A DNA stretch of 64,000 nt from Streptococcus oralis (GTDB lineage Bacteria; Bacillota; Bacilli; Lactobacillales; Streptococcaceae), in contig NZ_CP019562.1 in the NCBI RefSeq assembly GCF_001983955.1, forward strand, positions 558,001 through 622,000, read 5' to 3'. Below, piece by piece: positions 1 through 64,000 of the stretch. Position 1 is the stretch's first letter, and every line of letters starts with the position of its first letter. The notes below the pieces were generated by a model. It saw only the letters and a program-made list of their open reading frames with translations, was not told where the DNA came from and made no database searches. Both the position numbers and the translations under genes were made by a program.

Positions 1-36
1 TTCTTCATACGTTATCCCAAAGTCACTCAGGACTAA
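1..36 (+). CDS. 3' end of an upstream gene (possibly vncS)
   Basis: Frame 1 is open from the window edge and stops with TAA at 34-36, giving a C-terminal tail FFIRYPKVTQD. In pneumococci the gene before fba is the VncS histidine kinase, and a hydrophobic-basic tail would suit the end of a kinase ATPase domain. Eleven codons are too few to identify it, so the assignment rests on neighbourhood recalled from memory. Confidence 0.3.
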   Translation, partial: FFIRYPKVTQD

Positions 37-118
37 GGAAAAGAAAGGGTTTACATTGATTGGATTGGAAGAAATTCAATCTAAAGTATGGGAAAAACTA
101 GCTTTTTTTATCAAAAAG

Positions 119-127
119 TGATAAAAT
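119..127 (+). promoter_or_regulatory. fba promoter (extended -10)
   Basis: TG-A-TAAAAT is an extended -10 box about 50 nt before the fba start. No good -35 is visible at the right distance, as is usual for extended -10 promoters. A strong Shine-Dalgarno (AGGAGG) follows at about 162-167. Confidence 0.5.
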
Positions 128-175
128 GAACAATGTAAATGGGATGTCCCAAAAAATATATAGGAGGCCTGACAA

Positions 176-1057
176 ATGGCAATCGTTTCAGCAGAAAAAT
201 TTGTCCAAGCAGCTCGTGACAACGGTTATGCAGTTGGTGGATTTAACACAAACAACCTTGAGTGGACTCAAGCTATCTTGCGTGCAGCAGAAGCTAAAAA
301 AGCTCCAGTTTTGATCCAAACTTCAATGGGTGCTGCTAAATACATGGGTGGTTACAAAGTTGCTCGCAACTTGATCGCTAACCTTGTTGAGTCAATGGGT
401 ATCACTGTACCAGTAGCTATCCACCTTGACCACGGTCACTACGAAGATGCACTTGAGTGTATCGAAGTTGGTTACACTTCAATCATGTTTGACGGTTCAC
501 ACCTTCCAGTTGAAGAAAACCTTAAATTGGCTAAAGATGTTGTTGAAAAAGCACACGCTAAAGGTATCTCAGTAGAAGCTGAAGTTGGTACTATCGGTGG
601 TGAAGAAGACGGTATCATCGGTAAAGGTGAATTGGCTCCAATCGAAGACGCTAAAGCAATGGTTGCAACTGGTATCGACTTCTTGGCAGCTGGTATCGGT
701 AACATCCACGGTCCTTACCCAGCAAACTGGGAAGGTCTTGACCTTGACCACTTGAAGAAATTGACAGAAGCTCTTCCAGGCTTCCCAATCGTATTGCACG
801 GTGGTTCAGGTATTCCTGATGACCAAATCCAAGCAGCGATCAAACTTGGTGTTGCGAAAGTTAACGTTAACACTGAATGCCAAATCGCATTCGCTAACGC
901 AACTCGTAAATTTGCTCGTGACTACGAAGCAAACGAAGCAGAATACGACAAGAAAAAACTCTTCGACCCACGTAAATTCTTGGCTGACGGTGTAAAAGCT
1001 ATCCAAGCATCAGTTGAAGAACGTATCGACGTATTCGGTTCAGAAGGTAAAGCATAA
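176..1057 (+). CDS. fba: class II fructose-bisphosphate aldolase
   Basis: Cytoplasmic glycolytic enzyme that reversibly cleaves fructose-1,6-bisphosphate to dihydroxyacetone phosphate and glyceraldehyde-3-phosphate, using a divalent metal. The 293-residue protein has the usual length for the family. The metal-site motif HLDHGHY lies near residue 85, the acidic segment AEVGTIGGEEDG around residue 140, and the phosphate-binding HGGSGIPD near residue 210. The ATG at 176 has AGGAGG at ideal spacing. Codon use is strongly biased (GGT, GCT, AAC, GAA), as expected for a very highly expressed glycolytic gene. It is a single-gene unit with its own promoter and terminator. Confidence 0.98.
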   Translation: MAIVSAEKFVQAARDNGYAVGGFNTNNLEWTQAILRAAEAKKAPVLIQTSMGAAKYMGGYKVARNLIANLVESMGITVPVAIHLDHGHYEDALECIEVGYTSIMFDGSHLPVEENLKLAKDVVEKAHAKGISVEAEVGTIGGEEDGIIGKGELAPIEDAKAMVATGIDFLAAGIGNIHGPYPANWEGLDLDHLKKLTEALPGFPIVLHGGSGIPDDQIQAAIKLGVAKVNVNTECQIAFANATRKFARDYEANEAEYDKKKLFDPRKFLADGVKAIQASVEERIDVFGSEGKA

Positions 1058-1078
1058 TCTAGCTGAACAATACAGATA

Positions 1079-1106
1079 AAACCTGCCTGCGAAGGTGGGT
1101 TTTTTG
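1079..1106 (+). terminator. fba intrinsic terminator
   Basis: Imperfect stem AACCTGCC / GGTGGGTT followed by six T, 20 nt after the fba stop. Confidence 0.8.
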
Positions 1107-1151
1107 TGTCTGAATATATAGCGAATATACTGTAGAAGAACCAATCTTAAG

Positions 1152-1180
1152 TTGCTAAAAGGACCTATTTTTTGTACAAT
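1152..1180 (+). promoter_or_regulatory. promoter, apparently leaderless, for the hydrolase
   Basis: TTGCTA, 17-nt spacer, TACAAT. The -10 ends at 1180 and the ATG of the next gene is at 1187, so transcription should start at or within a base or two of the start codon. No Shine-Dalgarno precedes that ATG at a workable distance. Confidence 0.6.
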
Positions 1181-1186
1181 AATGCT

Positions 1187-2119
1187 ATGAAAATACTGAA
1201 AAAATGGTTTCTTGGCATTCTTAGTTTCATTCTTTTGTTTTTACTCGCTACATTCATCTTTCACCGTATCAGTTTGGAAAAGGAAGAAGCCTCACTGACA
1301 CCTATGGGGCAACAAGTTCTCGTCAATGGACATCAAATAAATGTTTACGTTGAAGGAGATGGTCTTGAGACTATTGTAGTTCTCTCAGGTGCTGGTATTG
1401 CTTCTCCTATATTGGATTTTAAAGAAGTATCGGAATCCTTATCGAAACAGTATAAAGTAGTCATCGTGGAGCGGGCGGGATATGGTTATAGTGATGATAG
1501 CAATTATTCAAGAGATGTGATGGAGGTTTTGTCTGAGACTCGCCAAGCTCTTTCGCAAGCAAATATCACAGGGCCGTTTATCATTCTGTCTCATTCCATG
1601 GCTAGTCTAGAGAGTTTGGCTTGGCAGGAGAAGTATCCTGATGAAGTGAAAGCCTTGATTGGTTTAGATTGGGCACTGCCGTCAAGTTATGAGAATTTAA
1701 AGGATAATCAGGCCTTGCTTACGTTGGCCTATTGTAGCAGTAAGATTGGGTTATTACGTTATTTCCCTGAGTCCTTTTATATAAAAAATCAAACTCTGAT
1801 CGAAAGTGAACGAAAACAATATAAACTTCTAGCTTATAAGCAGTTGATGTCACAAGCTATGTTTCATGAATCCCAAACGGTAAAGGAAAATGCTAAGAAA
1901 GTTACTTCTAGCATCAATCCGAAAATTCCCACCTTATTACTGGTGTCTAACGGTGAAGGTACTAGCTTTAGCCAATCTGAGTGGCAACGTTATGCAGAGA
2001 GATTTGCAAGCGACCAGTCTAATGTTCAAGTCGTCTATATGGATGCGCCTCACGACCTCTATCATTATCAAAGCGATGCTATTGTTTCTCGCATTAAAGA
2101 ATTTTTAGAGAATAATTGA
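1187..2119 (+). CDS. alpha/beta hydrolase, membrane-anchored
   Basis: A 310-residue alpha/beta-hydrolase-fold protein of unknown substrate. Residues about 5-27 form one hydrophobic segment with a basic N-flank, so it is probably a signal anchor with the catalytic domain outside the membrane. The nucleophile elbow reads SHSMA, with Ser137 as predicted nucleophile; the usual flanking glycines are replaced by Ser and Ala, which remain small enough. A late DAPHDLYHY segment supplies the likely catalytic His. The ATG at 1187 was chosen over an upstream TTG at 1172 because the -10 box overlaps that TTG. It stands alone between fba and a phosphatase gene. Could be an esterase or a proline-iminopeptidase relative. 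Confidence 0.8.
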   Translation: MKILKKWFLGILSFILLFLLATFIFHRISLEKEEASLTPMGQQVLVNGHQINVYVEGDGLETIVVLSGAGIASPILDFKEVSESLSKQYKVVIVERAGYGYSDDSNYSRDVMEVLSETRQALSQANITGPFIILSHSMASLESLAWQEKYPDEVKALIGLDWALPSSYENLKDNQALLTLAYCSSKIGLLRYFPESFYIKNQTLIESERKQYKLLAYKQLMSQAMFHESQTVKENAKKVTSSINPKIPTLLLVSNGEGTSFSQSEWQRYAERFASDQSNVQVVYMDAPHDLYHYQSDAIVSRIKEFLENN

Positions 2120-2170
2120 GGGCTTAAAAATCCATTGAGACTGATGATAATAATTGAAAGGTAATGACTT

Positions 2171-2716
2171 ATGAATAATTCTTATATTTTACTTAGACAT
2201 GCTCATTCAAGATTTTCAAGTGATGATTTCAATAGAACTTTATCAGAAAAAGGATTCTCATCTCTTGACCAGTTAGATTTTTTGAATTCTTTTAATATTG
2301 ATTATTATTTTTCTAGTCCTTATAAACGAGCATTTGAAACGATTAATAGCTCGCCAATTCAATTTGATAAAATAGTTCTTGATAATCGGTTACGAGAGCG
2401 AAAATTATCTTCAACCTTTATAAAAGATTCTGAGTTTGAAGACAGTATTAAATATTTATGGCAAAATCCTAGTGAATCTCTTTTAGAAGGGGAATCAAAT
2501 CAAGACGCACTAGCTAGAGTACTAAATTTTTTAATGGAATTGGAAGAGAGATACTCAGAAAAAATGATTTTACTTAGTTCACACGGGAATTTGATAGGAA
2601 TACTACTACATCACTTTGATTCCAGTTTTGATTATGAAAAATGGGAGCATATGACCTTTCCAGATTGTTTTCTAATTGATAGAGATGGGATTGTGAAAAG
2701 AATTTTGAAAGATTAG
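2171..2716 (+). CDS. histidine phosphatase superfamily protein
   Basis: A 181-residue phosphoglycerate-mutase-like protein. The N-terminal LLRHAHS is the RHG-type motif (with Ala for Gly) carrying the phospho-accepting His at residue 10. YFSSPYKRAFET gives the second conserved Arg, and LLSSHGN near residue 140 the second catalytic His. At 181 residues it matches small broad-range phosphatases better than true mutases, which are about 230-250 residues. It is AT-richer than fba. The substrate cannot be told. It lies 51 nt after the hydrolase, possibly in the same transcript. Confidence 0.8.
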   Translation: MNNSYILLRHAHSRFSSDDFNRTLSEKGFSSLDQLDFLNSFNIDYYFSSPYKRAFETINSSPIQFDKIVLDNRLRERKLSSTFIKDSEFEDSIKYLWQNPSESLLEGESNQDALARVLNFLMELEERYSEKMILLSSHGNLIGILLHHFDSSFDYEKWEHMTFPDCFLIDRDGIVKRILKD

Positions 2717-2773
2717 TTCGTTGATTAAATAGTGAATCATATTGATCAAAATAGTTTGCTTTTTACAACTCGT

Positions 2774-2799
2774 AACCTGCCCATCGGGCAGGTCTTTTT
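2774..2799 (+). terminator. intrinsic terminator
   Basis: Near-perfect hairpin ACCTGCCC-ATC-GGGCAGGT followed by CTTTTT, 58 nt after the phosphatase stop. The 317-nt gap before the next gene holds only this and the promoter below. Confidence 0.9.
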
Positions 2800-2882
2800 G
2801 GTGTTTTAAGGAAACTATTAAACCAGAATTTTGGATTTAAAATAGCATTTTAAGAGTGAAATCTCTAATTTCATAATCTGTA

Positions 2883-2896
2883 GGCAAACGCTTGCA
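2883..2896 (+). promoter_or_regulatory. cre-like CcpA operator
   Basis: GGCAAACGCTTGCA matches the catabolite-responsive element pattern TGNAANCGNWNNCA at every fixed position except the first. It overlaps the -35 box of the following promoter, a position that normally gives carbon-catabolite repression. Inference from motif only. Confidence 0.5.
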
Positions 2897-2920
2897 TTCC
2901 GTTTTTTATTGGACTATAAT
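2892..2920 (+). promoter_or_regulatory. promoter of ABC-2 exporter operon
   Basis: TTGCAT, 17-nt spacer, consensus TATAAT. Transcription would start near 2927, giving a leader of about 110 nt in which no further element was recognised. Confidence 0.65.
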
Positions 2921-3035
2921 AGGTTGGTATAAAGCCTTCTGTAAGAATAACAATTAGAAAGTTTAGAAAGTAAGGACTTAGAATATTTGTAGTCAAAAAT
3001 ACAATGTTGCTATTCCTTGCGATAGGGAGATAGAT

Positions 3036-4028
3036 ATGGCAATGATAGAAGTGGAACATCTTCAGAAAAATTTTGTGAAGACTGTTAAGGAACCAGGCTT
3101 GAAAGGGGCTTTGCGCTCCTTTATTCATCCTGAAAAGCAGACCTTTGAAGCGGTCAAGGATTTGACTTTTGAGGTACCCAAGGGCCAAATTCTAGGTTTT
3201 ATCGGCGCAAATGGTGCTGGGAAGTCAACAACCATCAAAATGCTGACAGGGATTTTAAAACCGACATCTGGTTTTTGTCGGATTAACGGCAAGATTCCGC
3301 AGGACAATCGTCAGGATTATGTTAAAGATATTGGTGTGGTCTTTGGACAACGTACCCAGCTATGGTGGGATTTGGCTCTGCAAGAGACCTATACGGTCTT
3401 AAAAGAGATTTACGATGTGCCGGACTCGCTCTTTCATAAACGCATGGACTTTTTGAATGAAGTCTTGGATTTGAAGGACTTTATCAAAGACCCCGTGCGG
3501 ACTCTTTCACTGGGGCAACGGATGCGGGCGGATATTGCGGCTTCCTTGCTCCACAATCCTAAAGTTCTCTTTTTAGATGAGCCGACCATTGGTTTGGACG
3601 TTTCGGTCAAGGACAACATTCGTCGGGCTATTACCCAGATCAATCAGGAGGAAGAAACAACTATCCTCTTGACCACTCACGACCTGAGCGACATTGAGCA
3701 ACTCTGTGATCGAATTTTTATGATTGATAAGGGGCAAGAGATTTTTGATGGAACGGTTAGCCAGCTCAAGGAGACCTTTGGCAAGATGAAGACTCTTTCC
3801 TTTGAACTGCTACCAGGTCAAAGTCATCTCCTTTCTCACTATGAAGGCCTGCCTGATATGACCATTGATAGACAAGGAAATAGCCTCAATATTGAATTTG
3901 ATAGTTCCCGCTACCAGTCAGCTGATATTATCAAGCAAACCCTGTCTGATTTTGAAATTCGCGATTTGAAGATGTTGGATACGGATATTGAGGATATTAT
4001 CCGTCGCTTCTACCGAAAGGAGCTCTAA
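3036..4028 (+). CDS. ABC-2 type exporter, ATP-binding protein
   Basis: A 330-residue ATPase of the long, DrrA/NatA-like kind. Walker A GANGAGKST lies near residue 62, the signature TLSLGQRMR near residue 155, and Walker B FLDEPTIGLD just after. About 90 C-terminal residues beyond the nucleotide domain are typical of this subgroup. The N-terminal insertion (residues about 14-35) before the first strand is seen in the group that pairs with ABC2_membrane_6-type permeases. GGGAGA precedes the ATG by 5 nt. First gene of a tight three-gene operon; substrate unknown. Confidence 0.88.
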   Translation: MAMIEVEHLQKNFVKTVKEPGLKGALRSFIHPEKQTFEAVKDLTFEVPKGQILGFIGANGAGKSTTIKMLTGILKPTSGFCRINGKIPQDNRQDYVKDIGVVFGQRTQLWWDLALQETYTVLKEIYDVPDSLFHKRMDFLNEVLDLKDFIKDPVRTLSLGQRMRADIAASLLHNPKVLFLDEPTIGLDVSVKDNIRRAITQINQEEETTILLTTHDLSDIEQLCDRIFMIDKGQEIFDGTVSQLKETFGKMKTLSFELLPGQSHLLSHYEGLPDMTIDRQGNSLNIEFDSSRYQSADIIKQTLSDFEIRDLKMLDTDIEDIIRRFYRKEL

Positions 4029-4029
4029 G

Positions 4030-4848
4030 ATGGTCAAATTGTGGAGACGTTATAAACCCTTTATCAATGCAGGGATTCAGGAGTTGATTACCTATCGAGT
4101 CAACTTTCTACTTTATCGGATTGGGGATGTTATGGGAGCTTTTGTTGCTTTCTATCTCTGGAAGGCTGTCTTTGATTCCTCGCAAGAATCTTTGATTCAG
4201 GGCTTTAGTATGGCAGACATCACCCTATACATCATCATGAGCTTTGTGACTAATCTTTTGACTAGGTCGGACAGCTCCTTTATGATCGGGGAGGAGGTCA
4301 AGGATGGTTCCATTATCATGCGCTTGTTGCGACCAGTGCATTTTGCGGCCTCTTATCTCTTTACGGAGCTTGGTTCCAAGTGGTTGATTTTTATCTCTGT
4401 TGGACTGCCATTTTTAAGTGTCATTGTCTTGATGAAAATCTTATCAGGACAAGGAATTGTAGAATTGCTGGGCTTAACCATCCTTTATCTTTTTAGCTTA
4501 ACTCTAGCCTACCTAATCAACTTTTTCTTTAATATCTGCTTTGGATTTTCAGCCTTTGTCTTTAAAAATCTATGGGGTTCCAATCTACTCAAGACTTCTA
4601 TAGTGGCCTTTATGTCTGGAAGTCTGATTCCCTTGGCTTTCTTTCCAAAGATTGTTTCTGATATTTTGTCCTTCTTGCCTTTTTCATCTTTGATTTATAC
4701 TCCAGTTATGATCATTGTTGGGAAATACGATGCCAGTCAGATTCTTCAAGCACTCTTGCTACAGTTCTTCTGGCTCATAGTGATGGTGGGCTTGTCTCAG
4801 TTGATATGGAAACGAGTCCAGTCCTTTATCACTATTCAAGGAGGTTAG
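4030..4848 (+). CDS. ABC-2 type permease subunit 1
   Basis: A 272-residue membrane protein with about six hydrophobic segments, no signal peptide and no catalytic motif. Start at 4030 was chosen because AAGGAG lies 7 nt upstream inside the end of the ATPase gene; longer in-frame starts would overlap that gene. One base separates it from the ATPase stop, indicating translational coupling. It pairs with the next gene to form a heteromeric exporter channel (inferred). Confidence 0.8.
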   Translation: MVKLWRRYKPFINAGIQELITYRVNFLLYRIGDVMGAFVAFYLWKAVFDSSQESLIQGFSMADITLYIIMSFVTNLLTRSDSSFMIGEEVKDGSIIMRLLRPVHFAASYLFTELGSKWLIFISVGLPFLSVIVLMKILSGQGIVELLGLTILYLFSLTLAYLINFFFNICFGFSAFVFKNLWGSNLLKTSIVAFMSGSLIPLAFFPKIVSDILSFLPFSSLIYTPVMIIVGKYDASQILQALLLQFFWLIVMVGLSQLIWKRVQSFITIQGG

Positions 4849-4849
4849 T

Positions 4850-5635
4850 ATGAAAAAATATCAACGCATGCATTTGATTTTTATCAGACAATACATCAAG
4901 CAAATCATGGAATACAAGGTCGATTTTGTGGTGGGCGTGTTAGGAGTTTTTCTGACTCAAGGCCTGAACCTCTTGTTTCTCAATGTGCTCTTTCAACACA
5001 TTCCTTCTTTAGAAGGCTGGACTTTTCAAGAAATCGCCTTTATCTATGGATTTTCCTTAATTCCCAAGGGACTAGATCATCTCTTTTTTGACAATCTCTG
5101 GGCTCTGGGGCAACGTTTGGTGCGAAAAGGAGAGTTTGACAAGTACCTGACGCGTCCTATCAATCCTCTTTTTCACATCTTGGTTGAGACCTTTCAGATT
5201 GATGCCTTGGGCGAACTATTGGTCGGTGGTATTTTGTTAGCGACCACAGTGTCTAGCATTGGTTGGACTCTTCCAAAATTCCTGATTTTTCTAGTCTGCA
5301 TTCCTTTTGCGACCTTGATCTATACTTCCTTGAAAATCGCGACTGCCAGTATCGCTTTTTGGACCAAGCAGTCAGGAGCCATGATTTACATTTTCTATAT
5401 GTTTAATGACTTTGCCAAGTACCCGATTTCCATTTACAATTCGCTCCTTCGTTGGTTGATTAGCTTTATCGTGCCTTTCGCCTTTACGGCCTACTATCCT
5501 GCCAGCTATTTCTTGCAGGACAAAGACGGGATCTTTAACATTGGTGGGTTGATTTTGATTTCCCTTGTTTTCTTTGTTATTTCTTTAAAACTCTGGGACA
5601 GGGGCTTGGACGCCTACGAAAGTGCGGGTTCGTAA
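4850..5635 (+). CDS. ABC-2 type permease subunit 2
   Basis: A 261-residue membrane protein with about six transmembrane segments. The N-terminal FIRQYIKQIMEYKVDF and the central RLVRKGEFDKYLTRP stretch recall the ABC2_membrane_6 family, in which a cytoplasmic loop contacts the ATPase. AAGGAGG precedes the ATG, and it begins one base after subunit 1 ends. The operon closes with the terminator at 5677-5709. Confidence 0.8.
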   Translation: MKKYQRMHLIFIRQYIKQIMEYKVDFVVGVLGVFLTQGLNLLFLNVLFQHIPSLEGWTFQEIAFIYGFSLIPKGLDHLFFDNLWALGQRLVRKGEFDKYLTRPINPLFHILVETFQIDALGELLVGGILLATTVSSIGWTLPKFLIFLVCIPFATLIYTSLKIATASIAFWTKQSGAMIYIFYMFNDFAKYPISIYNSLLRWLISFIVPFAFTAYYPASYFLQDKDGIFNIGGLILISLVFFVISLKLWDRGLDAYESAGS

Positions 5636-5676
5636 GAGATAAGATAGGATGAGAGTTAAAAATTAAATATGTTACA

Positions 5677-5709
5677 AACAACCGTTGAAAATTATAGCGG
5701 TTGTTTTTG
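5677..5709 (+). terminator. terminator of the exporter operon
   Basis: Stem ACAACCG / CGGTTGT with a 13-nt loop, then TTTTTG. The rest of the 431-nt gap up to prtA holds the operator and promoter listed next; nothing else was recognised between about 5710 and 5868. Confidence 0.8.
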
Positions 5710-5868
5710 CATATTTATTTAAGTATAAGTTGTATCCATCCCCCCTTTTTGCGATTTTGGTAGTTATTCCGGTTAATTGATAATATTTTTGATGGTAGGA
5801 ATGAGTTTATATTGTAGCCAGTTAACTATAATATTTATTGACTAGACTATTTGTTAACATGGATTAAA

Positions 5869-5895
5869 AAAAAAATTAACCTGGGTTAATTTTTC
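5869..5895 (+). promoter_or_regulatory. palindromic operator, PsaR-like
   Basis: ATTAACCTGGGTTAAT is a palindrome (ATTAACC-TG-GGTTAAT) flanked by A-tracts and T-tracts, directly abutting the -35 of the prtA promoter. Operators of the manganese-responsive repressor PsaR, which is known to control prtA in pneumococcus, have this A/T-flanked TTAAC-type dyad. Assignment to PsaR is inferred from gene identity and shape. Confidence 0.45.
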
Positions 5896-5924
5896 TTGAC
5901 TTAAATTTTTTTAATTGATATACT
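5896..5924 (+). promoter_or_regulatory. prtA promoter
   Basis: TTGACT, 17-nt spacer, TATACT, which is close to consensus. It implies a leader of about 135 nt before prtA. Confidence 0.7.
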
Positions 5925-6066
5925 GTTTTTCAGAGAGCTAACAATTATATATAAATGTACTACTCTACCCCACTAGATGATACGTCATAAAACTTTTTAT
6001 AACAAAGGCTAGCAAGGTTAAAGTTTTCTATCTATTGGGTTTAAAATAAAAAATTAAGGAATTAAA

Positions 6067-9000
6067 ATGAAAAAAAGTACGGTATTGTCATTAACTACTG
6101 CTGCAGTTATTTTAGCAGCATATGCCCCCAATGAGGTAATTTTAGCAGATGCACCTAGTTCTGAAGATGCTTTAAGAATTTCTGATAAAGAAAAAGTAGT
6201 AGCAGATAAAGAAAAAGTAGTAGCAGATAAAGAAACAGAAAACAATGAACAATCTGAAGAACTTCATAATGTTATAGAAACTTCAAAGGATACTGAGGAG
6301 AAGAAGACAACAGTTATTGAGGAAAAAGAGGTTGTTAGTAAAAAGTCTGTGATAGACAAAAAAACTAGTAACGAAGGAGCAAGTATCAAAGAAGACTCCA
6401 ATCAATCCCAAGGAAATGATGCGGACTCATTTGTAAATAAAGATACAGAAAATCCGAAAAAAGAAGATAAAGTTGTCTATATTGCTGAATTTAAAGATAA
6501 ACAATCTGGAGAAAAAGTAATTAAGGAACTATCAAATCTTAAGGATACAAAAGTTTTATATACCTATAATACGATTTTTAATGGCGCTGCCATTGAAACA
6601 ACTCCAGATAATTTGGACAAAATTAAACAAATAGAAGGTGTTTCGTCGGTTGAACGATCACAAAAACTCCAACCAATGATGAATCATGCCAGAAAGGAAA
6701 TTGGAGTTGAGGAAGCTATTGATTACCTAAAGTCTATCAATGCTCCATTTGGGAAAAATTTTGATGGTAGAGGTATGGTCATTTCAAATATCGATACTGG
6801 AACAGATTATAGGCATAAGGCTATGAGGATTGATGACGATGCCAAAGACTCAATGAAATTTAAAAAAGATGACTTAAAAGGCACTGATAAGAATTATTGG
6901 TTGAGTGATAAAATCCCTCATGCGTTCAATTATTATAATGGTGGTAAAATCACTGTAGAAAAATATGATGATGGAAGGGATTATTTTGACCCACATGGGA
7001 TGCATATTGCAGGGATTCTTGCTGGAAATGATACTGAAAAAGATATCAAGAACTTTAATGGCATAGATGGAATTGCGCCTAATGCACAAATTTTCTCTTA
7101 TAAAATGTACTCTGACGCAGGATCTGGGTTTGCAGGTGATGAAACAATGTTTCATGCTATTGAAGATTCGATCAAACACAATGTCGATGTTGTTTCGGTA
7201 TCATCTGGCTTTACGGGAACCGGTCTTGTAGGCGAGAAATATTGGGAGGCTATTAGAGCATTAAGAAAAGCTGGAATCCCAATGGTTGTTGCTACAGGTA
7301 ACTTTGCGACTTCTGCTTCAAGTTCTTCTTGGGATTTAGTAGCCAATAATAATCTGAAAATGACAGATACTGGAAATGTAACACGAACTGCTGCACATGA
7401 AGATGCGATAGCGGTCGCTTCTGCTAAAAATCAAACAATTGAGTTTGATAAAGTTAACATAGGTGGACAAAGTTTTAAATACAGAAATATAGGTGCTTTT
7501 TTCGATAAGAATAAAATCCTAACAAATGAGGATGGGTCAAAAACTCCAAATAAATTAAAATTTGTATATATAGGCAAAGGTCAAGACCAAGATTTGATAG
7601 GCTTGGATCTTAAGGGCAAAATTGCAGTAATGGATAGAATTTATACCAAGGATTTAAAAGATGCTTTTAAAAGAGCTACGGATAAAGGCGCACGTGCCAT
7701 TATGGTTGTAAATACTGTAAATTACTACAATAGAGATAATTGGACAGACCTTCCAGCTATGGGATATGAAGCGGATGAAGGGACTAAAAGTCAAGTATTT
7801 TCAATTTCAGGAGATGATGGTGTAAAATTATGGAACATGATTAACCCTGATAAAAAAACTGAAGTCAAAAGAAATAATAAGGAAGATTTTAAAGATAACT
7901 TAGAACAATACTATCCAATTGATATGGAAAGCTATAATTCTAATAAACCGAATGTAGGTGATGAAAAAGAAATTGACTTTAAATTTGCAGCTGACACAGA
8001 CAAAGAACTTTATAAAGAAGATATCATCGTTCCAGCAGGGTCTACATCTTGGGGGCCAAGAACAGATTTGCTTTTAAAACCGGATGTTTCAGCACCTGGT
8101 AAAAATATTAAATCTACTCTAAATGTTATTAATGGTAAATCCACTTATGGTTATATGTCAGGAACTAGTATGGCAACTCCAATCGTAGCAGCTTCTACTG
8201 TTTTGATTCGACCAAAATTAAAGGAATTGCTTGAAAGACCTGTCTTGAAAAATCTTAAGGGAGATGACAAAATAGACCTTACAAGTCTTACAAAAATAGC
8301 CCTACAAAATACTGCAAGACCTATGATGGATGCAACCTCTTGGAAAGAAAAGAGTCAATACTTTGCATCACCTAGACAGCAGGGAGCGGGACTAATTAAT
8401 GTTGCCAACGCTTTGAGAAATGAAGTTGTAGCAACTTTCAAAAATACAGATTCTAAAGGTTTGGTAAATTCATATGGTTCCATTTCTCTTAAAGAAATAA
8501 AAGGTGATAAAAAATACTTTACAATCAAGCTTCACAATACCTCAAATAGACCTTTAACCTTTAAAGTTTCTGCATCAACTGTAACTACAGATGCTCTAAC
8601 TGATAGGCTAAAACTCGATGAAACATATAAAGATGAAAAATCTCCGGACGGGAAGCAAATTGTTCCAGAAATTCACCCAGAAAAAGTCAAAGGAGCAAAT
8701 ATCACATTTGAGCATGACACTTTCACTATAGGTCCAAATTCCAGCTTTGATTTAAATGCGGTTATAAATGTTGGGGAAGCAAAAAATAAAAATAAATTTG
8801 TAGAATCATTTATTCATTTTGAGTCAGTGGAAGAAATGGAAGCTCTAAACTCCAACGGGAAGAAAATAAACTTCCAACCTTCTTTATCGATGCCTCTAAT
8901 GGGATTTGCTGGGAATTGGAACCACGAACCAATACTTGATAAATGGGCCTGGGAAGAAGGGTCAAAATCAAAAGCGATGGAAGGTTATGATGATGATGGC

Positions 9001-12000
9001 AAACCAAAAATTCCAGGTACCTTAAATAAGGGGATTGGTGGAGAACATGGTATAGATAAATTTAATCCAGCAGGAGTTATCCAAAATAGAAAAGATAAAA
9101 ATACAACATCTCTAGATCAAAATCCAGAATTATTTGCTTTCAATAACGAAGGAATCAACGCACCCTCATCAAGTGGTTCTAATATTGCTAAAATTTATCC
9201 TTTAGATTCAAATGGAAATCCTCAAGATGCTCAACTTGAGAGAGGATTAACGCCTTCTCCACTTGTATTAAGAAGTGCAGAAGAAGGAGTGATTTCAATA
9301 GTAAATACAAATAAAGAAGGAGAAAATCAAAGAGACTTAAAAGTCATTTCGAGAGAACACTTTATTAAAGGAATTTTAAACTCTAAAAGAAATGATGCAA
9401 AGGGCATTAAATCATCTAAACTAAAAGTTTGGGGTGACTTGAAATGGGATGGACTCATTTATAACCCTAGAGGTAGAGAAGAAAATGCCCCAGAAAGTAA
9501 TGACAAAAAAGATCCTGCTACTAAGATACGAGGACAATTTGAACCGATTGCGGAAGGCCAATATTTCTATAAATTTAAATATAGATTAACCAAGGATTAC
9601 CCATGGCAGGTTTCCTATATTCCTGTAAAAATTGATAACACCCCTCCAAAGATTGTTTCAATTGATTTTTCAAACCCTGAAAAAATTAAGTTAATTACAA
9701 AGGATACTTATCACAAGGTCAAAGAGCAATACAAGAATGAAACGCTATTTGCGAGAGATCAAAAAGAACATCCTGAAAAATTTGACGAGATTGCCAACGA
9801 AGTTTGGTATGCTGGCGCCGCTCTTGTTAATGAAGATGGAGAGGTTGAGAAAAATCTTGAGGTCACTTATGCAGGTGAGGGTCAAGGAAGAAATAGAAAA
9901 CTTGACAAAGACGGAAACACCATTTATGAAATTAAAGGTGCAGGAGATTTAAGGGGCAAAATCATTGAAGTGATTGCATTAGACGGTTCTAGCAATTTCA
10001 CAAAGATTCATAGAATTAAATTTGCTGATCATGCTGATGAAAAGGGGATGATTTCCTATTATCTAGTAGATCCTGATCAAGATTCATCTAAATACCAAAA
10101 GCTTGGCGAGATTCCCGAATCTAAATTTAAAAATTTAGAAAATAGAAAAGAGGATAGTCTTAAAAAAGATACAACGGAAGTAGAACATCATCAAGAAAAT
10201 GAAGAGGCTACCGAAGAAAAATCTAGCTTGACTATTCATAAAACTATTTCAACAATTAGAGATTTTGAAAGTAAAGACTTAAAGAAACTCATTAAAAAGA
10301 AATTCAGAGAAGTTGATGACTTTACAAGTGAAACTGGTAAGAGAATAGAGGAATACGATTATAAATACGATGATAAGGGAAATATTATTGCATATGACGA
10401 TGGTAGTGCCTTACAATATGAAACTGAAAAACTTGATGAAATCAAATCAAAAATTTATGGCATTCTAAACCCATCTAAAGATGGACACTTTGAAATTCTT
10501 GGAAAGATCAGTAATGTTTCTAAAAATGCCAAGGTATATTATGGCAATAATTATAAATCGATAGAAATCAAAACGACCAAGTATGATTCACATTCAAAAG
10601 CGATGACATTTGATTTATACGCTAATATTAATGATATTGTGGATGGATTAGCTTTTGCAGGAGATATGAGATTTTTTGTTAAAGATGGTGATCAGATAAA
10701 AGCTGAAACTAAAATTAGAATGCCTGAAAAAAATAAGGAAACTAAAACAGAATATCCGTATGCATCAAGTTATGGGAATGTAATAGAATTAGGAGAAGGA
10801 GATCTTTCAAAAAACAAACCAAACAATTTAACGGACATGGAATCTGGTAAAATCTATGCTGACTCAGAAAAACAACAATATCTGTTAAAGGATAACATCA
10901 TTCTAAGGGAAGGCTATGCACTAAAAGTGACTACCTATAATCCTGGGAAAACGGATATGTTAGAAGGGAATGGAGTCTATAGCAAGGAAGATATAGCAAA
11001 AATCCAAAAGGCCAATCCTAATCTAAGAGTCTTATCAGAAACAACAATTTATGCTGATAGTAGAAATGTTGAAGATGGAAGAAGTACTCAATCAGTATTA
11101 ATGTCGGCTTTGGACGGCTTTAACATTGTAAGATATCAAGTGTTTACATTTAAAATGAATGATAAAGGGGAGGCAATCGATAAAGATGGCAATCTTGTAA
11201 CAAATCCTTCTAAACTGGTATTATTTGGTAAGGATGGTAAAGAGTACACAGGAGAGGATAAGTCCAATGTAGAAGCTATAAAAGAAGATGGCTCTACGTT
11301 ATTTATTGATGCAAAACCAGTAAATCTTTCAATGGACAAGAACTACTTTAATCCATCTAAAACTAATAAAATTTATGTACGAAATCCAGAATTTTATTTA
11401 AGAGGTAAGATTTCTGATAAGGGTGGTTTTAACTGGGAGTTGAGAGTTAATGAATCGGTTGTAGATAATTATTTAATCTACGGAGATTTACACATTGATA
11501 ACACTAGAGATTTTAACATTAAGCTTAATGTTAAAGACGGTGACATCATGGACTGGGGGATGAAAGACTATAAAGCAAACGGATTTCCAGATAAGGTAAC
11601 AGATATGGATGGAAATGTTTATCTTCAAACTGGCTATAGCGATTTGAATGCGAAAGCGGTTGGAGTACACTATCAATTTTTATATGATAATGTAAAACCA
11701 GCAGTAAACATTGATCCTAAGGGAAATACTAGTATCGAATATGCTAACGGAAAATCTGTAGTGTTTAATATTAATGATAAGAGAAATAATGGATTCGATG
11801 GTGAGATTCAAGAACAACATATTTATGTAAATGGAAAAGAATACAAATCATTTGATGATATTAAACAACTAACAGACAAGACACTAAACATTAAGATTGT
11901 TGTAAAAGATTTTGCAAGAAATACTACCGTAAAAGAATTCATTTTAAACAAAGATACGGGAGAGGTAAGTGAATTAAAACCTCATAGGGTAACTGTGACC

Positions 12001-12519
12001 ATTCAAAATGGAAAAGAAATGAGTTCAACGATAGTGTCGGAAGAAGATTTTATGTTACCTGTCTATAAGGGTGAATTAGAAAAAGGATACCAATTTGATG
12101 GTTGGGAAATTTCTGGTTTCGAAGGTAAAAAAGACGCCGGCTATGTTATTAATCTATCAAAAGATACCTTTATAAAACCTGTATTCAAGAAAATAGAGGA
12201 GAAAAAGGAGGAGGAAAATAAACCTACTTTTGATGTATCGAAAAAGAAAGAAAAAACACAATCTAATTCAACTAATGATGTCAATAGTATTGTTTCTGAT
12301 GAAAATGATAAAAACTTTGAAATTAACAAGAACGTTTATCTAAATGAACAAGGGAACTTAACTAATAAAAATACCAACATCAATAGTAAATCAACTAGTA
12401 ACAATCCTAATGAGTTGCCAAAAACCGGAACAGCAAGCGGAGCCCAGACACTATTAGCTGCCGGAATCATGTTTATAGTAGGAGCTTTTCTTGGATTGAA
12501 GAGAAAAAATAAAGATTAA
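6067..12519 (+). CDS. prtA: cell-wall-anchored subtilisin-like serine protease PrtA
   Basis: A 2150-residue surface protease of the C5a-peptidase-like S8 branch. Signal peptide about 1-28, then a charged low-complexity stretch (about 30-150) and an inhibitor-like propeptide. The catalytic triad is visible as Asp243 in NIDTGTD, His310 in DPHGMHIAG and Ser701 in SGTSMATP. A protease-associated domain is inserted at about 500-620 (KGKIAVMDR, GARAIMVVN). Fn3-like and beta-rich repeats follow, with an InlB/Listeria-Bacteroides-type repeat near 2015-2050. The sorting signal is LPKTG at 2117-2121, followed by a hydrophobic segment and KRKNKD. All key residues are intact and length matches pneumococcal PrtA. 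The gene is AT-rich and monocistronic. AAGGA precedes the ATG. Confidence 0.95.
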   Translation: MKKSTVLSLTTAAVILAAYAPNEVILADAPSSEDALRISDKEKVVADKEKVVADKETENNEQSEELHNVIETSKDTEEKKTTVIEEKEVVSKKSVIDKKTSNEGASIKEDSNQSQGNDADSFVNKDTENPKKEDKVVYIAEFKDKQSGEKVIKELSNLKDTKVLYTYNTIFNGAAIETTPDNLDKIKQIEGVSSVERSQKLQPMMNHARKEIGVEEAIDYLKSINAPFGKNFDGRGMVISNIDTGTDYRHKAMRIDDDAKDSMKFKKDDLKGTDKNYWLSDKIPHAFNYYNGGKITVEKYDDGRDYFDPHGMHIAGILAGNDTEKDIKNFNGIDGIAPNAQIFSYKMYSDAGSGFAGDETMFHAIEDSIKHNVDVVSVSSGFTGTGLVGEKYWEAIRALRKAGIPMVVATGNFATSASSSSWDLVANNNLKMTDTGNVTRTAAHEDAIAVASAKNQTIEFDKVNIGGQSFKYRNIGAFFDKNKILTNEDGSKTPNKLKFVYIGKGQDQDLIGLDLKGKIAVMDRIYTKDLKDAFKRATDKGARAIMVVNTVNYYNRDNWTDLPAMGYEADEGTKSQVFSISGDDGVKLWNMINPDKKTEVKRNNKEDFKDNLEQYYPIDMESYNSNKPNVGDEKEIDFKFAADTDKELYKEDIIVPAGSTSWGPRTDLLLKPDVSAPGKNIKSTLNVINGKSTYGYMSGTSMATPIVAASTVLIRPKLKELLERPVLKNLKGDDKIDLTSLTKIALQNTARPMMDATSWKEKSQYFASPRQQGAGLINVANALRNEVVATFKNTDSKGLVNSYGSISLKEIKGDKKYFTIKLHNTSNRPLTFKVSASTVTTDALTDRLKLDETYKDEKSPDGKQIVPEIHPEKVKGANITFEHDTFTIGPNSSFDLNAVINVGEAKNKNKFVESFIHFESVEEMEALNSNGKKINFQPSLSMPLMGFAGNWNHEPILDKWAWEEGSKSKAMEGYDDDGKPKIPGTLNKGIGGEHGIDKFNPAGVIQNRKDKNTTSLDQNPELFAFNNEGINAPSSSGSNIAKIYPLDSNGNPQDAQLERGLTPSPLVLRSAEEGVISIVNTNKEGENQRDLKVISREHFIKGILNSKRNDAKGIKSSKLKVWGDLKWDGLIYNPRGREENAPESNDKKDPATKIRGQFEPIAEGQYFYKFKYRLTKDYPWQVSYIPVKIDNTPPKIVSIDFSNPEKIKLITKDTYHKVKEQYKNETLFARDQKEHPEKFDEIANEVWYAGAALVNEDGEVEKNLEVTYAGEGQGRNRKLDKDGNTIYEIKGAGDLRGKIIEVIALDGSSNFTKIHRIKFADHADEKGMISYYLVDPDQDSSKYQKLGEIPESKFKNLENRKEDSLKKDTTEVEHHQENEEATEEKSSLTIHKTISTIRDFESKDLKKLIKKKFREVDDFTSETGKRIEEYDYKYDDKGNIIAYDDGSALQYETEKLDEIKSKIYGILNPSKDGHFEILGKISNVSKNAKVYYGNNYKSIEIKTTKYDSHSKAMTFDLYANINDIVDGLAFAGDMRFFVKDGDQIKAETKIRMPEKNKETKTEYPYASSYGNVIELGEGDLSKNKPNNLTDMESGKIYADSEKQQYLLKDNIILREGYALKVTTYNPGKTDMLEGNGVYSKEDIAKIQKANPNLRVLSETTIYADSRNVEDGRSTQSVLMSALDGFNIVRYQVFTFKMNDKGEAIDKDGNLVTNPSKLVLFGKDGKEYTGEDKSNVEAIKEDGSTLFIDAKPVNLSMDKNYFNPSKTNKIYVRNPEFYLRGKISDKGGFNWELRVNESVVDNYLIYGDLHIDNTRDFNIKLNVKDGDIMDWGMKDYKANGFPDKVTDMDGNVYLQTGYSDLNAKAVGVHYQFLYDNVKPAVNIDPKGNTSIEYANGKSVVFNINDKRNNGFDGEIQEQHIYVNGKEYKSFDDIKQLTDKTLNIKIVVKDFARNTTVKEFILNKDTGEVSELKPHRVTVTIQNGKEMSSTIVSEEDFMLPVYKGELEKGYQFDGWEISGFEGKKDAGYVINLSKDTFIKPVFKKIEEKKEEENKPTFDVSKKKEKTQSNSTNDVNSIVSDENDKNFEINKNVYLNEQGNLTNKNTNINSKSTSNNPNELPKTGTASGAQTLLAAGIMFIVGAFLGLKRKNKD
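6184..6237 (+). repeat. short tandem repeat inside prtA
   Basis: Two exact 21-nt copies encoding DKEKVVA, plus a partial third unit encoding DKE, in the region just after the signal peptide. In-frame copy-number change by slippage is possible. Confidence 0.8.
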
Positions 12520-12656
12520 GACAAAAGCTATAGAAAAAATGGTTTATGTACTGAGATTAGATGGTGAGGTGATGACATAGTTTTGTGAAAATATTGATTT
12601 AGAAATATATTATTTAGATTTCTATGAAAATAGGAGATTTTAAAGAGATATATGTA

Positions 12657-12684
12657 AAAGCCTTGTCTCAGGACAGGCTTTTTC
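12657..12684 (+). terminator. prtA terminator
   Basis: Hairpin AAGCCTTGTC-TCA-GGACAGGCTT followed by TTTT, about 140 nt after the stop. The rest of the 417-nt gap contains only the promoter below and AT-rich sequence. Confidence 0.8.
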
Positions 12685-12761
12685 TAATGGAGATGGGTTC
12701 TGTTTAAAATCCATTTCTTTGGCTTATAAAAATATAAATACAAACGGTTGTTTATATTTTG

Positions 12762-12770
12762 TGGTATAAT
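12762..12770 (+). promoter_or_regulatory. extended -10 promoter
   Basis: TG-G-TATAAT, a perfect extended -10, about 165 nt before the following gene. No convincing -35. Confidence 0.5.
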
Positions 12771-12936
12771 GTATTGTAATAAATACTTGTTTTGATACCA
12801 ATCTAGAGATATTTTTATAGTTATTTATTCTAGAAATTTTTGCTTGGATTTTTTTTTAAAAGTCATAAAAGTTCATGGATAGTAACGAATGAAGTATCGT
12901 AAGCTTGGCTGAATATCAATCAAAAAGGAGAAAATT

Positions 12937-13806
12937 ATGAATAAGAAAGAACGGGAAAAACAATTTGAAGAGATCAATGGACCTAAGCGGTCTGAATCAA
13001 AGTCGGCTCCGAATAAAAATATAAAAATCTATATTGGCATAGCACTCTCTGTTTTAGTCACTCTCATCTTGGTAAGTATTTTCTCATATCTTCTGATTGG
13101 AAAGAAAGAGTCAAATCAAGCATCGTCTGCAGTTTCAACTAAAGAGACAACAAGTCAAGCTTCTACAAGCCAAGGAAAAACGGATGAGACTGATAAGGAT
13201 AAACAAGAGGAAATTCAGAAACTCAAGGATCAACTGACTGCTTTAGATACCAAAATTACGGAAGCAGAAGCACTTGTTAGCAAGTTGAAGAAAGAAACTA
13301 CCGTTCCAAAACTAGATATTGAAGCAATCAAGAACAATGATTTGTCTAGTTTAGATGGCACTTGGCGTAGTCAATCTGGCAATGAATACATTATTAAGAA
13401 TTCTGGAGAAGTAGATGCGACTTGGTTTACAAATGATCAAAAGTACGAATCTGTAGTTGGATTAAAGGTATCAAAAGGTCAAGATAGTCGTAACCCTGAG
13501 ACAGCTTCTATCAGTGCGTGGGTAAAAGATTCTGTTGCTGGAGGATTTGTAGTAGTAGCTGTGCCAAGTGGAGTTGTTATGCAACCTGCTGATGACGGAA
13601 AGATTACGGATAAAAGCAATCATGCTGAAGAAAGACTACTTTCGGGCCAAGATTATGGGTCTATGTTAATGAAACCAGAAGATGTTTATTATCGTGTGAA
13701 ACCAGATACCAGTAAACTTGAGGAAGCAGAAAAGAACTTAGCTCAACTGCAAGCAGATAGTGAAGCAATCAAATCTTCTCTAGAGTCAAAGGAAAAGAAA
13801 AACTAG
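12937..13806 (+). CDS. membrane-anchored protein with DUF6287-like domain
   Basis: A 289-residue protein of unknown function. It has a charged cytoplasmic N-terminus, one transmembrane helix at about 30-55, then a Ser/Thr/Gln-rich linker and a coiled coil (about 85-125). A globular domain begins with LSSLDGTWRSQSGNEYII, a pattern I associate with the streptococcal DUF6287 family. A second coiled coil (about 255-289) closes the protein. The topology suggests an outside-facing domain held on a stalk. AAAAGGAG precedes the ATG by 6 nt. It has its own terminator and no obvious operon partner. Confidence 0.7.
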   Translation: MNKKEREKQFEEINGPKRSESKSAPNKNIKIYIGIALSVLVTLILVSIFSYLLIGKKESNQASSAVSTKETTSQASTSQGKTDETDKDKQEEIQKLKDQLTALDTKITEAEALVSKLKKETTVPKLDIEAIKNNDLSSLDGTWRSQSGNEYIIKNSGEVDATWFTNDQKYESVVGLKVSKGQDSRNPETASISAWVKDSVAGGFVVVAVPSGVVMQPADDGKITDKSNHAEERLLSGQDYGSMLMKPEDVYYRVKPDTSKLEEAEKNLAQLQADSEAIKSSLESKEKKN

Positions 13807-13847
13807 ATGGTATTCGTTCAAAAATACTGTTACAATCGGCAGAATCA

Positions 13848-13876
13848 AGAAGCCCAAACGGGCTTCTTTTTCTTTT
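13848..13876 (+). terminator. intrinsic terminator
   Basis: AGAAGCCC-AAAC-GGGCTTCT followed by TTTCTTTT. Confidence 0.9.
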
Positions 13877-13930
13877 ATCACCACTATTCAACCACATAGA
13901 CAGAGATATTGACCAGATAGGCAAAAGGTC

Positions 13931-13959
13931 TTGTTCTTGAGAAATTCCTCTGCTATAAT
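13931..13959 (+). promoter_or_regulatory. promoter of small membrane protein gene
   Basis: TTGTTC, 17-nt spacer, TATAAT with an upstream TGC (extended -10). Confidence 0.6.
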
Positions 13960-14031
13960 GATTTTTGTAAGGGACGTGAGAGGTCAGTATCAGACAACTC
14001 AAGTCAATTAAAAAGAAAATGGAGACAAAAA

Positions 14032-14349
14032 ATGAAAAAATTATTGGGACTTGTATTTTTAGTAGCAGCAGCGCTAGTATTGTATTTCGGATCTGTTGGA
14101 TGGCCAAGCTTGGATGTCAACCTTTGGTCACTGATTCCAGTCGGCTTATTCCTCTATTTCACTCTAGAAAATCTTTTGAAAAAAGACTATAAGGCTAGTC
14201 TGATGTGCTTAATTATTGCTTTTATCATTGCAAATGCTATTTTTGATCTCTTGCCAATTTCAAGTGGTTTGGTGATTGGTGCGGGAGTGCTAGCTTGTGT
14301 AGGACTTGGCTACCTCTTTCCTGATAAAGATAAAAAAGAAGACAAATAG
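14032..14349 (+). CDS. small integral membrane protein
   Basis: A 105-residue protein with about four closely spaced hydrophobic helices (residues 3-21, 31-45, 57-73, 77-95) and a short acidic-basic tail DKDKKEDK. It resembles small LiaI/LiaF-type membrane segments in layout, but no defining motif was seen, so no function is assigned. Translation starts at ATG 14032 behind GGAG. It shares a bidirectional terminator with the convergent amidase gene. Confidence 0.65.
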   Translation: MKKLLGLVFLVAAALVLYFGSVGWPSLDVNLWSLIPVGLFLYFTLENLLKKDYKASLMCLIIAFIIANAIFDLLPISSGLVIGAGVLACVGLGYLFPDKDKKEDK

Positions 14350-14382
14350 AAAAGTCTCGAGGTTTCTCGAGACTTTATTTTT
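14350..14382. terminator. bidirectional terminator
   Basis: AAAGTCTCGAG-GTTT-CTCGAGACTTT, with T-rich tails in both directions, lies between two convergent genes. It ends one base inside the stop codon of the amidase gene. Confidence 0.85.
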
Positions 14383-16180
14383 ATTTACCAGCGTAATATT
14401 TTTGAATTCCTTTTACAATGCCTGCCACCAGTTTATCTTGGTAGCGACTATCTCTGATTTGTTGGCTTTCAGTGAAATTATCCATATAACCAAGTTCAAG
14501 GAGGACGGCTGGTTTAGCTGTTTCGCGTAGGACGGCAAAACTTCTTTCTAACTGACCAGCATCCTTAGCCCCTGTTTCGGCTAAGAGAGAGGAGTGGATA
14601 GCAGCAGCGAGGCGCTTACTTTCACTAATGCGATCAGGATGGTTGTGCCAGTATGGATTAATCTTACTTGGATAATCAGGTTCATCGCTATAGGAGTAGG
14701 TTTGAATACCGCTCGCTTTTGAGTAGGTATTACCAGTAGCGTTGAAGTGAATACTGATAAAAATATCAGAGTTGGTCTTATTAACCATACGAGAACGTTC
14801 GGTAACAAAATCAACGTCAATATCACTATCACGAGAAGTGAGGACCTTGTAGCCTAGTTCTTCTAACTTAGTACGAAGCTTACGGTAAATCTGCATGTTG
14901 AGATCTTTTTCAGCTACATTGTAGTAAAAGGCACCTGAATCTCGACCACCATGCCCAGGGTCTAGGAAAATGGTATTGCTGTATAGGCCTTTTGTAAATC
15001 CGCCTTCAGTTGAAACTTCTGAAATCCATTGGCCGTATTTTTGGAACAGGTGTTCCTTACCGTCTATCTTGTAAGTTCCTGAAACATAATGCCCATTATC
15101 ATCTAGGTAGTAGCGTGCTTTGTCAGAGTTATCGTAAATCCATTCGCTCTTTGCCATGTAACCACCTGACTTGAGGTAGTATGCTCCAATCCACTCCTGA
15201 TTTGCATAACGGCCATCGGCTTTTAGATAGAACCAGCTCTTGTAGGCTTTATCGAAGATCCACTCATTCTCCGCCATGGCTCCACTGGTTTTAAGGTAGT
15301 AGCTTCCTTTCCATTTGTCTGCTAGCATCCCACCATTCTGGTCAAATGAGTACCAGGAACCCTGAATCTTTTGCCAGTTGTCTCGGATATATCTCCCTGA
15401 TCCGTTCGCATAGAACCAAGTATCCTTGATTTTGACCCAGTTGTTTTCTGTCATAGCTCCACTCTGGTTGAAGAGGTAGCCCTTGAAGGTTGTCGCACTC
15501 AGCATTCCACCGTCTTTGTCAAAGTAGTACCAAGAACCGTTTATTTTCTCCCATTTATCCTGTGAGATTTTTCCAGAAGGAGCGACATAGTACCAAATTT
15601 GGTCTAATTTAGTCCAGCCCTTTTCTGCCATAGCTCCGCTTTTTGTGAGAAGATAGCCGTCAACGGCGGTGTTGCTGAGCATACTTCCAATTTGGTCAAA
15701 ATAGTACCAGGAGCCGTTAATTTTTTTCCAGGTGTTCTGAGCTAGTCGTCCAGAGGAATCAGCATAATACCATTGATTGTCCAGTTTGGTCCAGCTATTT
15801 TCTGTCATGACTCCATCTTGGTCAAAGGCATAGCCTTTGTAGATAGTAGAATGAAGACGATTACCATCTTGATCGAAGTAGTACCATTTGCCTTGAATTT
15901 GTTTCCAGTTCAAAGCAGGTTTATCATCTTGGTAAAAACGCCAGTGGTGATTTTCTTGGTGCCATCCTTCTTTTTTGGGCTTGTCTTCTTGCACATCTAC
16001 TTTCGGAAGAACTTCTGATTTAGAGTTTTCCTCAACACTCGACTCTTTCTTTTCTTCTTTGGCAATTGCTTCCTTGACAGCAGATGTAGATTGAGTTGTG
16101 TTTTCTTCTCCTAAGACGGATGCGGGTGCTAATCCTACGATTGAAAGGATTAAAGCACTGGTCAGTAGTATCTTTTTCAC
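14381..16180 (-). CDS. choline-binding N-acetylmuramoyl-L-alanine amidase (Amidase_3)
   Basis: A 599-residue secreted wall hydrolase. Signal peptide about 1-24, then an acidic Ser/Lys linker. About eleven to twelve choline-binding (CW_binding_1) repeats at about 75-390 carry the WYYFDxxG core. A C-terminal Amidase_3 domain (about 403-599) has the zinc ligands His410 (DPGHGG), Glu424 (AEKDLN) and His478 (SIHFNA), and the catalytic Glu562 (LLELGYMDN). It should cleave the MurNAc-L-Ala bond while bound to phosphocholine on teichoic acids. The order is the reverse of LytA, which has an N-terminal Amidase_2 domain and C-terminal repeats; the layout is LytB-like with a different enzyme. The start is GTG at 16180 with AGGAAA upstream. 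It lies 51 nt after the LysR gene on the same strand. Confidence 0.88.
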   Translation of the reverse strand: MKKILLTSALILSIVGLAPASVLGEENTTQSTSAVKEAIAKEEKKESSVEENSKSEVLPKVDVQEDKPKKEGWHQENHHWRFYQDDKPALNWKQIQGKWYYFDQDGNRLHSTIYKGYAFDQDGVMTENSWTKLDNQWYYADSSGRLAQNTWKKINGSWYYFDQIGSMLSNTAVDGYLLTKSGAMAEKGWTKLDQIWYYVAPSGKISQDKWEKINGSWYYFDKDGGMLSATTFKGYLFNQSGAMTENNWVKIKDTWFYANGSGRYIRDNWQKIQGSWYSFDQNGGMLADKWKGSYYLKTSGAMAENEWIFDKAYKSWFYLKADGRYANQEWIGAYYLKSGGYMAKSEWIYDNSDKARYYLDDNGHYVSGTYKIDGKEHLFQKYGQWISEVSTEGGFTKGLYSNTIFLDPGHGGRDSGAFYYNVAEKDLNMQIYRKLRTKLEELGYKVLTSRDSDIDVDFVTERSRMVNKTNSDIFISIHFNATGNTYSKASGIQTYSYSDEPDYPSKINPYWHNHPDRISESKRLAAAIHSSLLAETGAKDAGQLERSFAVLRETAKPAVLLELGYMDNFTESQQIRDSRYQDKLVAGIVKGIQKYYAGK

Positions 16181-16231
16181 TTTTTATTTCCTAACTTTTT
16201 CTTTTTCCCTTTTTCATTTTTCATTTTTCTA

Positions 16232-17140
16232 TTAATTATCGAATTGAACTTCTTCTAGTAAGTATTCGATAAAGCGTTCGCCCATCTTAGACAGGCTGGT
16301 TTTTTCATGTTGGATATAGACTAGTTCAATCGGGTCGTCAATGTCCAGCGGAATGGAAACGATATTGTCTCCGTTGAGGTTACTGTTCAAAATCCCTGTT
16401 GCAATGGTGTAACCATCCAAACCAATCAAAAGGTTAAAGAGGGTGGCACGGTCACTGACTACGATGGATTTTTTGTGGTGCTCTTGTGAAAGAATCTCCT
16501 CTGAAAAGTAGAAGGAGTTGTGCGTCCCCTGGTCATAACTCAGATAAGGGAAGTCTTCCAAATCAGCCAGTTTGACCTTATCTTTTTTAGCTAGAGGGTT
16601 GGTCTTGCTGACAAAGATATGGGGTTGAGCGGTAAAGAGGTGGTGCGCTAGCAGGTGGTTATCATCCAGCATTTTCGTTAAAACATCGCGGTTGTAGCTG
16701 TTTAAAAAGAGGACACCGACCTCGCTACGGAAGTTCTTGACGTCATCGATAATCTCCCAAGTCCGAGTTTCACGAAGGAAAAGCTCGTATTTCTCCATAT
16801 CACTTTTCTTGAGCAAAGAGACAAAGGCATTGACTACAAAAGCATAGTGCTGAGAGGAAACGCTGAAAAGTTCGCGGTGGGCGACAGGATTTTTATAGCG
16901 TTCTTCCAGAAGCTGAGTTTGCTCAACGACCTGACGGGCATAGGAGAGAAACTCCATCCCATCACGGGTTAAGGTAATGCCCTTGGGATTGCGGATAAAG
17001 ATTTCAATACCCATTTCATTTTCCAAGTCTCGAACAGCATTAGAGAGACTGGGTTGGGTGATAAAGAGCTGCTTGGCTGCCTCATTCATAGAGCCAGTTT
17101 CGACAATTTTGATAATATAGTGTAGTTGTTGAATTCTCAT
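16232..17140 (-). CDS. LysR-family transcriptional regulator
   Basis: A 302-residue LysR regulator. The winged helix-turn-helix at residues 1-60 includes GSMNEAAKQLFITQPSLS, and a periplasmic-binding-like effector domain follows. The N-terminus resembles the CpsY/MtaR group that responds to amino-acid or sulfur supply, but the effector cannot be read from sequence. Start at 17140 (MRIQQL) was preferred over a longer in-frame start because a -10 box sits 6 nt before it and no Shine-Dalgarno is present, so the mRNA is probably leaderless. The amidase gene lies immediately downstream. Confidence 0.88.
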   Translation of the reverse strand: MRIQQLHYIIKIVETGSMNEAAKQLFITQPSLSNAVRDLENEMGIEIFIRNPKGITLTRDGMEFLSYARQVVEQTQLLEERYKNPVAHRELFSVSSQHYAFVVNAFVSLLKKSDMEKYELFLRETRTWEIIDDVKNFRSEVGVLFLNSYNRDVLTKMLDDNHLLAHHLFTAQPHIFVSKTNPLAKKDKVKLADLEDFPYLSYDQGTHNSFYFSEEILSQEHHKKSIVVSDRATLFNLLIGLDGYTIATGILNSNLNGDNIVSIPLDIDDPIELVYIQHEKTSLSKMGERFIEYLLEEVQFDN

Positions 17141-17146
17141 GTTTTT

Positions 17147-17176
17147 ATTGTACCACACTTGCGGAAGAATGGGCAA
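17147..17176 (-). promoter_or_regulatory. LysR gene promoter, apparently leaderless
   Basis: On the minus strand: TTGCCC, 18-nt spacer ending TGTGG, then TACAAT, with 6 nt to the ATG. The TGG before TACAAT makes an extended -10. Confidence 0.6.
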
Positions 17177-17215
17177 TGAAGACGAAGAAAATAGGGGGAA
17201 AGAGCTGGTCCAGTA

Positions 17216-17244
17216 TTGAAAAAAAGTCTAGAATCTGCTAAAAT
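17216..17244 (+). promoter_or_regulatory. yqgQ promoter, apparently leaderless
   Basis: TTGAAA, 17-nt spacer, TAAAAT. The -10 ends 7 nt before the ATG at 17252. Confidence 0.5.
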
Positions 17245-17251
17245 GGAAGCT

Positions 17252-17476
17252 ATGAAAACATTCTATGATGTGCAGCAATTTCTCAAACAGTTTGGCATTA
17301 TTGTTTACATGGGGAAGCGCTTGTATGATATTGAACTGATGAAGCTCGAACTCTCTCGGATCTATGATGCAGGTCTGATGGACAAGCTAGACTATCTAGA
17401 GGCGGAAGCTGTTCTTCGTAGAGAGCACAAGATAGAATTAGACTACATAGAGAAAAATGGAGATAAGAACTTATGA
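17252..17476 (+). CDS. yqgQ: YqgQ family protein (DUF910)
   Basis: A 74-residue cytoplasmic protein matching the small Firmicute YqgQ family: MKTFYDVQQFLKQFGI at the start, then DIELMKLELSRIYDAGLMD. These form a three-helix bundle; the family has been suggested to bind single-stranded nucleic acid, but its role is unsettled. Start 17252 is preferred to an in-frame start 36 nt upstream because it matches family N-termini and the upstream codons lie on promoter sequence. It overlaps the next gene by 4 nt (ATGA), so the two are translationally coupled. Confidence 0.85.
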   Translation: MKTFYDVQQFLKQFGIIVYMGKRLYDIELMKLELSRIYDAGLMDKLDYLEAEAVLRREHKIELDYIEKNGDKNL

Positions 17477-17853
17477 CAATTTGGATTGTTTGGGGAATCG
17501 TATTGGCGATGGCGGCATGGATGGGTTATAACTACCTTCGTATTCGTCGTGCGGCTAAGATTGTGGATAATGCAGAATTTGAAGCCTTGATTCGAAAAGG
17601 GCAGTTGATTGATGTCCGTGAACCAGCAGAATTTCACAGAAAACATATCCTTGGAGCTCGCAATATTCCTTCAAATCAGTTGAAGTCAAGCCTTGCAGCC
17701 CTTCGTAAGGATAAACCTGTCCTTCTCTACGAAAACCAACGCGGACAACGAGTGACCAATGCAGCACTTTATCTGAAAAAACAAGGTTTCTCTGAAATTT
17801 ATATCCTTTCTTATGGATTGGATTCTTGGAACGGGAAGGTCAAGACGAGCTAA
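17473..17853 (+). CDS. membrane-anchored rhodanese-like protein, catalytic Cys absent
   Basis: A 126-residue protein: one N-terminal transmembrane helix (about 3-22) and a rhodanese fold starting with LIDVREPAEFHRKHILGARNI. In active rhodaneses the loop after the fourth strand begins with Cys; here it reads LLYENQRGQR, with Glu at that position, so sulfurtransferase activity is unlikely. The arginines of the loop are kept, suggesting anion binding or a structural role. Overlap with yqgQ indicates a two-gene operon. Confidence 0.85.
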   Translation: MTIWIVWGIVLAMAAWMGYNYLRIRRAAKIVDNAEFEALIRKGQLIDVREPAEFHRKHILGARNIPSNQLKSSLAALRKDKPVLLYENQRGQRVTNAALYLKKQGFSEIYILSYGLDSWNGKVKTS

Positions 17854-17939
17854 GCTTCTGTTAAAAACTGTCGAATGGTAGATAAAGCTAGTATCTTAAG
17901 GTATCATCATTTATATTAAATTTAAGGAGGTTTTATAAT

Positions 17940-18173
17940 ATGAATTCACAACAAAAGAAAAAACCTTCACTTATTTTAGGTATCTTATCTATCGTCCTTG
18001 GTTTGCTATCTCCAATAGTGGGTCTGATTTTGGGGATTATAGGATTGGTCTTGGCTTTTTCATACCAAAAAGAATCTGGACTGGACTATAAAACAGAAAA
18101 GATTCTCAATATCGTAGGACTTGTAGTTTCTGTTCTGAACTGGATTCTAGCAATCGCAATATTTTTTAGATAA
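17940..18173 (+). CDS. small membrane protein of DUF4190-like layout
   Basis: A 77-residue protein with two hydrophobic helices (about 10-38 and 56-76) separated by a polar loop SYQKESGLDYKTEK. The Gly-rich first helix, with repeated ILGI/LGL motifs, is typical of small DUF4190-type membrane proteins. AAGGAGG precedes the ATG. Function unknown. It is a single gene with its own terminator. Confidence 0.65.
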   Translation: MNSQQKKKPSLILGILSIVLGLLSPIVGLILGIIGLVLAFSYQKESGLDYKTEKILNIVGLVVSVLNWILAIAIFFR

Positions 18174-18181
18174 TCAAAAAC

Positions 18182-18210
18182 AAAAAAGCTTTAAATATAA
18201 AGCTTTTTTG
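18182..18210. terminator. bidirectional terminator
   Basis: AAAAAAGCTTTA-AATA-TAAAGCTTTTTT lies between convergent genes. Confidence 0.9.
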
Positions 18211-18212
18211 TT

Positions 18213-18938
18213 TTATCGACTCATCTCTAAATAGTTTTTAATAATTTTCAATTCCTCTGGATTCAAGGGACGGTATTGCCCTTCTGCTAGTTCTGGGTCT
18301 AATGTAAAGTCACCGAATTGGACACGTTTTAGGGCAGTCACCTTGACACCAACTGATAGAAACATCTTCTTGACCTGATGGAATTTCCCCTCTGAGATGG
18401 TGATGGAGGCCCGGCTCTCTGTTGGGCTTGCGGCTAGAATCTCTAGCTTTGCTGGTTTACAAGTGGTCCCGTCTAAAAAGACAATTCTGTCTTTGAATTT
18501 TTGGATATGGTCTGACGTGAGTGGTCCGTTGACTTCCACTTGATAAGATTTATCAACATGGTACTGGGGATGAAGGAGTTGAAAACCAAGAGGTCCATTG
18601 TCTGTCAAAAGGAGCAGTCCCGTCGTATCGCGGTCTAGTCTGCCGATAGCGTAGAGCTGGTCAGACTGGATGTCAGGTGGAAGGAGGTCCATGACGGTTG
18701 GTAGGTCCTTATCCTTGCTAGCTGTAACGACTCCATTTGGTTTATGAAGCATGAGGTAGTTGTGCTCGTAGCCTTGGATTTGCCGTCCTTGAAAGACTAA
18801 TTTCTGCAATCCAGTGTCGACATTTTGAGAGAGGGAGTTGGCTGGACAATCGTCCACTAGGATTTCTTTTTTTAATAAAGCCTGTTTCATAGCCTTGCGA
18901 CTGACCTTTTCTTGGGCTAATAATCTATCTAAACGCAT
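18213..18938 (-). CDS. RsuA-family 16S rRNA pseudouridine synthase
   Basis: A 241-residue rRNA-modifying enzyme. An S4 RNA-binding domain at 1-60 (MRLDRLLAQEKVSRKAMKQA) precedes the catalytic domain. The motif GRLDRDTTGLLLLT, near residue 100, contains the catalytic Asp. The length fits RsuA (small-subunit pseudouridine) better than the longer RluB/RluE enzymes. No clear Shine-Dalgarno precedes the ATG, and an AT-rich TATGAT lies about 13 nt upstream, so the leader may be very short. It is divergent from typA. Confidence 0.88.
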   Translation of the reverse strand: MRLDRLLAQEKVSRKAMKQALLKKEILVDDCPANSLSQNVDTGLQKLVFQGRQIQGYEHNYLMLHKPNGVVTASKDKDLPTVMDLLPPDIQSDQLYAIGRLDRDTTGLLLLTDNGPLGFQLLHPQYHVDKSYQVEVNGPLTSDHIQKFKDRIVFLDGTTCKPAKLEILAASPTESRASITISEGKFHQVKKMFLSVGVKVTALKRVQFGDFTLDPELAEGQYRPLNPEELKIIKNYLEMSR

Positions 18939-19047
18939 ACCAGCTTATCTTATCATAAGTCTCTGACTTTGAAAAGAGTTGCCTTGACTAGAAAAGCAGA
19001 GTGAAAACATTTACACTTAGCTGAACTGTGATTTTTGAATGAGACTG

Positions 19048-19056
19048 TGGTATAAT
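19048..19056 (+). promoter_or_regulatory. typA promoter
   Basis: TG-G-TATAAT extended -10, 40 nt before the typA start. Confidence 0.6.
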
Positions 19057-19096
19057 TGTTCAGTTAGAAATAAAAATTTAAATATTAGAGGAAATC

Positions 19097-20938
19097 ATGA
19101 CAAAATTAAGAGAAGATATCCGTAACATTGCGATTATCGCCCACGTTGACCACGGTAAAACAACCCTCGTTGACGAATTATTGAAACAATCTGAAACTCT
19201 TGATGCACGTACTGAATTGGCAGAGCGCGCTATGGACTCAAACGATATCGAAAAAGAGCGTGGGATTACCATCCTTGCAAAAAATACAGCCGTTGCCTAC
19301 AACGGAACTCGTATCAATATCATGGACACACCAGGACACGCGGACTTCGGTGGAGAAGTTGAGCGTATCATGAAAATGGTTGACGGTGTTGTCTTGGTCG
19401 TGGATGCCTACGAAGGAACCATGCCACAGACTCGTTTCGTATTGAAAAAAGCCTTGGAACAAGACCTTGTTCCAATCGTGGTTGTCAACAAAATCGATAA
19501 ACCATCAGCTCGTCCAGCAGAAGTAGTGGACGAAGTCTTGGAACTTTTCATTGAGCTTGGTGCAGATGATGACCAGCTTGACTTCCCAGTGGTGTATGCT
19601 TCAGCTATCAACGGAACATCTTCATTGTCAGATGATCCAGCTGATCAAGAAAAAACAATGGCACCAATCTTTGATACCATTATCGACCATATCCCTGCTC
19701 CAGTGGACAACTCAGATGAACCTTTGCAGTTCCAAGTCTCACTTTTGGACTACAATGACTTCGTAGGTCGTATCGGTATCGGTCGTGTCTTCCGTGGTAG
19801 TGTGAAAGTTGGGGACCAAGTTACCCTTTCTAAACTAGATGGTACAACGAAGAACTTCCGTGTTACAAAACTCTTCGGTTTCTTTGGCTTGGAACGTCGT
19901 GAAATCCAAGAAGCTAAAGCAGGTGACTTGATTGCTGTTTCTGGTATGGAAGATATCTTTGTTGGTGAGACGATTACACCGACAGATGCCATTGAACCTC
20001 TTCCAATCCTACACATCGATGAGCCAACTCTTCAAATGACCTTCTTGGTCAACAACTCACCATTTGCAGGTCGTGAAGGAAAATGGGTGACTTCTCGTAA
20101 GGTGGAAGAACGCTTGCAAGCAGAATTGCAAACAGACGTTTCCCTACGAGTTGACCCAACGGACTCACCAGATAAATGGACTGTCTCAGGTCGTGGAGAA
20201 TTGCACTTGTCAATCCTTATCGAAACTATGCGTCGTGAGGGTTATGAACTTCAAGTATCTCGTCCAGAGGTTATTGTAAAAGAAATCGACGGTGTTAAAT
20301 GTGAGCCATTTGAACGTGTTCAAATCGATACTCCAGAAGAATACCAAGGTTCTGTTATCCAAAGCCTTTCTGAACGTAAGGGTGAAATGTTGGATATGAT
20401 TTCAACTGGTAATGGTCAAACTCGTTTGGTCTTCCTTGTTCCAGCGCGTGGTTTGATTGGGTACTCAACTGAGTTCTTGTCAATGACTCGTGGTTACGGT
20501 ATCATGAACCATACCTTCGACCAATACTTGCCATTGATTCCAGGTGAAATTGGGGGACGTCACCGTGGTGCCCTTGTTTCCATCGATGCTGGTAAGGCTA
20601 CAACTTACTCAATCATGTCTATCGAAGAACGTGGAACCATCTTTGTCAACCCAGGTACTGAGGTTTACGAAGGAATGATCATTGGCGAAAACTCTCGTGA
20701 AAACGACTTGACAGTTAACATCACTAAGGCCAAACAAATGACCAACGTTCGTTCAGCTACTAAGGATCAAACAGCTGTTATCAAGACACCTCGTATCTTG
20801 ACCCTTGAAGAGTCTCTTGAATTCTTGAATGACGATGAGTACATGGAAGTAACGCCTGAGTCTATCCGTTTGCGTAAACAAATCCTTAACAAGGCAGAGC
20901 GTGAGAAAGCCAACAAGAAGAAAAAATCAGCTGAATAA
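19097..20938 (+). CDS. typA: translational GTPase TypA/BipA
   Basis: A 613-residue ribosome-binding GTPase related to EF-G, involved in stress and cold adaptation and 50S assembly. G1 is AHVDHGKTT (residues about 15-23), G3 is [14 protein letters not shown], and G4 is NKID. A beta-barrel domain 2 and EF-G-like domains follow. The BipA-specific C-terminal domain ends in the usual Lys-rich tail ([10 protein letters not shown]). Length is normal. Strong codon bias indicates high expression. A small DUF3165 gene follows after 19 nt. Confidence 0.97.
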
Positions 20939-20957
20939 GAGCTAGAAAGAGATAAAG

Positions 20958-21212
20958 ATGGTCTATTTAATCATAGGGATACTCTTATTACTACTCTATG
21001 TATTTGCGACACCCCAAAGTATCAAAGGAACAGTCAACATCGTTATCTTGGTCTTTGTAGTTGTTGCACTCTTGATTTTGCTGATGTTGTCCATCTTGCA
21101 AATCTTCCAATTACCGACAGAATTCTTTGTCACAATCGCCATGTTGGCCCTAGCTTACTTTAGCTTGAGAGACATTACGCTCATGTCTGTAAAAAAGAGC
21201 AGAAGAAGATAA
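20958..21212 (+). CDS. DUF3165 family membrane protein
   Basis: An 84-residue protein with three hydrophobic helices (1-18, 22-46, 51-68) and a basic tail VKKSRRR. The opening MVYLIIGILLLLLYVFATP and the location right after typA are what I recall for the streptococcal DUF3165 family. GAGATAAAG precedes the ATG. It is probably co-transcribed with typA. Function unknown. Confidence 0.75.
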   Translation: MVYLIIGILLLLLYVFATPQSIKGTVNIVILVFVVVALLILLMLSILQIFQLPTEFFVTIAMLALAYFSLRDITLMSVKKSRRR

Positions 21213-21213
21213 A

Positions 21214-21242
21214 TAGAAAGAGAGCTATGGCTCTCTTTTTCT
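21214..21242 (+). terminator. typA operon terminator
   Basis: AGAGAGC-TAT-GGCTCTCT followed by TTTTCT. Confidence 0.85.
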
Positions 21243-21329
21243 ATGCTAGAATGAAGGCTAGAGCATTTTCGTTTAGTATTATTTTCATAAAAATGGTAAA
21301 ATAGTAGGAGTAGAAATGGAGTTTGAGAC

Positions 21330-22682
21330 ATGAAAGTAATCGATCAATTTAAAAATAAGAAAGTCCTTGTTTTAGGTTTAGCTAAGTCTGGTGAGTCTGC
21401 GGCCCGTTTGCTAGACAAGCTAGGTGCTATTGTGACAGTAAATGACGGCAAGCCTTTTGAGGAAAATCCTGCTGCTCAAAGCTTGCTGGAAGATGGGATC
21501 AAGGTTGTCACTGGTGGGCATCCTTTGGAATTATTGGATGAAGATTTCGCTCTGATGGTGAAAAATCCAGGCATCCCGTATAGCAATCCCATGATTGAGA
21601 AGGCTCTGGCAAAGGGGATTCCAGTCTTGACTGAGGTGGAATTGGCTTATTTGATTTCAGATGCGCCAATTATCGGTATTACTGGTTCAAATGGGAAAAC
21701 AACCACAACGACGATGATTGGGGAAGTTTTGACTGCTGCTGGCCAACATGGTCTCTTGTCAGGGAACATCGGCTATCCTGCCAGTCAAGTGGCTCAAACT
21801 GCAACGGCTAAGGACACGCTTGTCATGGAACTTTCTTCTTTCCAACTGATGGGTGTTCAAGAATTCCATCCTGAGATTGCGGTTATTACCAACCTTATGC
21901 CCACTCATATCGACTACCATGGCTCTTTTGAAGAATATGTGGTAGCTAAGTGGAATATCCAGAACAAGATGACAGCAGCTGATTTCCTTGTTTTGAACTT
22001 TAACCAAGATTTGGCAAAAGAATTGGCTACCAAAACACAAGCTACTGTTGTACCATTTTCAACACAGGAAAAGGTTGATGGAGCTTATTTGGAAGATGGT
22101 CAACTCTACTTCCGTGGAGAAGTGGTCATGGCAGCTAGTGAAATCGGTGTTCCAGGTAGCCACAATGTAGAAAATGCCCTTGCGACTATGGCTGTAGCCA
22201 AGCTTCGTGGTGTAGACAACCAAACCATCAAGGAAACTCTTTCATCCTTTGGTGGTGTCAAACACCGTCTCCAATTTGTGGATGAAATTCAGGGTGTCAA
22301 ATTCTATAACGATAGCAAGTCAACCAATATCTTAGCCACTCAAAAAGCCTTGTCAGGATTTGACAATAGTAAGGTTATCTTAATTGCAGGTGGTTTGGAC
22401 CGCGGCAATGAGTTTGACGAATTAGTGCCAGATATTACTGGGCTCAAGAAGATGGTTATCCTCGGTCAATCTGCAGAACGTGTCAAACGGGCAGCGGATA
22501 AGGCTGGTGTGGCTTATGTAGATGCGACAGATATTGCTGATGCGACCCGCAAGGCTTATGAGCTTGCGACTCAAGGAGACGTGGTTCTCCTCAGTCCTGC
22601 TAATGCTAGCTGGGATATGTATGCTAACTTTGAAGTACGTGGAGATCTTTTCATCGACACAGTAGCGGAGTTAAAGGAATAA
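21330..22682 (+). CDS. murD: UDP-N-acetylmuramoyl-L-alanine--D-glutamate ligase
   Basis: Cytoplasmic Mur ligase that adds D-Glu to UDP-MurNAc-L-Ala using ATP, the second amino-acid step of peptidoglycan precursor synthesis. At 450 residues it has the full family length. The N-terminal Rossmann-like domain begins [19 protein letters not shown]. The ATP loop is [14 protein letters not shown] near residue 118, the central-domain H-x-D is PTHIDYHGS, and the C-terminal domain carries HRLQFV and NDSKSTN. GGAG precedes the ATG. It begins the murD-murG-divIB cluster and ends one base before murG. Confidence 0.97.
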
Positions 22683-22683
22683 T

Positions 22684-23742
22684 ATGAAAAAAATTGTCTT
22701 TACAGGTGGGGGGACGGTTGGACACGTCACCCTCAACCTCTTATTAATGCCCAAGTTCATCGAAGACGGCTGGGAAGTTCACTATATTGGTGATAAACAC
22801 GGAATCGAACACCAAGAAATCCTCAAGTCAGGTTTGGATGTTACTTTCCATTCTATTGCGACTGGGAAGTTGCGTCGTTATTTTTCTTGGCAAAATATGC
22901 TGGATGTCTTCAAAGTTGGTTGGGGAATTGTTCAATCGCTCTTTATCATGTTACGACTGCGTCCACAGGCTCTTTTTTCTAAGGGAGGATTTGTCTCTGT
23001 ACCGCCGGTTATCGCAGCGCGAGTGTCAGGAGTGCCTGTCTTTATTCATGAATCGGACCTTTCTATGGGCTTAGCCAATAAAATTGCCTATAAATTTGCG
23101 ACTAAGATGTATTCGACATTTGAGCAGGCTGCTGGTCTCGCAAAAGTCGAGCATGTGGGGGCAGTGACCAAGGTTTCAGACCAAAAAACTCCTGAACCAG
23201 ATGAATTGGTGGATATCCAAACCCACTTTGATCCTAAATTGCCAACGGTATTGTTTGTTGGTGGTTCTGCAGGAGCTCGTGTATTTAACCAATTGGTGAC
23301 AGATCATAAGCAAGAACTGACCGAACGCTACAATATTATCAATCTCACTGGAGATTCAAGCCTCAATGAGTTGAGTCAAAATCTCTTTCGTGTTGATTAT
23401 GTGACGGATCTCTATCAACCCTTGATGGAGATGGCAGATGTGGTGGTGACGCGTGGCGGTGCCAATACGATTTTCGAGCTCTTGGCCATGGCGAAACTCC
23501 ATCTCATCGTACCATTGGGTCGTGAAGCAAGTCGTGGAGATCAGATTGAAAATGCAGCCTACTTTGTTAAGAAAGGCTACGCAGAAGAACTTCAAGAAAG
23601 TGACTTGACCTTGGAAAGCTTGGAGGCGAAACTCAGTCACTTGCTTAGTCACAAGGACCAATACCAAGCTAGCATGAAAGCTTCGACTGAATTGAAATCT
23701 CTTGCAGATTTTTACGATCTACTAAGAAAAGACCTAGCATAA
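22684..23742 (+). CDS. murG: undecaprenyl-PP-MurNAc-pentapeptide GlcNAc transferase
   Basis: Membrane-associated GT28 glycosyltransferase that converts lipid I to lipid II on the inner face of the membrane. The 352-residue protein has the N-terminal glycine loop [11 protein letters not shown] (the streptococcal variant of GGTGGH). The acceptor-side [10 protein letters not shown] and HESD follow, and the C-terminal UDP-GlcNAc site includes [10 protein letters not shown] and [13 protein letters not shown]. It starts immediately after murD and ends 9 nt before divIB, so all three are one transcript. Confidence 0.97.
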
Positions 23743-23751
23743 GGAATATCA

Positions 23752-24915
23752 ATGTCAAAGGATAAGAAAAAAGAATCAAACAAGAAGCAAGAATTGTCTG
23801 AATGGCAGAAACGAAACCAGGAATACCTGAAGAAGAAGGCTGAGGAAGAAGCTGCCCTAGCTGAAGAGAAGGAAAAGGAAAAACAAGCTCGTAAGGAAGC
23901 CAACTCGAAACTACTGGAGGAATCCAAGAAATCATCGAGTGAGTCAGTTGAGGAAGCCTCAAGTCCAAGCAAGGAACCATCCGAAAAAGAAGAAAAATCT
24001 CAAAAGGATGCCCCTAAAGTCAAAGAGGAAAAAGAGAAGAAGAAAAAAGAAAAACCCAAAAAACCAGAGAAACCAGCCAAGCCTAAAATTGCGCCTGTTC
24101 ATATTTGGCGAGCTGTGAGTATCTTGGTACCCAGTGTCCTGGTCCTTCTTCTTTCAGTCTATCTATTGACTCCACTTTCGACCATCAAAAATATCGAGGT
24201 TAAGGGAAATAGTAACACGCAGGCGGATGACATCAAACAGGCTTCTGGGATTCAAGATAGCGACTATACTTTAGCTCTATTGTTGGATAAGGAAACATAC
24301 GCTGAGCGAATCAAGTCCAATCATTGGATAGAATCAGCGAAGATTGACTATCAATTTCCGACTAACTTTACGATTGAGGTCAAGGAATTCGATATTGTCG
24401 GTTATTATGTGTCTGGTGAAGAACATTATCCTATTCTGTCTAGTGGTACAGTAGAGTCAACTCCTGTTGATCGCTTAAACTTGCCTGAGACTTATCTGAC
24501 AGTTACCTTTAACGATGAGCAGCAGGTGAAAAAGCTGATAACAGGATTGTCTACCATCAGTGAGGATATCAAGAGTCAAATCCAGAAAATCGAATTAGCG
24601 CCGAGCAAGGCAACAGCAGATCTTTTAAAAATTACCATGCTGGATACAGATGAGATTTTGGTTCCTTTATCAGAATTGAGCAAGAAATTGCCTTATTACA
24701 GCAAAATCAAGCCACAATTGTCAGAACCGAGTGTAGTCGATATGGAAGCTGGAGTATACAGCTATACGATAGCGGATAAATTGATAGAAGAGGCTGAGGA
24801 AAAAGCCAAACAAGAGGCCAAGGAAGCTGAGAAGAAAAAACAGGAAGAAGAAAAGAAAAAACAAGAAGAACAAGGAAATCAAAGCCAAACGAGCCAGCAA
24901 TCACAGAGTCGTTAG
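23752..24915 (+). CDS. divIB: cell division protein DivIB/FtsQ
   Basis: A 387-residue divisome protein of the FtsQLB/DivIB-FtsL-DivIC subcomplex. Long, highly charged cytoplasmic N-terminus (about 1-118, mostly Lys/Glu), one transmembrane helix at about 120-140, then a POTRA domain starting IKNIEVKGNSNTQADDIKQA. The beta domain extends to about 340, and a Lys/Glu/Gln-rich tail ends the protein. This is the usual streptococcal DivIB layout. It is the last gene of the mur cluster. No strong hairpin follows directly; a new promoter starts about 55 nt later. Confidence 0.93.
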   Translation: MSKDKKKESNKKQELSEWQKRNQEYLKKKAEEEAALAEEKEKEKQARKEANSKLLEESKKSSSESVEEASSPSKEPSEKEEKSQKDAPKVKEEKEKKKKEKPKKPEKPAKPKIAPVHIWRAVSILVPSVLVLLLSVYLLTPLSTIKNIEVKGNSNTQADDIKQASGIQDSDYTLALLLDKETYAERIKSNHWIESAKIDYQFPTNFTIEVKEFDIVGYYVSGEEHYPILSSGTVESTPVDRLNLPETYLTVTFNDEQQVKKLITGLSTISEDIKSQIQKIELAPSKATADLLKITMLDTDEILVPLSELSKKLPYYSKIKPQLSEPSVVDMEAGVYSYTIADKLIEEAEEKAKQEAKEAEKKKQEEEKKKQEEQGNQSQTSQQSQSR

Positions 24916-24970
24916 ACTAACTTTTCCTCTTGATTTTGAATGGTATAGAAGTCCAGTTTCGAGTTTTTGC

Positions 24971-24999
24971 TTGACAAGTCCTACTATAAATAATAGAAT
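24971..24999 (+). promoter_or_regulatory. pyrFE promoter
   Basis: Consensus TTGACA, 17-nt spacer, TAGAAT, directly upstream of the PyrR leader. Confidence 0.7.
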
Positions 25000-25015
25000 A
25001 GAAAAAAACCTTTAA

Positions 25016-25108
25016 AGCAGTCCAGAGAGGCAGCTAAGGTTAGACGGTGAAAGGGTGAACTCTACCCATTTTTCGTGGAACCTTGCTGTTGGCAGGTTCC
25101 TTTTTTCA
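25016..25108 (+). promoter_or_regulatory. PyrR-binding attenuator leader
   Basis: CAGTCCAGAGAGGCAG at 25018-25033 matches the PyrR anti-antiterminator loop (UCCAGAGAGG core). It is followed by a terminator hairpin GGAACCTTGC-TGTT-GGCAGGTTCC with TTTTTT at about 25077-25107. With UMP bound, PyrR would stabilise the upstream stem and allow termination before pyrF. Confidence 0.88.
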
Positions 25109-25143
25109 TGCTCTCTAGCTTACAAAGGTAAAAGGAGAAAGGT

Positions 25144-25845
25144 ATGCGTGAACATCGTCCAGTTATTGCTCTTGATTTTCCTAGTTTTGAGGCAGTCAAG
25201 GAATTTTTATCTCTTTTCCCAGCAGAAGAAAGTCTTTATCTAAAAGTAGGGATGGAGCTTTATTATGCGGAAGGTCCAGAAGTTGTCCGTTATTTGAAGT
25301 CACTGGGGCATAGTGTCTTTTTGGATCTCAAGCTACATGACATTCCAAATACAGTCAAATCTGCCATGAAGGTCTTGTCTCAGCTTGGTGTGGACATGAC
25401 TAACGTTCATGCTGCAGGTGGTGTGGAGATGATGAAGGCTGCGCGTGAAGGTCTAGGGACACAAGCTAAATTGATCGCTGTGACCCAGCTTACATCAACG
25501 TCGGAAAGCCAGATGCAGGATTTTCAAAATATCCAAACCAGCCTGCAAGAGTCTGTGATTCACTATGCCAAGAAGACAGCTGAAGCGGGCTTGAATGGTG
25601 TCGTTTGCTCGGCTCAGGAAGTGCAACTCATCAAGCAGGCCACCAATCCAGATTTCATCTGTCTGACACCAGGTATTCGTCCGGCAGGAGCTGCGGTTGG
25701 AGACCAAAAACGTGTCATGACACCAGCGGATGCCTATCAAATCGGTAGTGACTATATCGTAGTAGGACGTCCGATTACCCAAGCTGAGGATCCTGTTGCA
25801 GCTTATCATGCTATCAAGGATGAATGGAACCAAGACAGAAATTAA
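25144..25845 (+). CDS. pyrF: orotidine-5'-phosphate decarboxylase
   Basis: Last step of de novo UMP synthesis, OMP to UMP plus CO2. The 233-residue TIM-barrel has the catalytic [12 protein letters not shown] segment (the DxKxxD tetrad) near residue 65, and the phosphate-binding end [10 protein letters not shown] near residue 205. ALDF at the N-terminus is the conserved first strand. AAAGGAG precedes the ATG. It is co-transcribed with pyrE and controlled by the PyrR leader. Confidence 0.97.
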
Positions 25846-25878
25846 AGAAATAGATTATAAAAACAAAAGGAGAATACT

Positions 25879-26511
25879 ATGACACTTGCTAAAGATATCG
25901 CTAGCCACCTCTTGAAAATCCAAGCCGTTTACCTCAAACCAGAGGAACCTTTCACTTGGGCATCTGGTATCAAATCGCCGATTTATACTGATAACCGTGT
26001 GACACTAGCCTATCCAGAGACTCGTAGCTTGATTGAAAATGGTTTTGTGGAAGCTATTAAAGCTGAATTTCCAGAAGTAGAAGTGATTGCAGGAACTGCG
26101 ACAGCAGGAATTCCACACGGAGCTATTATCGCTGACAAGATGAACTTGCCTTTTGCCTACATCCGCAGCAAACCAAAAGACCACGGAGCAGGCAACCAAA
26201 TCGAAGGTCGCGTAGCACAAGGTCAAAAGATGGTTGTTGTTGAAGACCTCATTTCAACGGGTGGGTCTGTTCTTGAAGCCGTAGCAGCAGCTAAACGCGA
26301 AGGAGCTGATGTGCTTGGTGTCGTAGCGATTTTCAGTTATCAATTGCCAAAAGCTGATAAGAATTTTGCGGATGCTGGTGTCAAACTTGTGACGCTTTCT
26401 AACTACAGTGAACTGATCCACCTAGCCCAAGAAGAAGGTTACATCACGCCAGAAGGACTCGACCTCCTAAAACGCTTTAAAGAAGACCAAGAAAATTGGC
26501 AAAATGCCTAA
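25879..26511 (+). CDS. pyrE: orotate phosphoribosyltransferase
   Basis: Converts orotate and PRPP to OMP, the step before PyrF. The 210-residue type I PRTase has [16 protein letters not shown] at the N-terminus, [16 protein letters not shown] (the catalytic loop) near residue 100, and the PRPP motif [12 protein letters not shown] near residue 120. AAAAGGAG precedes the ATG. It lies 33 nt after pyrF and ends at a bidirectional terminator. Confidence 0.97.
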
Positions 26512-26517
26512 AACATA

Positions 26518-26556
26518 GAAAATCAGGTAGTCACTAGGATTACCTGATTTCTTTTT
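26518..26556. terminator. bidirectional terminator
   Basis: AAATCAGGTA / TACCTGATTT stem with flanking A and T runs, between pyrE and the convergent transporter operon. Confidence 0.85.
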
Positions 26557-26573
26557 GTTATGTTTATTAGATG

Positions 26574-27440
26574 TTAGTCTACTTTTCCACCTTCAACAAC
26601 TAGATCATCTGCCTTAGCAGCGTCACCGTAGGTTGGGTGAAGTGTTTTTTCATAAGCTTTGTGGAAGAAGTTTTCTTTACCAAGTTTTTCAATTTCTTGG
26701 TTGATGTAGTCAAGAAGTTCTTGATTCCCCTTTTGAACTGCTGGCGCAATAGTATCTGGATCTCCGAGGGAAGAAATTCCGACTTCATATCCTTTGTTTT
26801 CAAGTGCCCAAGCTAGGACTTCCGTATTGTCAGTAGAGAAGGCATCTCCACGTCCGTCAAGAAGGGCTTGGTAGGCATCGCTATATTGGTCGTATTTTTG
26901 GAGTTTTACTTCTGGGTGATTTTTCTCAAAATAAGTTTCAGCAGTCGTTCCCTTTGTAACAATCAAGGTTTTACCTTCTAATTCTTTAACGTCTTTGATG
27001 ACTTTATCTTTTGGTGACACGACACCGAGGGAAACTTTCATGTAAGGAAGGGCAAAGTCAACTTGTTTCTTACGTTCGTCAGTAACTGTGAAGTTGGCAA
27101 GTGTGATATCCACCTTGTTTGAAATCAAGTATTCAGCGCGGTTGGCAGCATCAACAGAGACGTATTTAACCTTTACACCAAGGTCTTGAGCCAGTTGGTT
27201 GCCCAATTCGATATCGTAGCCTTGGTAGGAACCGTCGTTATCAACATAACCAAATGGTTTTTTGTCTCCAAATACGGCGATTCGTAGCTCACCGCTTTTT
27301 TTGATTTCGTCGATAGTGCGGGCCTTGGCGGTTGTTTTTCCTGATGAAGCATCAGAGCTTCCACTTGAGCTACAAGCTGTGACAAAGATAAGCGTAAAGG
27401 CTAGGGCAAAAACAGTTAGAATTGGTTTGATGATTTTCAT
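26574..27440 (-). CDS. amino-acid ABC transporter substrate-binding lipoprotein
   Basis: A 288-residue lipoprotein of the polar amino-acid (SBP_bac_3) family. Signal peptide with lipobox VTAC, Cys23 as lipid-modified residue, then a Ser/Gly linker. The ligand domain starts GELRIAVFGDKKPFGYVDNDG and includes GYDIELGNQLAQDLG, the family signature. Sequence feel is closest to Glu/Asp/Cys binders, but ligand residues were not resolved. It is the last gene of a four-gene operon on the minus strand (permease, permease, ATPase, this). AAAGGAG precedes the ATG. Confidence 0.9.
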   Translation of the reverse strand: MKIIKPILTVFALAFTLIFVTACSSSGSSDASSGKTTAKARTIDEIKKSGELRIAVFGDKKPFGYVDNDGSYQGYDIELGNQLAQDLGVKVKYVSVDAANRAEYLISNKVDITLANFTVTDERKKQVDFALPYMKVSLGVVSPKDKVIKDVKELEGKTLIVTKGTTAETYFEKNHPEVKLQKYDQYSDAYQALLDGRGDAFSTDNTEVLAWALENKGYEVGISSLGDPDTIAPAVQKGNQELLDYINQEIEKLGKENFFHKAYEKTLHPTYGDAAKADDLVVEGGKVD

Positions 27441-27451
27441 AAAAATCTCCT

Positions 27452-28210
27452 TTATAGATATGAGCCGAACTGGCTAAAGTCAAAGACGTTTAAAAATTCC
27501 TGTGCTCGTTTGGTTTGTGGGTTGGTAAAGAAGTCTTGAGCCGTTCCTTCTTCAGCAATTTTCCCTTGGTCGAGGAAGATAATGCGATCTGCAATAGCTT
27601 GGGCAAACTGCATTTCGTGGGTTACCAGAATCATGGTGCGCCCTTCTTGAGCCAAGTCATTTATGAGTTCCAGAACTTCACGCACCATTTCTGGATCCAG
27701 TGAAGCCGTCACTTCGTCAAAGAGGATAATTTCTGGATGCATGAGAAGGGCACGGATAATCGCCACTCGTTGTTTCTGTCCCCCAGATAATTGGCGAGCA
27801 AAACTGTCTTTTTTATCAAGCAAACCCACACGTTCCAGTAGTTGCAAAGCTTCCGCCGTTACTTCTTTCTTGTCTCGTCCCTGAGCTTTGATAGGGCCTA
27901 GGATGAGGTTTTGAAGGACATCTAGGTGAGGAAAGAGTTCATAACTTTGAAAGACCATGCCAATCTTTTGACGAACCAGGTGAAAGTTTTTCTGATTGCC
28001 AATAATGGACTGGCCATCCAGAAGAATATCTCCACCTTGAATGGTTTCTAGACCATTGAGGCAACGAAGGAGAGTGCTTTTTCCGCAACCAGATGGCCCA
28101 AGAATAACCACAACCTCCCCTTTTTTGATTTGCAAGGATAGACCTTGGAGGATAGGATTGTCTCCGAAGGATTTTTTTAGGTCCTTGATTTCTAAAATAG
28201 TTTCAGACAT
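27452..28210 (-). CDS. amino-acid ABC transporter ATP-binding protein
   Basis: A 252-residue GlnQ/HisP-type ATPase. Walker A GPSGCGKST (about residues 37-45), Q-loop MVFQSYELFPHL, signature LSGGQKQRVAI, Walker B ILFDEVTASLD (Val where most have Pro), switch His in VTHEM. GGAGG precedes the ATG. It begins one base after the permease gene on the minus strand, so assembly is coupled. Confidence 0.95.
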   Translation of the reverse strand: MSETILEIKDLKKSFGDNPILQGLSLQIKKGEVVVILGPSGCGKSTLLRCLNGLETIQGGDILLDGQSIIGNQKNFHLVRQKIGMVFQSYELFPHLDVLQNLILGPIKAQGRDKKEVTAEALQLLERVGLLDKKDSFARQLSGGQKQRVAIIRALLMHPEIILFDEVTASLDPEMVREVLELINDLAQEGRTMILVTHEMQFAQAIADRIIFLDQGKIAEEGTAQDFFTNPQTKRAQEFLNVFDFSQFGSYL

Positions 28211-28888
28211 TTAGTTCCTCCAATGTTTTTCTAAGTGAGTGGATAGTTTGGAAATAGGAAAACAGACTGCGAAATACAGGACCAGAATGGTTCCATAAAT
28301 CCAAAAGGAAGCGGTTGGGATTGTCAAGCGATTGCTGTCAATGATTTGTTGTCCAACCTTGGTAACTTCCACAACCCCAATCAAGACAACTAAGGAAGTC
28401 GTTTTGATCATACGAGTGACAAGATTGATGGCTTGTGGTAGTAGTCTTCTCAAGACCTGTGGAATGATAATGTGATAGTAAAGTTGGAAGTTGGTCAAGC
28501 CCAGAGCCTGTCCGCTTTCAAACTGATGTTTAGGGAGAGAAGTGATGGCTCCACGTACCAAGTCCCCCATTTCAGCTGTACCCCAGAGGGTAAAAACAAT
28601 AATAGCCGAAGTCTCGCCTGAGATATTGATATTAAAGTTTCGAGCTAAGCCGAAATAAACGATGAAAAGTAGTACCAGCTGGGGCATGATACGGATAAAT
28701 TCCAGATAAAAGCGTGTTAAAAAACGAATAACTCTAGAATGGTAGGTCATGATGATTCCCATGACTGTTCCGAAAATCATTGATAGAAGGACGGAGAGAA
28801 TGGAAATTCCAATCGTGACACCCAATCCCTGTAGAATACGCAGGAGATTATTTCCCTGAAAGAGTACTTGCATTCCCGAATCCTGCAT
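28211..28888 (-). CDS. amino-acid ABC transporter permease (second)
   Basis: A 225-residue HisM/GlnP-type permease with about five transmembrane helices. The ATPase-contact EAA loop is visible as SGQALGLTNFQLYYHIIIPQVLRR in sense, around residues 125-148. AAAGGAGG precedes the first ATG by 7 nt, so start 28888 is kept even though it overlaps the upstream permease gene by about 40 nt. Confidence 0.92.
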   Translation of the reverse strand: MQDSGMQVLFQGNNLLRILQGLGVTIGISILSVLLSMIFGTVMGIIMTYHSRVIRFLTRFYLEFIRIMPQLVLLFIVYFGLARNFNINISGETSAIIVFTLWGTAEMGDLVRGAITSLPKHQFESGQALGLTNFQLYYHIIIPQVLRRLLPQAINLVTRMIKTTSLVVLIGVVEVTKVGQQIIDSNRLTIPTASFWIYGTILVLYFAVCFPISKLSTHLEKHWRN

Positions 28889-29528
28889 GGCGGAGCCTCC
28901 TTTCTATCCAGCTAAAGACTAGAGAGATGGGTAGAAGCATGATCAGGTAAGCAACTACCAACATGGCTAGTGCAATGTCTGTCTCATAATAGAGTCCAAT
29001 CAAGTCCTTGGCGACGTACATGAGATCGGCTAAGGCTACCGCAGAGAAGACAGAGGTTTCTTTGATGAGAAAAATGACATTGGCACTAAAGGACGGTAGA
29101 GCAACCGCAGTCGCTTGCGGAAGAACCACATAGCGAAAGACCTGTACAGGCGTTAGACCGATGGCTAGACCAATCTCGTGCTGGGTTTGACTAACTGCTT
29201 CCAGTCCGCTTCTGAAAGATTCAGCCATGTAGGAGCCACCTAAAAAGATGAGCCCAACTGTTGCACAGACTTCTGAAGAAAGAACAATCCCTATTCGGGG
29301 AAGCCCGAAGTAGAGGAAGAAGAGTTGAATCAAAAGGGGCGTGTTTCGTGACAATTCGATGTAGGCTGTTGCTAGCTGTGAAAAGATAGGAACGCGATAA
29401 TGCCGAATGACACTAACGATTAGACCAACAAGAAAAGAACCCAGAATTCCCCAAACTGCGATATGTAAGGTCAGAAAGAATGCCTTTTGATAGAGCGGTA
29501 AATATTGTTCAACAATGGACCAATCCAA
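28848..29528 (-). CDS. amino-acid ABC transporter permease (first)
   Basis: A permease of about 226 residues with roughly five helices and the EAA loop GLAIGLTPVQVFRYVVLPQA. First gene of the importer operon. The longer ATG start at 29543 has no Shine-Dalgarno, whereas GGGAGG sits 6 nt before a TTG at 29528; that TTG (protein starting MDWSIVEQYL) is therefore preferred. The alternative would add five residues. The paired permeases form a heterodimeric channel. Confidence 0.88.
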   Translation of the reverse strand: MDWSIVEQYLPLYQKAFFLTLHIAVWGILGSFLVGLIVSVIRHYRVPIFSQLATAYIELSRNTPLLIQLFFLYFGLPRIGIVLSSEVCATVGLIFLGGSYMAESFRSGLEAVSQTQHEIGLAIGLTPVQVFRYVVLPQATAVALPSFSANVIFLIKETSVFSAVALADLMYVAKDLIGLYYETDIALAMLVVAYLIMLLPISLVFSWIERRLRHAGFGNASTLSGK

Positions 29529-29560
29529 AATAGAACCTCCCATCTAGGAATAATATAGCT

Positions 29561-29569
29561 ATTGTAGCA
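29561..29569 (-). promoter_or_regulatory. importer operon promoter
   Basis: On the minus strand TG-C-TACAAT, an extended -10 placed 32 nt before the TTG start. It gives a short leader just long enough to hold GGGAGG. Confidence 0.5.
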
Positions 29570-29660
29570 CTAAAGGGCATGTTTGGATAATATGAATTTT
29601 TTATCACAATGATAGAAAATATTTATCATGTCTGTGATTTGAAATTCCCAGACAAAATTT

Positions 29661-29689
29661 TTGAAAGGATTCTGAAAAAGAGGTAAGAT
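29661..29689 (+). promoter_or_regulatory. lctO promoter
   Basis: TTGAAA, 17-nt spacer, TAAGAT. Confidence 0.6.
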
Positions 29690-29705
29690 AGTTTATGTAA
29701 GAAAA

Positions 29706-29721
29706 AGTAAACGCTTACTTA
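29706..29721 (+). promoter_or_regulatory. cre-like palindrome at lctO
   Basis: AGTAAACGCTTACTT is a near-perfect dyad with the AANCGNW core of CcpA sites. It sits just downstream of the predicted transcription start (about 29696), where a bound repressor would block elongation. Confidence 0.5.
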
Positions 29722-29737
29722 ATAAGGAGGACACTTT

Positions 29738-30874
29738 ATGTCATATAAAACAAGCAATGCAGAAGGACCTGTAGATTTTATTAACACTTATGATTTGGAG
29801 CCAATGGCGCAACAAGTCATTCCTAAAGCTGCCTTTGGTTATATCGCTAGTGGAGCAGAGGATACTTTCACTCTACGCGAGAACATCCGTGCCTTTAACC
29901 ACAAACTTATTGTTCCTCATACGCTTTGTGATGTTGAAAATCCAAGTACAGAGATTGAATTTGCAGGTGAAAAATTATCTTCACCAATTATTATGGCGCC
30001 TGTTGCGGCTCATAAATTGGCAAATGAGCAGGGGGAAGTAGCCACTGCGCGTGGTGTGCATGAATTTGGTTCTCTCTATACAACTAGTTCCTACTCTACC
30101 GTTGACCTTCCAGAAATTACGGAAGCTCTTCAAGGGACACCTCATTGGTTCCAATTTTACTTTAGTAAGGATGACGGCATTAACCGCCATATCATGGACC
30201 GTGTGAAGGCTGAAGGCTACAAAGCGATTGTCTTGACGGCGGATGCAACTGTAGGGGGCAATCGTGAGGTCGACAAGCGCAATGGTTTTGTCTTCCCAGT
30301 TGGCATGCCGATTGTTGAGGAATACCTGCCAGAAGGTGCTGGAAAATCAATGGACTTTGTTTACAAATCAGCCAAACAACGCTTGTCTCCACGTGATGTC
30401 GAATTTATCGCTGAATATTCAGGACTTCCTGTCTATGTCAAGGGGCCACAATGCCGTGAAGACGTTGAACGTTCGCTTGCCGCAGGTGCTTCTGGTATCT
30501 GGGTAACCAACCACGGTGGCCGCCAAATCGATGGTGGACCAGCATCCTTTGACTCGCTTCAAGAAGTAGCTGAAGCAGTTGATAAACGTGTGCCAATTGT
30601 CTTTGACTCTGGTGTTCGTCGCGGTCAACACGTCTTTAAAGCCTTGGCTTCAGGAGCAGACTTGGTAGCTATTGGTCGCCCTGTGATCTATGGTTTGGCT
30701 CTTGGTGGTAGTGTTGGTGTGCGTCAAGTCTTTGAGCACTTAAATGCAGAATTGAAGACAGTCATGCAATTATCTGGAACTCAGACTATTGAGGATGTCA
30801 AACACTTCAAACTCCGTCACAACCCATACAACCCAACATTCCCAGTCGACCCTCGTGACTTAAAATTGTATTGA
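29738..30874 (+). CDS. lctO: L-lactate oxidase
   Basis: FMN-dependent alpha-hydroxyacid oxidase that converts L-lactate and O2 to pyruvate and H2O2. The 378-residue TIM-barrel has the N-terminal FMN region GYIASGAEDTFTLREN, the middle motif VLTADATVGGNREVD, and the catalytic WVTNHGGRQIDGGPAS with the active His near residue 265. Next come FDSGVRRGQHVFKALASGAD and GRPVIYGLALGG. It matches the family length. TAAGGAGG precedes the ATG. In this lineage it feeds pyruvate to SpxB, also in this window. Confidence 0.95.
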   Translation: MSYKTSNAEGPVDFINTYDLEPMAQQVIPKAAFGYIASGAEDTFTLRENIRAFNHKLIVPHTLCDVENPSTEIEFAGEKLSSPIIMAPVAAHKLANEQGEVATARGVHEFGSLYTTSSYSTVDLPEITEALQGTPHWFQFYFSKDDGINRHIMDRVKAEGYKAIVLTADATVGGNREVDKRNGFVFPVGMPIVEEYLPEGAGKSMDFVYKSAKQRLSPRDVEFIAEYSGLPVYVKGPQCREDVERSLAAGASGIWVTNHGGRQIDGGPASFDSLQEVAEAVDKRVPIVFDSGVRRGQHVFKALASGADLVAIGRPVIYGLALGGSVGVRQVFEHLNAELKTVMQLSGTQTIEDVKHFKLRHNPYNPTFPVDPRDLKLY

Positions 30875-30883
30875 TAAAGTAGA

Positions 30884-30910
30884 AGGCCTCCACCTTATGT
30901 GGAGGTTTTT
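30884..30910 (+). terminator. lctO terminator
   Basis: CCTCCAC-CTTAT-GTGGAGG followed by TTTTT. Confidence 0.9.
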
Positions 30911-30975
30911 CTTCATGTATAGAAAGATTAAATCGTTATCAGAAACTATATAAATATATTTTCCAATCAAATATC

Positions 30976-31004
30976 TTGCTAGGGCTTTCAAATTCTGTTA
31001 TACT
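30976..31004 (+). promoter_or_regulatory. promoter upstream of first tenA
   Basis: TTGCTA, 17-nt spacer, TATACT with TGT before it. Present in both leader copies. Confidence 0.65.
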
Positions 31005-31027
31005 GGTCCAGTAATTAAATAATAAAG

Positions 31028-31183
31028 ACATTTGGGGTGCTTTAGGCTGAGATGATACCCATTGAACCTGATACAGTTAAGACTGGCGAAGGGAAATGTG
31101 AAAAGGTTTTTTCGTGTGTCGAAAGAAACTATCTAATCTTGTAAGCTAAACTCTAATTCTCGTTTGTAATTGGAGTTTTTTTG
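31028..31183 (+). promoter_or_regulatory. TPP riboswitch 1 with terminator
   Basis: The thi-box core is visible: GGGGTGC, then GGCTGAGATGATACCC, then GAACCTGATACAG and the closing GGCGAAGGGAAATGTG (about 31034-31100). A terminator hairpin ACTCTAATT / AATTGGAGT with a T run follows at about 31148-31183. TPP binding should therefore cause premature termination before tenA. Confidence 0.9.
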
Positions 31184-31329
31184 TTTATCAAAAGAGGATA
31201 GGCTTGACCGCAAGCCTTTTGGTAGCTCTCCTCCTTGAATGCCCCACTTTTCTTTAAAAAGGTCAAGTAAAACTAGGATTTTCTTAGTATTTTGTTGATT
31301 ACGAACGAGTAAAGAGAGGAAAAGTAAAT

Positions 31330-31998
31330 ATGGAAACACAAGACTATGCATTTCAGCCAGGTTTGACCGTTGGAGAATTATTAAAAAGCAGTCAGAAGGA
31401 TTGGCAGGCTGCAATCAATCATCGTTTTGTTAAGGAACTTTTTGCGGGGACAATTGAGAATAAGGTCTTAAAAGACTACCTGATTCAAGATTATCATTTC
31501 TTTGATGCTTTCCTATCCATGCTGGGAGCTTGTGTAGCTCACGCAGACCAGCTTGAGTCCAAACTTCGTTTTGCCAAGCAACTAGGCTTTCTTGAAGCAG
31601 ATGAAGATGGTTATTTCCAAAAGGCTTTCAAAGAGTTAAAAGTATCTGAGAATGACTATCTAGAAGTGACCTTGCACCCTGTGACAAAAGCGTTTCAGGA
31701 GCTAATGTATTCTGCTGTGACTTCATCAGACTATGCTCATCTTTTGGTCATGCTGGTCATTGCAGAAGGTCTCTATTTAGACTGGGGTTCTAAAGATTTG
31801 GCTCTACCTGAAGCCTATATTCATTTGGAATGGATCAATCTCCACAGAGGTCCTTTCTTTGAAGAGTGGGTTCAATTTCTAGTTGATGAACTTAATCGTG
31901 TCGGGAAAAATCGAGAAGATTTGACAGAACTTCAGGAACGCTGGAATCAAGCAGTTGCTTTAGAATTAGCCTTTTTTGATATCGGTTATGAATTATAG
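31330..31998 (+). CDS. tenA: TenA-family protein, Cys-less (TenA_E-like)
   Basis: A 222-residue all-helical TenA/Thi-4 fold. The N-terminus carries the family pattern HRFVKELFAGTIENKVLKDYLIQDYHF. The nucleophilic Cys of classical TenA (Cys135 in the paralogue at 34979) aligns with Ala145, followed by Glu146 (VIAEGLYLDWG), as in the TenA_E subgroup that handles aminopyrimidine degradation products of thiamin rather than acting as thiaminase II. It has its own TPP riboswitch. AGAGGA precedes the ATG. It is bracketed by the duplicated leader, so it is separately controlled from the transporter operon. Confidence 0.85.
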   Translation: METQDYAFQPGLTVGELLKSSQKDWQAAINHRFVKELFAGTIENKVLKDYLIQDYHFFDAFLSMLGACVAHADQLESKLRFAKQLGFLEADEDGYFQKAFKELKVSENDYLEVTLHPVTKAFQELMYSAVTSSDYAHLLVMLVIAEGLYLDWGSKDLALPEAYIHLEWINLHRGPFFEEWVQFLVDELNRVGKNREDLTELQERWNQAVALELAFFDIGYEL

Positions 31999-32074
31999 GA
32001 CAGATTCAATACTTTTATGTAGATTAAAAGAATGAACAAACAAACTATATAAATATATTTTCCGGTCAAATATC

Positions 32075-32103
32075 TTGCTAGGGCTTTCAATTTCTGTTAT
32101 ACT
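32075..32103 (+). promoter_or_regulatory. promoter of ECF/thi operon
   Basis: TTGCTA, 17-nt spacer, TATACT, identical boxes to copy 1. Confidence 0.65.
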
Positions 32104-32126
32104 GGTCCAGTAATAAAATAATAAAG

Positions 32127-32284
32127 ACATTTGGGGTGCTTTAGGCTGAGATGATACCCATTGAACCTGATACAGTTAAGACTGGCGAAGGGAAATGTGA
32201 AAAGGTTTTTTTCGTATGTCGAAAGAAACTGTCTAATCTTGTAAGCTAAACTCTAATTCTTGATTGTAATTGGAGTTTTTTTGT
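32127..32284 (+). promoter_or_regulatory. TPP riboswitch 2 with terminator
   Basis: The same thi-box elements as riboswitch 1 (about 32133-32201), followed by the same ACTCTAATT / AATTGGAGT terminator at about 32249-32284. It controls the seven-gene operon from 32370 to 37627. Confidence 0.9.
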
Positions 32285-32369
32285 TTATCAAAAGAGGATA
32301 GGCTTGACCGCAAGCCTTTTGGCAGCTCTCCTTGAATGCCCCACTTTTCTTTAAAAAAGGAGTTTTTTT

Positions 32370-32930
32370 ATGTTGAAAAAATGGCAGTTAAAAGATGTTA
32401 TCTTGCTTGCTTTCTTGTCTATCTTTTTTGGTGGCGTTTTTGTGGGTTCAGGCTATCTGTTTGATATCCTCACTCTGATTTTAGCCCCTCTTGGTTTACA
32501 GGTCTTTGCCAATGAAATCCTCTTTGGTCTCTGGTGTATGGCTGCGCCCATTGCTGCCATCTTTGTTCCAAGAGTGGGAAGCGCAACGATTGGAGAAGTG
32601 CTCGCTGCGCTTGCTGAAGTCCTTTATGGTAGTCAATTCGGTCTAGGTGCCCTTTTGTCTGGCTTGGTTCAAGGTTTGGGAAGTGAATTTGGCTTTCTTG
32701 TGACCAAGAATCGCTATGAAAGTTGGCTCTCTCTAACTGCTAATAGTATTGGGATTACGCTTTTTAGCTTTGTCTATGAATACATTAAATTAGGTTACTA
32801 TGCCTTCTCCCTTCCTTTTGTCCTTTCCTTGCTGGTGGTGCGTTTTATTTCCGTCTTTTTCTTCTGTACCATCTTGGTTCGTGCCATTGTCAAACTCTAT
32901 CATCAGTTTGCAGCTGGAGGAAAGGCATAG
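32370..32930 (+). CDS. ykoE: ECF transporter S component, YkoE-type (HMP/thiamin)
   Basis: A 186-residue membrane protein with about five to six helices. The segment GLWCMAAPIAAIFVPRVGSATIGEVLAALAE is characteristic of YkoE, the substrate-binding subunit for hydroxymethylpyrimidine-type precursors or thiamin. It sits after a TPP riboswitch and directly before YkoD- and YkoC-type genes, completing an ECF importer. AAAAAGGAG precedes the ATG. It ends at the base before the ATPase gene begins. Confidence 0.9.
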   Translation: MLKKWQLKDVILLAFLSIFFGGVFVGSGYLFDILTLILAPLGLQVFANEILFGLWCMAAPIAAIFVPRVGSATIGEVLAALAEVLYGSQFGLGALLSGLVQGLGSEFGFLVTKNRYESWLSLTANSIGITLFSFVYEYIKLGYYAFSLPFVLSLLVVRFISVFFFCTILVRAIVKLYHQFAAGGKA

Positions 32931-34316
32931 ATGGGCCTGAAATTAAGAGGGATTCAATCCCCAATCTTTTCGGAACCGATTGATTTTACTTTTCATGAGC
33001 AAGCCTTTACCTTGTTAGTTGGGAGTAGTGGTTCAGGAAAATCCAGCCTCTTTCAAGTCATTGCTCAAGTCAGTTCTCTTCCCTATAGTGGTCAAGTCTT
33101 GATAGATGGGAGTCAGGTCAGTCAGCTTTCTATCGTTGAACGTGTCCAGACGGTTGGTATTCTCTTTCAAAATCCCAATCATCAATTCACCATGGAGAAC
33201 TTGTTTGAGGAGCTGGTTTTTACCTTGGAGAATATCGGGCATCCACTTCAAGATATTGATGCTAAAATAGCAGAGGTGGTCCGGCAATGTCGTTGCGAGG
33301 CAATCTTGAACCGTTCCATCCATCACTTATCAGGTGGTGAAAAGCAAAAGGCTGCGCTGGCTGTTATCTTTGCTATGAACCCTAGGGTCTATCTCTTGGA
33401 TGAGCCCTTCGCTTCCATTGACCGCAAGAGCAGAATCGAGATATTGGAGATTCTAAAAGAGTTGTCCTCTAATGGGAAGACAGTCATCCTGTGCGATCAT
33501 GATTTAACGGACTATGGAGCCTACATTGACCATATGGTGGAGCTGAGAGACGGGCAACTAAGGGAAATAAATAAAATCCCTACCTCTGAGATGATACAGG
33601 TTTCTTCAAAGGAAGTTGCCTCTAGTCCAGAATTATTCCATATGGACCGTGTGACCTGTGAGCTGGGGAATCGCCCTCTCTTTTCGATTGCGGATTTCAC
33701 ATTTTACCAAGGAATTTCCTGTATCTTGGGTGATAATGGTGTTGGGAAATCAACCCTCTTTCGCTCCATTCTTCAATTTCAAAAGTATAGAGGGCGCATT
33801 ACTTGGAAGGGGTCGGTTCTTAAAAAGAAAAAGAGTTTGTATCGTGATCTGACGGGTGTTGTTCAGGAAGCTGAGAAGCAGTTTATCCGAGTCAGTCTGA
33901 GAGAGGAACTGCAATTAGATAGTCCAGACTCGGAAAGAAATCAGCGGATTCTCCAAGCTTTACGATATTTTAATCTGGAGCAGGCGCTTGATAAGAGTCC
34001 CTATCAATTAAGTGGTGGCCAGCAAAAGATTCTTCAGCTATTGACCATCTTGACCAGCAAGGCTTCTGTGATCTTGCTAGATGAACCTTTTGCTGGTTTG
34101 GATGATAGAGCTTGCCATTATTTTTGCCAGTGGATTGTGGAGGAGAGCAATCAAGGAAGAAGTTTTTTGATCATTAGCCATCGTTTAGATCCCTTGATTT
34201 CTGTGGTCGATTATTGGATCGAGATGACTAGTGAGGGTCTCCGTCATATTAAAGACGTGACTATCAGCAAACCTCTCAGTTTTCTGAGTAGGAATACTCA
34301 AGGGGAGGTGAGGTAG
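32931..34316 (+). CDS. ykoD: ECF transporter double ATPase, YkoD-type
   Basis: A 461-residue protein with two fused ABC ATPase domains. The first has Walker A GSSGSGKSS, signature HLSGGEKQKAAL and Walker B YLLDEPFASID. The second has Walker A GDNGVGKST, signature QLSGGQQKILQL and Walker B ILLDEPFAGLD. The two-domain form is typical of YkoD, which powers the YkoE/YkoC system. Translation begins immediately after ykoE. Confidence 0.93.
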   Translation: MGLKLRGIQSPIFSEPIDFTFHEQAFTLLVGSSGSGKSSLFQVIAQVSSLPYSGQVLIDGSQVSQLSIVERVQTVGILFQNPNHQFTMENLFEELVFTLENIGHPLQDIDAKIAEVVRQCRCEAILNRSIHHLSGGEKQKAALAVIFAMNPRVYLLDEPFASIDRKSRIEILEILKELSSNGKTVILCDHDLTDYGAYIDHMVELRDGQLREINKIPTSEMIQVSSKEVASSPELFHMDRVTCELGNRPLFSIADFTFYQGISCILGDNGVGKSTLFRSILQFQKYRGRITWKGSVLKKKKSLYRDLTGVVQEAEKQFIRVSLREELQLDSPDSERNQRILQALRYFNLEQALDKSPYQLSGGQQKILQLLTILTSKASVILLDEPFAGLDDRACHYFCQWIVEESNQGRSFLIISHRLDPLISVVDYWIEMTSEGLRHIKDVTISKPLSFLSRNTQGEVR

Positions 34317-34317
34317 T

Positions 34318-34968
34318 ATGATCAAAGTAGCAACTCAGACACCGATTATTAGTCTTTTCTTGCTGATTTTATCCTTGGAAACATCTTTCCTTCCTTCGAT
34401 TGCTCTTAATCTCTCGGTAGTCGCATTTTGCATTCTCTTTATGCTCTACTACCGTCGATTTAAAATGTTGGCTTGGATGCTTGTGCTCGCCATTTTACCA
34501 TCTTTTGCTAATTACTGGGCAGTACAGTTACATGGGGATGCTTCGCAGGCAGTCATGCTTGGAACGAGGGCTTTTGTGACGGTTTGTATCGGCCTTGTCT
34601 TTGTTTCTAGTATTTCCCTAAAAGAGCTTCTCTTGTACTTGGCTCAAAAGGGGTTATCGCGTTCTTGGGCCTATGCCTTAATTGTAGTATTCAATGCCTT
34701 TCCCCTCATTCAACAAGAAATCAAGTCCCTCAAGGAAGCTTGCTTATTGCGTGGTCAAAAATTGCATGTTTGGTCGCCCTTGATTTACAGTAAGGTTCTG
34801 ATGACGGTCTTTAGATGGCGCCATCTTTACCTGAGAGCTCTATCTGCTCACGGATATGACGAACATGTTCATTTGGAGAATAGCTATCGGACTTTTTATA
34901 TTTCTCAGAGGACAAAATTGATCTACCTACTTTTCTTTTTATTGCTTCAAACCAGTTTATTTCTATAA
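34318..34968 (+). CDS. ykoC: ECF transporter T component, YkoC-type
   Basis: A 216-residue membrane protein (CbiQ/EcfT family) with about five helices. The Ala-Arg-Gly-type coupling motifs are represented by EACLLRGQKL and RALSAHGYDE in the C-terminal half, which contact the ATPase domains. It starts one base after the ATPase stop. AGGGGAGGTGAGG precedes it. Confidence 0.88.
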   Translation: MIKVATQTPIISLFLLILSLETSFLPSIALNLSVVAFCILFMLYYRRFKMLAWMLVLAILPSFANYWAVQLHGDASQAVMLGTRAFVTVCIGLVFVSSISLKELLLYLAQKGLSRSWAYALIVVFNAFPLIQQEIKSLKEACLLRGQKLHVWSPLIYSKVLMTVFRWRHLYLRALSAHGYDEHVHLENSYRTFYISQRTKLIYLLFFLLLQTSLFL

Positions 34969-34978
34969 AGGAGTTATT

Positions 34979-35671
34979 ATGGAATTTACAGATATTGCGA
35001 TGGAATTATCCAGGGAAGCTTGGCAGGCTTCCTTTAACCATCCCTTTGTTTTACAGTTACAAGAGGGAACGTTAGAACCTTCTATTTTCCGCTATTACCT
35101 GATTCAGGATGCCTACTATCTGAAGTCTTTTTCAGAAGCCTATCACCTCTTGGCTGATAAGACTTCAAACCAAGAGATGAAAAGACTCTTGAAACAAAAT
35201 GCCCAGAGTCTAGTGGAGGGTGAGTTGTTTATCCGCAAACAATTTTTTAAGGAATTGGGAATCAGCGACCAGGAAATGGACGAGCAACCGATTGCTCCAA
35301 CCTGTTATCATTACATTTCGCATATTTATCGACAGTTTTCAGAGCCAAACCTGGGCATTGCTTTTGCTAGTTTGCTCCCATGTCCTTGGTTATACCATGA
35401 TTTGGGCAAGGCACTTAATCGCAAACCATCCCCGAATCCTCTTTATCAGCAGTGGATTGAGACCTATATCACCGATGAGTTAGAACAGCAGATTAAAGAG
35501 GAAGAAGAGCTGGTCAATCAGCTCTATCGAGAAAGCAATGAGACGGACAAACAAAAAATGCTAGAGGCCTTCCACATCAGTGTCCACATGGAAGCCAAGT
35601 TTTGGGAGATGGCTTACCAACACCAAACATGGGCGAGTGATTTGCAGTCCTTAGAAAAAGAGAAGAAATAG
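34979..35671 (+). CDS. tenA: TenA, classical aminopyrimidine aminohydrolase / thiaminase II
   Basis: A 230-residue TenA with the catalytic Cys135 present in SLLPCPWLYHDLGKAL, exactly where the Bacillus enzyme has it. It should hydrolyse aminopyrimidine to HMP (or thiamin itself), feeding ThiD. RBS AAGGAG lies 8 nt before the ATG. It is inside the riboswitch-controlled operon and is clearly a different subgroup from the first tenA, so the two are not a recent duplication despite the duplicated leader. Confidence 0.93.
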   Translation: MEFTDIAMELSREAWQASFNHPFVLQLQEGTLEPSIFRYYLIQDAYYLKSFSEAYHLLADKTSNQEMKRLLKQNAQSLVEGELFIRKQFFKELGISDQEMDEQPIAPTCYHYISHIYRQFSEPNLGIAFASLLPCPWLYHDLGKALNRKPSPNPLYQQWIETYITDELEQQIKEEEELVNQLYRESNETDKQKMLEAFHISVHMEAKFWEMAYQHQTWASDLQSLEKEKK

Positions 35672-35674
35672 AAA

Positions 35675-36199
35675 ATGAGAAACCACCGACTTCAAGTTCA
35701 CAAATTAACTATTTTATCCATGATGATTGCTCTTGACGTAGTGCTTACACCCATCTTCCGAATCGAGGGGATGGCACCAATGTCCAGTGTAGTCAACATT
35801 CTTGCAGGGATTTTGATGGGGCCTGTTTATGCCTTGGTCATGGCAACAGTCACAGCCTTTATCCGTATGTCAACTCAGGGGATTCCGCCCTTGGCCCTCA
35901 CAGGAGCTACTTTTGGAGCCCTCCTTGCAGGTCTCTTTTATAAGTACGGTCGAAAATTTCACTATTCTGCCCTAGGAGAGATTTTGGGAACAGGGATTAT
36001 CGGATCCATTGTTTCCTATCCTGTCATGGTTCTCTTTACGGGATCTGCGGCGAAGCTCAGCTGGTTTATCTATACTCCACGATTTTTCGGAGCGACCTTG
36101 ATCGGTACAGCCATAGCTTTTCTCGCCTTTCGATTTTTAATCAAGCAGGAATTCTTTAAAAAAGTACAAGGATATTTCTTTGGTGAAAGGATAGACTGA
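35675..36199 (+). CDS. thiW: ThiW-type ECF S component (thiazole uptake)
   Basis: A 174-residue membrane protein with about five helices. [21 protein letters not shown] and GTAFIR-type loops match ThiW, a predicted substrate-binding subunit for the thiazole precursor. ThiW proteins rely on a shared EcfAAT module, which is not in this window apart from the dedicated YkoDC. Neighbour thiM (thiazole kinase) supports the substrate. The stop overlaps the thiM start by one base. Confidence 0.88.
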
Positions 36200-37002
36200 T
36201 GCAGGAATTTACAAATCCCTTTCCTCTAGCCTCTAGCTCCTTGATTCACTGCATTACCAATGAGATTTCCTGTGAGATGTTAGCCAATGGCATTCTAGCT
36301 CTGGGATCTAAACCTGTCATGGCAGATGATCCCCGTGAGGTCCTTGATTTTACCAAACAAAGCCAGGCTCTCTTTATCAATCTAGGGCATTTGTCAGCTG
36401 AGAAGGAGAAAGCAATCCGCATGGCAGCTTCTTATGCAAATCAAGCTTGTCTACCAATGGTAGTAGATGCGGTTGGTGTATCAGCGTCATCCATTCGTAA
36501 GGATCTAGTCACAGATCTTTTAGAATACAAGCCCACAGTCCTTAAAGGAAATATGTCGGAAATCCGAAGTCTTGTTGGTTTAAAGCACCACGGAGTTGGA
36601 GTTGATGCTAGCCATAAGGATCAAGAAACTGAGGACCTGCTTCAAGCCTTGAAAGACTGGTGTCAGACCTATCCTGGTATGTCATTTTTAGTCACTGGCC
36701 CCAAGGACCTCATTGTTTCGGAGAATCAGGTTGCAATATTGGGAAATGGCTGTGACGAATTAGACTGGATAACAGGGACAGGAGACTTGGTTGGAGCCTT
36801 GACCGCCGTTTTTCTCAGTCAAGGAAAGATCGCATTTGAAGCTTCTTGCCTAGCAGTTTCTTATCTCAATATCTCTGCTGAGAGAATAGTTGTTCAAGGA
36901 ATGGGATTGGAAGATTTCCGCTTTCAAACTCTCAATCAGCTCTCTCTTCTAAAAAGAGACGAAAATTGGCTAGAAGCCATCAAAGGAGACTTTTATGAAT
37001 AG
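36199..37002 (+). CDS. thiM: hydroxyethylthiazole kinase
   Basis: A 267-residue ribokinase-fold enzyme that phosphorylates hydroxyethylthiazole for thiamin salvage. [29 protein letters not shown] is the conserved N-terminal region (quoted in parts: [16 protein letters not shown]). The phosphate-binding VLKGNMSEI and the catalytic [10 protein letters not shown], with Asp near residue 194, are present; most homologues have GCGD at that site. It overlaps thiW by one base and thiE by eight. Confidence 0.95.
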
Positions 37003-37627
37003 AGAAGCACTTAGACTGTATCTAGTAACCAATCGCTACCAAGATTCCTTGGAAAACTTTCTTGAAAAAGTCGAGACGGCCTGCCGTTCAGGTGTTACCA
37101 TCATCCAACTACGAGAAAAAAATCTCACTACCAATCAATACTATCAACTGGCCAAACAAGTCAAGGAAATAACAGACGCCTATCAGGTGCCCTTGATTAT
37201 CGATGATCGTTTGGATGTTTGTCTAGCAGTCGATGCAGCAGGTCTGCATATCGGCGACGATGAACTACCGGTTTCGGTTGCCCGCAAAGTCTTGGGGCCT
37301 GAAAAAATCCTCGGTGTTACTGCTAAAACAGTAAAAAGGGCTCTTGAGGCGGAAACATGGGGTGCGGATTACTTGGGAACAGGAGCCATTTTCCCGACTA
37401 CGACCAAAGAAAATGCACCTATCACCCTGATTTCAACCTTGAAAACAATTTGCCAAACGGTCGCCATTCCAGTGGTTGCTATCGGAGGATTGACGTCAGA
37501 GAATATTGACCAACTTATCGGCACGGGTATAGCTGGAGTAGCAGTCGTACGTGATTTGATGCAGGCAGAAGATATTGAGGCAAAAGCACATGCCTTTTTA
37601 ACAAAGCTGGATGACATGATTTCCTAA
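36995..37627 (+). CDS. thiE: thiamin-phosphate synthase
   Basis: A 210-residue TIM-barrel enzyme that joins HMP-pyrophosphate and thiazole phosphate into thiamin phosphate. Motifs [32 protein letters not shown] and [16 protein letters not shown] are all conserved, as is the C-terminal [13 protein letters not shown]. It overlaps the end of thiM, showing tight coupling. It is the final gene of the operon and ends at a bidirectional terminator shared with thiD. Confidence 0.96.
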
Positions 37628-37628
37628 T

Positions 37629-37675
37629 CAAAAACTCTCTAATTCCCTTAAAGTAGGAACTAGAGAGTTTTTTCT
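37629..37675. terminator. bidirectional terminator
   Basis: AAAAACTCTCTA / TAGAGAGTTTTTT long stem between convergent thiE and thiD. Confidence 0.85.
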
Positions 37676-38466
37676 TAATCTTTAAAGCTTGTATGGTTGA
37701 CTGGGCCAGAACCATGACCGAGTTGAGGAGCGTCTTGGATGGCTTTTGTGATAAAGGCCTTGGCCTTATAAACTGCCTGGTAAAGACTTCTGCCCTTGGC
37801 TAGTTCAGCCGTAATCACAGCAGCAAAGGTACATCCAGTACCATGGGTGTGACAAGTTTGAATTCGTGGACTTTCCCAGACAAATTGTTCATCCTTGGTA
37901 AAGAGGAAATCCTTGGCACCACCTTCAAGATGGCCACCTTTGATAACAACGGACTGAGGACCAAATTCTTTTATAATCAGGCGACCAGCACGCTGCATGT
38001 CTTCGGGGTCATGGATTGAAAAACCAACAATCTCTTCTGCCTCAGGAAGATTGGGCGTGATAATGGTAGCAAGGGGAAGCAGATTTGTTTTTAGGTAGTC
38101 TCTGGCACTGGAATCAATCAGGGTGTCCCCACTCGTAGCGACCATGACAGGGTCCAGCACATAGGGACAGTCCAGTTTTTTAAGATAGGGTTGGATGATT
38201 TCCATGATCTCAGTAGTTGCCAACATCCCTGTTTTTACAGCCTGAGGCTTGATATCCGAAAAGACACTTTCCAATTGAGCTTCCAGCATTTTGTTGGAGA
38301 CGTGCTCGATTAATTGAACGCCTCTGGTATTTTGAGCGACAAGACTGGTCACAACGGCCATTCCATAGACATCTCTAGCTTGGAATGACTTTAAATCAGC
38401 CATAATGCCAGCACCGCCACTAGGGTCAGTCCCTGCAATGGTTAGAGCAACGGGTAAATAAGTCAT
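37675..38466 (-). CDS. thiD: hydroxymethylpyrimidine / phosphomethylpyrimidine kinase
   Basis: A 263-residue ribokinase-like enzyme that makes HMP-pyrophosphate in two phosphorylations. Motifs ALTIAGTDPSGGAGIMADLK at the N-terminus, KTGML, DPVMVATSG, TPNLPEAE and the C-terminal THGTGCTFAAVIT anion hole are intact. GGGAGGTTTT precedes the ATG. It is convergent to the thi operon but has its own TPP riboswitch and promoter upstream, so all thiamin genes respond to the same ligand. Confidence 0.95.
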   Translation of the reverse strand: MTYLPVALTIAGTDPSGGAGIMADLKSFQARDVYGMAVVTSLVAQNTRGVQLIEHVSNKMLEAQLESVFSDIKPQAVKTGMLATTEIMEIIQPYLKKLDCPYVLDPVMVATSGDTLIDSSARDYLKTNLLPLATIITPNLPEAEEIVGFSIHDPEDMQRAGRLIIKEFGPQSVVIKGGHLEGGAKDFLFTKDEQFVWESPRIQTCHTHGTGCTFAAVITAELAKGRSLYQAVYKAKAFITKAIQDAPQLGHGSGPVNHTSFKD

Positions 38467-38555
38467 CTAAAACCTCCCAACCAACTGAAGTTTGTATTCT
38501 TAAGAACAAGCTAGTCTGTTTGAGGAAAGCAATAGAAGACCAGCTAGTCCTCATT

Positions 38556-38648
38556 ATCATTTCCACTTCCATCAGCTAGCATTACCTAGATTGAGTCAAA
38601 GGGATCTAACAGTCGTTAATCTCAGCTTTACGCACCCCTAGTGGTTGT
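38556..38648 (-). promoter_or_regulatory. TPP riboswitch 3 (thiD leader)
   Basis: On the minus strand: ACTAGGGGTGCG, AAAGCTGAGATTAACG, GATCCCTTTGACTCAATCTAGG, then GTAATGCTAGCTGATGGAAGT (given in pieces). These are the ordered conserved parts of the thi-box, with a longer P3 region than the other two copies. No sequence duplication with those copies beyond the conserved core. Confidence 0.9.
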
Positions 38649-38662
38649 TTTCTTTTTTCTAC

Positions 38663-38671
38663 AGTATAGCA
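38663..38671 (-). promoter_or_regulatory. thiD promoter
   Basis: Minus-strand TG-C-TATACT, an extended -10 about 15 nt upstream of the riboswitch. Confidence 0.6.
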
Positions 38672-38762
38672 TATTTTTATAGTTTATATAGTAAAATTTG
38701 ACTGCAAATCTCTCGTTACATGATTAGAATTCTATTTTTCGGAAAAATAATAAAAATTATAG

Positions 38763-38814
38763 TTGACAAATGTAGATTTTCGGAGTATACTAATAACTGT
38801 AATCGACAAATGTA
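38763..38814 (+). promoter_or_regulatory. cop promoter with two CopY operators
   Basis: TTGACA (38763-38768), 17-nt spacer, TATACT (38786-38791). GACAAATGTA, matching the CopY box KACANNTGTA, occurs twice: at 38765-38774 overlapping the -35, and at 38805-38814 just downstream of the start point. Both operators would block RNA polymerase in the absence of excess copper. Confidence 0.9.
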
Positions 38815-38832
38815 GATTTAGGAGGTGTGATT

Positions 38833-39228
38833 ATGCAGATTTCAGATGCAGAATGGCAGGTCATGAAGATTATTTGGATGCAGGGGGAACAGACCAGTAC
38901 GGATTTGATCATGGTTCTGGCGGAACGGTTCGACTGGTCCAAGTCGACCATTCAAACTCTTTTGGCTCGTTTGGTTGAGAAAGAGTGTCTGACAAGGAAA
39001 AAAGAAGGCAAGTTCTTTGTCTATTCAGCCCTTTTAACTTTGGATCAAAGTCGAGACTTGCTTGTCCAAGATATCAAAAACAAGGTTTGTTCTCGTAGGA
39101 TTAAGAACTTGTTGGCTGAATTGATTGTGGAATGTGATTTTACTCTGGCTGACTTGAAAGACTTAGAAGCTGTGATTTCTAAGAAGAAATCAAGCGCTGT
39201 AACAGAAGTAAGATGTAATTGTATGTAA
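38833..39228 (+). CDS. copY: copper-responsive repressor CopY
   Basis: A 131-residue BlaI/CopY-family winged-helix repressor. DNA-binding residues about 1-70 include ISDAEWQVMKIIWMQG and DWSKSTIQTLLARLV. The C-terminus carries one CxC pair (RCNCM), whereas the enterococcal form has CxCxxxxCxC, so Cu/Zn binding may use both subunits of the dimer. ATG 38833 is preferred to a GTG at 38827 because AGGAGG would be too close to the GTG. It heads the cop operon, 10 nt before cupA. Confidence 0.94.
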   Translation: MQISDAEWQVMKIIWMQGEQTSTDLIMVLAERFDWSKSTIQTLLARLVEKECLTRKKEGKFFVYSALLTLDQSRDLLVQDIKNKVCSRRIKNLLAELIVECDFTLADLKDLEAVISKKKSSAVTEVRCNCM

Positions 39229-39238
39229 AGGAGACGTC

Positions 39239-39610
39239 ATGTTAAATAGTATTGTAACCATTATTTGTATTGCCCTTATAGCGTTTATCTTGTTTTGGTT
39301 TTTCAAAAAGCCTGAAAAATCTGAACAAAAGGCCCAGCAAAAAAAGGGCTACCAAGAGATTCGAGTGGAAGTCAAAGGGGGCTATACGCCTGAGTTGATT
39401 ATTCTTAAGAAATCAGTGCCAGCCCGTATCGTCTTTGACCGTAAGGACCCTTCACCCTGCCTAGATCAGATTGTTTTCCCAGATTTTGGGGTGCATGCGG
39501 ACTTGCCTATGGGTGAAGAGTATGTAGTGGAAATCACACCTGAACAGGCTGGAGAGTATGGTTTCTCTTGTGGGATGAATATGATGCACGGTAAGATGAT
39601 TGTAGAATAG
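39239..39610 (+). CDS. cupA: membrane-anchored copper chaperone CupA
   Basis: A 123-residue protein: an N-terminal transmembrane helix (about 3-22), a Lys/Gln-rich linker, then a cupredoxin-like domain. PCLDQIVFPDFGVHADLPMGE and the C-terminal FSCGMNMMHGKM supply Cys and Met copper ligands. In pneumococcus CupA binds Cu(I) and hands it to CopA. It sits between copY and copA, spaced 10 nt each side. AAAGGAG precedes the ATG. Confidence 0.93.
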   Translation: MLNSIVTIICIALIAFILFWFFKKPEKSEQKAQQKKGYQEIRVEVKGGYTPELIILKKSVPARIVFDRKDPSPCLDQIVFPDFGVHADLPMGEEYVVEITPEQAGEYGFSCGMNMMHGKMIVE

Positions 39611-39619
39611 GAGAATGAG

Positions 39620-41842
39620 ATGACTGAAATTGTAAAAGCAAGTCTTGAAAATGGTGTTCAAAAAATCCGTATCACGGCAGACAAAGGCTACCATCCAGCC
39701 CACATTCAACTGCAAAAAGGGATTCCTGCTGAGATTACCTTTCATCGTGTGACACCTTCAAACTGTTATAAAGAGATTCTCTTCGAAGAAGAAGGAATTC
39801 TAGAACCAATCGGTGTGGATGAAGAGAAGACAATTCGTTTTACACCTCAAGAGTTAGGCCAACATGAATTTTCATGTGGCATGAAGATGCAAAAGGGGAG
39901 TTATACCGTAGTTGAGAAGACTCGAAAATCTCTATCACTTTTACAACGTTTTTGGATTACTAGTATCTTTACTGTGCCTCTTGTGATTCTTATGATTGGG
40001 ATGTCTACAGGAGGAATTAGTCACCAAGTCATGCGTTGGGGCACCTTTTTAGCCACAACCCCCATTATGCTGGTAGCTGGAGTTCCATATATCAGAAGCG
40101 CTTGGGCTAGTTTTAAAAAGCACAATTCCAACATGGATACCTTGGTTGCTCTGGGAACCCTAGTGGCCTATTTCTATAGCTTAGTTGCCCTCTTCACTGG
40201 TCTGCCCGTTTACTTTGAAAGTGCTGCATTTATCCTCTTCTTCATTCTTTTGGGAGCAGTTTTTGAGGAAAAAATGCGAAAAAATACTTCGCAGGCAGTC
40301 GAAAAATTATTAGACCTACAAGCAAAAACAGCAGAGGTTTTGCGTGATGATGTTTATGTTCAAATACCTCTAGAACAAGTCAAAGTTGGGGATCTCATTC
40401 GCGTTCGACCAGGTGAAAAAATTGCCGTTGATGGGACTGTAATAGAAGGAGAAACTAGTATTGATGAATCAATGGTAACTGGGGAAAGTATTCCAGTCGA
40501 TAAATCAGTTGGAGATGCTGTCATTGGTTCAACCATCAATAATAGTGGTACGATCATTTTTAGAGCTGAAAAAGTAGGTTCTGAAACCATGTTGGCTCAG
40601 ATTGTAGACTTTGTGAAGAAAGCTCAAACCAGTCGTGCTCCTATTCAAGATTTGACAGACAAGATTTCTGGAATTTTCGTACCAGCAGTTGTCATTTTAG
40701 GACTCCTTACTTTTTGGATCTGGTTTGTTTTTCTTGGTGAAAGTTTTGTAACGTCGCTTCTCTATGGTGTTGCAGTCTTGATTATTGCCTGCCCTTGTGC
40801 TCTTGGACTTGCGACACCAACAGCACTCATGGTTGGAACAGGACGAAGTGCCAAGATGGGGATTCTTCTCAAAAATGGTACAGTTCTACAGGAAATCCAA
40901 AAAGTTCAAACGGTTGTTTTTGATAAGACAGGAACCTTGACCGAAGGGAAGCCAGTAGTGACAGATGTTATCGGAGATGAAGGAGAAGTGCTAAGTTTGG
41001 CTGCTTCACTGGAAGATGTATCTCAACACCCGCTAGCTCAAGCTATTGTTAATCGTGCATCTGAACTAGGAATTAGCCTTCACCCAGTGGAAAACTTCCA
41101 AGCCTTGCATGGAAAAGGTGTGACTGGGATTATTAATGGTAAGCAAGTCTTGCTGGGGAATGCTAAGCTCTTAGCTGACCTTGCTATTCCACATGATTAT
41201 CAAGAACGATTTGATTTGCTTGAGAAAGAAGCAAAAACAGTTGTCTTCCTATCCGTGGATGGTCAGTTAAAAGGCTTAATTGCCTTGCAGGATGTCCCTA
41301 AGGAAAATGCCAAAGAAGCTATTGCTAAATTGAAAAAACGTGGTCTTAGAACGGTCATGCTTACTGGAGATAATGCTGGAGTAGCCCATGCGATTGCAGA
41401 ACAAATTGGTATCGAAGAAGTAATCGCAAATGTCTTGCCAGAGGAAAAGGCACATGAAATTCACAAGCTTCAAAAGAATGGGAAATTGGCCTTTGTTGGA
41501 GATGGTATCAATGATGCGCCGGCCCTCAGTGTAGCGGATGTCGGAATTGCCATGGGCTCTGGGACAGATATTGCCATTGAATCAGCAGATCTTGTCCTTA
41601 CAACCAACAATTTACTAGGATTGGCACGTGCTTTTGATATGAGTAAGAAGACCTTTAATCGTATTCTACTCAATCTTTTCTGGGCTTCTATCTATAACCT
41701 CATTGGTATTCCGATTGCAGCAGGAGTCTTTTCAGGTATTGGTTTGGTGCTCAACCCAGAACTGGCTGGTCTAGCCATGGCTTTTAGTTCTGTATCTGTT
41801 TTGATTAGTTCACTCATGCTAAACGTTACTAAGATAGACTAA
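39620..41842 (+). CDS. copA: P1B-type copper-exporting ATPase CopA
   Basis: A 740-residue Cu(I) exporter. The N-terminus (about 1-95) is a cupredoxin-like domain homologous to CupA ([12 protein letters not shown]) instead of the usual ferredoxin-like CxxC domain. Eight transmembrane helices are expected. Other motifs: the phosphatase loop TGES, the ion-binding CPCAL in helix 6, the phosphorylation site [18 protein letters not shown] (HP motif) and [10 protein letters not shown]. The last transmembrane region includes [15 protein letters not shown] with the conserved Met and Ser. Operon end; a weak terminator follows. Confidence 0.96.
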
Positions 41843-41845
41843 GAA

Positions 41846-41868
41846 GCGGGCTTGCTCGCTTTTTATTA
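41846..41868 (+). terminator. cop operon terminator (weak)
   Basis: AGCG-GGCTTGCT-CGCT followed by TTTTTATT, immediately after copA. Confidence 0.6.
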
Positions 41869-41882
41869 TAAAACAGATTCTA

Positions 41883-41896
41883 AAAACGTTTTCAAA
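41883..41896 (+). promoter_or_regulatory. cre-like site upstream of spxB (distal)
   Basis: TAAAAACGTTTTCA differs from the cre pattern only at the second position. About 165 nt before spxB. Confidence 0.4.
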
Positions 41897-41982
41897 CTGT
41901 ACTGTAATAGAGAATAAAAACTTCTGAGCACATTCTTAGGAGACCCAAAACAAATGTGGTAAAGTAGTAGAGTAAAAATTTG

Positions 41983-41996
41983 CTGAAACGTTTCCA
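41983..41996 (+). promoter_or_regulatory. cre-like palindrome upstream of spxB (proximal)
   Basis: CTGAAACGTTTCCA contains the perfect dyad GAAACGTTTC, with one half fitting the CcpA consensus and the other shifted by one base. About 60 nt before spxB. CcpA is known to influence spxB expression. Confidence 0.4.
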
Positions 41997-42055
41997 ATTA
42001 GTATATGAAAACGGATTTATCAAGTTTTAAAAATATTTGAAGGAGAGTTATCATT

Positions 42056-43831
42056 ATGACTCAAGGGAAAATTACTGCATCTGCAGCAATGCTCAACGTA
42101 TTGAAAACATGGGGCGTAGACACTATCTACGGTATCCCATCAGGAACACTCAGCTCACTCATGGATGCTTTGGCTGAAGACAAAGATATCCGCTTCTTGC
42201 AAGTTCGCCACGAAGAAACAGGTGCTCTTGCAGCGGTCATGCAAGCTAAATTTGGCGGCTCAATCGGGGTTGCAGTTGGTTCAGGTGGTCCAGGTGCGAC
42301 TCACTTGATTAACGGTGTTTACGATGCAGCTATGGATAACACTCCATTCCTTGCTATCCTTGGATCACGTCCGGTTAACGAATTGAACATGGATGCCTTC
42401 CAAGAATTGAACCAAAACCCAATGTACAACGGTATCGCTGTTTACAACAAACGCGTAGCTTACGCAGAGCAATTACCAAAAGTTATTGACGAAGCTTGCC
42501 GTGCTGCCGTTTCTAAAAAAGGTCCAGCCGTTGTTGAAATTCCAGTAAACTTTGGTTTCCAAGAAATTGACGAAAACTCATACTACGGATCAGGTTCATA
42601 TGAGCGCTCATTCATCGCTCCAGCTTTGAACGAAGTTGAAATCGACAAAGCTGTTGAAATCTTGAACAATGCTGAACGTCCAGTGATCTACGCTGGTTAC
42701 GGTGGTGTTAAAGCTGGTGAAGTAATCACTGAATTGTCACGTAAAATCAAAGCACCAATCATCACAACTGGTAAAAACTTTGAAGCCTTTGAATGGAACT
42801 ATGAAGGTTTGACAGGTTCTGCTTACCGTGTTGGTTGGAAACCAGCCAACGAAGTTGTCTTTGAAGCAGATACCGTTCTTTTCCTTGGTTCAAACTTCCC
42901 ATTTGCTGAAGTTTACGAAGCCTTCAAGAATACTGAGAAATTCATTCAAGTCGATATCGACCCTTACAAACTTGGTAAACGTCATGCCCTTGACGCTTCT
43001 ATTCTTGGTGACGCAGGCCAAGCAGCGAAAGCAATCCTTGACAAAGTAAACCCAGTAGAATCTACTCCATGGTGGCGTGCAAACGTTAAGAACAACCAAA
43101 ACTGGCGTGATTACATGAACAAACTCGAAGGTAAAACTGAGGGTGAATTGCAATTGTACCAAGTTTACAATGCAATCAACAAACATGCTGATCAAGATGC
43201 TATCTACTCAATCGACGTAGGTGACACTACTCAAACATCTACTCGTCACCTTCACATGACACCTAAGAACATGTGGCGTACATCTCCACTCTTTGCGACA
43301 ATGGGTATTGCCCTTCCTGGTGGTATCGCTGCTAAGAAAGACAATCCTGATCGCCAAGTATGGAACATCATGGGTGACGGTGCATTCAACATGTGCTACC
43401 CAGACGTGATCACAAACGTTCAATACGACCTTCCAGTTATCAACGTTGTCTTCTCAAATGGTAAATATGCCTTCATCAAGGACAAATACGAAGACACAAA
43501 CAAACACTTGTTTGGTTGTGACTTCCCTAATGCTGACTATGCGAAAATCGCTGAAGCGCAAGGTGCTGTAGGGTTCACTGTGAACCGTATCGAAGATATC
43601 GATGCAGTTGTTGCAGAAGCTGTTAAATTGAACAAAGAAGGTAAAACTGTTGTTATCGATGCTCACATCACTCCACATCGTCCACTTCCAGTAGAAGTAC
43701 TTGAACTCGATCCAAAACAACACTCAGAAGAAGCGATTAAAGCCTTCAAGGAAAAATACGAAGCAGAAGAACTCGTACCATTCCGTCTCTTCTTGGAAGA
43801 AGAAGGTTTGCAATCACGCGCAATCAAATAA
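42056..43831 (+). CDS. spxB: pyruvate oxidase
   Basis: A 591-residue TPP-, FAD- and Mg-dependent oxidase that turns pyruvate, phosphate and O2 into acetyl phosphate, CO2 and H2O2. This is the main peroxide source of this lineage. The N-terminal PYR domain has the catalytic Glu in [11 protein letters not shown] (near residue 60). The central FAD domain spans about 195-345. The PP domain has the TPP motif [11 protein letters not shown] ending VVFSN. Strong codon bias suggests very high expression. AAGGAGAG precedes the ATG. Two cre-like sites lie upstream; it is followed by a terminator shared in sequence with two others nearby. Confidence 0.97.
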
Positions 43832-43842
43832 TTCTTCTCGTC

Positions 43843-43885
43843 GAAAATCAAATGTAAACTTTGTAGATTTTATTCTTTGATTTTC
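43843..43885. repeat. 10-bp inverted repeat after spxB
   Basis: GAAAATCAAA and TTTGATTTTC face each other across 23 nt. The ends resemble the outer ends of BOX elements, but the conserved BOX interior is absent. Could be a decayed BOX or simply a stem-loop. Confidence 0.35.
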
Positions 43886-43900
43886 TTAGAGCAGAACTTG

Positions 43901-43927
43901 AAAAGATCGGAGCAATCCGGTCTTTTT
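43901..43927 (+). terminator. terminator, copy A
   Basis: AAAAGATCGG-AGCAAT-CCGGTCTTTTT. The same 27 nt occur again at 44356 and 47911. Confidence 0.85.
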
Positions 43928-43941
43928 GTGGAGGATAGTAA

Positions 43942-44289
43942 ATGAATTTAAATCAATTAGATATTATCGTTTCAGATGTTCCCCAAGTCTGTGCTGACTT
44001 GGAGCGTATTTTGGATAAAAAAGCCGATTATGTTGACAACAGTTTTGCTCAGTTCACGATTGGCAGTCACTGTCTCATGTTGTCACAAAGTCATTTGGTT
44101 CCTTTGGAAAAGTTTCAGTCAGGAATCATTCTTCACATTGAGGTTGAGGATGTAGAGCAGAACTACAAACGGTTGAAAGAGCTTGGTGCCGACATTTTAC
44201 ACGGTCCGGCTGTAACTGATTGGGGGACAGAATCCTTGCTTGTAAAAGGTCCAGCTAGTTTAGTGATTGATTTTTATCGTATGAAATAG
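43942..44289 (+). CDS. VOC (glyoxalase/bleomycin-resistance fold) family protein
   Basis: A 115-residue single-domain VOC protein with two beta-alpha-beta-beta-beta modules: LNQLDIIVSDVPQVCADLERIL, and IILHIEVEDVEQNYKRLKELGA in the second half. The metal-ligand pattern of true glyoxalase I (His/Glu/His/Glu) is incomplete, so it may be a ligand-binding or dioxygenase-like relative. GGAGG precedes the ATG at 43942. Its last 24 codons and downstream sequence are repeated at 47774, after the bacteriocin cassette. Confidence 0.85.
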   Translation: MNLNQLDIIVSDVPQVCADLERILDKKADYVDNSFAQFTIGSHCLMLSQSHLVPLEKFQSGIILHIEVEDVEQNYKRLKELGADILHGPAVTDWGTESLLVKGPASLVIDFYRMK

Positions 44290-44382
44290 GGCGCTTAATC
44301 ATTTGACGTTAACCTTAGCTATTTTTAAAACAGAAATTGAGAATATGAACTATTGAAAAGATCGGAGCAATCCGGTCTTTTT
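44218..44382 (+). repeat. 165-bp direct repeat, left copy
   Basis: Covers the last 24 codons of the VOC gene, the 66-nt spacer and the terminator. It matches 47774-47937. The coding part differs at several mostly synonymous bases, while the untranslated part is nearly identical (one deletion and three substitutions). Confidence 0.95.
44356..44382 (+). terminator. terminator, copy B
   Basis: Identical 27-nt hairpin to 43901-43927; terminates the VOC gene. Confidence 0.85.
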
Positions 44383-44407
44383 ATAACGGCTTTTAGCACA
44401 TAAATAA

Positions 44408-44436
44408 TTGACAGCGCTTTCTTTTTGTGGTACAAT
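44408..44436 (+). promoter_or_regulatory. bacteriocin operon promoter with cre-like site
   Basis: Consensus TTGACA, 17-nt spacer ending TGTGG, TACAAT. TGACAGCGCTTTCT at 44409-44422 fits the cre pattern with one internal mismatch (C for A) and overlaps the -35, suggesting repression by CcpA when preferred sugar is present. Confidence 0.7.
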
Positions 44437-44490
44437 GAAGACGAGTATAGGTGGATTGAGTGCTTTAAATAAATTGGGAAGGAGGAAATA

Positions 44491-44544
44491 ATGCGTTTTA
44501 AAAGCATTCATCTTATTAGAGCCTTAAAAGGAGGTTTCCTATGA
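44491..44544 (+). CDS. 17-codon leader ORF coupled to the bacteriocin gene
   Basis: Encodes MRFKSIHLIRALKGGFL. It has a very strong Shine-Dalgarno (GGAAGGAGG, 6 nt before ATG 44491). Its TGA stop at 44542-44544 overlaps the bacteriocin ATG at 44541 (ATGA). The bacteriocin's own AAGGAGG lies inside this ORF. The arrangement is a textbook layout for translational coupling. The peptide is basic with a hydrophobic stretch; whether it is functional or only a coupling device is unknown. Confidence 0.6.
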   Translation: MRFKSIHLIRALKGGFL

Positions 44545-44843
44545 AAAAATTAAAGAAAGTTTTAATTATTAGTGCTTTGGCACTTACTGCGACAACTGCA
44601 ACAATCGCTTATGCCTATCGATATGATGTGGAAGGTGGTACGTGGGAATATGGTTATACTTATGGAATAAATGCTTATTCAGACTATTATCATTCTGATA
44701 ATAACCATGGTTCTAAAGTTATAAATAGAAATAATGGTAATTCTGCAGTGGATAATGCTGACCCAGGTGTTTGGTCTAGAGCGTGGATTTGGGATGTTTG
44801 GGATCCAGCTACTTTCCGCTATAACCCTACCGGTTGGTATTGA
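44541..44843 (+). CDS. lactococcin-972-family bacteriocin precursor
   Basis: A 100-residue precursor with a Sec-type signal peptide (about 1-25, cleavage after AYA). The mature peptide of about 75 residues is rich in Tyr, Trp, Asn and Gly: it starts YRYDVEGGTWEYG and ends RYNPTGWY. No Cys residues. The N-terminal VEGGTWEYG and the Trp-rich end (WSRAWIWDVWDP) fit the lactococcin 972 family, whose founder binds lipid II and blocks septum formation. Next come the DUF1430 membrane protein and ABC ATPase that typify this family's loci. A hairpin after the stop probably raises its expression over the transporter genes. Confidence 0.9.
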   Translation: MKKLKKVLIISALALTATTATIAYAYRYDVEGGTWEYGYTYGINAYSDYYHSDNNHGSKVINRNNGNSAVDNADPGVWSRAWIWDVWDPATFRYNPTGWY

Positions 44844-44851
44844 TTAGTGAG

Positions 44852-44884
44852 TAGGGAGGGGAGTTGACTTCCCCTCTTTTTTCG
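44852..44884 (+). terminator. intercistronic attenuator
   Basis: GAGGGGAG-TTGA-CTTCCCCTC followed by TTTTTT, between the bacteriocin and the transporter genes. Partial termination here would give excess bacteriocin mRNA. Confidence 0.75.
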
Positions 44885-44901
44885 TATAAAAGGAGTCATC
44901 T

Positions 44902-46899
44902 ATGTATGGTTTATTAAAAAAAATATTAGCATGTTCTTCCTTTATCTTGATAACCCTTGTCGGTCTTCTCTTTGTTTACCACTATAAGAGTGAATTGTTG
45001 GGAGGTTATAGTCAGAAAGTTGAGGTTGTGAGTTCGACTAGTTCCATTGCTACAGATTTACAGAAAATTGCAGAAGATACTGGAACTGTTCTGGCGAGGA
45101 GAATAGTAGATGTTAAAGAAAATGAGAGAGGTGAGGTGGAAAACACTTACATTCCTATTGGAGGAGAACTACCAAAAGATTTACCCTTACAAGAAAACCA
45201 AGGACTTATTCAAAATGCTTCATATAATACTCTTTATATTATTGTCAAAGGAAATCTAAGCGCTCAAGATTTGGCAGGCAGATTGATTGAAAAGGGACAT
45301 CAAGCGAATGCTGTGGAAGCAAATTCTGGACTCACCCTCTTAAAATTTCTCTTAGTCTATCCACAAGCTATCATGATAGCCTTTGTTTTTCTAATTTCTT
45401 TTCTTACACTCCTGGTTGCGGACTATATTGTTAATATTCGATCGGTCAGTATCAAGAGAATATCAGGATTAGGTAAGTATCAGATTGCCCTTAGGGGAAT
45501 TTGGAAAGAGAGTCTTTTTTTAGTAGGGAGTGCTAGCATTGTATTTGTACTAGCTATTCTTATACTTATTTTACAAAGAAATGCTACATTACTTGCTATA
45601 GAATTGATTGGATTTCCCTTACTAGCTTGGTTAGTCATTCTACTTTTTCTAAACTTTTTTGCCTCCAATCTGTTTTATCATATCTTACAGAGACAACCGA
45701 TGAACCTATCCCTTAAGGGGAAAGCTCCCTTGCATTTGATTTTTGTTTTGGTTATTGTAACACAGATTTTTTCACTCCTAACGGTTATGTACAGCATTTA
45801 TGGGGTGGTGGATATGACTAGAAAAGTGAGAACTTTGGAAGAAGGGAAGCAAGCGTGGACACAATATCCTAGCTATTTTGCGACTCATGGTCTTGATACA
45901 GGAGAGGAGAAAGTTGATAAAGAAAGAGTACAGGCATTTTACGGTGACTTAGTCTCAAAAACTGAGCCACTATACATTGGAACTACTTTAGATTATATTG
46001 CTATGTCTAGTAATTCTCAGAAAAACTCTGATTATCCAACTTCTGAAAATATTTCAAATCAACTAAAAGTTAATCGAAAGTTCATTAAGCAAAGTGGTCT
46101 TCAACTAAACACAGAAGGACAAGCTTTCTTTGAACAAATGGGAGACTTTGATCGTTTGATTTTAATTCCAAAGAGTAAGGAAAATAAGATTGAGGATTTG
46201 AAAAAGGTTTGGTCTCGGTTTGTTCAAAAGGGATTTGCACCCGATAATGCACCAATTAGGAAAAATCATCCAGATGAAAGAGTGGAAGTTGCGACTTATG
46301 AGGGAGGAGAAAACCTCTTTATCTATCCGATTTTTACTTCTGTACATTACTTAGTTAATCGAGATAGTTTTGTTCACGATCCGATTATTATCGTGTATGG
46401 ATCTGCTTATGAAAGACAAGAAGTTGCAGGGTTTGATATATCAAACTATGTTTTTGACCATCCTGAGCAAGTCAGGGAAATTATAAAACAGTATAAAATG
46501 ACAGCACATATCGGAAGCTTTACTAATGGTCTTTATTCTTTTGAGTCAAAAATCCAACAGGTGACAGTGGAAAGATTGTTACTCTTGATTGCGTCGTGCA
46601 TTAGTCTAGCTACTTCCATCTTGTTGATGATTTTGTTAAATACACTTTATTTTTATCAAGGGCGTAAGACTTATTTTATTGAACGTTTAGCAGGAAAATC
46701 TCTTATTGTGATTCATCATTTTTACTTGCTTACCTTGATGTGTGGTTACTTTTTATTAGCAGGTTTGGCTACTTTCTTACATCTCCCAATCTTGGTTACG
46801 TTATTTCCTATTTTTATGGCTGTTGGTTTTCTTGCACTCTTTTTCTTTCAATTAAGACAACACCAAACAAGTAGTATCTTGTATCTGAAAGGAGGGTAA
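44902..46899 (+). CDS. bacteriocin-associated integral membrane protein (DUF1430)
   Basis: A 665-residue membrane protein. One N-terminal helix (about 8-27) is followed by an extracellular domain. Three or four helices span about 150-300 (including a VADYIVNIRSVSIKRISGLGKYQIALRG coupling segment, quoted as family-like). A large second extracellular domain covers about 310-555, and three C-terminal helices about 560-660. This MacB/FtsX-like topology with two membrane blocks matches the DUF1430 family linked to lactococcin 972 loci. With the next gene it would form an export or immunity pump. AAAGGAG precedes the ATG. Confidence 0.88.
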   Translation: MYGLLKKILACSSFILITLVGLLFVYHYKSELLGGYSQKVEVVSSTSSIATDLQKIAEDTGTVLARRIVDVKENERGEVENTYIPIGGELPKDLPLQENQGLIQNASYNTLYIIVKGNLSAQDLAGRLIEKGHQANAVEANSGLTLLKFLLVYPQAIMIAFVFLISFLTLLVADYIVNIRSVSIKRISGLGKYQIALRGIWKESLFLVGSASIVFVLAILILILQRNATLLAIELIGFPLLAWLVILLFLNFFASNLFYHILQRQPMNLSLKGKAPLHLIFVLVIVTQIFSLLTVMYSIYGVVDMTRKVRTLEEGKQAWTQYPSYFATHGLDTGEEKVDKERVQAFYGDLVSKTEPLYIGTTLDYIAMSSNSQKNSDYPTSENISNQLKVNRKFIKQSGLQLNTEGQAFFEQMGDFDRLILIPKSKENKIEDLKKVWSRFVQKGFAPDNAPIRKNHPDERVEVATYEGGENLFIYPIFTSVHYLVNRDSFVHDPIIIVYGSAYERQEVAGFDISNYVFDHPEQVREIIKQYKMTAHIGSFTNGLYSFESKIQQVTVERLLLLIASCISLATSILLMILLNTLYFYQGRKTYFIERLAGKSLIVIHHFYLLTLMCGYFLLAGLATFLHLPILVTLFPIFMAVGFLALFFFQLRQHQTSSILYLKGG

Positions 46900-46900
46900 T

Positions 46901-47536
46901 ATGATTGAGTTAAGAGATATTCAAAAGACATTTGATGGACATGTTGTTCTTCGTGATTATTCTTATCAGTTTTGTGAAGGGAAATCTTATGCCTTGATAG
47001 GAGAATCAGGTGCTGGTAAGACAACTTTGTTAAATATCATTGGAAAGCTAGAAACAGCTCAAAATGGTACAGTAGAAATAAATGGCATTGACCTTAGAAA
47101 GATAAAGGAAAAAACTTATTTTAAAGATTTTGTTAGCTATCTTTTTCAAAATTATGGATTAATTGAAAACAGGAGTATTAAAGATAATTTGGAGTTGGCT
47201 TTTATTGGCAAGAAACTTTCCAGAAAAGATAAAGAGGAACAAATGTGTGAAGCATTAAAAAAGGTTCATCTCCAGCTTGATTTGAATCGGAAAATTTATT
47301 CTCTATCTGGTGGGGAAGCCCAACGTGTTGCCATAGCTAAAGTCATGCTAAAGGATTCTCCAATTGTACTTGCGGATGAACCTACGGCTTCGTTGGATGA
47401 AAAAAATAGCCGAGAGATTATTGATTTGATTCTTGGGTTACAAAATGAAAAACGTATTATTATCATTGCAACTCATGATAAAAGCGTTTATGAGCGTTTA
47501 GATGAAGTGATAGTGGTAAGAAAGGAGCAGAAATGA
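46901..47536 (+). CDS. bacteriocin ABC transporter ATP-binding protein (lactococcin 972 group)
   Basis: A 211-residue MacB/LolD-type ATPase. Walker A GESGAGKTT (residues about 36-44), Q-loop YLFQNYGLI, signature LSGGEAQRVAIA, Walker B IVLADEPTASLD, switch His in ATHDK. The family-typical lack of a C-terminal extension suits a partner of the DUF1430 permease. GGAGG overlaps the end of the permease gene one base upstream, and the ATGA overlap with the next gene continues the coupling. Confidence 0.92.
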   Translation: MIELRDIQKTFDGHVVLRDYSYQFCEGKSYALIGESGAGKTTLLNIIGKLETAQNGTVEINGIDLRKIKEKTYFKDFVSYLFQNYGLIENRSIKDNLELAFIGKKLSRKDKEEQMCEALKKVHLQLDLNRKIYSLSGGEAQRVAIAKVMLKDSPIVLADEPTASLDEKNSREIIDLILGLQNEKRIIIIATHDKSVYERLDEVIVVRKEQK

Positions 47537-47724
47537 AAAATCGATTTAGTTTGACGCTTATCTTTTTTCAGGTAATGATAGCGGGCTCCTCTCTTTTTGT
47601 TATCCTAACTCAGTTTGGTTTACTTCGTCAACCTGTAAAAATCATCATACAGATGATCTGTCTTTTTAGTTTTTTATCTGTATGTATTACTATCTACAAT
47701 TATGTTCGTGAAGAAAAGGATTAA
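47533..47724 (+). CDS. small two-helix membrane protein, candidate immunity factor
   Basis: A 63-residue protein overlapping the ATPase gene by 4 nt. Two hydrophobic helices (about 6-26 and 34-55) flanked by basic and acidic ends (MKNRFSL, YVREEKD). AAAGGAG lies just upstream. No homologue recognised. Last gene of the bacteriocin operon; position and topology suggest self-protection or a transporter accessory, but this is inference. Confidence 0.65.
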   Translation: MKNRFSLTLIFFQVMIAGSSLFVILTQFGLLRQPVKIIIQMICLFSFLSVCITIYNYVREEKD

Positions 47725-47764
47725 AAGATACTGTTTTTATGAATGACTGTATGATAGTTTTAAT

Positions 47765-47845
47765 GTTCAACCTGATTGGGGAACGGAATCGCTACTAGTT
47801 AAAGGCCCTGCTGGTTTAGTGATTGATTTTTATCGTATGAAATAG
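47765..47845 (+). pseudogene. 3' fragment of a second VOC gene copy
   Basis: Translates to DWGTESLLVKGPAGLVIDFYRMK and stop, matching the end of the VOC protein at 43942 with one substitution (Ser to Ala) but several synonymous base changes. No start codon or upstream part is present. It marks the right edge of the bacteriocin insertion. Confidence 0.85.
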
Positions 47846-47937
47846 GGCGCGTAGTCATTTGACGTTAACCTTAGCTATTTTTAAAACAGAAATTGAGAAT
47901 GTGAATTATTAAAAGATCGGAGCAATCCGGTCTTTTT
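47774..47937 (+). repeat. 165-bp direct repeat, right copy
   Basis: Right-hand copy of 44218-44382, including the terminator. The two copies enclose about 3.4 kb that holds exactly the bacteriocin operon and its promoter. Confidence 0.95.
47911..47937 (+). terminator. terminator, copy C
   Basis: Third identical 27-nt hairpin; terminates the bacteriocin operon. Confidence 0.85.
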
Positions 47938-48002
47938 CTGTTTCCTCTTTCTTATCACAAGATTGTGATAGTTTACATCTTCATAACAAAAGCTACAAAG
48001 TC

Positions 48003-48031
48003 TTGATTGTTTTGAAAAAAGATTATAAAAT
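48003..48031 (+). promoter_or_regulatory. SemiSWEET promoter
   Basis: TTGATT, 17-nt spacer, TAAAAT. Confidence 0.5.
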
Positions 48032-48062
48032 ATGATTCATAAAAATGAAAGAGGTTTTGAAA

Positions 48063-48323
48063 ATGTCTGAAAAACAAATGAAAATTTTGGGTTGGGTAGC
48101 GACCTTCATGTCCGTTATGATGTATGTCTCTTACTTCCCACAAATCATGAACAACTTGGCTGGTCAAAAAGGCAACTTCATCCAACCCTTAGTCGCAGCC
48201 ATCAACTGTAGTCTATGGGTTTATTACGGTCTTTTCAAGAAAGAAAGAGATATTCCCCTTGCGGCTGCTAATGCGCCAGGTATCGTTTTTGGCCTAGTAA
48301 CAGCTATCACAGCTTTGATTTAA
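48063..48323 (+). CDS. SemiSWEET family sugar transporter
   Basis: An 86-residue, three-helix PQ-loop protein. The PQ motif is in YVSYFPQIMNNL (residues 26-27), and the conserved Asn of the substrate site lies in AAINCSLWVYYGL. SemiSWEETs work as homodimers, letting sugars equilibrate across the membrane. Start 48063 (MSEKQMK) gives the usual length and has AGAGG 7-8 nt upstream; an in-frame ATG 18 nt earlier lacks an RBS. The gene next to it encodes a glucosidase. Confidence 0.88.
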   Translation: MSEKQMKILGWVATFMSVMMYVSYFPQIMNNLAGQKGNFIQPLVAAINCSLWVYYGLFKKERDIPLAAANAPGIVFGLVTAITALI

Positions 48324-48325
48324 AA

Positions 48326-48350
48326 GAAGACTGGTTTCAGTCTTTTTTTC
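48326..48350 (+). terminator. terminator
   Basis: GAAGACTG-GTTT-CAGTCTTTTTTTC just after the stop. Confidence 0.85.
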
Positions 48351-48433
48351 GTATATAAAAGTAAGTTTAGTGCTATCATTATCCAGAGAGTTCAAAACTT
48401 TTTGCCTCCTTTTTAGTATAATAGAAGTAATAA

Positions 48434-49891
<1,458 letters not shown>

Positions 49892-49952
49892 AGCACATTT
49901 GTTCACTATTTTTATAAAATCTTCTCCCTACTTTATAAGATGTGAAAAAGAG

Positions 49953-49981
49953 TTCAATTAGATGGAGCTTTTTGCTATAAT
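49953..49981 (+). promoter_or_regulatory. manA promoter
   Basis: TTCAAT, 17-nt spacer, TATAAT preceded by TGC (extended -10). Confidence 0.6.
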
Positions 49982-50011
49982 GAGGGGAGAAAAATCAGAC
50001 AGGAGAATATG

Positions 50012-50956
50012 ATGTCAGAACCATTATTTTTACAATCAGTTATGCAAGAAAAAATTTGGGGTGGAACCAAGCTACGTGATGAGTTTGGCTACGACATCCC
50101 AAGTGAAAAAATAGGAGAATATTGGGCCATCTCAGCCCATCCAAATGGCGTTTCAAAGGTGGCCAATGGTCGTTTTGAGGGAACAGACCTTGCTACTTTG
50201 TATGCGGAACATCGTGAATTGTTTGGTAACCGTCCAGAACCTGTGTTTCCACTATTGACCAAGATTCTCGATGCTAATGACTGGCTCAGCGTCCAAGTTC
50301 ACCCAGACGATGCCTATGGATTAGAACATGAAGGCGAGCTCGGAAAAACAGAGTGCTGGTATATCATCGCAGCAGACGAAGGTTCAGAGATTATCTATGG
50401 TCACAATGCCAAATCAAAAGAAGAACTTCGCCAGCAAATTGAGGATAAGAACTGGGATGCGCTGTTGACAAAAGTGCCAGTCAAGGCTGGTGATTTCTTC
50501 TATGTACCAAGCGGAACCATGCACGCTATTGGAGCAGGTATCTTGATTCTTGAAACTCAGCAGTCTAGCGATACCACCTACCGTGTTTATGACTTTGACC
50601 GCAAGGACGACAAGGGCAACTTGCGTGAACTTCACCTTGAAAAATCTATCGATGTTTTAAACATTGGAGAGCCTGCCAATAGCCGTCCTGTAACTATCAA
50701 AGCAGATGATCTACGTTCCACTCTCCTTGTATCCAGCGAGTTCTTCGCAGTTTACAAGTGGGAAATCACTGGCAAAGTTGACTTTGAAAAGACAGCTGAC
50801 TACAGCCTGTTCAGTGTCTTAGCTGGTCAAGGCCAACTAACTGTTGACGGGAAAAACTATCCAATCCAAAAAGGCAGCCACTTTATCCTACCAAGTGATG
50901 TTGAAACTTGGACCCTAGAAGGGCAAGGTTTGGAATTGATTGTAAGCCATCCATAA
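50012..50956 (+). CDS. manA: mannose-6-phosphate isomerase, class I
   Basis: A 314-residue zinc-dependent cupin isomerase that interconverts mannose-6-P and fructose-6-P. Motifs: IWGGTKLRDEFGY at the start, LSVQVHPDD with metal-binding Gln/His near residue 97, KTECWYII with the metal Glu, and FFYVPSGTMHAIGAGILILETQQSSDTTYRVYD (given as family landmarks: PSGTMHAIG, ETQQSSDTTYR). Two adjacent ATGs (50009, 50012) are possible; the second gives better spacing to AGGAGA. Monocistronic. Confidence 0.94.
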   Translation: MSEPLFLQSVMQEKIWGGTKLRDEFGYDIPSEKIGEYWAISAHPNGVSKVANGRFEGTDLATLYAEHRELFGNRPEPVFPLLTKILDANDWLSVQVHPDDAYGLEHEGELGKTECWYIIAADEGSEIIYGHNAKSKEELRQQIEDKNWDALLTKVPVKAGDFFYVPSGTMHAIGAGILILETQQSSDTTYRVYDFDRKDDKGNLRELHLEKSIDVLNIGEPANSRPVTIKADDLRSTLLVSSEFFAVYKWEITGKVDFEKTADYSLFSVLAGQGQLTVDGKNYPIQKGSHFILPSDVETWTLEGQGLELIVSHP

Positions 50957-50957
50957 A

Positions 50958-50998
50958 AAAAGAAAGGGCCTGAGTTTACTACTCAAGTCCTTTTTAAT
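50958..50998. terminator. bidirectional terminator
   Basis: AAAGAAAGGGCCTGAGT and ACTCAAGTCCTTTTT form a stem between convergent manA and the symporter gene. Confidence 0.75.
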
Positions 50999-52338
50999 TA
51001 CATAAATTGGGCGATAAAAACCACAATGATGATAATAGGAATGATGAAACGAAGGAGGAAAAGCCAGACTTGGAAAAGTCCTTGTTTCCATGCTCTTTCA
51101 TCAAGATGGAGTTCCTCCATGGCAAGGGCCTTTTTAAAGATATAGCCAGTAAAAAGAGACAGACAGAGAGCCCCAAATGGCATGAGGAGATTGGAAACCA
51201 AGAAATCCATAGCATCAAAGAAAGTCTTTCCAAAAATGTGAACATCAGCCATGACTCCGTAGGATAGGGCTGAAGGAATTCCAAAGCCAAAGGTCAAGAT
51301 TCCCAAAATCACACTCCACTTAGCCCGCTTGCTGTTATCCTGATTGGTGATATTGCCCACATTGATTTCCAGCATAACGACAGAAGAAGTGACCGTCGCA
51401 AAGAGGAAGAGCAAGAGGAAAAGGATGTAAAAAATGGTTCCAAAGGGCATCTTGTCAAAGAGTTGGGGCAAGACGATAAAGAGCAAGCTAGGTCCCCCTT
51501 CAGACTGAATATTGAAGGCTGACATGGCTGGGAAAATGGCTAGTCCCGCCATGATGGATACCGATATGTTCATGGCTACGATGGAAATCCCTGACTGGAC
51601 CAGATTGGTTTTCTTGTTCAAGTAGGAAGCATAGGTCAGCATGGCTGTCACCCCTAGTGAGAGGGCAAAGAAAGATTGACCCAGAGCATAGAGGAGACCA
51701 GCGCTGGTTAGTTTTGAAAAGTCTGGTTTGAGGAAGTAAAGAACGCCTTCCATGGCATTTGGTAAGCTTAGCGAGCGCCCAATGATCACGACAAAAATGA
51801 TAAAGAGCAGAGGCATCATAACTTTTGAGGCTCTTTCAATCCCTTTTTGAACTCCACGTGATACAATAAAGATATTCAACAAGATAAAGGCAGCTTGTGC
51901 GCCAAGGGCAATGGCTGGATTTGAAATGATTGAAGTAAATAACTGAGCATAATCACCCGTTCCACCAAGCTGGAACAATTTCCCAAACTCAATGCCTAGA
52001 TAGACTAAAATCCATCCCCCTATAACACTATAGAAGGAGAGAAGGATGAAGAGGGCAAAGGCACCAATCCAACCGATAGAATTGTATTTGCTATTGTTGC
52101 CAAGTTTTCCAAAGGTTTTGATAGCAGAGACGCCAGCACTACGGCCAAGGGCAAACTCAGCAAGCAGGAGCGGGAAACCGATTAAAATGGTAGAAATAAG
52201 AAAGACTAGTAAAAAGCCTCCACCGCCATTAGCAGCAGTCATGTAGGGAAATTTCCAAACGGCTCCAAGTCCGATGGCTGAACCAGCAGATGCTAGGATA
52301 AAGCCTAGTTTCGAGCCCCATTGCGATTTTTCTGACAT
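50998..52338 (-). CDS. sodium:neurotransmitter symporter family (SNF) transporter
   Basis: A 446-residue LeuT-fold transporter with about eleven to twelve helices. The signature GFILASAGSAIGLGAVWKFPY near residues 11-31 holds the sodium and substrate contacts of helix 1. FFALSLGVTAMLTYASYL is the helix 6-7 region. Substrates are usually amino acids. Start at 52338 (MSEKSQWG) fits the family; the longer frame upstream runs through an attenuator-like hairpin. GGAG is 10 nt upstream. Confidence 0.9.
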   Translation of the reverse strand: MSEKSQWGSKLGFILASAGSAIGLGAVWKFPYMTAANGGGGFLLVFLISTILIGFPLLLAEFALGRSAGVSAIKTFGKLGNNSKYNSIGWIGAFALFILLSFYSVIGGWILVYLGIEFGKLFQLGGTGDYAQLFTSIISNPAIALGAQAAFILLNIFIVSRGVQKGIERASKVMMPLLFIIFVVIIGRSLSLPNAMEGVLYFLKPDFSKLTSAGLLYALGQSFFALSLGVTAMLTYASYLNKKTNLVQSGISIVAMNISVSIMAGLAIFPAMSAFNIQSEGGPSLLFIVLPQLFDKMPFGTIFYILFLLLFLFATVTSSVVMLEINVGNITNQDNSKRAKWSVILGILTFGFGIPSALSYGVMADVHIFGKTFFDAMDFLVSNLLMPFGALCLSLFTGYIFKKALAMEELHLDERAWKQGLFQVWLFLLRFIIPIIIIVVFIAQFM

Positions 52339-52364
52339 AGTTGAACTCCGATCTCGTTTTTTAA

Positions 52365-52398
52365 AATAAGAAAAGGCTACTTGAGTTGTCAAATAGCC
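52365..52398 (-). terminator. leader attenuator of the symporter gene
   Basis: On the minus strand GGGCTA / TAGCC stem with a 14-15 nt loop, then TTTTCTTATTTT, inside the leader between the promoter and the start. A second hairpin (AAGGCTC-ATAAA-GAGCC) lies just before it and could be an alternative fold. Confidence 0.5.
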
Positions 52399-52448
52399 CT
52401 CTCTCAATGGCTCTTTATGAGCCTTCTGTTTGATTGATAGACTTGACT

Positions 52449-52477
52449 ATCCTATCATGTTTTCTAAGGTCTGTCAA
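52449..52477 (-). promoter_or_regulatory. symporter promoter
   Basis: Minus-strand TTGACA, 17-nt spacer, TAGGAT. Leader of about 105 nt. Confidence 0.65.
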
Positions 52478-52538
52478 GAAAACCATTTTCAAGTTTTCAC
52501 ACCTTTCCCAAAAAGTTAAAAATTTTTCGTAAAAACGC

Positions 52539-52569
52539 TTGACTCTGACCTAAGGGGAGGGGTTATACT
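52539..52569 (+). promoter_or_regulatory. MerR-type promoter, 19-bp spacer
   Basis: TTGACT and TATACT separated by 19 nt, with the interrupted dyad GACCTAAGGGGAGGGGT filling the spacer. Over-long spacers of this kind are the hallmark of promoters activated by MerR-family DNA twisting, so the downstream regulator probably controls itself. Confidence 0.75.
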
Positions 52570-52578
52570 ATCAATGTA

Positions 52579-52685
52579 ATACTCTTCGAAAATCAACTTC
52601 AAACCACGTCAGCGTCGCCTTACCGTACTCAAGTACAGCTTGCGGCTAGCTTCCTAGTTTGCTCTTTGATTTTCATTGAGTATAA
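52579..52685 (+). repeat. BOX element (boxA-boxC, no boxB)
   Basis: Begins AATACTCTTCGAAAATC and contains CCACGTCAGCGTCGCCTTACC (boxA, quoted in part) and GCTTGCGGCTAGCTTCC (boxC). It ends CTTTGATTTTCATTGAGTAT. These are the conserved parts of the pneumococcal BOX repeat without the boxB unit. It lies between the promoter and the Shine-Dalgarno of the regulator gene. Confidence 0.93.
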
Positions 52686-52695
52686 GGAGGAAATC

Positions 52696-53436
52696 ATGTA
52701 CCATATAAAAGAAGCTGCGCAGCTTTCAGGTGTCTCTGTCAAGACCCTGCACCATTACGATAAGATAGGGCTCTTGGTTCCCTTAAAGTCGGAAAACGGC
52801 TATCGAACCTATAGTCAGGAGGATTTGGAACGCCTTCAAGTCATTCTTTACTACAAATATCTAGGCTTTTCTTTAGAAAAAATAGCAGAGCTGTTAAAGG
52901 AAGAAAGGACAGATTTATTGCCCCATTTGACTAGGCAGTTGGATTATCTAACTCGAGAAAGGAAACACCTGGATACCTTGATTTCCACCTTGCAAAAAAC
53001 CATTCAAGAACAAAAAGGAGAAAGAAAAATGACCATTGAGGAAAAATTTACTGGATTTAGCTATCAAGACAATCAAAAATACCACCAAGAAGCGGTAGAG
53101 AAGTATGGACAGGAAGTCATGGGCCAAGCGCTTGAACGCCAAAAAGGTCGCGAAGAAGAGGCCACAGCCGCCTTTAACCAAGTTTTTCAAGCCTTGGCAC
53201 AAAACCTTCAAGCTGGTCTGCCTGCAACAGCAGCCGAAAACCAAGAGCAAGCAGCTAAACTCTTGCAAGCTATTCGTACTTATGGATTTGACTGCTCTAT
53301 TGAGGTATTCGGTCATATCGGTAAAGGCTACGTCTACAACCCAGAGTTTAAGGAAAACATTGACAAATTTGGACCTGGTACAGCCCAGTACACATCAGAT
53401 GTCATTGCTACTTACGTTCAGACAAATGCAGAATAA
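52696..53436 (+). CDS. MerR-family regulator with TipAS ligand-binding domain
   Basis: A 246-residue TipA/Mta-like activator. MerR winged helix at 1-70 (MYHIKEAAQLSGVSVKTLHHYDKIGLL, in part), dimerisation coiled coil at about 72-110, and a C-terminal TipAS domain (about 112-246) that in relatives binds thiopeptides or other drugs. AAGGAGG borders the BOX element 6 nt before the ATG at 52696. A second strong Shine-Dalgarno (AAGGAG, 8 nt) precedes in-frame Met112 at 53029, exactly at the domain boundary, so a free TipAS domain may also be made. Longer in-frame start at 52666 lies inside the BOX and is rejected. Confidence 0.92.
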   Translation: MYHIKEAAQLSGVSVKTLHHYDKIGLLVPLKSENGYRTYSQEDLERLQVILYYKYLGFSLEKIAELLKEERTDLLPHLTRQLDYLTRERKHLDTLISTLQKTIQEQKGERKMTIEEKFTGFSYQDNQKYHQEAVEKYGQEVMGQALERQKGREEEATAAFNQVFQALAQNLQAGLPATAAENQEQAAKLLQAIRTYGFDCSIEVFGHIGKGYVYNPEFKENIDKFGPGTAQYTSDVIATYVQTNAE

Positions 53437-53467
53437 ATAGGCTAGGAATTTCCTAGCCTATTTTTTA
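53437..53467. terminator. bidirectional terminator
   Basis: ATAGGCTAGGAA-TTTCCTAGCCTAT with T-runs both ways, between convergent genes. Confidence 0.9.
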
Positions 53468-53920
53468 CTTTAAGTCATAAAGCCAGTCGTCACCATCTTT
53501 GTAGTAAAAGAATTCACTGAGATCATCTTCCAAAAAAACACGAAGCATATCAGACATATCATCAGTAGCAAGTTTTAGATGAGACAGATTGTCAAAATCC
53601 TCCCACCAAACCTTTCCTTCGTCTGAAGACTGGAGTTCACCAGTAAAGTGTTCTGTCTTGTAAAAAAGGACTACATAACGATAATCCTTGTCATCGTACC
53701 AGTTTTTGATACCACAGAGTTGGGGTTTGGAAATGGTCAGACCAGTTTCTTCTTTCACTTCACGAATGACAGCATCGACAAAGGATTCGCCACGTTCAAC
53801 ATGACCACCAGGAAAAGTAATGCCAGGCCAGTCAGGGCTAACTCTGTCTTGGACCAGAACCTTGTCCCCGTTTTTAATCATGCACATGTTGACAAATTCA
53901 ACTGATTCTCTTCTGTTCAT
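53465..53920 (-). CDS. Nudix hydrolase (MutT-like)
   Basis: A 151-residue Nudix protein. The box GGHVERGESFVDAVIREVKEETGL (pattern GX5EX7REVXEEXG, residues about 38-60) is complete, and PGITFPGG precedes it. It probably hydrolyses an oxidised or non-canonical nucleoside diphosphate-X substrate, possibly 8-oxo-dGTP, which would suit a peroxide-producing organism. It follows the flavoprotein gene on the minus strand after 18 nt and is probably co-transcribed with it. Confidence 0.9.
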   Translation of the reverse strand: MNRRESVEFVNMCMIKNGDKVLVQDRVSPDWPGITFPGGHVERGESFVDAVIREVKEETGLTISKPQLCGIKNWYDDKDYRYVVLFYKTEHFTGELQSSDEGKVWWEDFDNLSHLKLATDDMSDMLRVFLEDDLSEFFYYKDGDDWLYDLK

Positions 53921-53938
53921 TTTTCACAACCTTTGATT

Positions 53939-55171
<1,233 letters not shown>

Positions 55172-56017
55172 TTAGTTAATTTCATATCCCATCAACAAAC
55201 CGCCATCTTCTGCATAGAAACTGCAGAGACCAGACGTAGGGATGATTTTGATATCCGCTTGTGGGAAGGTTTCCAGCAAGCGTTCTGACAATTGCTGACA
55301 GAATTTTTCATTGCTGCAATGAGCCATGACGATACGGCCACCAGCGTAGCCAGCCTTGATGAGTTCTTCATAGGCTGCTTGAAGGGATTTTTTTGGTCCA
55401 CGCGCTTTTTGTAGCAGTTCTAAGGTTCCAGTTTCACTTGCTTCCCCAACCATACGGATGTTGAGAAGGCCAACAACTGTACCGATCAGCTTACTCAAAC
55501 GGCCATTCTTGACCAAGTTATCAACTTTAGCAAGAACAAAGAGCAATTTCGTTTTTTCTTGGTAGGCTGTAATAGCTTCAACAATTTCTTCAAAAGAAAG
55601 TCCTTGATCAATCAAGTCATTGATTTTTTCGACAATCAAGTCAACTTCACCACCTGCAGACAATGTATCGATCACATGAATCTGAGTGTCAGGGTGTTCT
55701 TCCAGATAGATATTCTTAGCGAGCTGTGCACTATTATGGCTACCTGAAAGAGTACCAGTAATGGTAACGACAAAGATATGCTTAGCACCTTCAAATGCAC
55801 GCAAGTAATCATCAGGGCTAGGACAAGCTGATTTTGAAGCCTCAGAAGTCGCATACATGGTTTCCATCATGTGGTCAATGTCGAGATTGGCATCATCGAT
55901 AAAGACCTGATCAGCTACTTGAATGGTTAAAGGAACACTCACAAATTCAGTATCGATAGCAAGAGTAGGCAGTTGACGATAATCACAACCAGAGTCAGCT
56001 ACAATCTTCCAAGTCAT
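55172..56017 (-). CDS. degV: DegV family fatty-acid-binding protein
   Basis: A 281-residue DegV/FakB-like protein. The N-terminal IVADSGCDYRQL and the middle TITGTLSGSHNSAQLA, with the Ser that holds the fatty-acid carboxylate, are conserved. The C-terminal VMAHCSN and GLCSFYAEDGGLLMGY follow. Such proteins present exogenous fatty acids to the FakA kinase, which is not in this window. GGAGAA precedes the ATG. It is a single gene followed by its own terminator. Confidence 0.92.
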   Translation of the reverse strand: MTWKIVADSGCDYRQLPTLAIDTEFVSVPLTIQVADQVFIDDANLDIDHMMETMYATSEASKSACPSPDDYLRAFEGAKHIFVVTITGTLSGSHNSAQLAKNIYLEEHPDTQIHVIDTLSAGGEVDLIVEKINDLIDQGLSFEEIVEAITAYQEKTKLLFVLAKVDNLVKNGRLSKLIGTVVGLLNIRMVGEASETGTLELLQKARGPKKSLQAAYEELIKAGYAGGRIVMAHCSNEKFCQQLSERLLETFPQADIKIIPTSGLCSFYAEDGGLLMGYEIN

Positions 56018-56141
56018 AGAAATTCTCCATCTTTGTCACTTATACATTGACAAAGGTTCTGTCTTTTTTTACAATTATATCATGAAAGCCCTTGAAACAA
56101 AAGTACCACCTCTCTGTTGTCACAAGTAGAAAGAAATTGTT

Positions 56142-56699
56142 ATGTCTGAACGTAAAATATCTGAAAAATCTCTTGAAAATCTCAGAAAATCAAATCAAGA
56201 ATCCAATTTTTTAACCAGAGAAGCAATCGAGACGGCTCTTTTGCAACTTCTAGAGAAAAAAGATTTGGCCAAGATTAGCATTTCGGAGCTGGTCAAACGG
56301 GCTGGTGTCTCTCGTGCTGCCTTCTATCGTAACTATGACTCCAAAGAAGAGATTTTGGAAAGTGTTTTTAAACGCAGTGTCCATAACATTATGGAACAGT
56401 TGAGCCACTACGATGTCAAAACAGACCTTTATCTAGTCTGGGTACACCTTTTCCGCGCAGCCAAGAAAGAAGCCAAGGTTATCCAACTTGCTCTGGACTA
56501 TCATTTGGAAAAGATTTTTGTCCAAGCCATGCAGGAATTTCTAGAAAAATACCATGGAAAGTCAAAAGGCGTTAGCAGCTACCTTCATTCCTTTTGGAGT
56601 TCTGCCATCGTATCAGTTCTGCTCAAATGGATCAAGGATGGCATGAAGGTTCCAGCTGAAAAGATTGCAGATTTACGCTTGCCATTTTTCAAAAAATAG
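56142..56699 (+). CDS. TetR/AcrR-family regulator
   Basis: A 185-residue regulator. Helix-turn-helix in residues about 25-70 (LAKISISELVKRAGVSRAAFYRNYDSKEEIL, in part), with an all-helical ligand domain after it. The basic N-terminal arm ERKISEKSLENLRKSNQ is longer than usual. No strong Shine-Dalgarno. It lies 18 nt before comEB on the same strand and could be co-transcribed. Target genes unknown. Confidence 0.88.
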   Translation: MSERKISEKSLENLRKSNQESNFLTREAIETALLQLLEKKDLAKISISELVKRAGVSRAAFYRNYDSKEEILESVFKRSVHNIMEQLSHYDVKTDLYLVWVHLFRAAKKEAKVIQLALDYHLEKIFVQAMQEFLEKYHGKSKGVSSYLHSFWSSAIVSVLLKWIKDGMKVPAEKIADLRLPFFKK

Positions 56700-56717
56700 G
56701 GGATAAGGAGAAGAATT

Positions 56718-57185
56718 ATGACAGAAAAAAGACTGGCTTGGGATGAGTACTTTGCAGCCCAGGCTTTACTGATTGCCAATCGTTCGACATGCAAACGTGC
56801 CAAGGTGGGAGCGGTCCTCGTCAAGGACAATAAAGTCATTTCAACTGGCTATAATGGTTCCGTATCAGGAACGGAGCACTGTATTGACCACGAATGTCTG
56901 GTCATTGAAGGTCACTGTGTTCGAACCCTTCACGCCGAGGTTAATGCCATCTTGCAAGGAGCCGAACGAGGGGTTCCAAGAGGATTTACAGCCTATGTGA
57001 CCCATTTTCCGTGTCTGAACTGCACCAAACAACTGCTACAAGTTGGTTGTAAGCGCGTGGTTTATATCAACCAGTACCGAATGGATGACTATGCCCAGTA
57101 CCTTTATCATGAAAAAGGCACCGAGTTGACCCATTTACCATTAGAGACTGTTCAGACAGCTCTTCAAGAGGCAGATTTGATTTAA
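56718..57185 (+). CDS. comEB: dCMP deaminase (ComE operon protein 2)
   Basis: A 155-residue zinc-dependent cytidine/deoxycytidylate deaminase. Zinc site: HAEVNAIL (His and catalytic Glu near residue 76) and PCLNCTKQLL (two Cys near residue 100). A second Cys/His cluster near SGTEHCIDHECLV is typical of dCMP deaminases. It produces dUMP for thymidylate synthesis. The name reflects homology to Bacillus ComEB; no competence role is implied. AAGGAGAAG precedes the ATG. Confidence 0.93.
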   Translation: MTEKRLAWDEYFAAQALLIANRSTCKRAKVGAVLVKDNKVISTGYNGSVSGTEHCIDHECLVIEGHCVRTLHAEVNAILQGAERGVPRGFTAYVTHFPCLNCTKQLLQVGCKRVVYINQYRMDDYAQYLYHEKGTELTHLPLETVQTALQEADLI

Positions 57186-57202
57186 AAATTAATAAAAATA
57201 AA

Positions 57203-57232
57203 TGGTTTAGAAAGCTTTTTAAACCGTTTTTT
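57203..57232 (+). terminator. comEB terminator
   Basis: GGTTTA-GAAAGCTTTT-TAAACC followed by GTTTTTTG, right before the upp promoter. Confidence 0.75.
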
Positions 57233-57240
57233 GATATAAT
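57232..57240 (+). promoter_or_regulatory. upp promoter
   Basis: TG-A-TATAAT extended -10; the -35 region lies in the terminator hairpin. Confidence 0.55.
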
Positions 57241-57273
57241 AAGAAGAATAAATTGAAAGAAGGAACTCAGAAA

Positions 57274-57903
57274 ATGGGAAAAATTGAAGTCATTAATCAT
57301 CCACTCATTCAACACAAATTGTCAATCTTGCGACGTACAGATACTTCTACAAAAGCTTTTCGTGAACTAGTTGATGAGATTGCAATGTTGATGGGATATG
57401 AAGTACTTCGTGATCTTCCACTTGAAGATGTGGAAATCGAAACACCTATCACAAAGACCGTTCAAAAACAATTGGCTGGGAAAAAATTGGCGATTGTCCC
57501 AATCTTGCGTGCAGGTATCGGGATGGTAGATGGCCTCTTGAGCTTGGTTCCAGCAGCCAAAGTTGGTCATATCGGTATGTACCGTGATGAAGAAACCCTT
57601 CAACCAGTTGAATACTTGGTGAAATTGCCTGAGGATATTGACCAACGTCAAATCTTTGTCGTTGATCCAATGTTGGCAACAGGTGGCTCAGCAATCTTGG
57701 CAGTAGATTCACTTAAAAAACGTGGCGCTTCAAATATCAAGTTTGTCTGCCTAGTATCTGCTCCAGAAGGAGTGAAAGCTCTTCAAGAAGCACACCCAGA
57801 TGTAGAGATCTTTACAGCAGCTTTGGATGAACGCTTGAACGAACACGGTTATATCGTTCCAGGTCTTGGAGATGCTGGAGACCGCTTGTTCGGTACTAAA
57901 TAA
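57274..57903 (+). CDS. upp: uracil phosphoribosyltransferase
   Basis: Pyrimidine salvage: uracil plus PRPP to UMP. The 209-residue type I PRTase has [20 protein letters not shown] near the N-terminus, [12 protein letters not shown] in the middle, and the PRPP loop [11 protein letters not shown]. It ends with the family C-terminus [16 protein letters not shown] 57274 is preferred to a TTG at 57253; AAGGA lies upstream. It complements the de novo pyrF/pyrE genes in the same window. Confidence 0.96.
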
Positions 57904-57992
57904 AATCCCAAAGTAAATAGTGAAACTAGAAGTTCGTTTTTAACTTGAAAGGAGGTTGAGTTTTTGTTTCTGTTTAGAGAATAGAACAAAAA

Positions 57993-58022
57993 TTTGACCT
58001 TTTTTGACCAAAAAGATATAAT
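57993..58022 (+). promoter_or_regulatory. clpP promoter with CtsR operator
   Basis: TTTGACCTTTTTTGACCA is the CtsR heptad repeat (reverse orientation of GGTCAAA-N-GGTCAAA type) at 57993-58010. The -35 TTGACC (57994-57999) lies inside it, followed by a 17-nt spacer and TATAAT (58017-58022). CtsR would repress by covering the -35, released on heat stress. Confidence 0.9.
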
Positions 58023-58075
58023 AGTTCTGTATTGAGTCGTAAGACTAAGAAAATTCAACATAAAAGGAGAAATGA

Positions 58076-58666
58076 ATGATTCCTGTAGTTATTGAACAAA
58101 CAAGCCGTGGAGAACGTTCCTATGACATTTACTCTCGTCTTCTGAAAGACCGCATCATCATGCTAACAGGTCCAGTTGAAGACAACATGGCCAACTCTGT
58201 TATCGCCCAATTACTTTTCTTGGATGCCCAAGACAGCACAAAAGATATTTACCTTTATGTCAACACACCTGGAGGCTCTGTGTCAGCTGGTTTGGCAATC
58301 GTTGATACCATGAACTTTATCAAGGCAGATGTCCAAACAATCGTTATGGGGATGGCTGCATCCATGGGGACAGTCATCGCATCAAGTGGAGCAAAAGGCA
58401 AACGTTTCATGCTTCCAAATGCAGAGTACATGATTCACCAACCAATGGGTGGTACAGGTGGTGGTACCCAACAGACAGATATGGCAATCGCTGCAGAGCA
58501 CTTGCTTAAAACTCGTAAGACTTTGGAGCAAATCCTTGCAGATAACTCTGGTAAATCAGTCGAGCAAATTCATGCTGACGCTGAACGTGATTACTGGATG
58601 AGTGCCCAAGAAACACTTGAATATGGCTTTATTGATGAAATCATGGCTAATAATTCTTTAAGCTAA
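58076..58666 (+). CDS. clpP: ATP-dependent Clp protease proteolytic subunit
   Basis: A 196-residue serine peptidase that forms a 14-mer barrel and degrades proteins fed by Clp ATPases. Catalytic triad: Ser96 in GMAASMG, His121 in MIHQP, Asp172 in ERDYWM. Start ATG 58076 follows AAAAGGAG; an out-of-frame ATG lies 4 nt before. It has its own CtsR-controlled promoter and a terminator. Confidence 0.98.
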
Positions 58667-58676
58667 GCAACCTAGA

Positions 58677-58707
58677 AAGCAAACTCGACGGAGTTCGCTT
58701 TTTTTGA
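58677..58707 (+). terminator. clpP terminator
   Basis: AGCAAACTC-GACG-GAGTTCGCT followed by seven T. Confidence 0.85.
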
Positions 58708-58744
58708 TATAATAGGAGAAGATTTCTTAGAAAGAGGATCCCTC

Positions 58745-59014
58745 ATGTTTGAAAAAACAAATCGATCAGGATTAATCATCTATCTCTACTATAATCGAGA
58801 TGCAAAAAAACTTCAGGAATACGGTGATATCTGTTACCATTCCAAAAAACATCGTTACTTGCAGCTCTATGTTCCAACTGAGGAGTTAGATGACTTAGTT
58901 GAGAGATTAGGTAAGGAAAGATATATCAAGAAAATTAGACGTTGCCATATTCAAGAGCTAGAAACTCCTTTCGTTGGCAATCTCTATCGTAACGAAGAAA
59001 ACGTTATCATTTAA
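58745..59014 (+). CDS. ylbG: YlbG family protein (DUF2129)
   Basis: An 89-residue cytoplasmic protein. The start [42 protein letters not shown] (in part) is the DUF2129 pattern, and [18 protein letters not shown] the second half. Widely conserved in Firmicutes, no established role. AAGAGGATCC precedes the ATG. It stands alone between clpP and the liv operon. Confidence 0.85.
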
Positions 59015-59031
59015 AAAATTAAATAAATGTA

Positions 59032-59060
59032 TTGACAATTTTCTGATAATTCGGTATATT
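59032..59060 (+). promoter_or_regulatory. liv operon promoter
   Basis: Consensus TTGACA, 17-nt spacer, TATATT. Confidence 0.75.
59037..59051 (+). promoter_or_regulatory. CodY box
   Basis: AATTTTCTGATAATT matches the CodY consensus AATTTTCWGAAAATT with one mismatch and fills the spacer between -35 and -10. CodY, activated by branched-chain amino acids, would shut off the branched-chain importer. Confidence 0.85.
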
Positions 59061-59102
59061 CTTAACATACTATTTTTTGAAACAACTATAAGGAGATTAA
59101 AA

Positions 59103-60263
59103 ATGAAGAAAAAATTTGCCCTATCTTTTGTGGCTCTTGCTAGTGTGGCTCTTCTTGCTGCCTGTGGAGAGGTCAAGTCAGGAGCGTCAAACACAACTGG
59201 AAATCCAGTAGACGAGAAAACAATTAAAATCGGTTTTAACTTTGAAGAGACAGGTGCTGTGGCAGCTTATGGTACAGCTGAACAAAAAGGTGCCCAACTT
59301 GCTGTAGACGAAATCAACGCTGCAGGTGGAATTGATGGAAAACAAATCGAAGTTGTAGACAAAGACAACAAGTCAGAAACTGCTGAAGCAGCTTCTGTTA
59401 CAACAAACCTTGTTACCCAATCAAAAGTAGCAGCTATTGTAGGACCTGCGACATCTGGTGCAACTGCTGCAGCTGTAGCTAACGCTACTAAAGCTGGGGT
59501 GCCATTGATTTCACCAAGTGCTACTCAAGACGGTTTGACTAAAGGTCAAGATTACCTATTTATCGGAACATTCCAAGATAGCTTCCAAGGGAAGATTATT
59601 TCTAACTATGTAACAAATAAATTGAATGCTAAGAAGGTTGTTCTTTATACTGACAATGCTAGTGACTATGCTAAAGGTATTGCTAAATCTTTCCGCGAAG
59701 CCTACAAGGGTGAAATTGTAGCAGATGAAACGTTTGTAGCAGGTGATACTGACTTCCAAGCAGCCCTTACTAAAATGAAAGACAAAGAGTTTGACGCTAT
59801 CGTTGTTCCAGGTTACTACACAGAAGCAGGTAAAATTGTAAACCAAGCTCGTGGTATGGGAATTGATAAACCAATCATTGGTGGTGATGGATTTAACGGT
59901 GAAGAATTTGTTCAACAAGCAACTGCTGAAAGAGCATCAAACATTTACTTCATCTCAGGATTCTCAACTACTGTTGATGTTTCTGCAAAAGCTAAAGCTT
60001 TCCTTGAAGCATATCGTGCTAAATACAACGAAGAACCTTCAACATTCTCAGCTTTGGCCTATGACTCAGTTTACCTAGTAGCAAATGCTGCAAAAGGTGC
60101 TAAAAACTCAGGTGAGATCAAGGACAACCTTGCTAAAACCAAAGATTTTGATGGTGTAACTGGTCAAACAAGCTTTGATGCTGACCACAATACAGTGAAA
60201 ACTGCTTACATGATGACCATGAACAATGGTAAAGTTGAAGAAGCAGAAGTTGTAAAACCATAA
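59103..60263 (+). CDS. livJ: branched-chain amino-acid-binding lipoprotein LivJ
   Basis: A 386-residue periplasmic-binding-type lipoprotein. Signal peptide with lipobox LLAAC, Cys21 lipid-modified. Ligand domain KIGFNFEETGAVAAYGTAEQKGAQLAVDEINAAGG (in part) is the LivJ/LivK hallmark, followed by GPATSGATAAA. Start 59103 (MKKKFALSF) is set by AAGGAG and the signal peptide; longer frames run through the promoter. First gene of livJHMGF. Confidence 0.96.
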   Translation: MKKKFALSFVALASVALLAACGEVKSGASNTTGNPVDEKTIKIGFNFEETGAVAAYGTAEQKGAQLAVDEINAAGGIDGKQIEVVDKDNKSETAEAASVTTNLVTQSKVAAIVGPATSGATAAAVANATKAGVPLISPSATQDGLTKGQDYLFIGTFQDSFQGKIISNYVTNKLNAKKVVLYTDNASDYAKGIAKSFREAYKGEIVADETFVAGDTDFQAALTKMKDKEFDAIVVPGYYTEAGKIVNQARGMGIDKPIIGGDGFNGEEFVQQATAERASNIYFISGFSTTVDVSAKAKAFLEAYRAKYNEEPSTFSALAYDSVYLVANAAKGAKNSGEIKDNLAKTKDFDGVTGQTSFDADHNTVKTAYMMTMNNGKVEEAEVVKP

Positions 60264-60283
60264 CATTAGAATAGTAATTGAAA

Positions 60284-60316
60284 TGGGGAATGAGCCTTTG
60301 ACTCACTCCCTGTTTC
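60284..60316 (+). terminator. attenuating hairpin between livJ and livH
   Basis: Imperfect stem GGGAATGAG / CTCACTCCC followed by TGTTTC. Weak T-run suggests partial termination, giving more binding protein than membrane subunits. Confidence 0.55.
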
Positions 60317-60373
60317 GGTGTTTATGAACTTGTGAAAATAATGAAATTTTCTAAAAAATAAGGATAGAAAAGA

Positions 60374-61252
60374 GTGAACGCTATGCTCCAACAACTTGTG
60401 AATGGTCTAATTCTGGGTAGTGTTTATGCACTTTTGGCTCTGGGTTATACCATGGTTTATGGAATTATCAAACTCATCAACTTCGCCCACGGTGATATTT
60501 ACATGATGGGTGCCTTTATTGGTTACTTTTTGATTAATTCTTTCCAAATGGATTTCTTTTTAGCTTTAATTATTTCAATGGCAGGAACCGCACTACTTGG
60601 TGTTGTGATTGAGTTTCTTGCCTACCGTCCTTTACGACACTCTACACGAATTGCTGTATTGATTACTGCCATCGGAGTGTCTTTCCTACTGGAATACGGA
60701 ATGGTTTATCTAGTAGGCGCCAATACTCGTGCCTTCCCTCAAGCAATTGAAACAGTCCGCTTTGACTTGGGACCAATTAGCTTGACAAATGTTCAATTGA
60801 TGATTTTAGCAGTTTCTGTACTCTTGATGGTTTTATTGCAATTGATCGTCCAAAAAACAAAAATGGGGAAAGCCATGCGTGCGGTATCAGTTGATAGTGA
60901 CGCAGCTCAATTGATGGGAATTAATGTAAATCGTACAATCAGCTTTACCTTTGCTTTGGGTTCAGCTCTTGCTGGTGCAGCAGGAGTCCTCATTGCCCTT
61001 TACTACAATTCTCTTGAACCTTTGATGGGCGTGACTCCAGGTCTAAAATCATTCGTTGCGGCCGTACTGGGTGGTATCGGGATTATTCCTGGTGCAGCTC
61101 TAGGGGGATTTGTGATTGGCTTGTTGGAAACATTTGCTACTGCCTTCGGTATGTCTGATTTCCGTGATGCTATCGTATATGGAATCTTGCTTTTGATTCT
61201 GATTGTTCGACCTGCAGGTATCCTTGGTAAGAATGTGAAAGAGAAGGTGTAA
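60374..61252 (+). CDS. livH: branched-chain amino-acid permease LivH
   Basis: A 292-residue permease with about eight helices. LQQLVNGLILGSVYALLALGYTMVYG at the start and NFAHGDIYMMGAF are LivH landmarks. ATPase-contact region MRAVSVDSDAAQLMGINVNRTI. The GTG at 60374 lies 9 nt after AAGGA, a better spacing than the in-frame ATG at 60383, so GTG is preferred though not certain. Confidence 0.94.
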   Translation: MNAMLQQLVNGLILGSVYALLALGYTMVYGIIKLINFAHGDIYMMGAFIGYFLINSFQMDFFLALIISMAGTALLGVVIEFLAYRPLRHSTRIAVLITAIGVSFLLEYGMVYLVGANTRAFPQAIETVRFDLGPISLTNVQLMILAVSVLLMVLLQLIVQKTKMGKAMRAVSVDSDAAQLMGINVNRTISFTFALGSALAGAAGVLIALYYNSLEPLMGVTPGLKSFVAAVLGGIGIIPGAALGGFVIGLLETFATAFGMSDFRDAIVYGILLLILIVRPAGILGKNVKEKV

Positions 61253-61255
61253 ACA

Positions 61256-62212
61256 ATGAAGACAAATCTTAAAGTAAATATTTTCTGGTTATTCCTTCTG
61301 TTAGCGGGTTATGGATTGATTAGTATACTGGTTTCTGCTGGTGTTCTCAATCTATTCCATGTCCAAATTTTAGAACAAATTGGGATTAATATCATCCTTG
61401 CAGTAGGCTTGAACTTAATCGTTGGTTTTTCAGGTCAATTCTCACTCGGTCATGCAGGTTTTATGGCAATTGGGGCTTATGCAGCAGCGATTATTGGTTC
61501 AAAATCACCAACCTATGGTGCCTTCTTTGGAGCAATGGTCTTGGGTGCCTTGATTTCTGGTGCAGTCGCTTTGCTCGTTGGGATTCCAACGCTTCGTTTA
61601 AAGGGTGACTACCTGGCTGTTGCGACACTAGGTGTTTCAGAAATCATTCGTATCTTTATCATTAATGGTGGAAGTTTGACCAATGGTGCTGCTGGTATCT
61701 TGGGTATCCCAAACTTTACCAACTGGCAAATGGTTTATCTATTTGTGGTGATCACAACTATTGCAACTCTCAACTTCCTACGTAGTCCAATTGGACGCTC
61801 TACTCTATCTGTTCGTGAGGATGAGATTGCTGCAGAATCCGTTGGGGTAAACACTACAAAGATCAAGATTATCGCTTTTGTCTTTGGAGCTATTACAGCT
61901 AGTATTGCTGGTTCACTTCAGGCCGGTTTTATCGGATCTGTTGTTCCAAAAGATTACACCTTTATTAATTCCATCAATGTGTTGATTATCGTTGTATTTG
62001 GTGGACTTGGATCGATTACTGGTACCATCGTTTCAGCGATTGTTTTAGGAATTTTAAATATGCTCCTTCAGGATGTAGCAAGCGTACGTATGATCATCTA
62101 CGCTTTGGCTCTTGTATTGGTCATGATTTTCAGACCAGGTGGACTTCTTGGGACATGGGAATTGAGTCTATCACGTTTCTTTAAAAAATCGAAGAAGGAG
62201 GGACAAAACTAA
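61256..62212 (+). CDS. livM: branched-chain amino-acid permease LivM
   Basis: A 318-residue permease with about eight to nine helices. GLNLIVGFSGQFSLGHAGFMAIGAYAAA is the family signature, and LSVREDEIAAESVGVNTTKIK the ATPase-contact loop. It pairs with LivH. It starts 3 nt after the livH stop, and its stop overlaps the livG start. Confidence 0.95.
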   Translation: MKTNLKVNIFWLFLLLAGYGLISILVSAGVLNLFHVQILEQIGINIILAVGLNLIVGFSGQFSLGHAGFMAIGAYAAAIIGSKSPTYGAFFGAMVLGALISGAVALLVGIPTLRLKGDYLAVATLGVSEIIRIFIINGGSLTNGAAGILGIPNFTNWQMVYLFVVITTIATLNFLRSPIGRSTLSVREDEIAAESVGVNTTKIKIIAFVFGAITASIAGSLQAGFIGSVVPKDYTFINSINVLIIVVFGGLGSITGTIVSAIVLGILNMLLQDVASVRMIIYALALVLVMIFRPGGLLGTWELSLSRFFKKSKKEGQN

Positions 62213-62976
62213 TGGCATTACTTGAAGTTAAACAGTTAACCAAACATTTTGGCGGTCTAACAGCTGTTGGAGATGTCACTCTTGAATTGAACGAGGGAGA
62301 GTTGGTTGGTCTGATTGGACCAAACGGGGCTGGTAAAACAACCCTTTTCAATCTCCTGACTGGCGTTTATGAACCAAGCGAAGGTACTGTGACACTAGAT
62401 GGACATCTCCTAAATGGGAAAACTCCCTATAAGATTGCCTCACTTGGTCTCAGTCGTACTTTCCAAAATATTCGTTTGTTCAAGGACTTGACAGTTTTGG
62501 AAAATGTTTTGATTGCATTTAGCAATCATCATAAACAACATGTCCTTGCGAGCTTTCTACGCCTACCAGCTTTTTATAAGAACGAGGAAGAATTAAAAAG
62601 CAAAGCTTTGGACTTGCTGAAGATTTTTGATTTGGATAGTGACGCAAATACTCTTGCCAAGAATCTGGCCTATGGTCAACAACGTCGATTAGAAATTGTT
62701 CGTGCTCTGGCAACTGAACCTAAAATCCTCTTTTTGGACGAACCTGCAGCTGGTATGAATCCACAAGAAACAGCTGAATTGACAGAATTGATCCGTCGTA
62801 TCAAAGATGAATTTAAAATTACCATCATGCTTATCGAACATGATATGAATTTGGTTATGGAAGTCACTGAGCGTATCTATGTTCTTGAATATGGTCGGTT
62901 GATTGCTCATGGGACTCCGGATGAGATCAAGAACAACAAACGCGTTATCGAAGCTTATCTAGGAGGTGAAGCCTGA
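62212..62976 (+). CDS. livG: branched-chain amino-acid ABC ATPase LivG
   Basis: A 254-residue ATPase. Walker A GPNGAGKTT (residues about 38-46), signature LAYGQQRRLEIVRAL (the LivG variant of LSGGQ), Walker B ILFLDEPAAGMN and switch His in IEHDM. Overlaps livM by one base. It works with LivF as a heterodimer. Confidence 0.96.
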   Translation: MALLEVKQLTKHFGGLTAVGDVTLELNEGELVGLIGPNGAGKTTLFNLLTGVYEPSEGTVTLDGHLLNGKTPYKIASLGLSRTFQNIRLFKDLTVLENVLIAFSNHHKQHVLASFLRLPAFYKNEEELKSKALDLLKIFDLDSDANTLAKNLAYGQQRRLEIVRALATEPKILFLDEPAAGMNPQETAELTELIRRIKDEFKITIMLIEHDMNLVMEVTERIYVLEYGRLIAHGTPDEIKNNKRVIEAYLGGEA

Positions 62977-63686
62977 TGTCTATGTTAAAAGTTGAAAACC
63001 TCTCTGTGCATTACGGAATGATTCAAGCGGTTCGTGATGTAAGTTTCGAGGTTAATGAAGGTGAAGTTGTTTCCTTGATAGGTGCTAATGGTGCTGGTAA
63101 AACAACCATTCTTCGTACCCTTTCAGGTTTGGTTCGTCCAAGTGCTGGTAAAATTGAGTTTTTGGGAAAAGAAATTCAAAAGTTGCCAGCGCAAAAAATC
63201 GTAGCAGGTGGCCTTTCACAAGTTCCTGAGGGACGCCATGTTTTTCCAGGCTTGACTGTTATGGAAAACTTGGAAATGGGAGCCTTTTTAAAGAAAAATC
63301 GTGAAGAAAATCAAGCTAACTTGAAAAAAGTTTTCTCACGCTTCCCACGTCTTGAAGAGCGTAAAAACCAAGATGCGGCAACTCTTTCAGGTGGTGAACA
63401 GCAGATGCTGGCTATGGGACGCGCTCTCATGTCTACACCTAAGCTCCTTCTCTTGGATGAGCCGTCAATGGGACTTGCCCCGATCTTTATCCAAGAAATT
63501 TTCGATATCATTCAAGATATTCAGAAGCAAGGAACAACGGTTCTCCTAATTGAACAGAACGCTAACAAGGCCCTTGCTATCTCTGACCGAGGTTATGTAC
63601 TTGAAACAGGCAAGATCGTCCTATCAGGAACAGGAAAAGAACTCGCAGCATCAGATGAAGTCAGAAAAGCATATCTAGGTGGCTAA
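62976..63686 (+). CDS. livF: branched-chain amino-acid ABC ATPase LivF
   Basis: A 236-residue ATPase. Walker A GANGAGKTT, signature LSGGEQQMLAMGRAL, Walker B LLLDEPSMGLAP. The VPEGRHVFPGLTVMENL segment is diagnostic of LivF. It overlaps the livG stop by one base. The TAA stop is embedded in the following terminator. Confidence 0.96.
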   Translation: MSMLKVENLSVHYGMIQAVRDVSFEVNEGEVVSLIGANGAGKTTILRTLSGLVRPSAGKIEFLGKEIQKLPAQKIVAGGLSQVPEGRHVFPGLTVMENLEMGAFLKKNREENQANLKKVFSRFPRLEERKNQDAATLSGGEQQMLAMGRALMSTPKLLLLDEPSMGLAPIFIQEIFDIIQDIQKQGTTVLLIEQNANKALAISDRGYVLETGKIVLSGTGKELAASDEVRKAYLGG

Positions 63687-63707
63687 AAAGGTCCCGGGGA
63701 CCTTTTT
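63685..63707 (+). terminator. liv operon terminator
   Basis: Perfect AAAAAGGTCCC-GG-GGACCTTTTT starting in the stop codon. Confidence 0.9.
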
Positions 63708-63945
63708 AGTCGGTAGATAAGGATTGCGCAAGCAATCTCTCTATAGTCCGGGGGACCTTTTTAGTCGGAGGATAAGGATTGCATAAGCAATTCTCCTCTA
63801 GTCTGGGAGACTAGTTTAGGTTGTGGATGGAGATTGCGCACGCAATCCCTCTATAGTCTGGGGGGCCTTTTTAGTCGGAGGATAAGAATTGTGCAGCTAT
63901 TCTCCTTTAGTCTGGTAGACTAGTTTAGGTTGTGGATGGAGATGA
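63703..63945 (+). repeat. alternating hairpin tandem repeat
   Basis: About four and a half units of roughly 55 nt in two alternating forms. Form A starts TTAGTCGG and form B TTAGGTTGTGGATGG. Each complete unit carries an inner hairpin (for example GATTGC-GCAA-GCAATC) and ends in a short stem such as GTCCGGGGGAC or AGTCTGGGAGACT. The region fills the gap after livF to near the window end; 63945-64000 shows nothing recognisable. Confidence 0.85.
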
Positions 63946-64000
63946 TAATAGGTTTTCAATACTAGTTGCTAGTATCCTTAACAACTGAAAGAAATATAAA

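Follow-up and report, generated by a model that had tools for sequence, protein, structure and literature searches.

The 64-kb window, by which we mean the whole stretch of DNA analyzed here, contains a lactococcin-972-type bacteriocin operon of four genes (44541–47724) that is flanked on both sides by a copy of a direct repeat (Table 1). The precursor scored 64.5 bits with TIGR01653 (cut-off 32.1) and 52.9 bits with PF09683 (cut-off 22) and matched the solved structure of lactococcin 972 (PDB 2lgn, E 2.8e-9). The TIGR01654 score of the DUF1430 protein (193 bits, cut-off 189.35) and the TIGR03608 score of the ABC ATPase (256.5 bits, cut-off 254.85) are both barely above their cut-offs. The precursor models, together with an operon in which a 7-TM DUF1430 protein is accompanied by a dedicated ABC ATPase, place the locus in the lactococcin 972/streptococcin family, which is known for secreted bacteriocins that bind lipid II and inhibit septum formation. 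In agreement with the original prediction, family models and open reading frames hence outline a four-gene operon of precursor, DUF1430 protein, ABC ATPase, and a small ORF, the product of which may, as we read its sequence, be located in the membrane. Protein searches with the precursor (2 clusters, one of which, P0001, represents 251 contigs) and with the 63-aa ORF (11 clusters) gave no function; we infer killing and immunity as the functions of the operon.

Table 1. Positions of predicted features in the window, from spxB to the SemiSWEET-like gene
Feature	Positions	Strand	Evidence or remark
spxB (pyruvate oxidase), left anchor of the island	42056–43831	+	TIGR02720, 997.5 bits
Terminator T, copy 1 (spxB terminator)	43898–43927	+	
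VOC/glyoxalase-superfamily gene, intact, 115 aa	43942–44289	+	PF00903, 22.9 bits (cut-off 20.6)
Direct repeat (165 nt), left copy, with VOC end allele a, UTR, and T copy 2	44218–44382	+	
Promoter-like site TTGACA-17-TACAAT, extended -10	44408–44436	+	11/12 match
Possible 17-codon leader ORF	44491–44544	+	Putative; overlaps precursor start (ATGA)
Lactococcin-972 family bacteriocin precursor, 100 aa	44541–44843	+	TIGR01653, PF09683, PDB 2lgn match
Internal terminator-like hairpin in the gap between precursor and DUF1430 genes	44853–44879	+	
Bacteriocin-associated 7-TM protein (TIGR01654/DUF1430), 665 aa	44902–46899	+	
Bacteriocin-type ABC ATPase (TIGR03608), 211 aa	46901–47536	+	
63-aa ORF, conserved last cassette gene	47533–47724	+	No family match
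48 nt similar to what follows the cassette in relatives, like a decayed copy	47725–47772	+	1/1000 shuffles as good
Direct repeat, right copy, with VOC end allele b, UTR, and T copy 3	47774–47937	+	
SemiSWEET-like gene (MtN3_slv), right anchor in many relatives	48045–48323	+	PF03083, 35.5 bits (cut-off 23.7)

The cassette has a G+C content of 34.9%, compared with 40.1% for the window. Promoter-like consensus matches in the region numbered 23 versus 15.4 in shuffled sequences, and the site ahead of the precursor gene was the top-scoring one; the promoter that the original prediction had assigned to the cassette is thus present as a promoter-like site. A terminator had also been assigned to it, but the hairpin within the cassette is internal and does not follow the last gene. 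The first terminator-like hairpin listed 3′ of the last cassette gene (47911–47936) lies inside the right repeat copy, which therefore appears to offer the operon a terminator. As a weak test for competence control, four short competence-box strings were searched, and none was found in the cassette. Between the last gene and the right repeat copy, the resemblance to the sequence following the cassettes of relatives (score 37, versus 33 for the best unrelated tile of the window) is suggestive only of a decayed flank.

The repeat unit of 165 nt recurs with 90.9% identity (14 mismatches, 1 gap, E 5e-62 against the 64-kb window) and is made up of the final 23 codons and the stop of the VOC gene, the 3′ UTR, and the hairpin terminator, here called T. 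The duplicated gene end with its terminator and the intact VOC gene on the left had been recognized correctly before. In their coding part, the two VOC ends (a on the left, b on the right) differ at 10 of 73 nt, which changes a single amino acid; both hence have the appearance of functional alleles. A third copy of the last 30 nt of the repeat, that is of the terminator, follows spxB and was absent from the earlier account.

To place the locus among its relatives, we compared 284 genomes of the genus Streptococcus, one per species, the genome of the window being denoted G000. VOC homologues occurred in 139 of them; we studied the 131 with at least 80% identity (window included, 130 loci fetched), leaving seven divergent homologues (48–62% identity) and a weak partial match in G046 out of the counts. 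Among the 131 VOC ends there were 100 distinct alleles. Ends at a distance of at most 1 nt were confined to G000 and G092 in the case of allele a and to G222 in the case of allele b.

A cassette bounded by the same repeat was found in one other genome, G222, so that the possibility of all relatives carrying it, which would have spoken against the original prediction, does not apply to this sample with its single genome per species. DUF1430 proteins of about 57% identity or more were encoded in six of the 284 genomes (G000, G222, G088, G093, G103, and G268) and in one named locus, L198; the names in the named-locus search were S. mitis, S. thalassemiae, and Streptococcus sp. 596553. All seven cassettes sit at the same site, in the island described below. 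In the five 57% cassettes, T directly forms the right boundary and a VOC end is lacking there; that these relatives have only the short terminator on this side had been missed before. Among more distant DUF1430 relatives (up to 41% identity), that of G234 lies on a different contig from its VOC gene. The precursor gene is open in only two of the seven cassettes, G000 and L198. In L089 (G268), codon 26 of the gene is an in-frame TAG; in G222, a deletion of about 306 nt has removed the gene; and G093, G103, and G088 lack it and have a different upstream sequence. Hence, the precursor is lost or stopped in five of seven cassettes, while the DUF1430, ABC, and 63-aa genes are free of internal stops in all seven.

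As predicted, empty sites exist in relatives: 19 genomes contain VOC and SemiSWEET genes with no insert between them, and 37 (window and G222 included) have this interval filled. Joining the flanks of the cassette in silico produced an intact 115-aa ORF that aligned without gaps over 826 nt to the empty relative L033 (95.8%). Precise loss of the cassette through the repeat pair is thus possible and, as had been anticipated, would leave an intact locus. Searching the 130 fetched loci for the repeat, we found a right-hand copy of the VOC end in L040 and L090 only. In the latter (G005), a SemiSWEET gene follows VOC and is itself followed by VOC codons 95–115 and then by the sequence that stands immediately after VOC in VOC-manA strains. 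As cargo and breakpoint of G005 differ from those in the window, there have probably been two or more integrations from which a second VOC end remained on the right.

The cassette lies in a variable, terminator-bounded island downstream of spxB, of which the original prediction made no mention. The three T copies of the locus fold with z-scores of -4.5 to -6.8. They are the only ones in the G000 genome (up to 3 mismatches) and all lie at the island, by which a dispersed-repeat origin of T was rejected. Across the genus, T occurs in 145 of 284 genomes with at most 3 copies each (up to 2 mismatches). spxB stands upstream of VOC in all 131 studied genomes except L119; downstream of VOC, loose ORF clustering, which counts contig ends too, gave 59 distinct architectures. 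Allowing up to 5 mismatches, T is found just upstream of VOC in 127 of 131 genomes; on the other side, 111 genomes have a T no more than 150 nt behind the VOC stop, and 20 have none there. T directly precedes SemiSWEET in 29 of the 37 insert-bearing genomes, and in 8 the insert lacks T at its end. T also occurs in 15 genomes devoid of VOC. Ten of these were fetched, and spxB was upstream of T in every one; nine read spxB-T-SemiSWEET with the usual bases after T, and the tenth, L201, shows no SemiSWEET. From this order in nine of ten VOC-less relatives it follows that VOC, UTR, and T together look like a module inserted at T. Lactococcin-972 cassettes are present in 6 of the 131 genomes, in 2 of them together with an ABC exporter module (c8). 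The latter was seen in 9 genomes altogether and was accompanied by a radical SAM gene in 2. The proteins encoded by c8 and by the radical SAM gene scored far below the cut-offs of RiPP exporter and maturase models, so that these modules are at most candidate bacteriocin clusters. Further modules encode DUF3592 proteins, a LapA-domain protein, and a 51-aa ORF without match. Judged from these comparisons, the island downstream of spxB is fast-changing, and the bacteriocin operon is one module among several.

The two carriers of the repeat-bounded cassette have their VOC-end alleles exchanged. The right end of G222 equals the left end of G000 (73/73 nt), its left end matches the right end of G000 (72/73), and each swapped match is the closest among the 131 VOC ends. 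Allele b is thereby as closely common to both carriers as allele a. In the right part of the cassette, the DUF1430 gene is 99.9% identical at the nucleotide level, the ABC and 63-aa genes are 100% identical, and the right junction is the same, whereas the flanks are less alike (spxB 96.1%, VOC body 91.6%, SemiSWEET 92.8%, manA 91.6%). Given this near identity between flanks of 91.6–96.1%, a recent move of the segment from one lineage to another is probable. Farther left, the stretch between T and the G222 deletion differs at 16 of 145 nt, and hence at least one further recombination must be assumed. As a one-step transfer does not, by our reasoning, yield the exchange of a and b, either the two copies probably recombined or transfer was repeated.

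The direction of this exchange is ambiguous. The G000 VOC body is identical to that of L033 over 84 nt (nt 201–284), a tract that extends to the first mismatch within the repeat, after which L033 continues b-like, its end differing from allele b at 4 of 73 nt. That b was the resident end and that a arrived with the cassette is therefore slightly better supported. We downgraded such nearest-neighbour mosaicism as proof of direction, however, because comparable mosaics of the VOC gene occur in 27 of 131 genomes at the L033 cut and in 12 to 27 at ten other cuts. The UTR failed as a marker of the native copy, as it hardly varies among several empty relatives. The original prediction, in which the right copy had been brought in with the cassette, is thus not established: the alleles are reversed in G222, and the continuity with L033 favours a resident right copy.

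We regard the cassette as an ordinary streptococcin-type (lactococcin 972) operon that probably entered the island downstream of spxB through natural transformation and homologous recombination. The genus is known for its natural transformability. Linear DNA would have been taken up and anchored by recombination in VOC, UTR, and T on the left, where one homologous crossover in the VOC end may have joined a cassette version with a VOC gene end into the resident VOC gene. An illegitimate event or a second crossover in the resident VOC end would then have closed the right side. In this way, a full VOC gene would have been regenerated on the left, and the right would have kept the other VOC end with UTR and T. 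Transformation, RecA dependence, and the order of these events are inferred. Of the two junctions, the left one lies in VOC/UTR/T sequence common to empty relatives, as for homologous recombination. At the right one, VOC codon 91/92 is joined to non-VOC sequence; read by eye, the microhomology there amounts to 3 nt (AAC) at most, and an extra C is unexplained. Transformation with recombination at the VOC end, as proposed originally, is reasonable; the origin given there for the right copy is not established. No vehicle was recovered: the locus had no megablast match in 50,697 phage records, 72,556 plasmid records gave one 24.6% DUF1430 match only (on a Lactococcus lactis plasmid), and viral contigs did not match the junction pattern, with 7 stretches fitting a DUF1430 peptide pattern, none of which encodes a relative. 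A mobilizable element inserted at the VOC 3′ end by a site-specific integrase acting in trans, the repeat being attL and attR, would explain why the interrupted gene end is restored and why the left edge of the repeat starts with an att-like 9-nt identity block; cutting would then be expected at the boundary TGATTGGGG. The genome could provide such an enzyme, with eight PF00589 matches elsewhere (the only family searched genome-wide). However, the nearest of them is ~67 kb away, family profiles detected no transposase or integrase, as had been stated before, among the eight locus proteins scanned from spxB to the GH1 gene, and the four cassette genes matched no recombinase family. Moreover, the five 57% relatives have no VOC end, G222 has the alleles reversed, and G005 has its junction at another codon with other cargo, which in sum makes an integrase very unlikely. 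Just as unlikely is a plain fresh tandem duplication of the VOC end into which the cassette inserted later. Although the 30-nt terminator is already multi-copy at the locus, the copies are two functional-looking alleles and not one intact and one decaying end; the earlier rejection of a fresh duplication is supported by the same 10/73 nt with one amino-acid change.

Within transformation and homologous recombination as the main account, two sub-routes, both compatible with it, may have exchanged the alleles. The left and right copies could have undergone gene conversion within a carrier, followed by double-crossover transfer between lineages. Gene conversion between nearby repeats of 91% identity is ordinary, and the 99.9% common tract points to a recent transfer, but by our count the exact exchange needs at least one conversion plus two transfers, and neither carrier is a/a or b/b; we hence consider this route plausible but somewhat doubtful. 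Alternatively, VOC might have recombined illegitimately with sequence on the right-hand side of the cassette and so released a circle of VOC end, UTR, T, and cassette, which integrated elsewhere by a single crossover in its own 165 nt of VOC homology. Crossing over at the left edge would give the G000 pattern and crossing over right of the coding differences that of G222, so that one travelling allele, a, would account for its left position in the former and its right position in the latter, and also for the continuity of the G000 VOC body with b. No circle was seen, though, the left cassette parts differ at 16/145 nt, and two recipients with nearly the same b allele would be needed, whereas G222 alone comes that close among the 131 VOC genes. 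This makes the circle rather unlikely.

More speculatively, T, taken as a hairpin terminator of 24–30 nt, could be a docking site that works without an integrase. Recombination at T or at the ends of modules would add T-ended modules, VOC among them, pile them up, and remove them again. The island next to spxB would then resemble an integron array with the competence machinery as its driver, and single crossovers would suffice to spread a cassette that is linked to a VOC end. We put this forward tentatively and think it improbable as a whole. Should exchange truly take place preferentially at T, terminators at gene ends would be a substrate for the shuffling of modules that has been overlooked in transformable bacteria. 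Integron gene cassettes likewise form arrays of small modules, each with a common short hairpin-forming end. In contrast to these, the island has no integrase that we found, T is a transcription terminator by structure, and the lactococcin-972 cassette has a promoter-like site of its own. In any case, the locus is a concrete example that bacteriocin modules may be exchanged in streptococci without transposases, with the VOC-end alleles as markers that record recombination between the repeats.

The pneumococcal hotspots BCH-1 to -3, which the spxB island may resemble, have different clusters at one site between identical flanks, explained by homologous recombination (PMC6120550). Unlike these, the spxB island has genes among its cargo that give no hint of a bacteriocin function; many of its modules have the one terminator at their end, and a gene end is duplicated at one side. 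Partial duplications of this kind are described in the texts on homology-facilitated illegitimate recombination and transformation-made merodiploids, where homology on one side or alternative repeat pairing produces them with no active transposase (PMC3784515, PMC3240628). Those cases were laboratory crosses, whereas ours is deduced from natural genomes. In T6SS effector genes of V. cholerae, toxin modules are reported to be displaced in sequence, resulting in arrays of immunity genes (PMC5361080); the toxin class and anatomy are other than those of the lactococcin-972 cassette. Neither this island nor T as a module boundary was described in the passages of the literature covered. The main texts of PMC6120550, PMC11796350, and PMC11921387 do not contain the term spxB, and the passages covered mention no VOC-end repeat or common terminator.

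The streptococcin loci of S. pneumoniae and S. mitis are the closest counterparts. As described in the main texts of PMC6120550, PMC11796350, and PMC11921387, they consist of a precursor, a membrane "immunity" protein, and an ABC ATPase, just as in the G000 cassette, and a sigma-70 promoter consensus is reported there for the S. mitis streptococcins. The same texts contain clusters devoid of the bacteriocin gene, which were called cheaters or defensive loci. Precursor loss in the relatives of our cassette corresponds to this cheater pattern as reported for pneumococcal streptococcins (PMC6120550), and loss of the toxin gene beside open putative immunity genes, in five of seven cassettes, adds further cases to it.

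A possible short leader ORF precedes the precursor gene of the lactococcin-972-type cassette, and its position is listed in the table below. The counterpart of this ORF in G222, the only other carrier of the repeat-bounded cassette found among 284 genus genomes, runs into a stop after three codons.

Possible leader ORF before the bacteriocin precursor
Feature	Window position	Length	Sequence	Remark
Leader ORF	44491-44544	17 codons	MRFKSIHLIRALKGGFL	ATGA overlap with the start codon of the precursor gene

At two loci (L134 in genome G103, L157 in G088), a precursor-less lactococcin-972 cassette is in tandem with a second module and separated from it by the hairpin terminator T that recurs at module ends of the island. 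This second module consists of a 68-aa, Cys-containing ORF and an ABC exporter. At L157, repeated ATATAAAGAAATTGCAT units occur where the precursor-less cassette, i.e., the first tandem module, begins.

The module with the 51-aa ORF, c5, lies between spxB, the left anchor of the island, and the VOC gene at L095 and L153; in the other 12 genomes having c5, it is found 3′ of VOC. The spxB–VOC interval of L081 (G108) holds an ISL3-family transposase gene. At L080 (G099), an integrase gene of the Tn916 type and a gene for a GTPase of the ribosomal-protection type lie 3′ of VOC, and a T-like copy is present downstream of VOC at the distal end of the fetched stretch. At L119 (G121), spxB was not found within 2 kb upstream of VOC, and its place is taken by a protein that carries a SNaCT7 domain and also has a NACHT-like match scoring slightly under the cut-off.

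Between the downstream genes SemiSWEET and manA, L065 (G130) carries two ORFs, one of which PADLOC matched as Ppl/AAA-like at E 3.7e-16. This pair looks like a possible defence-type module.
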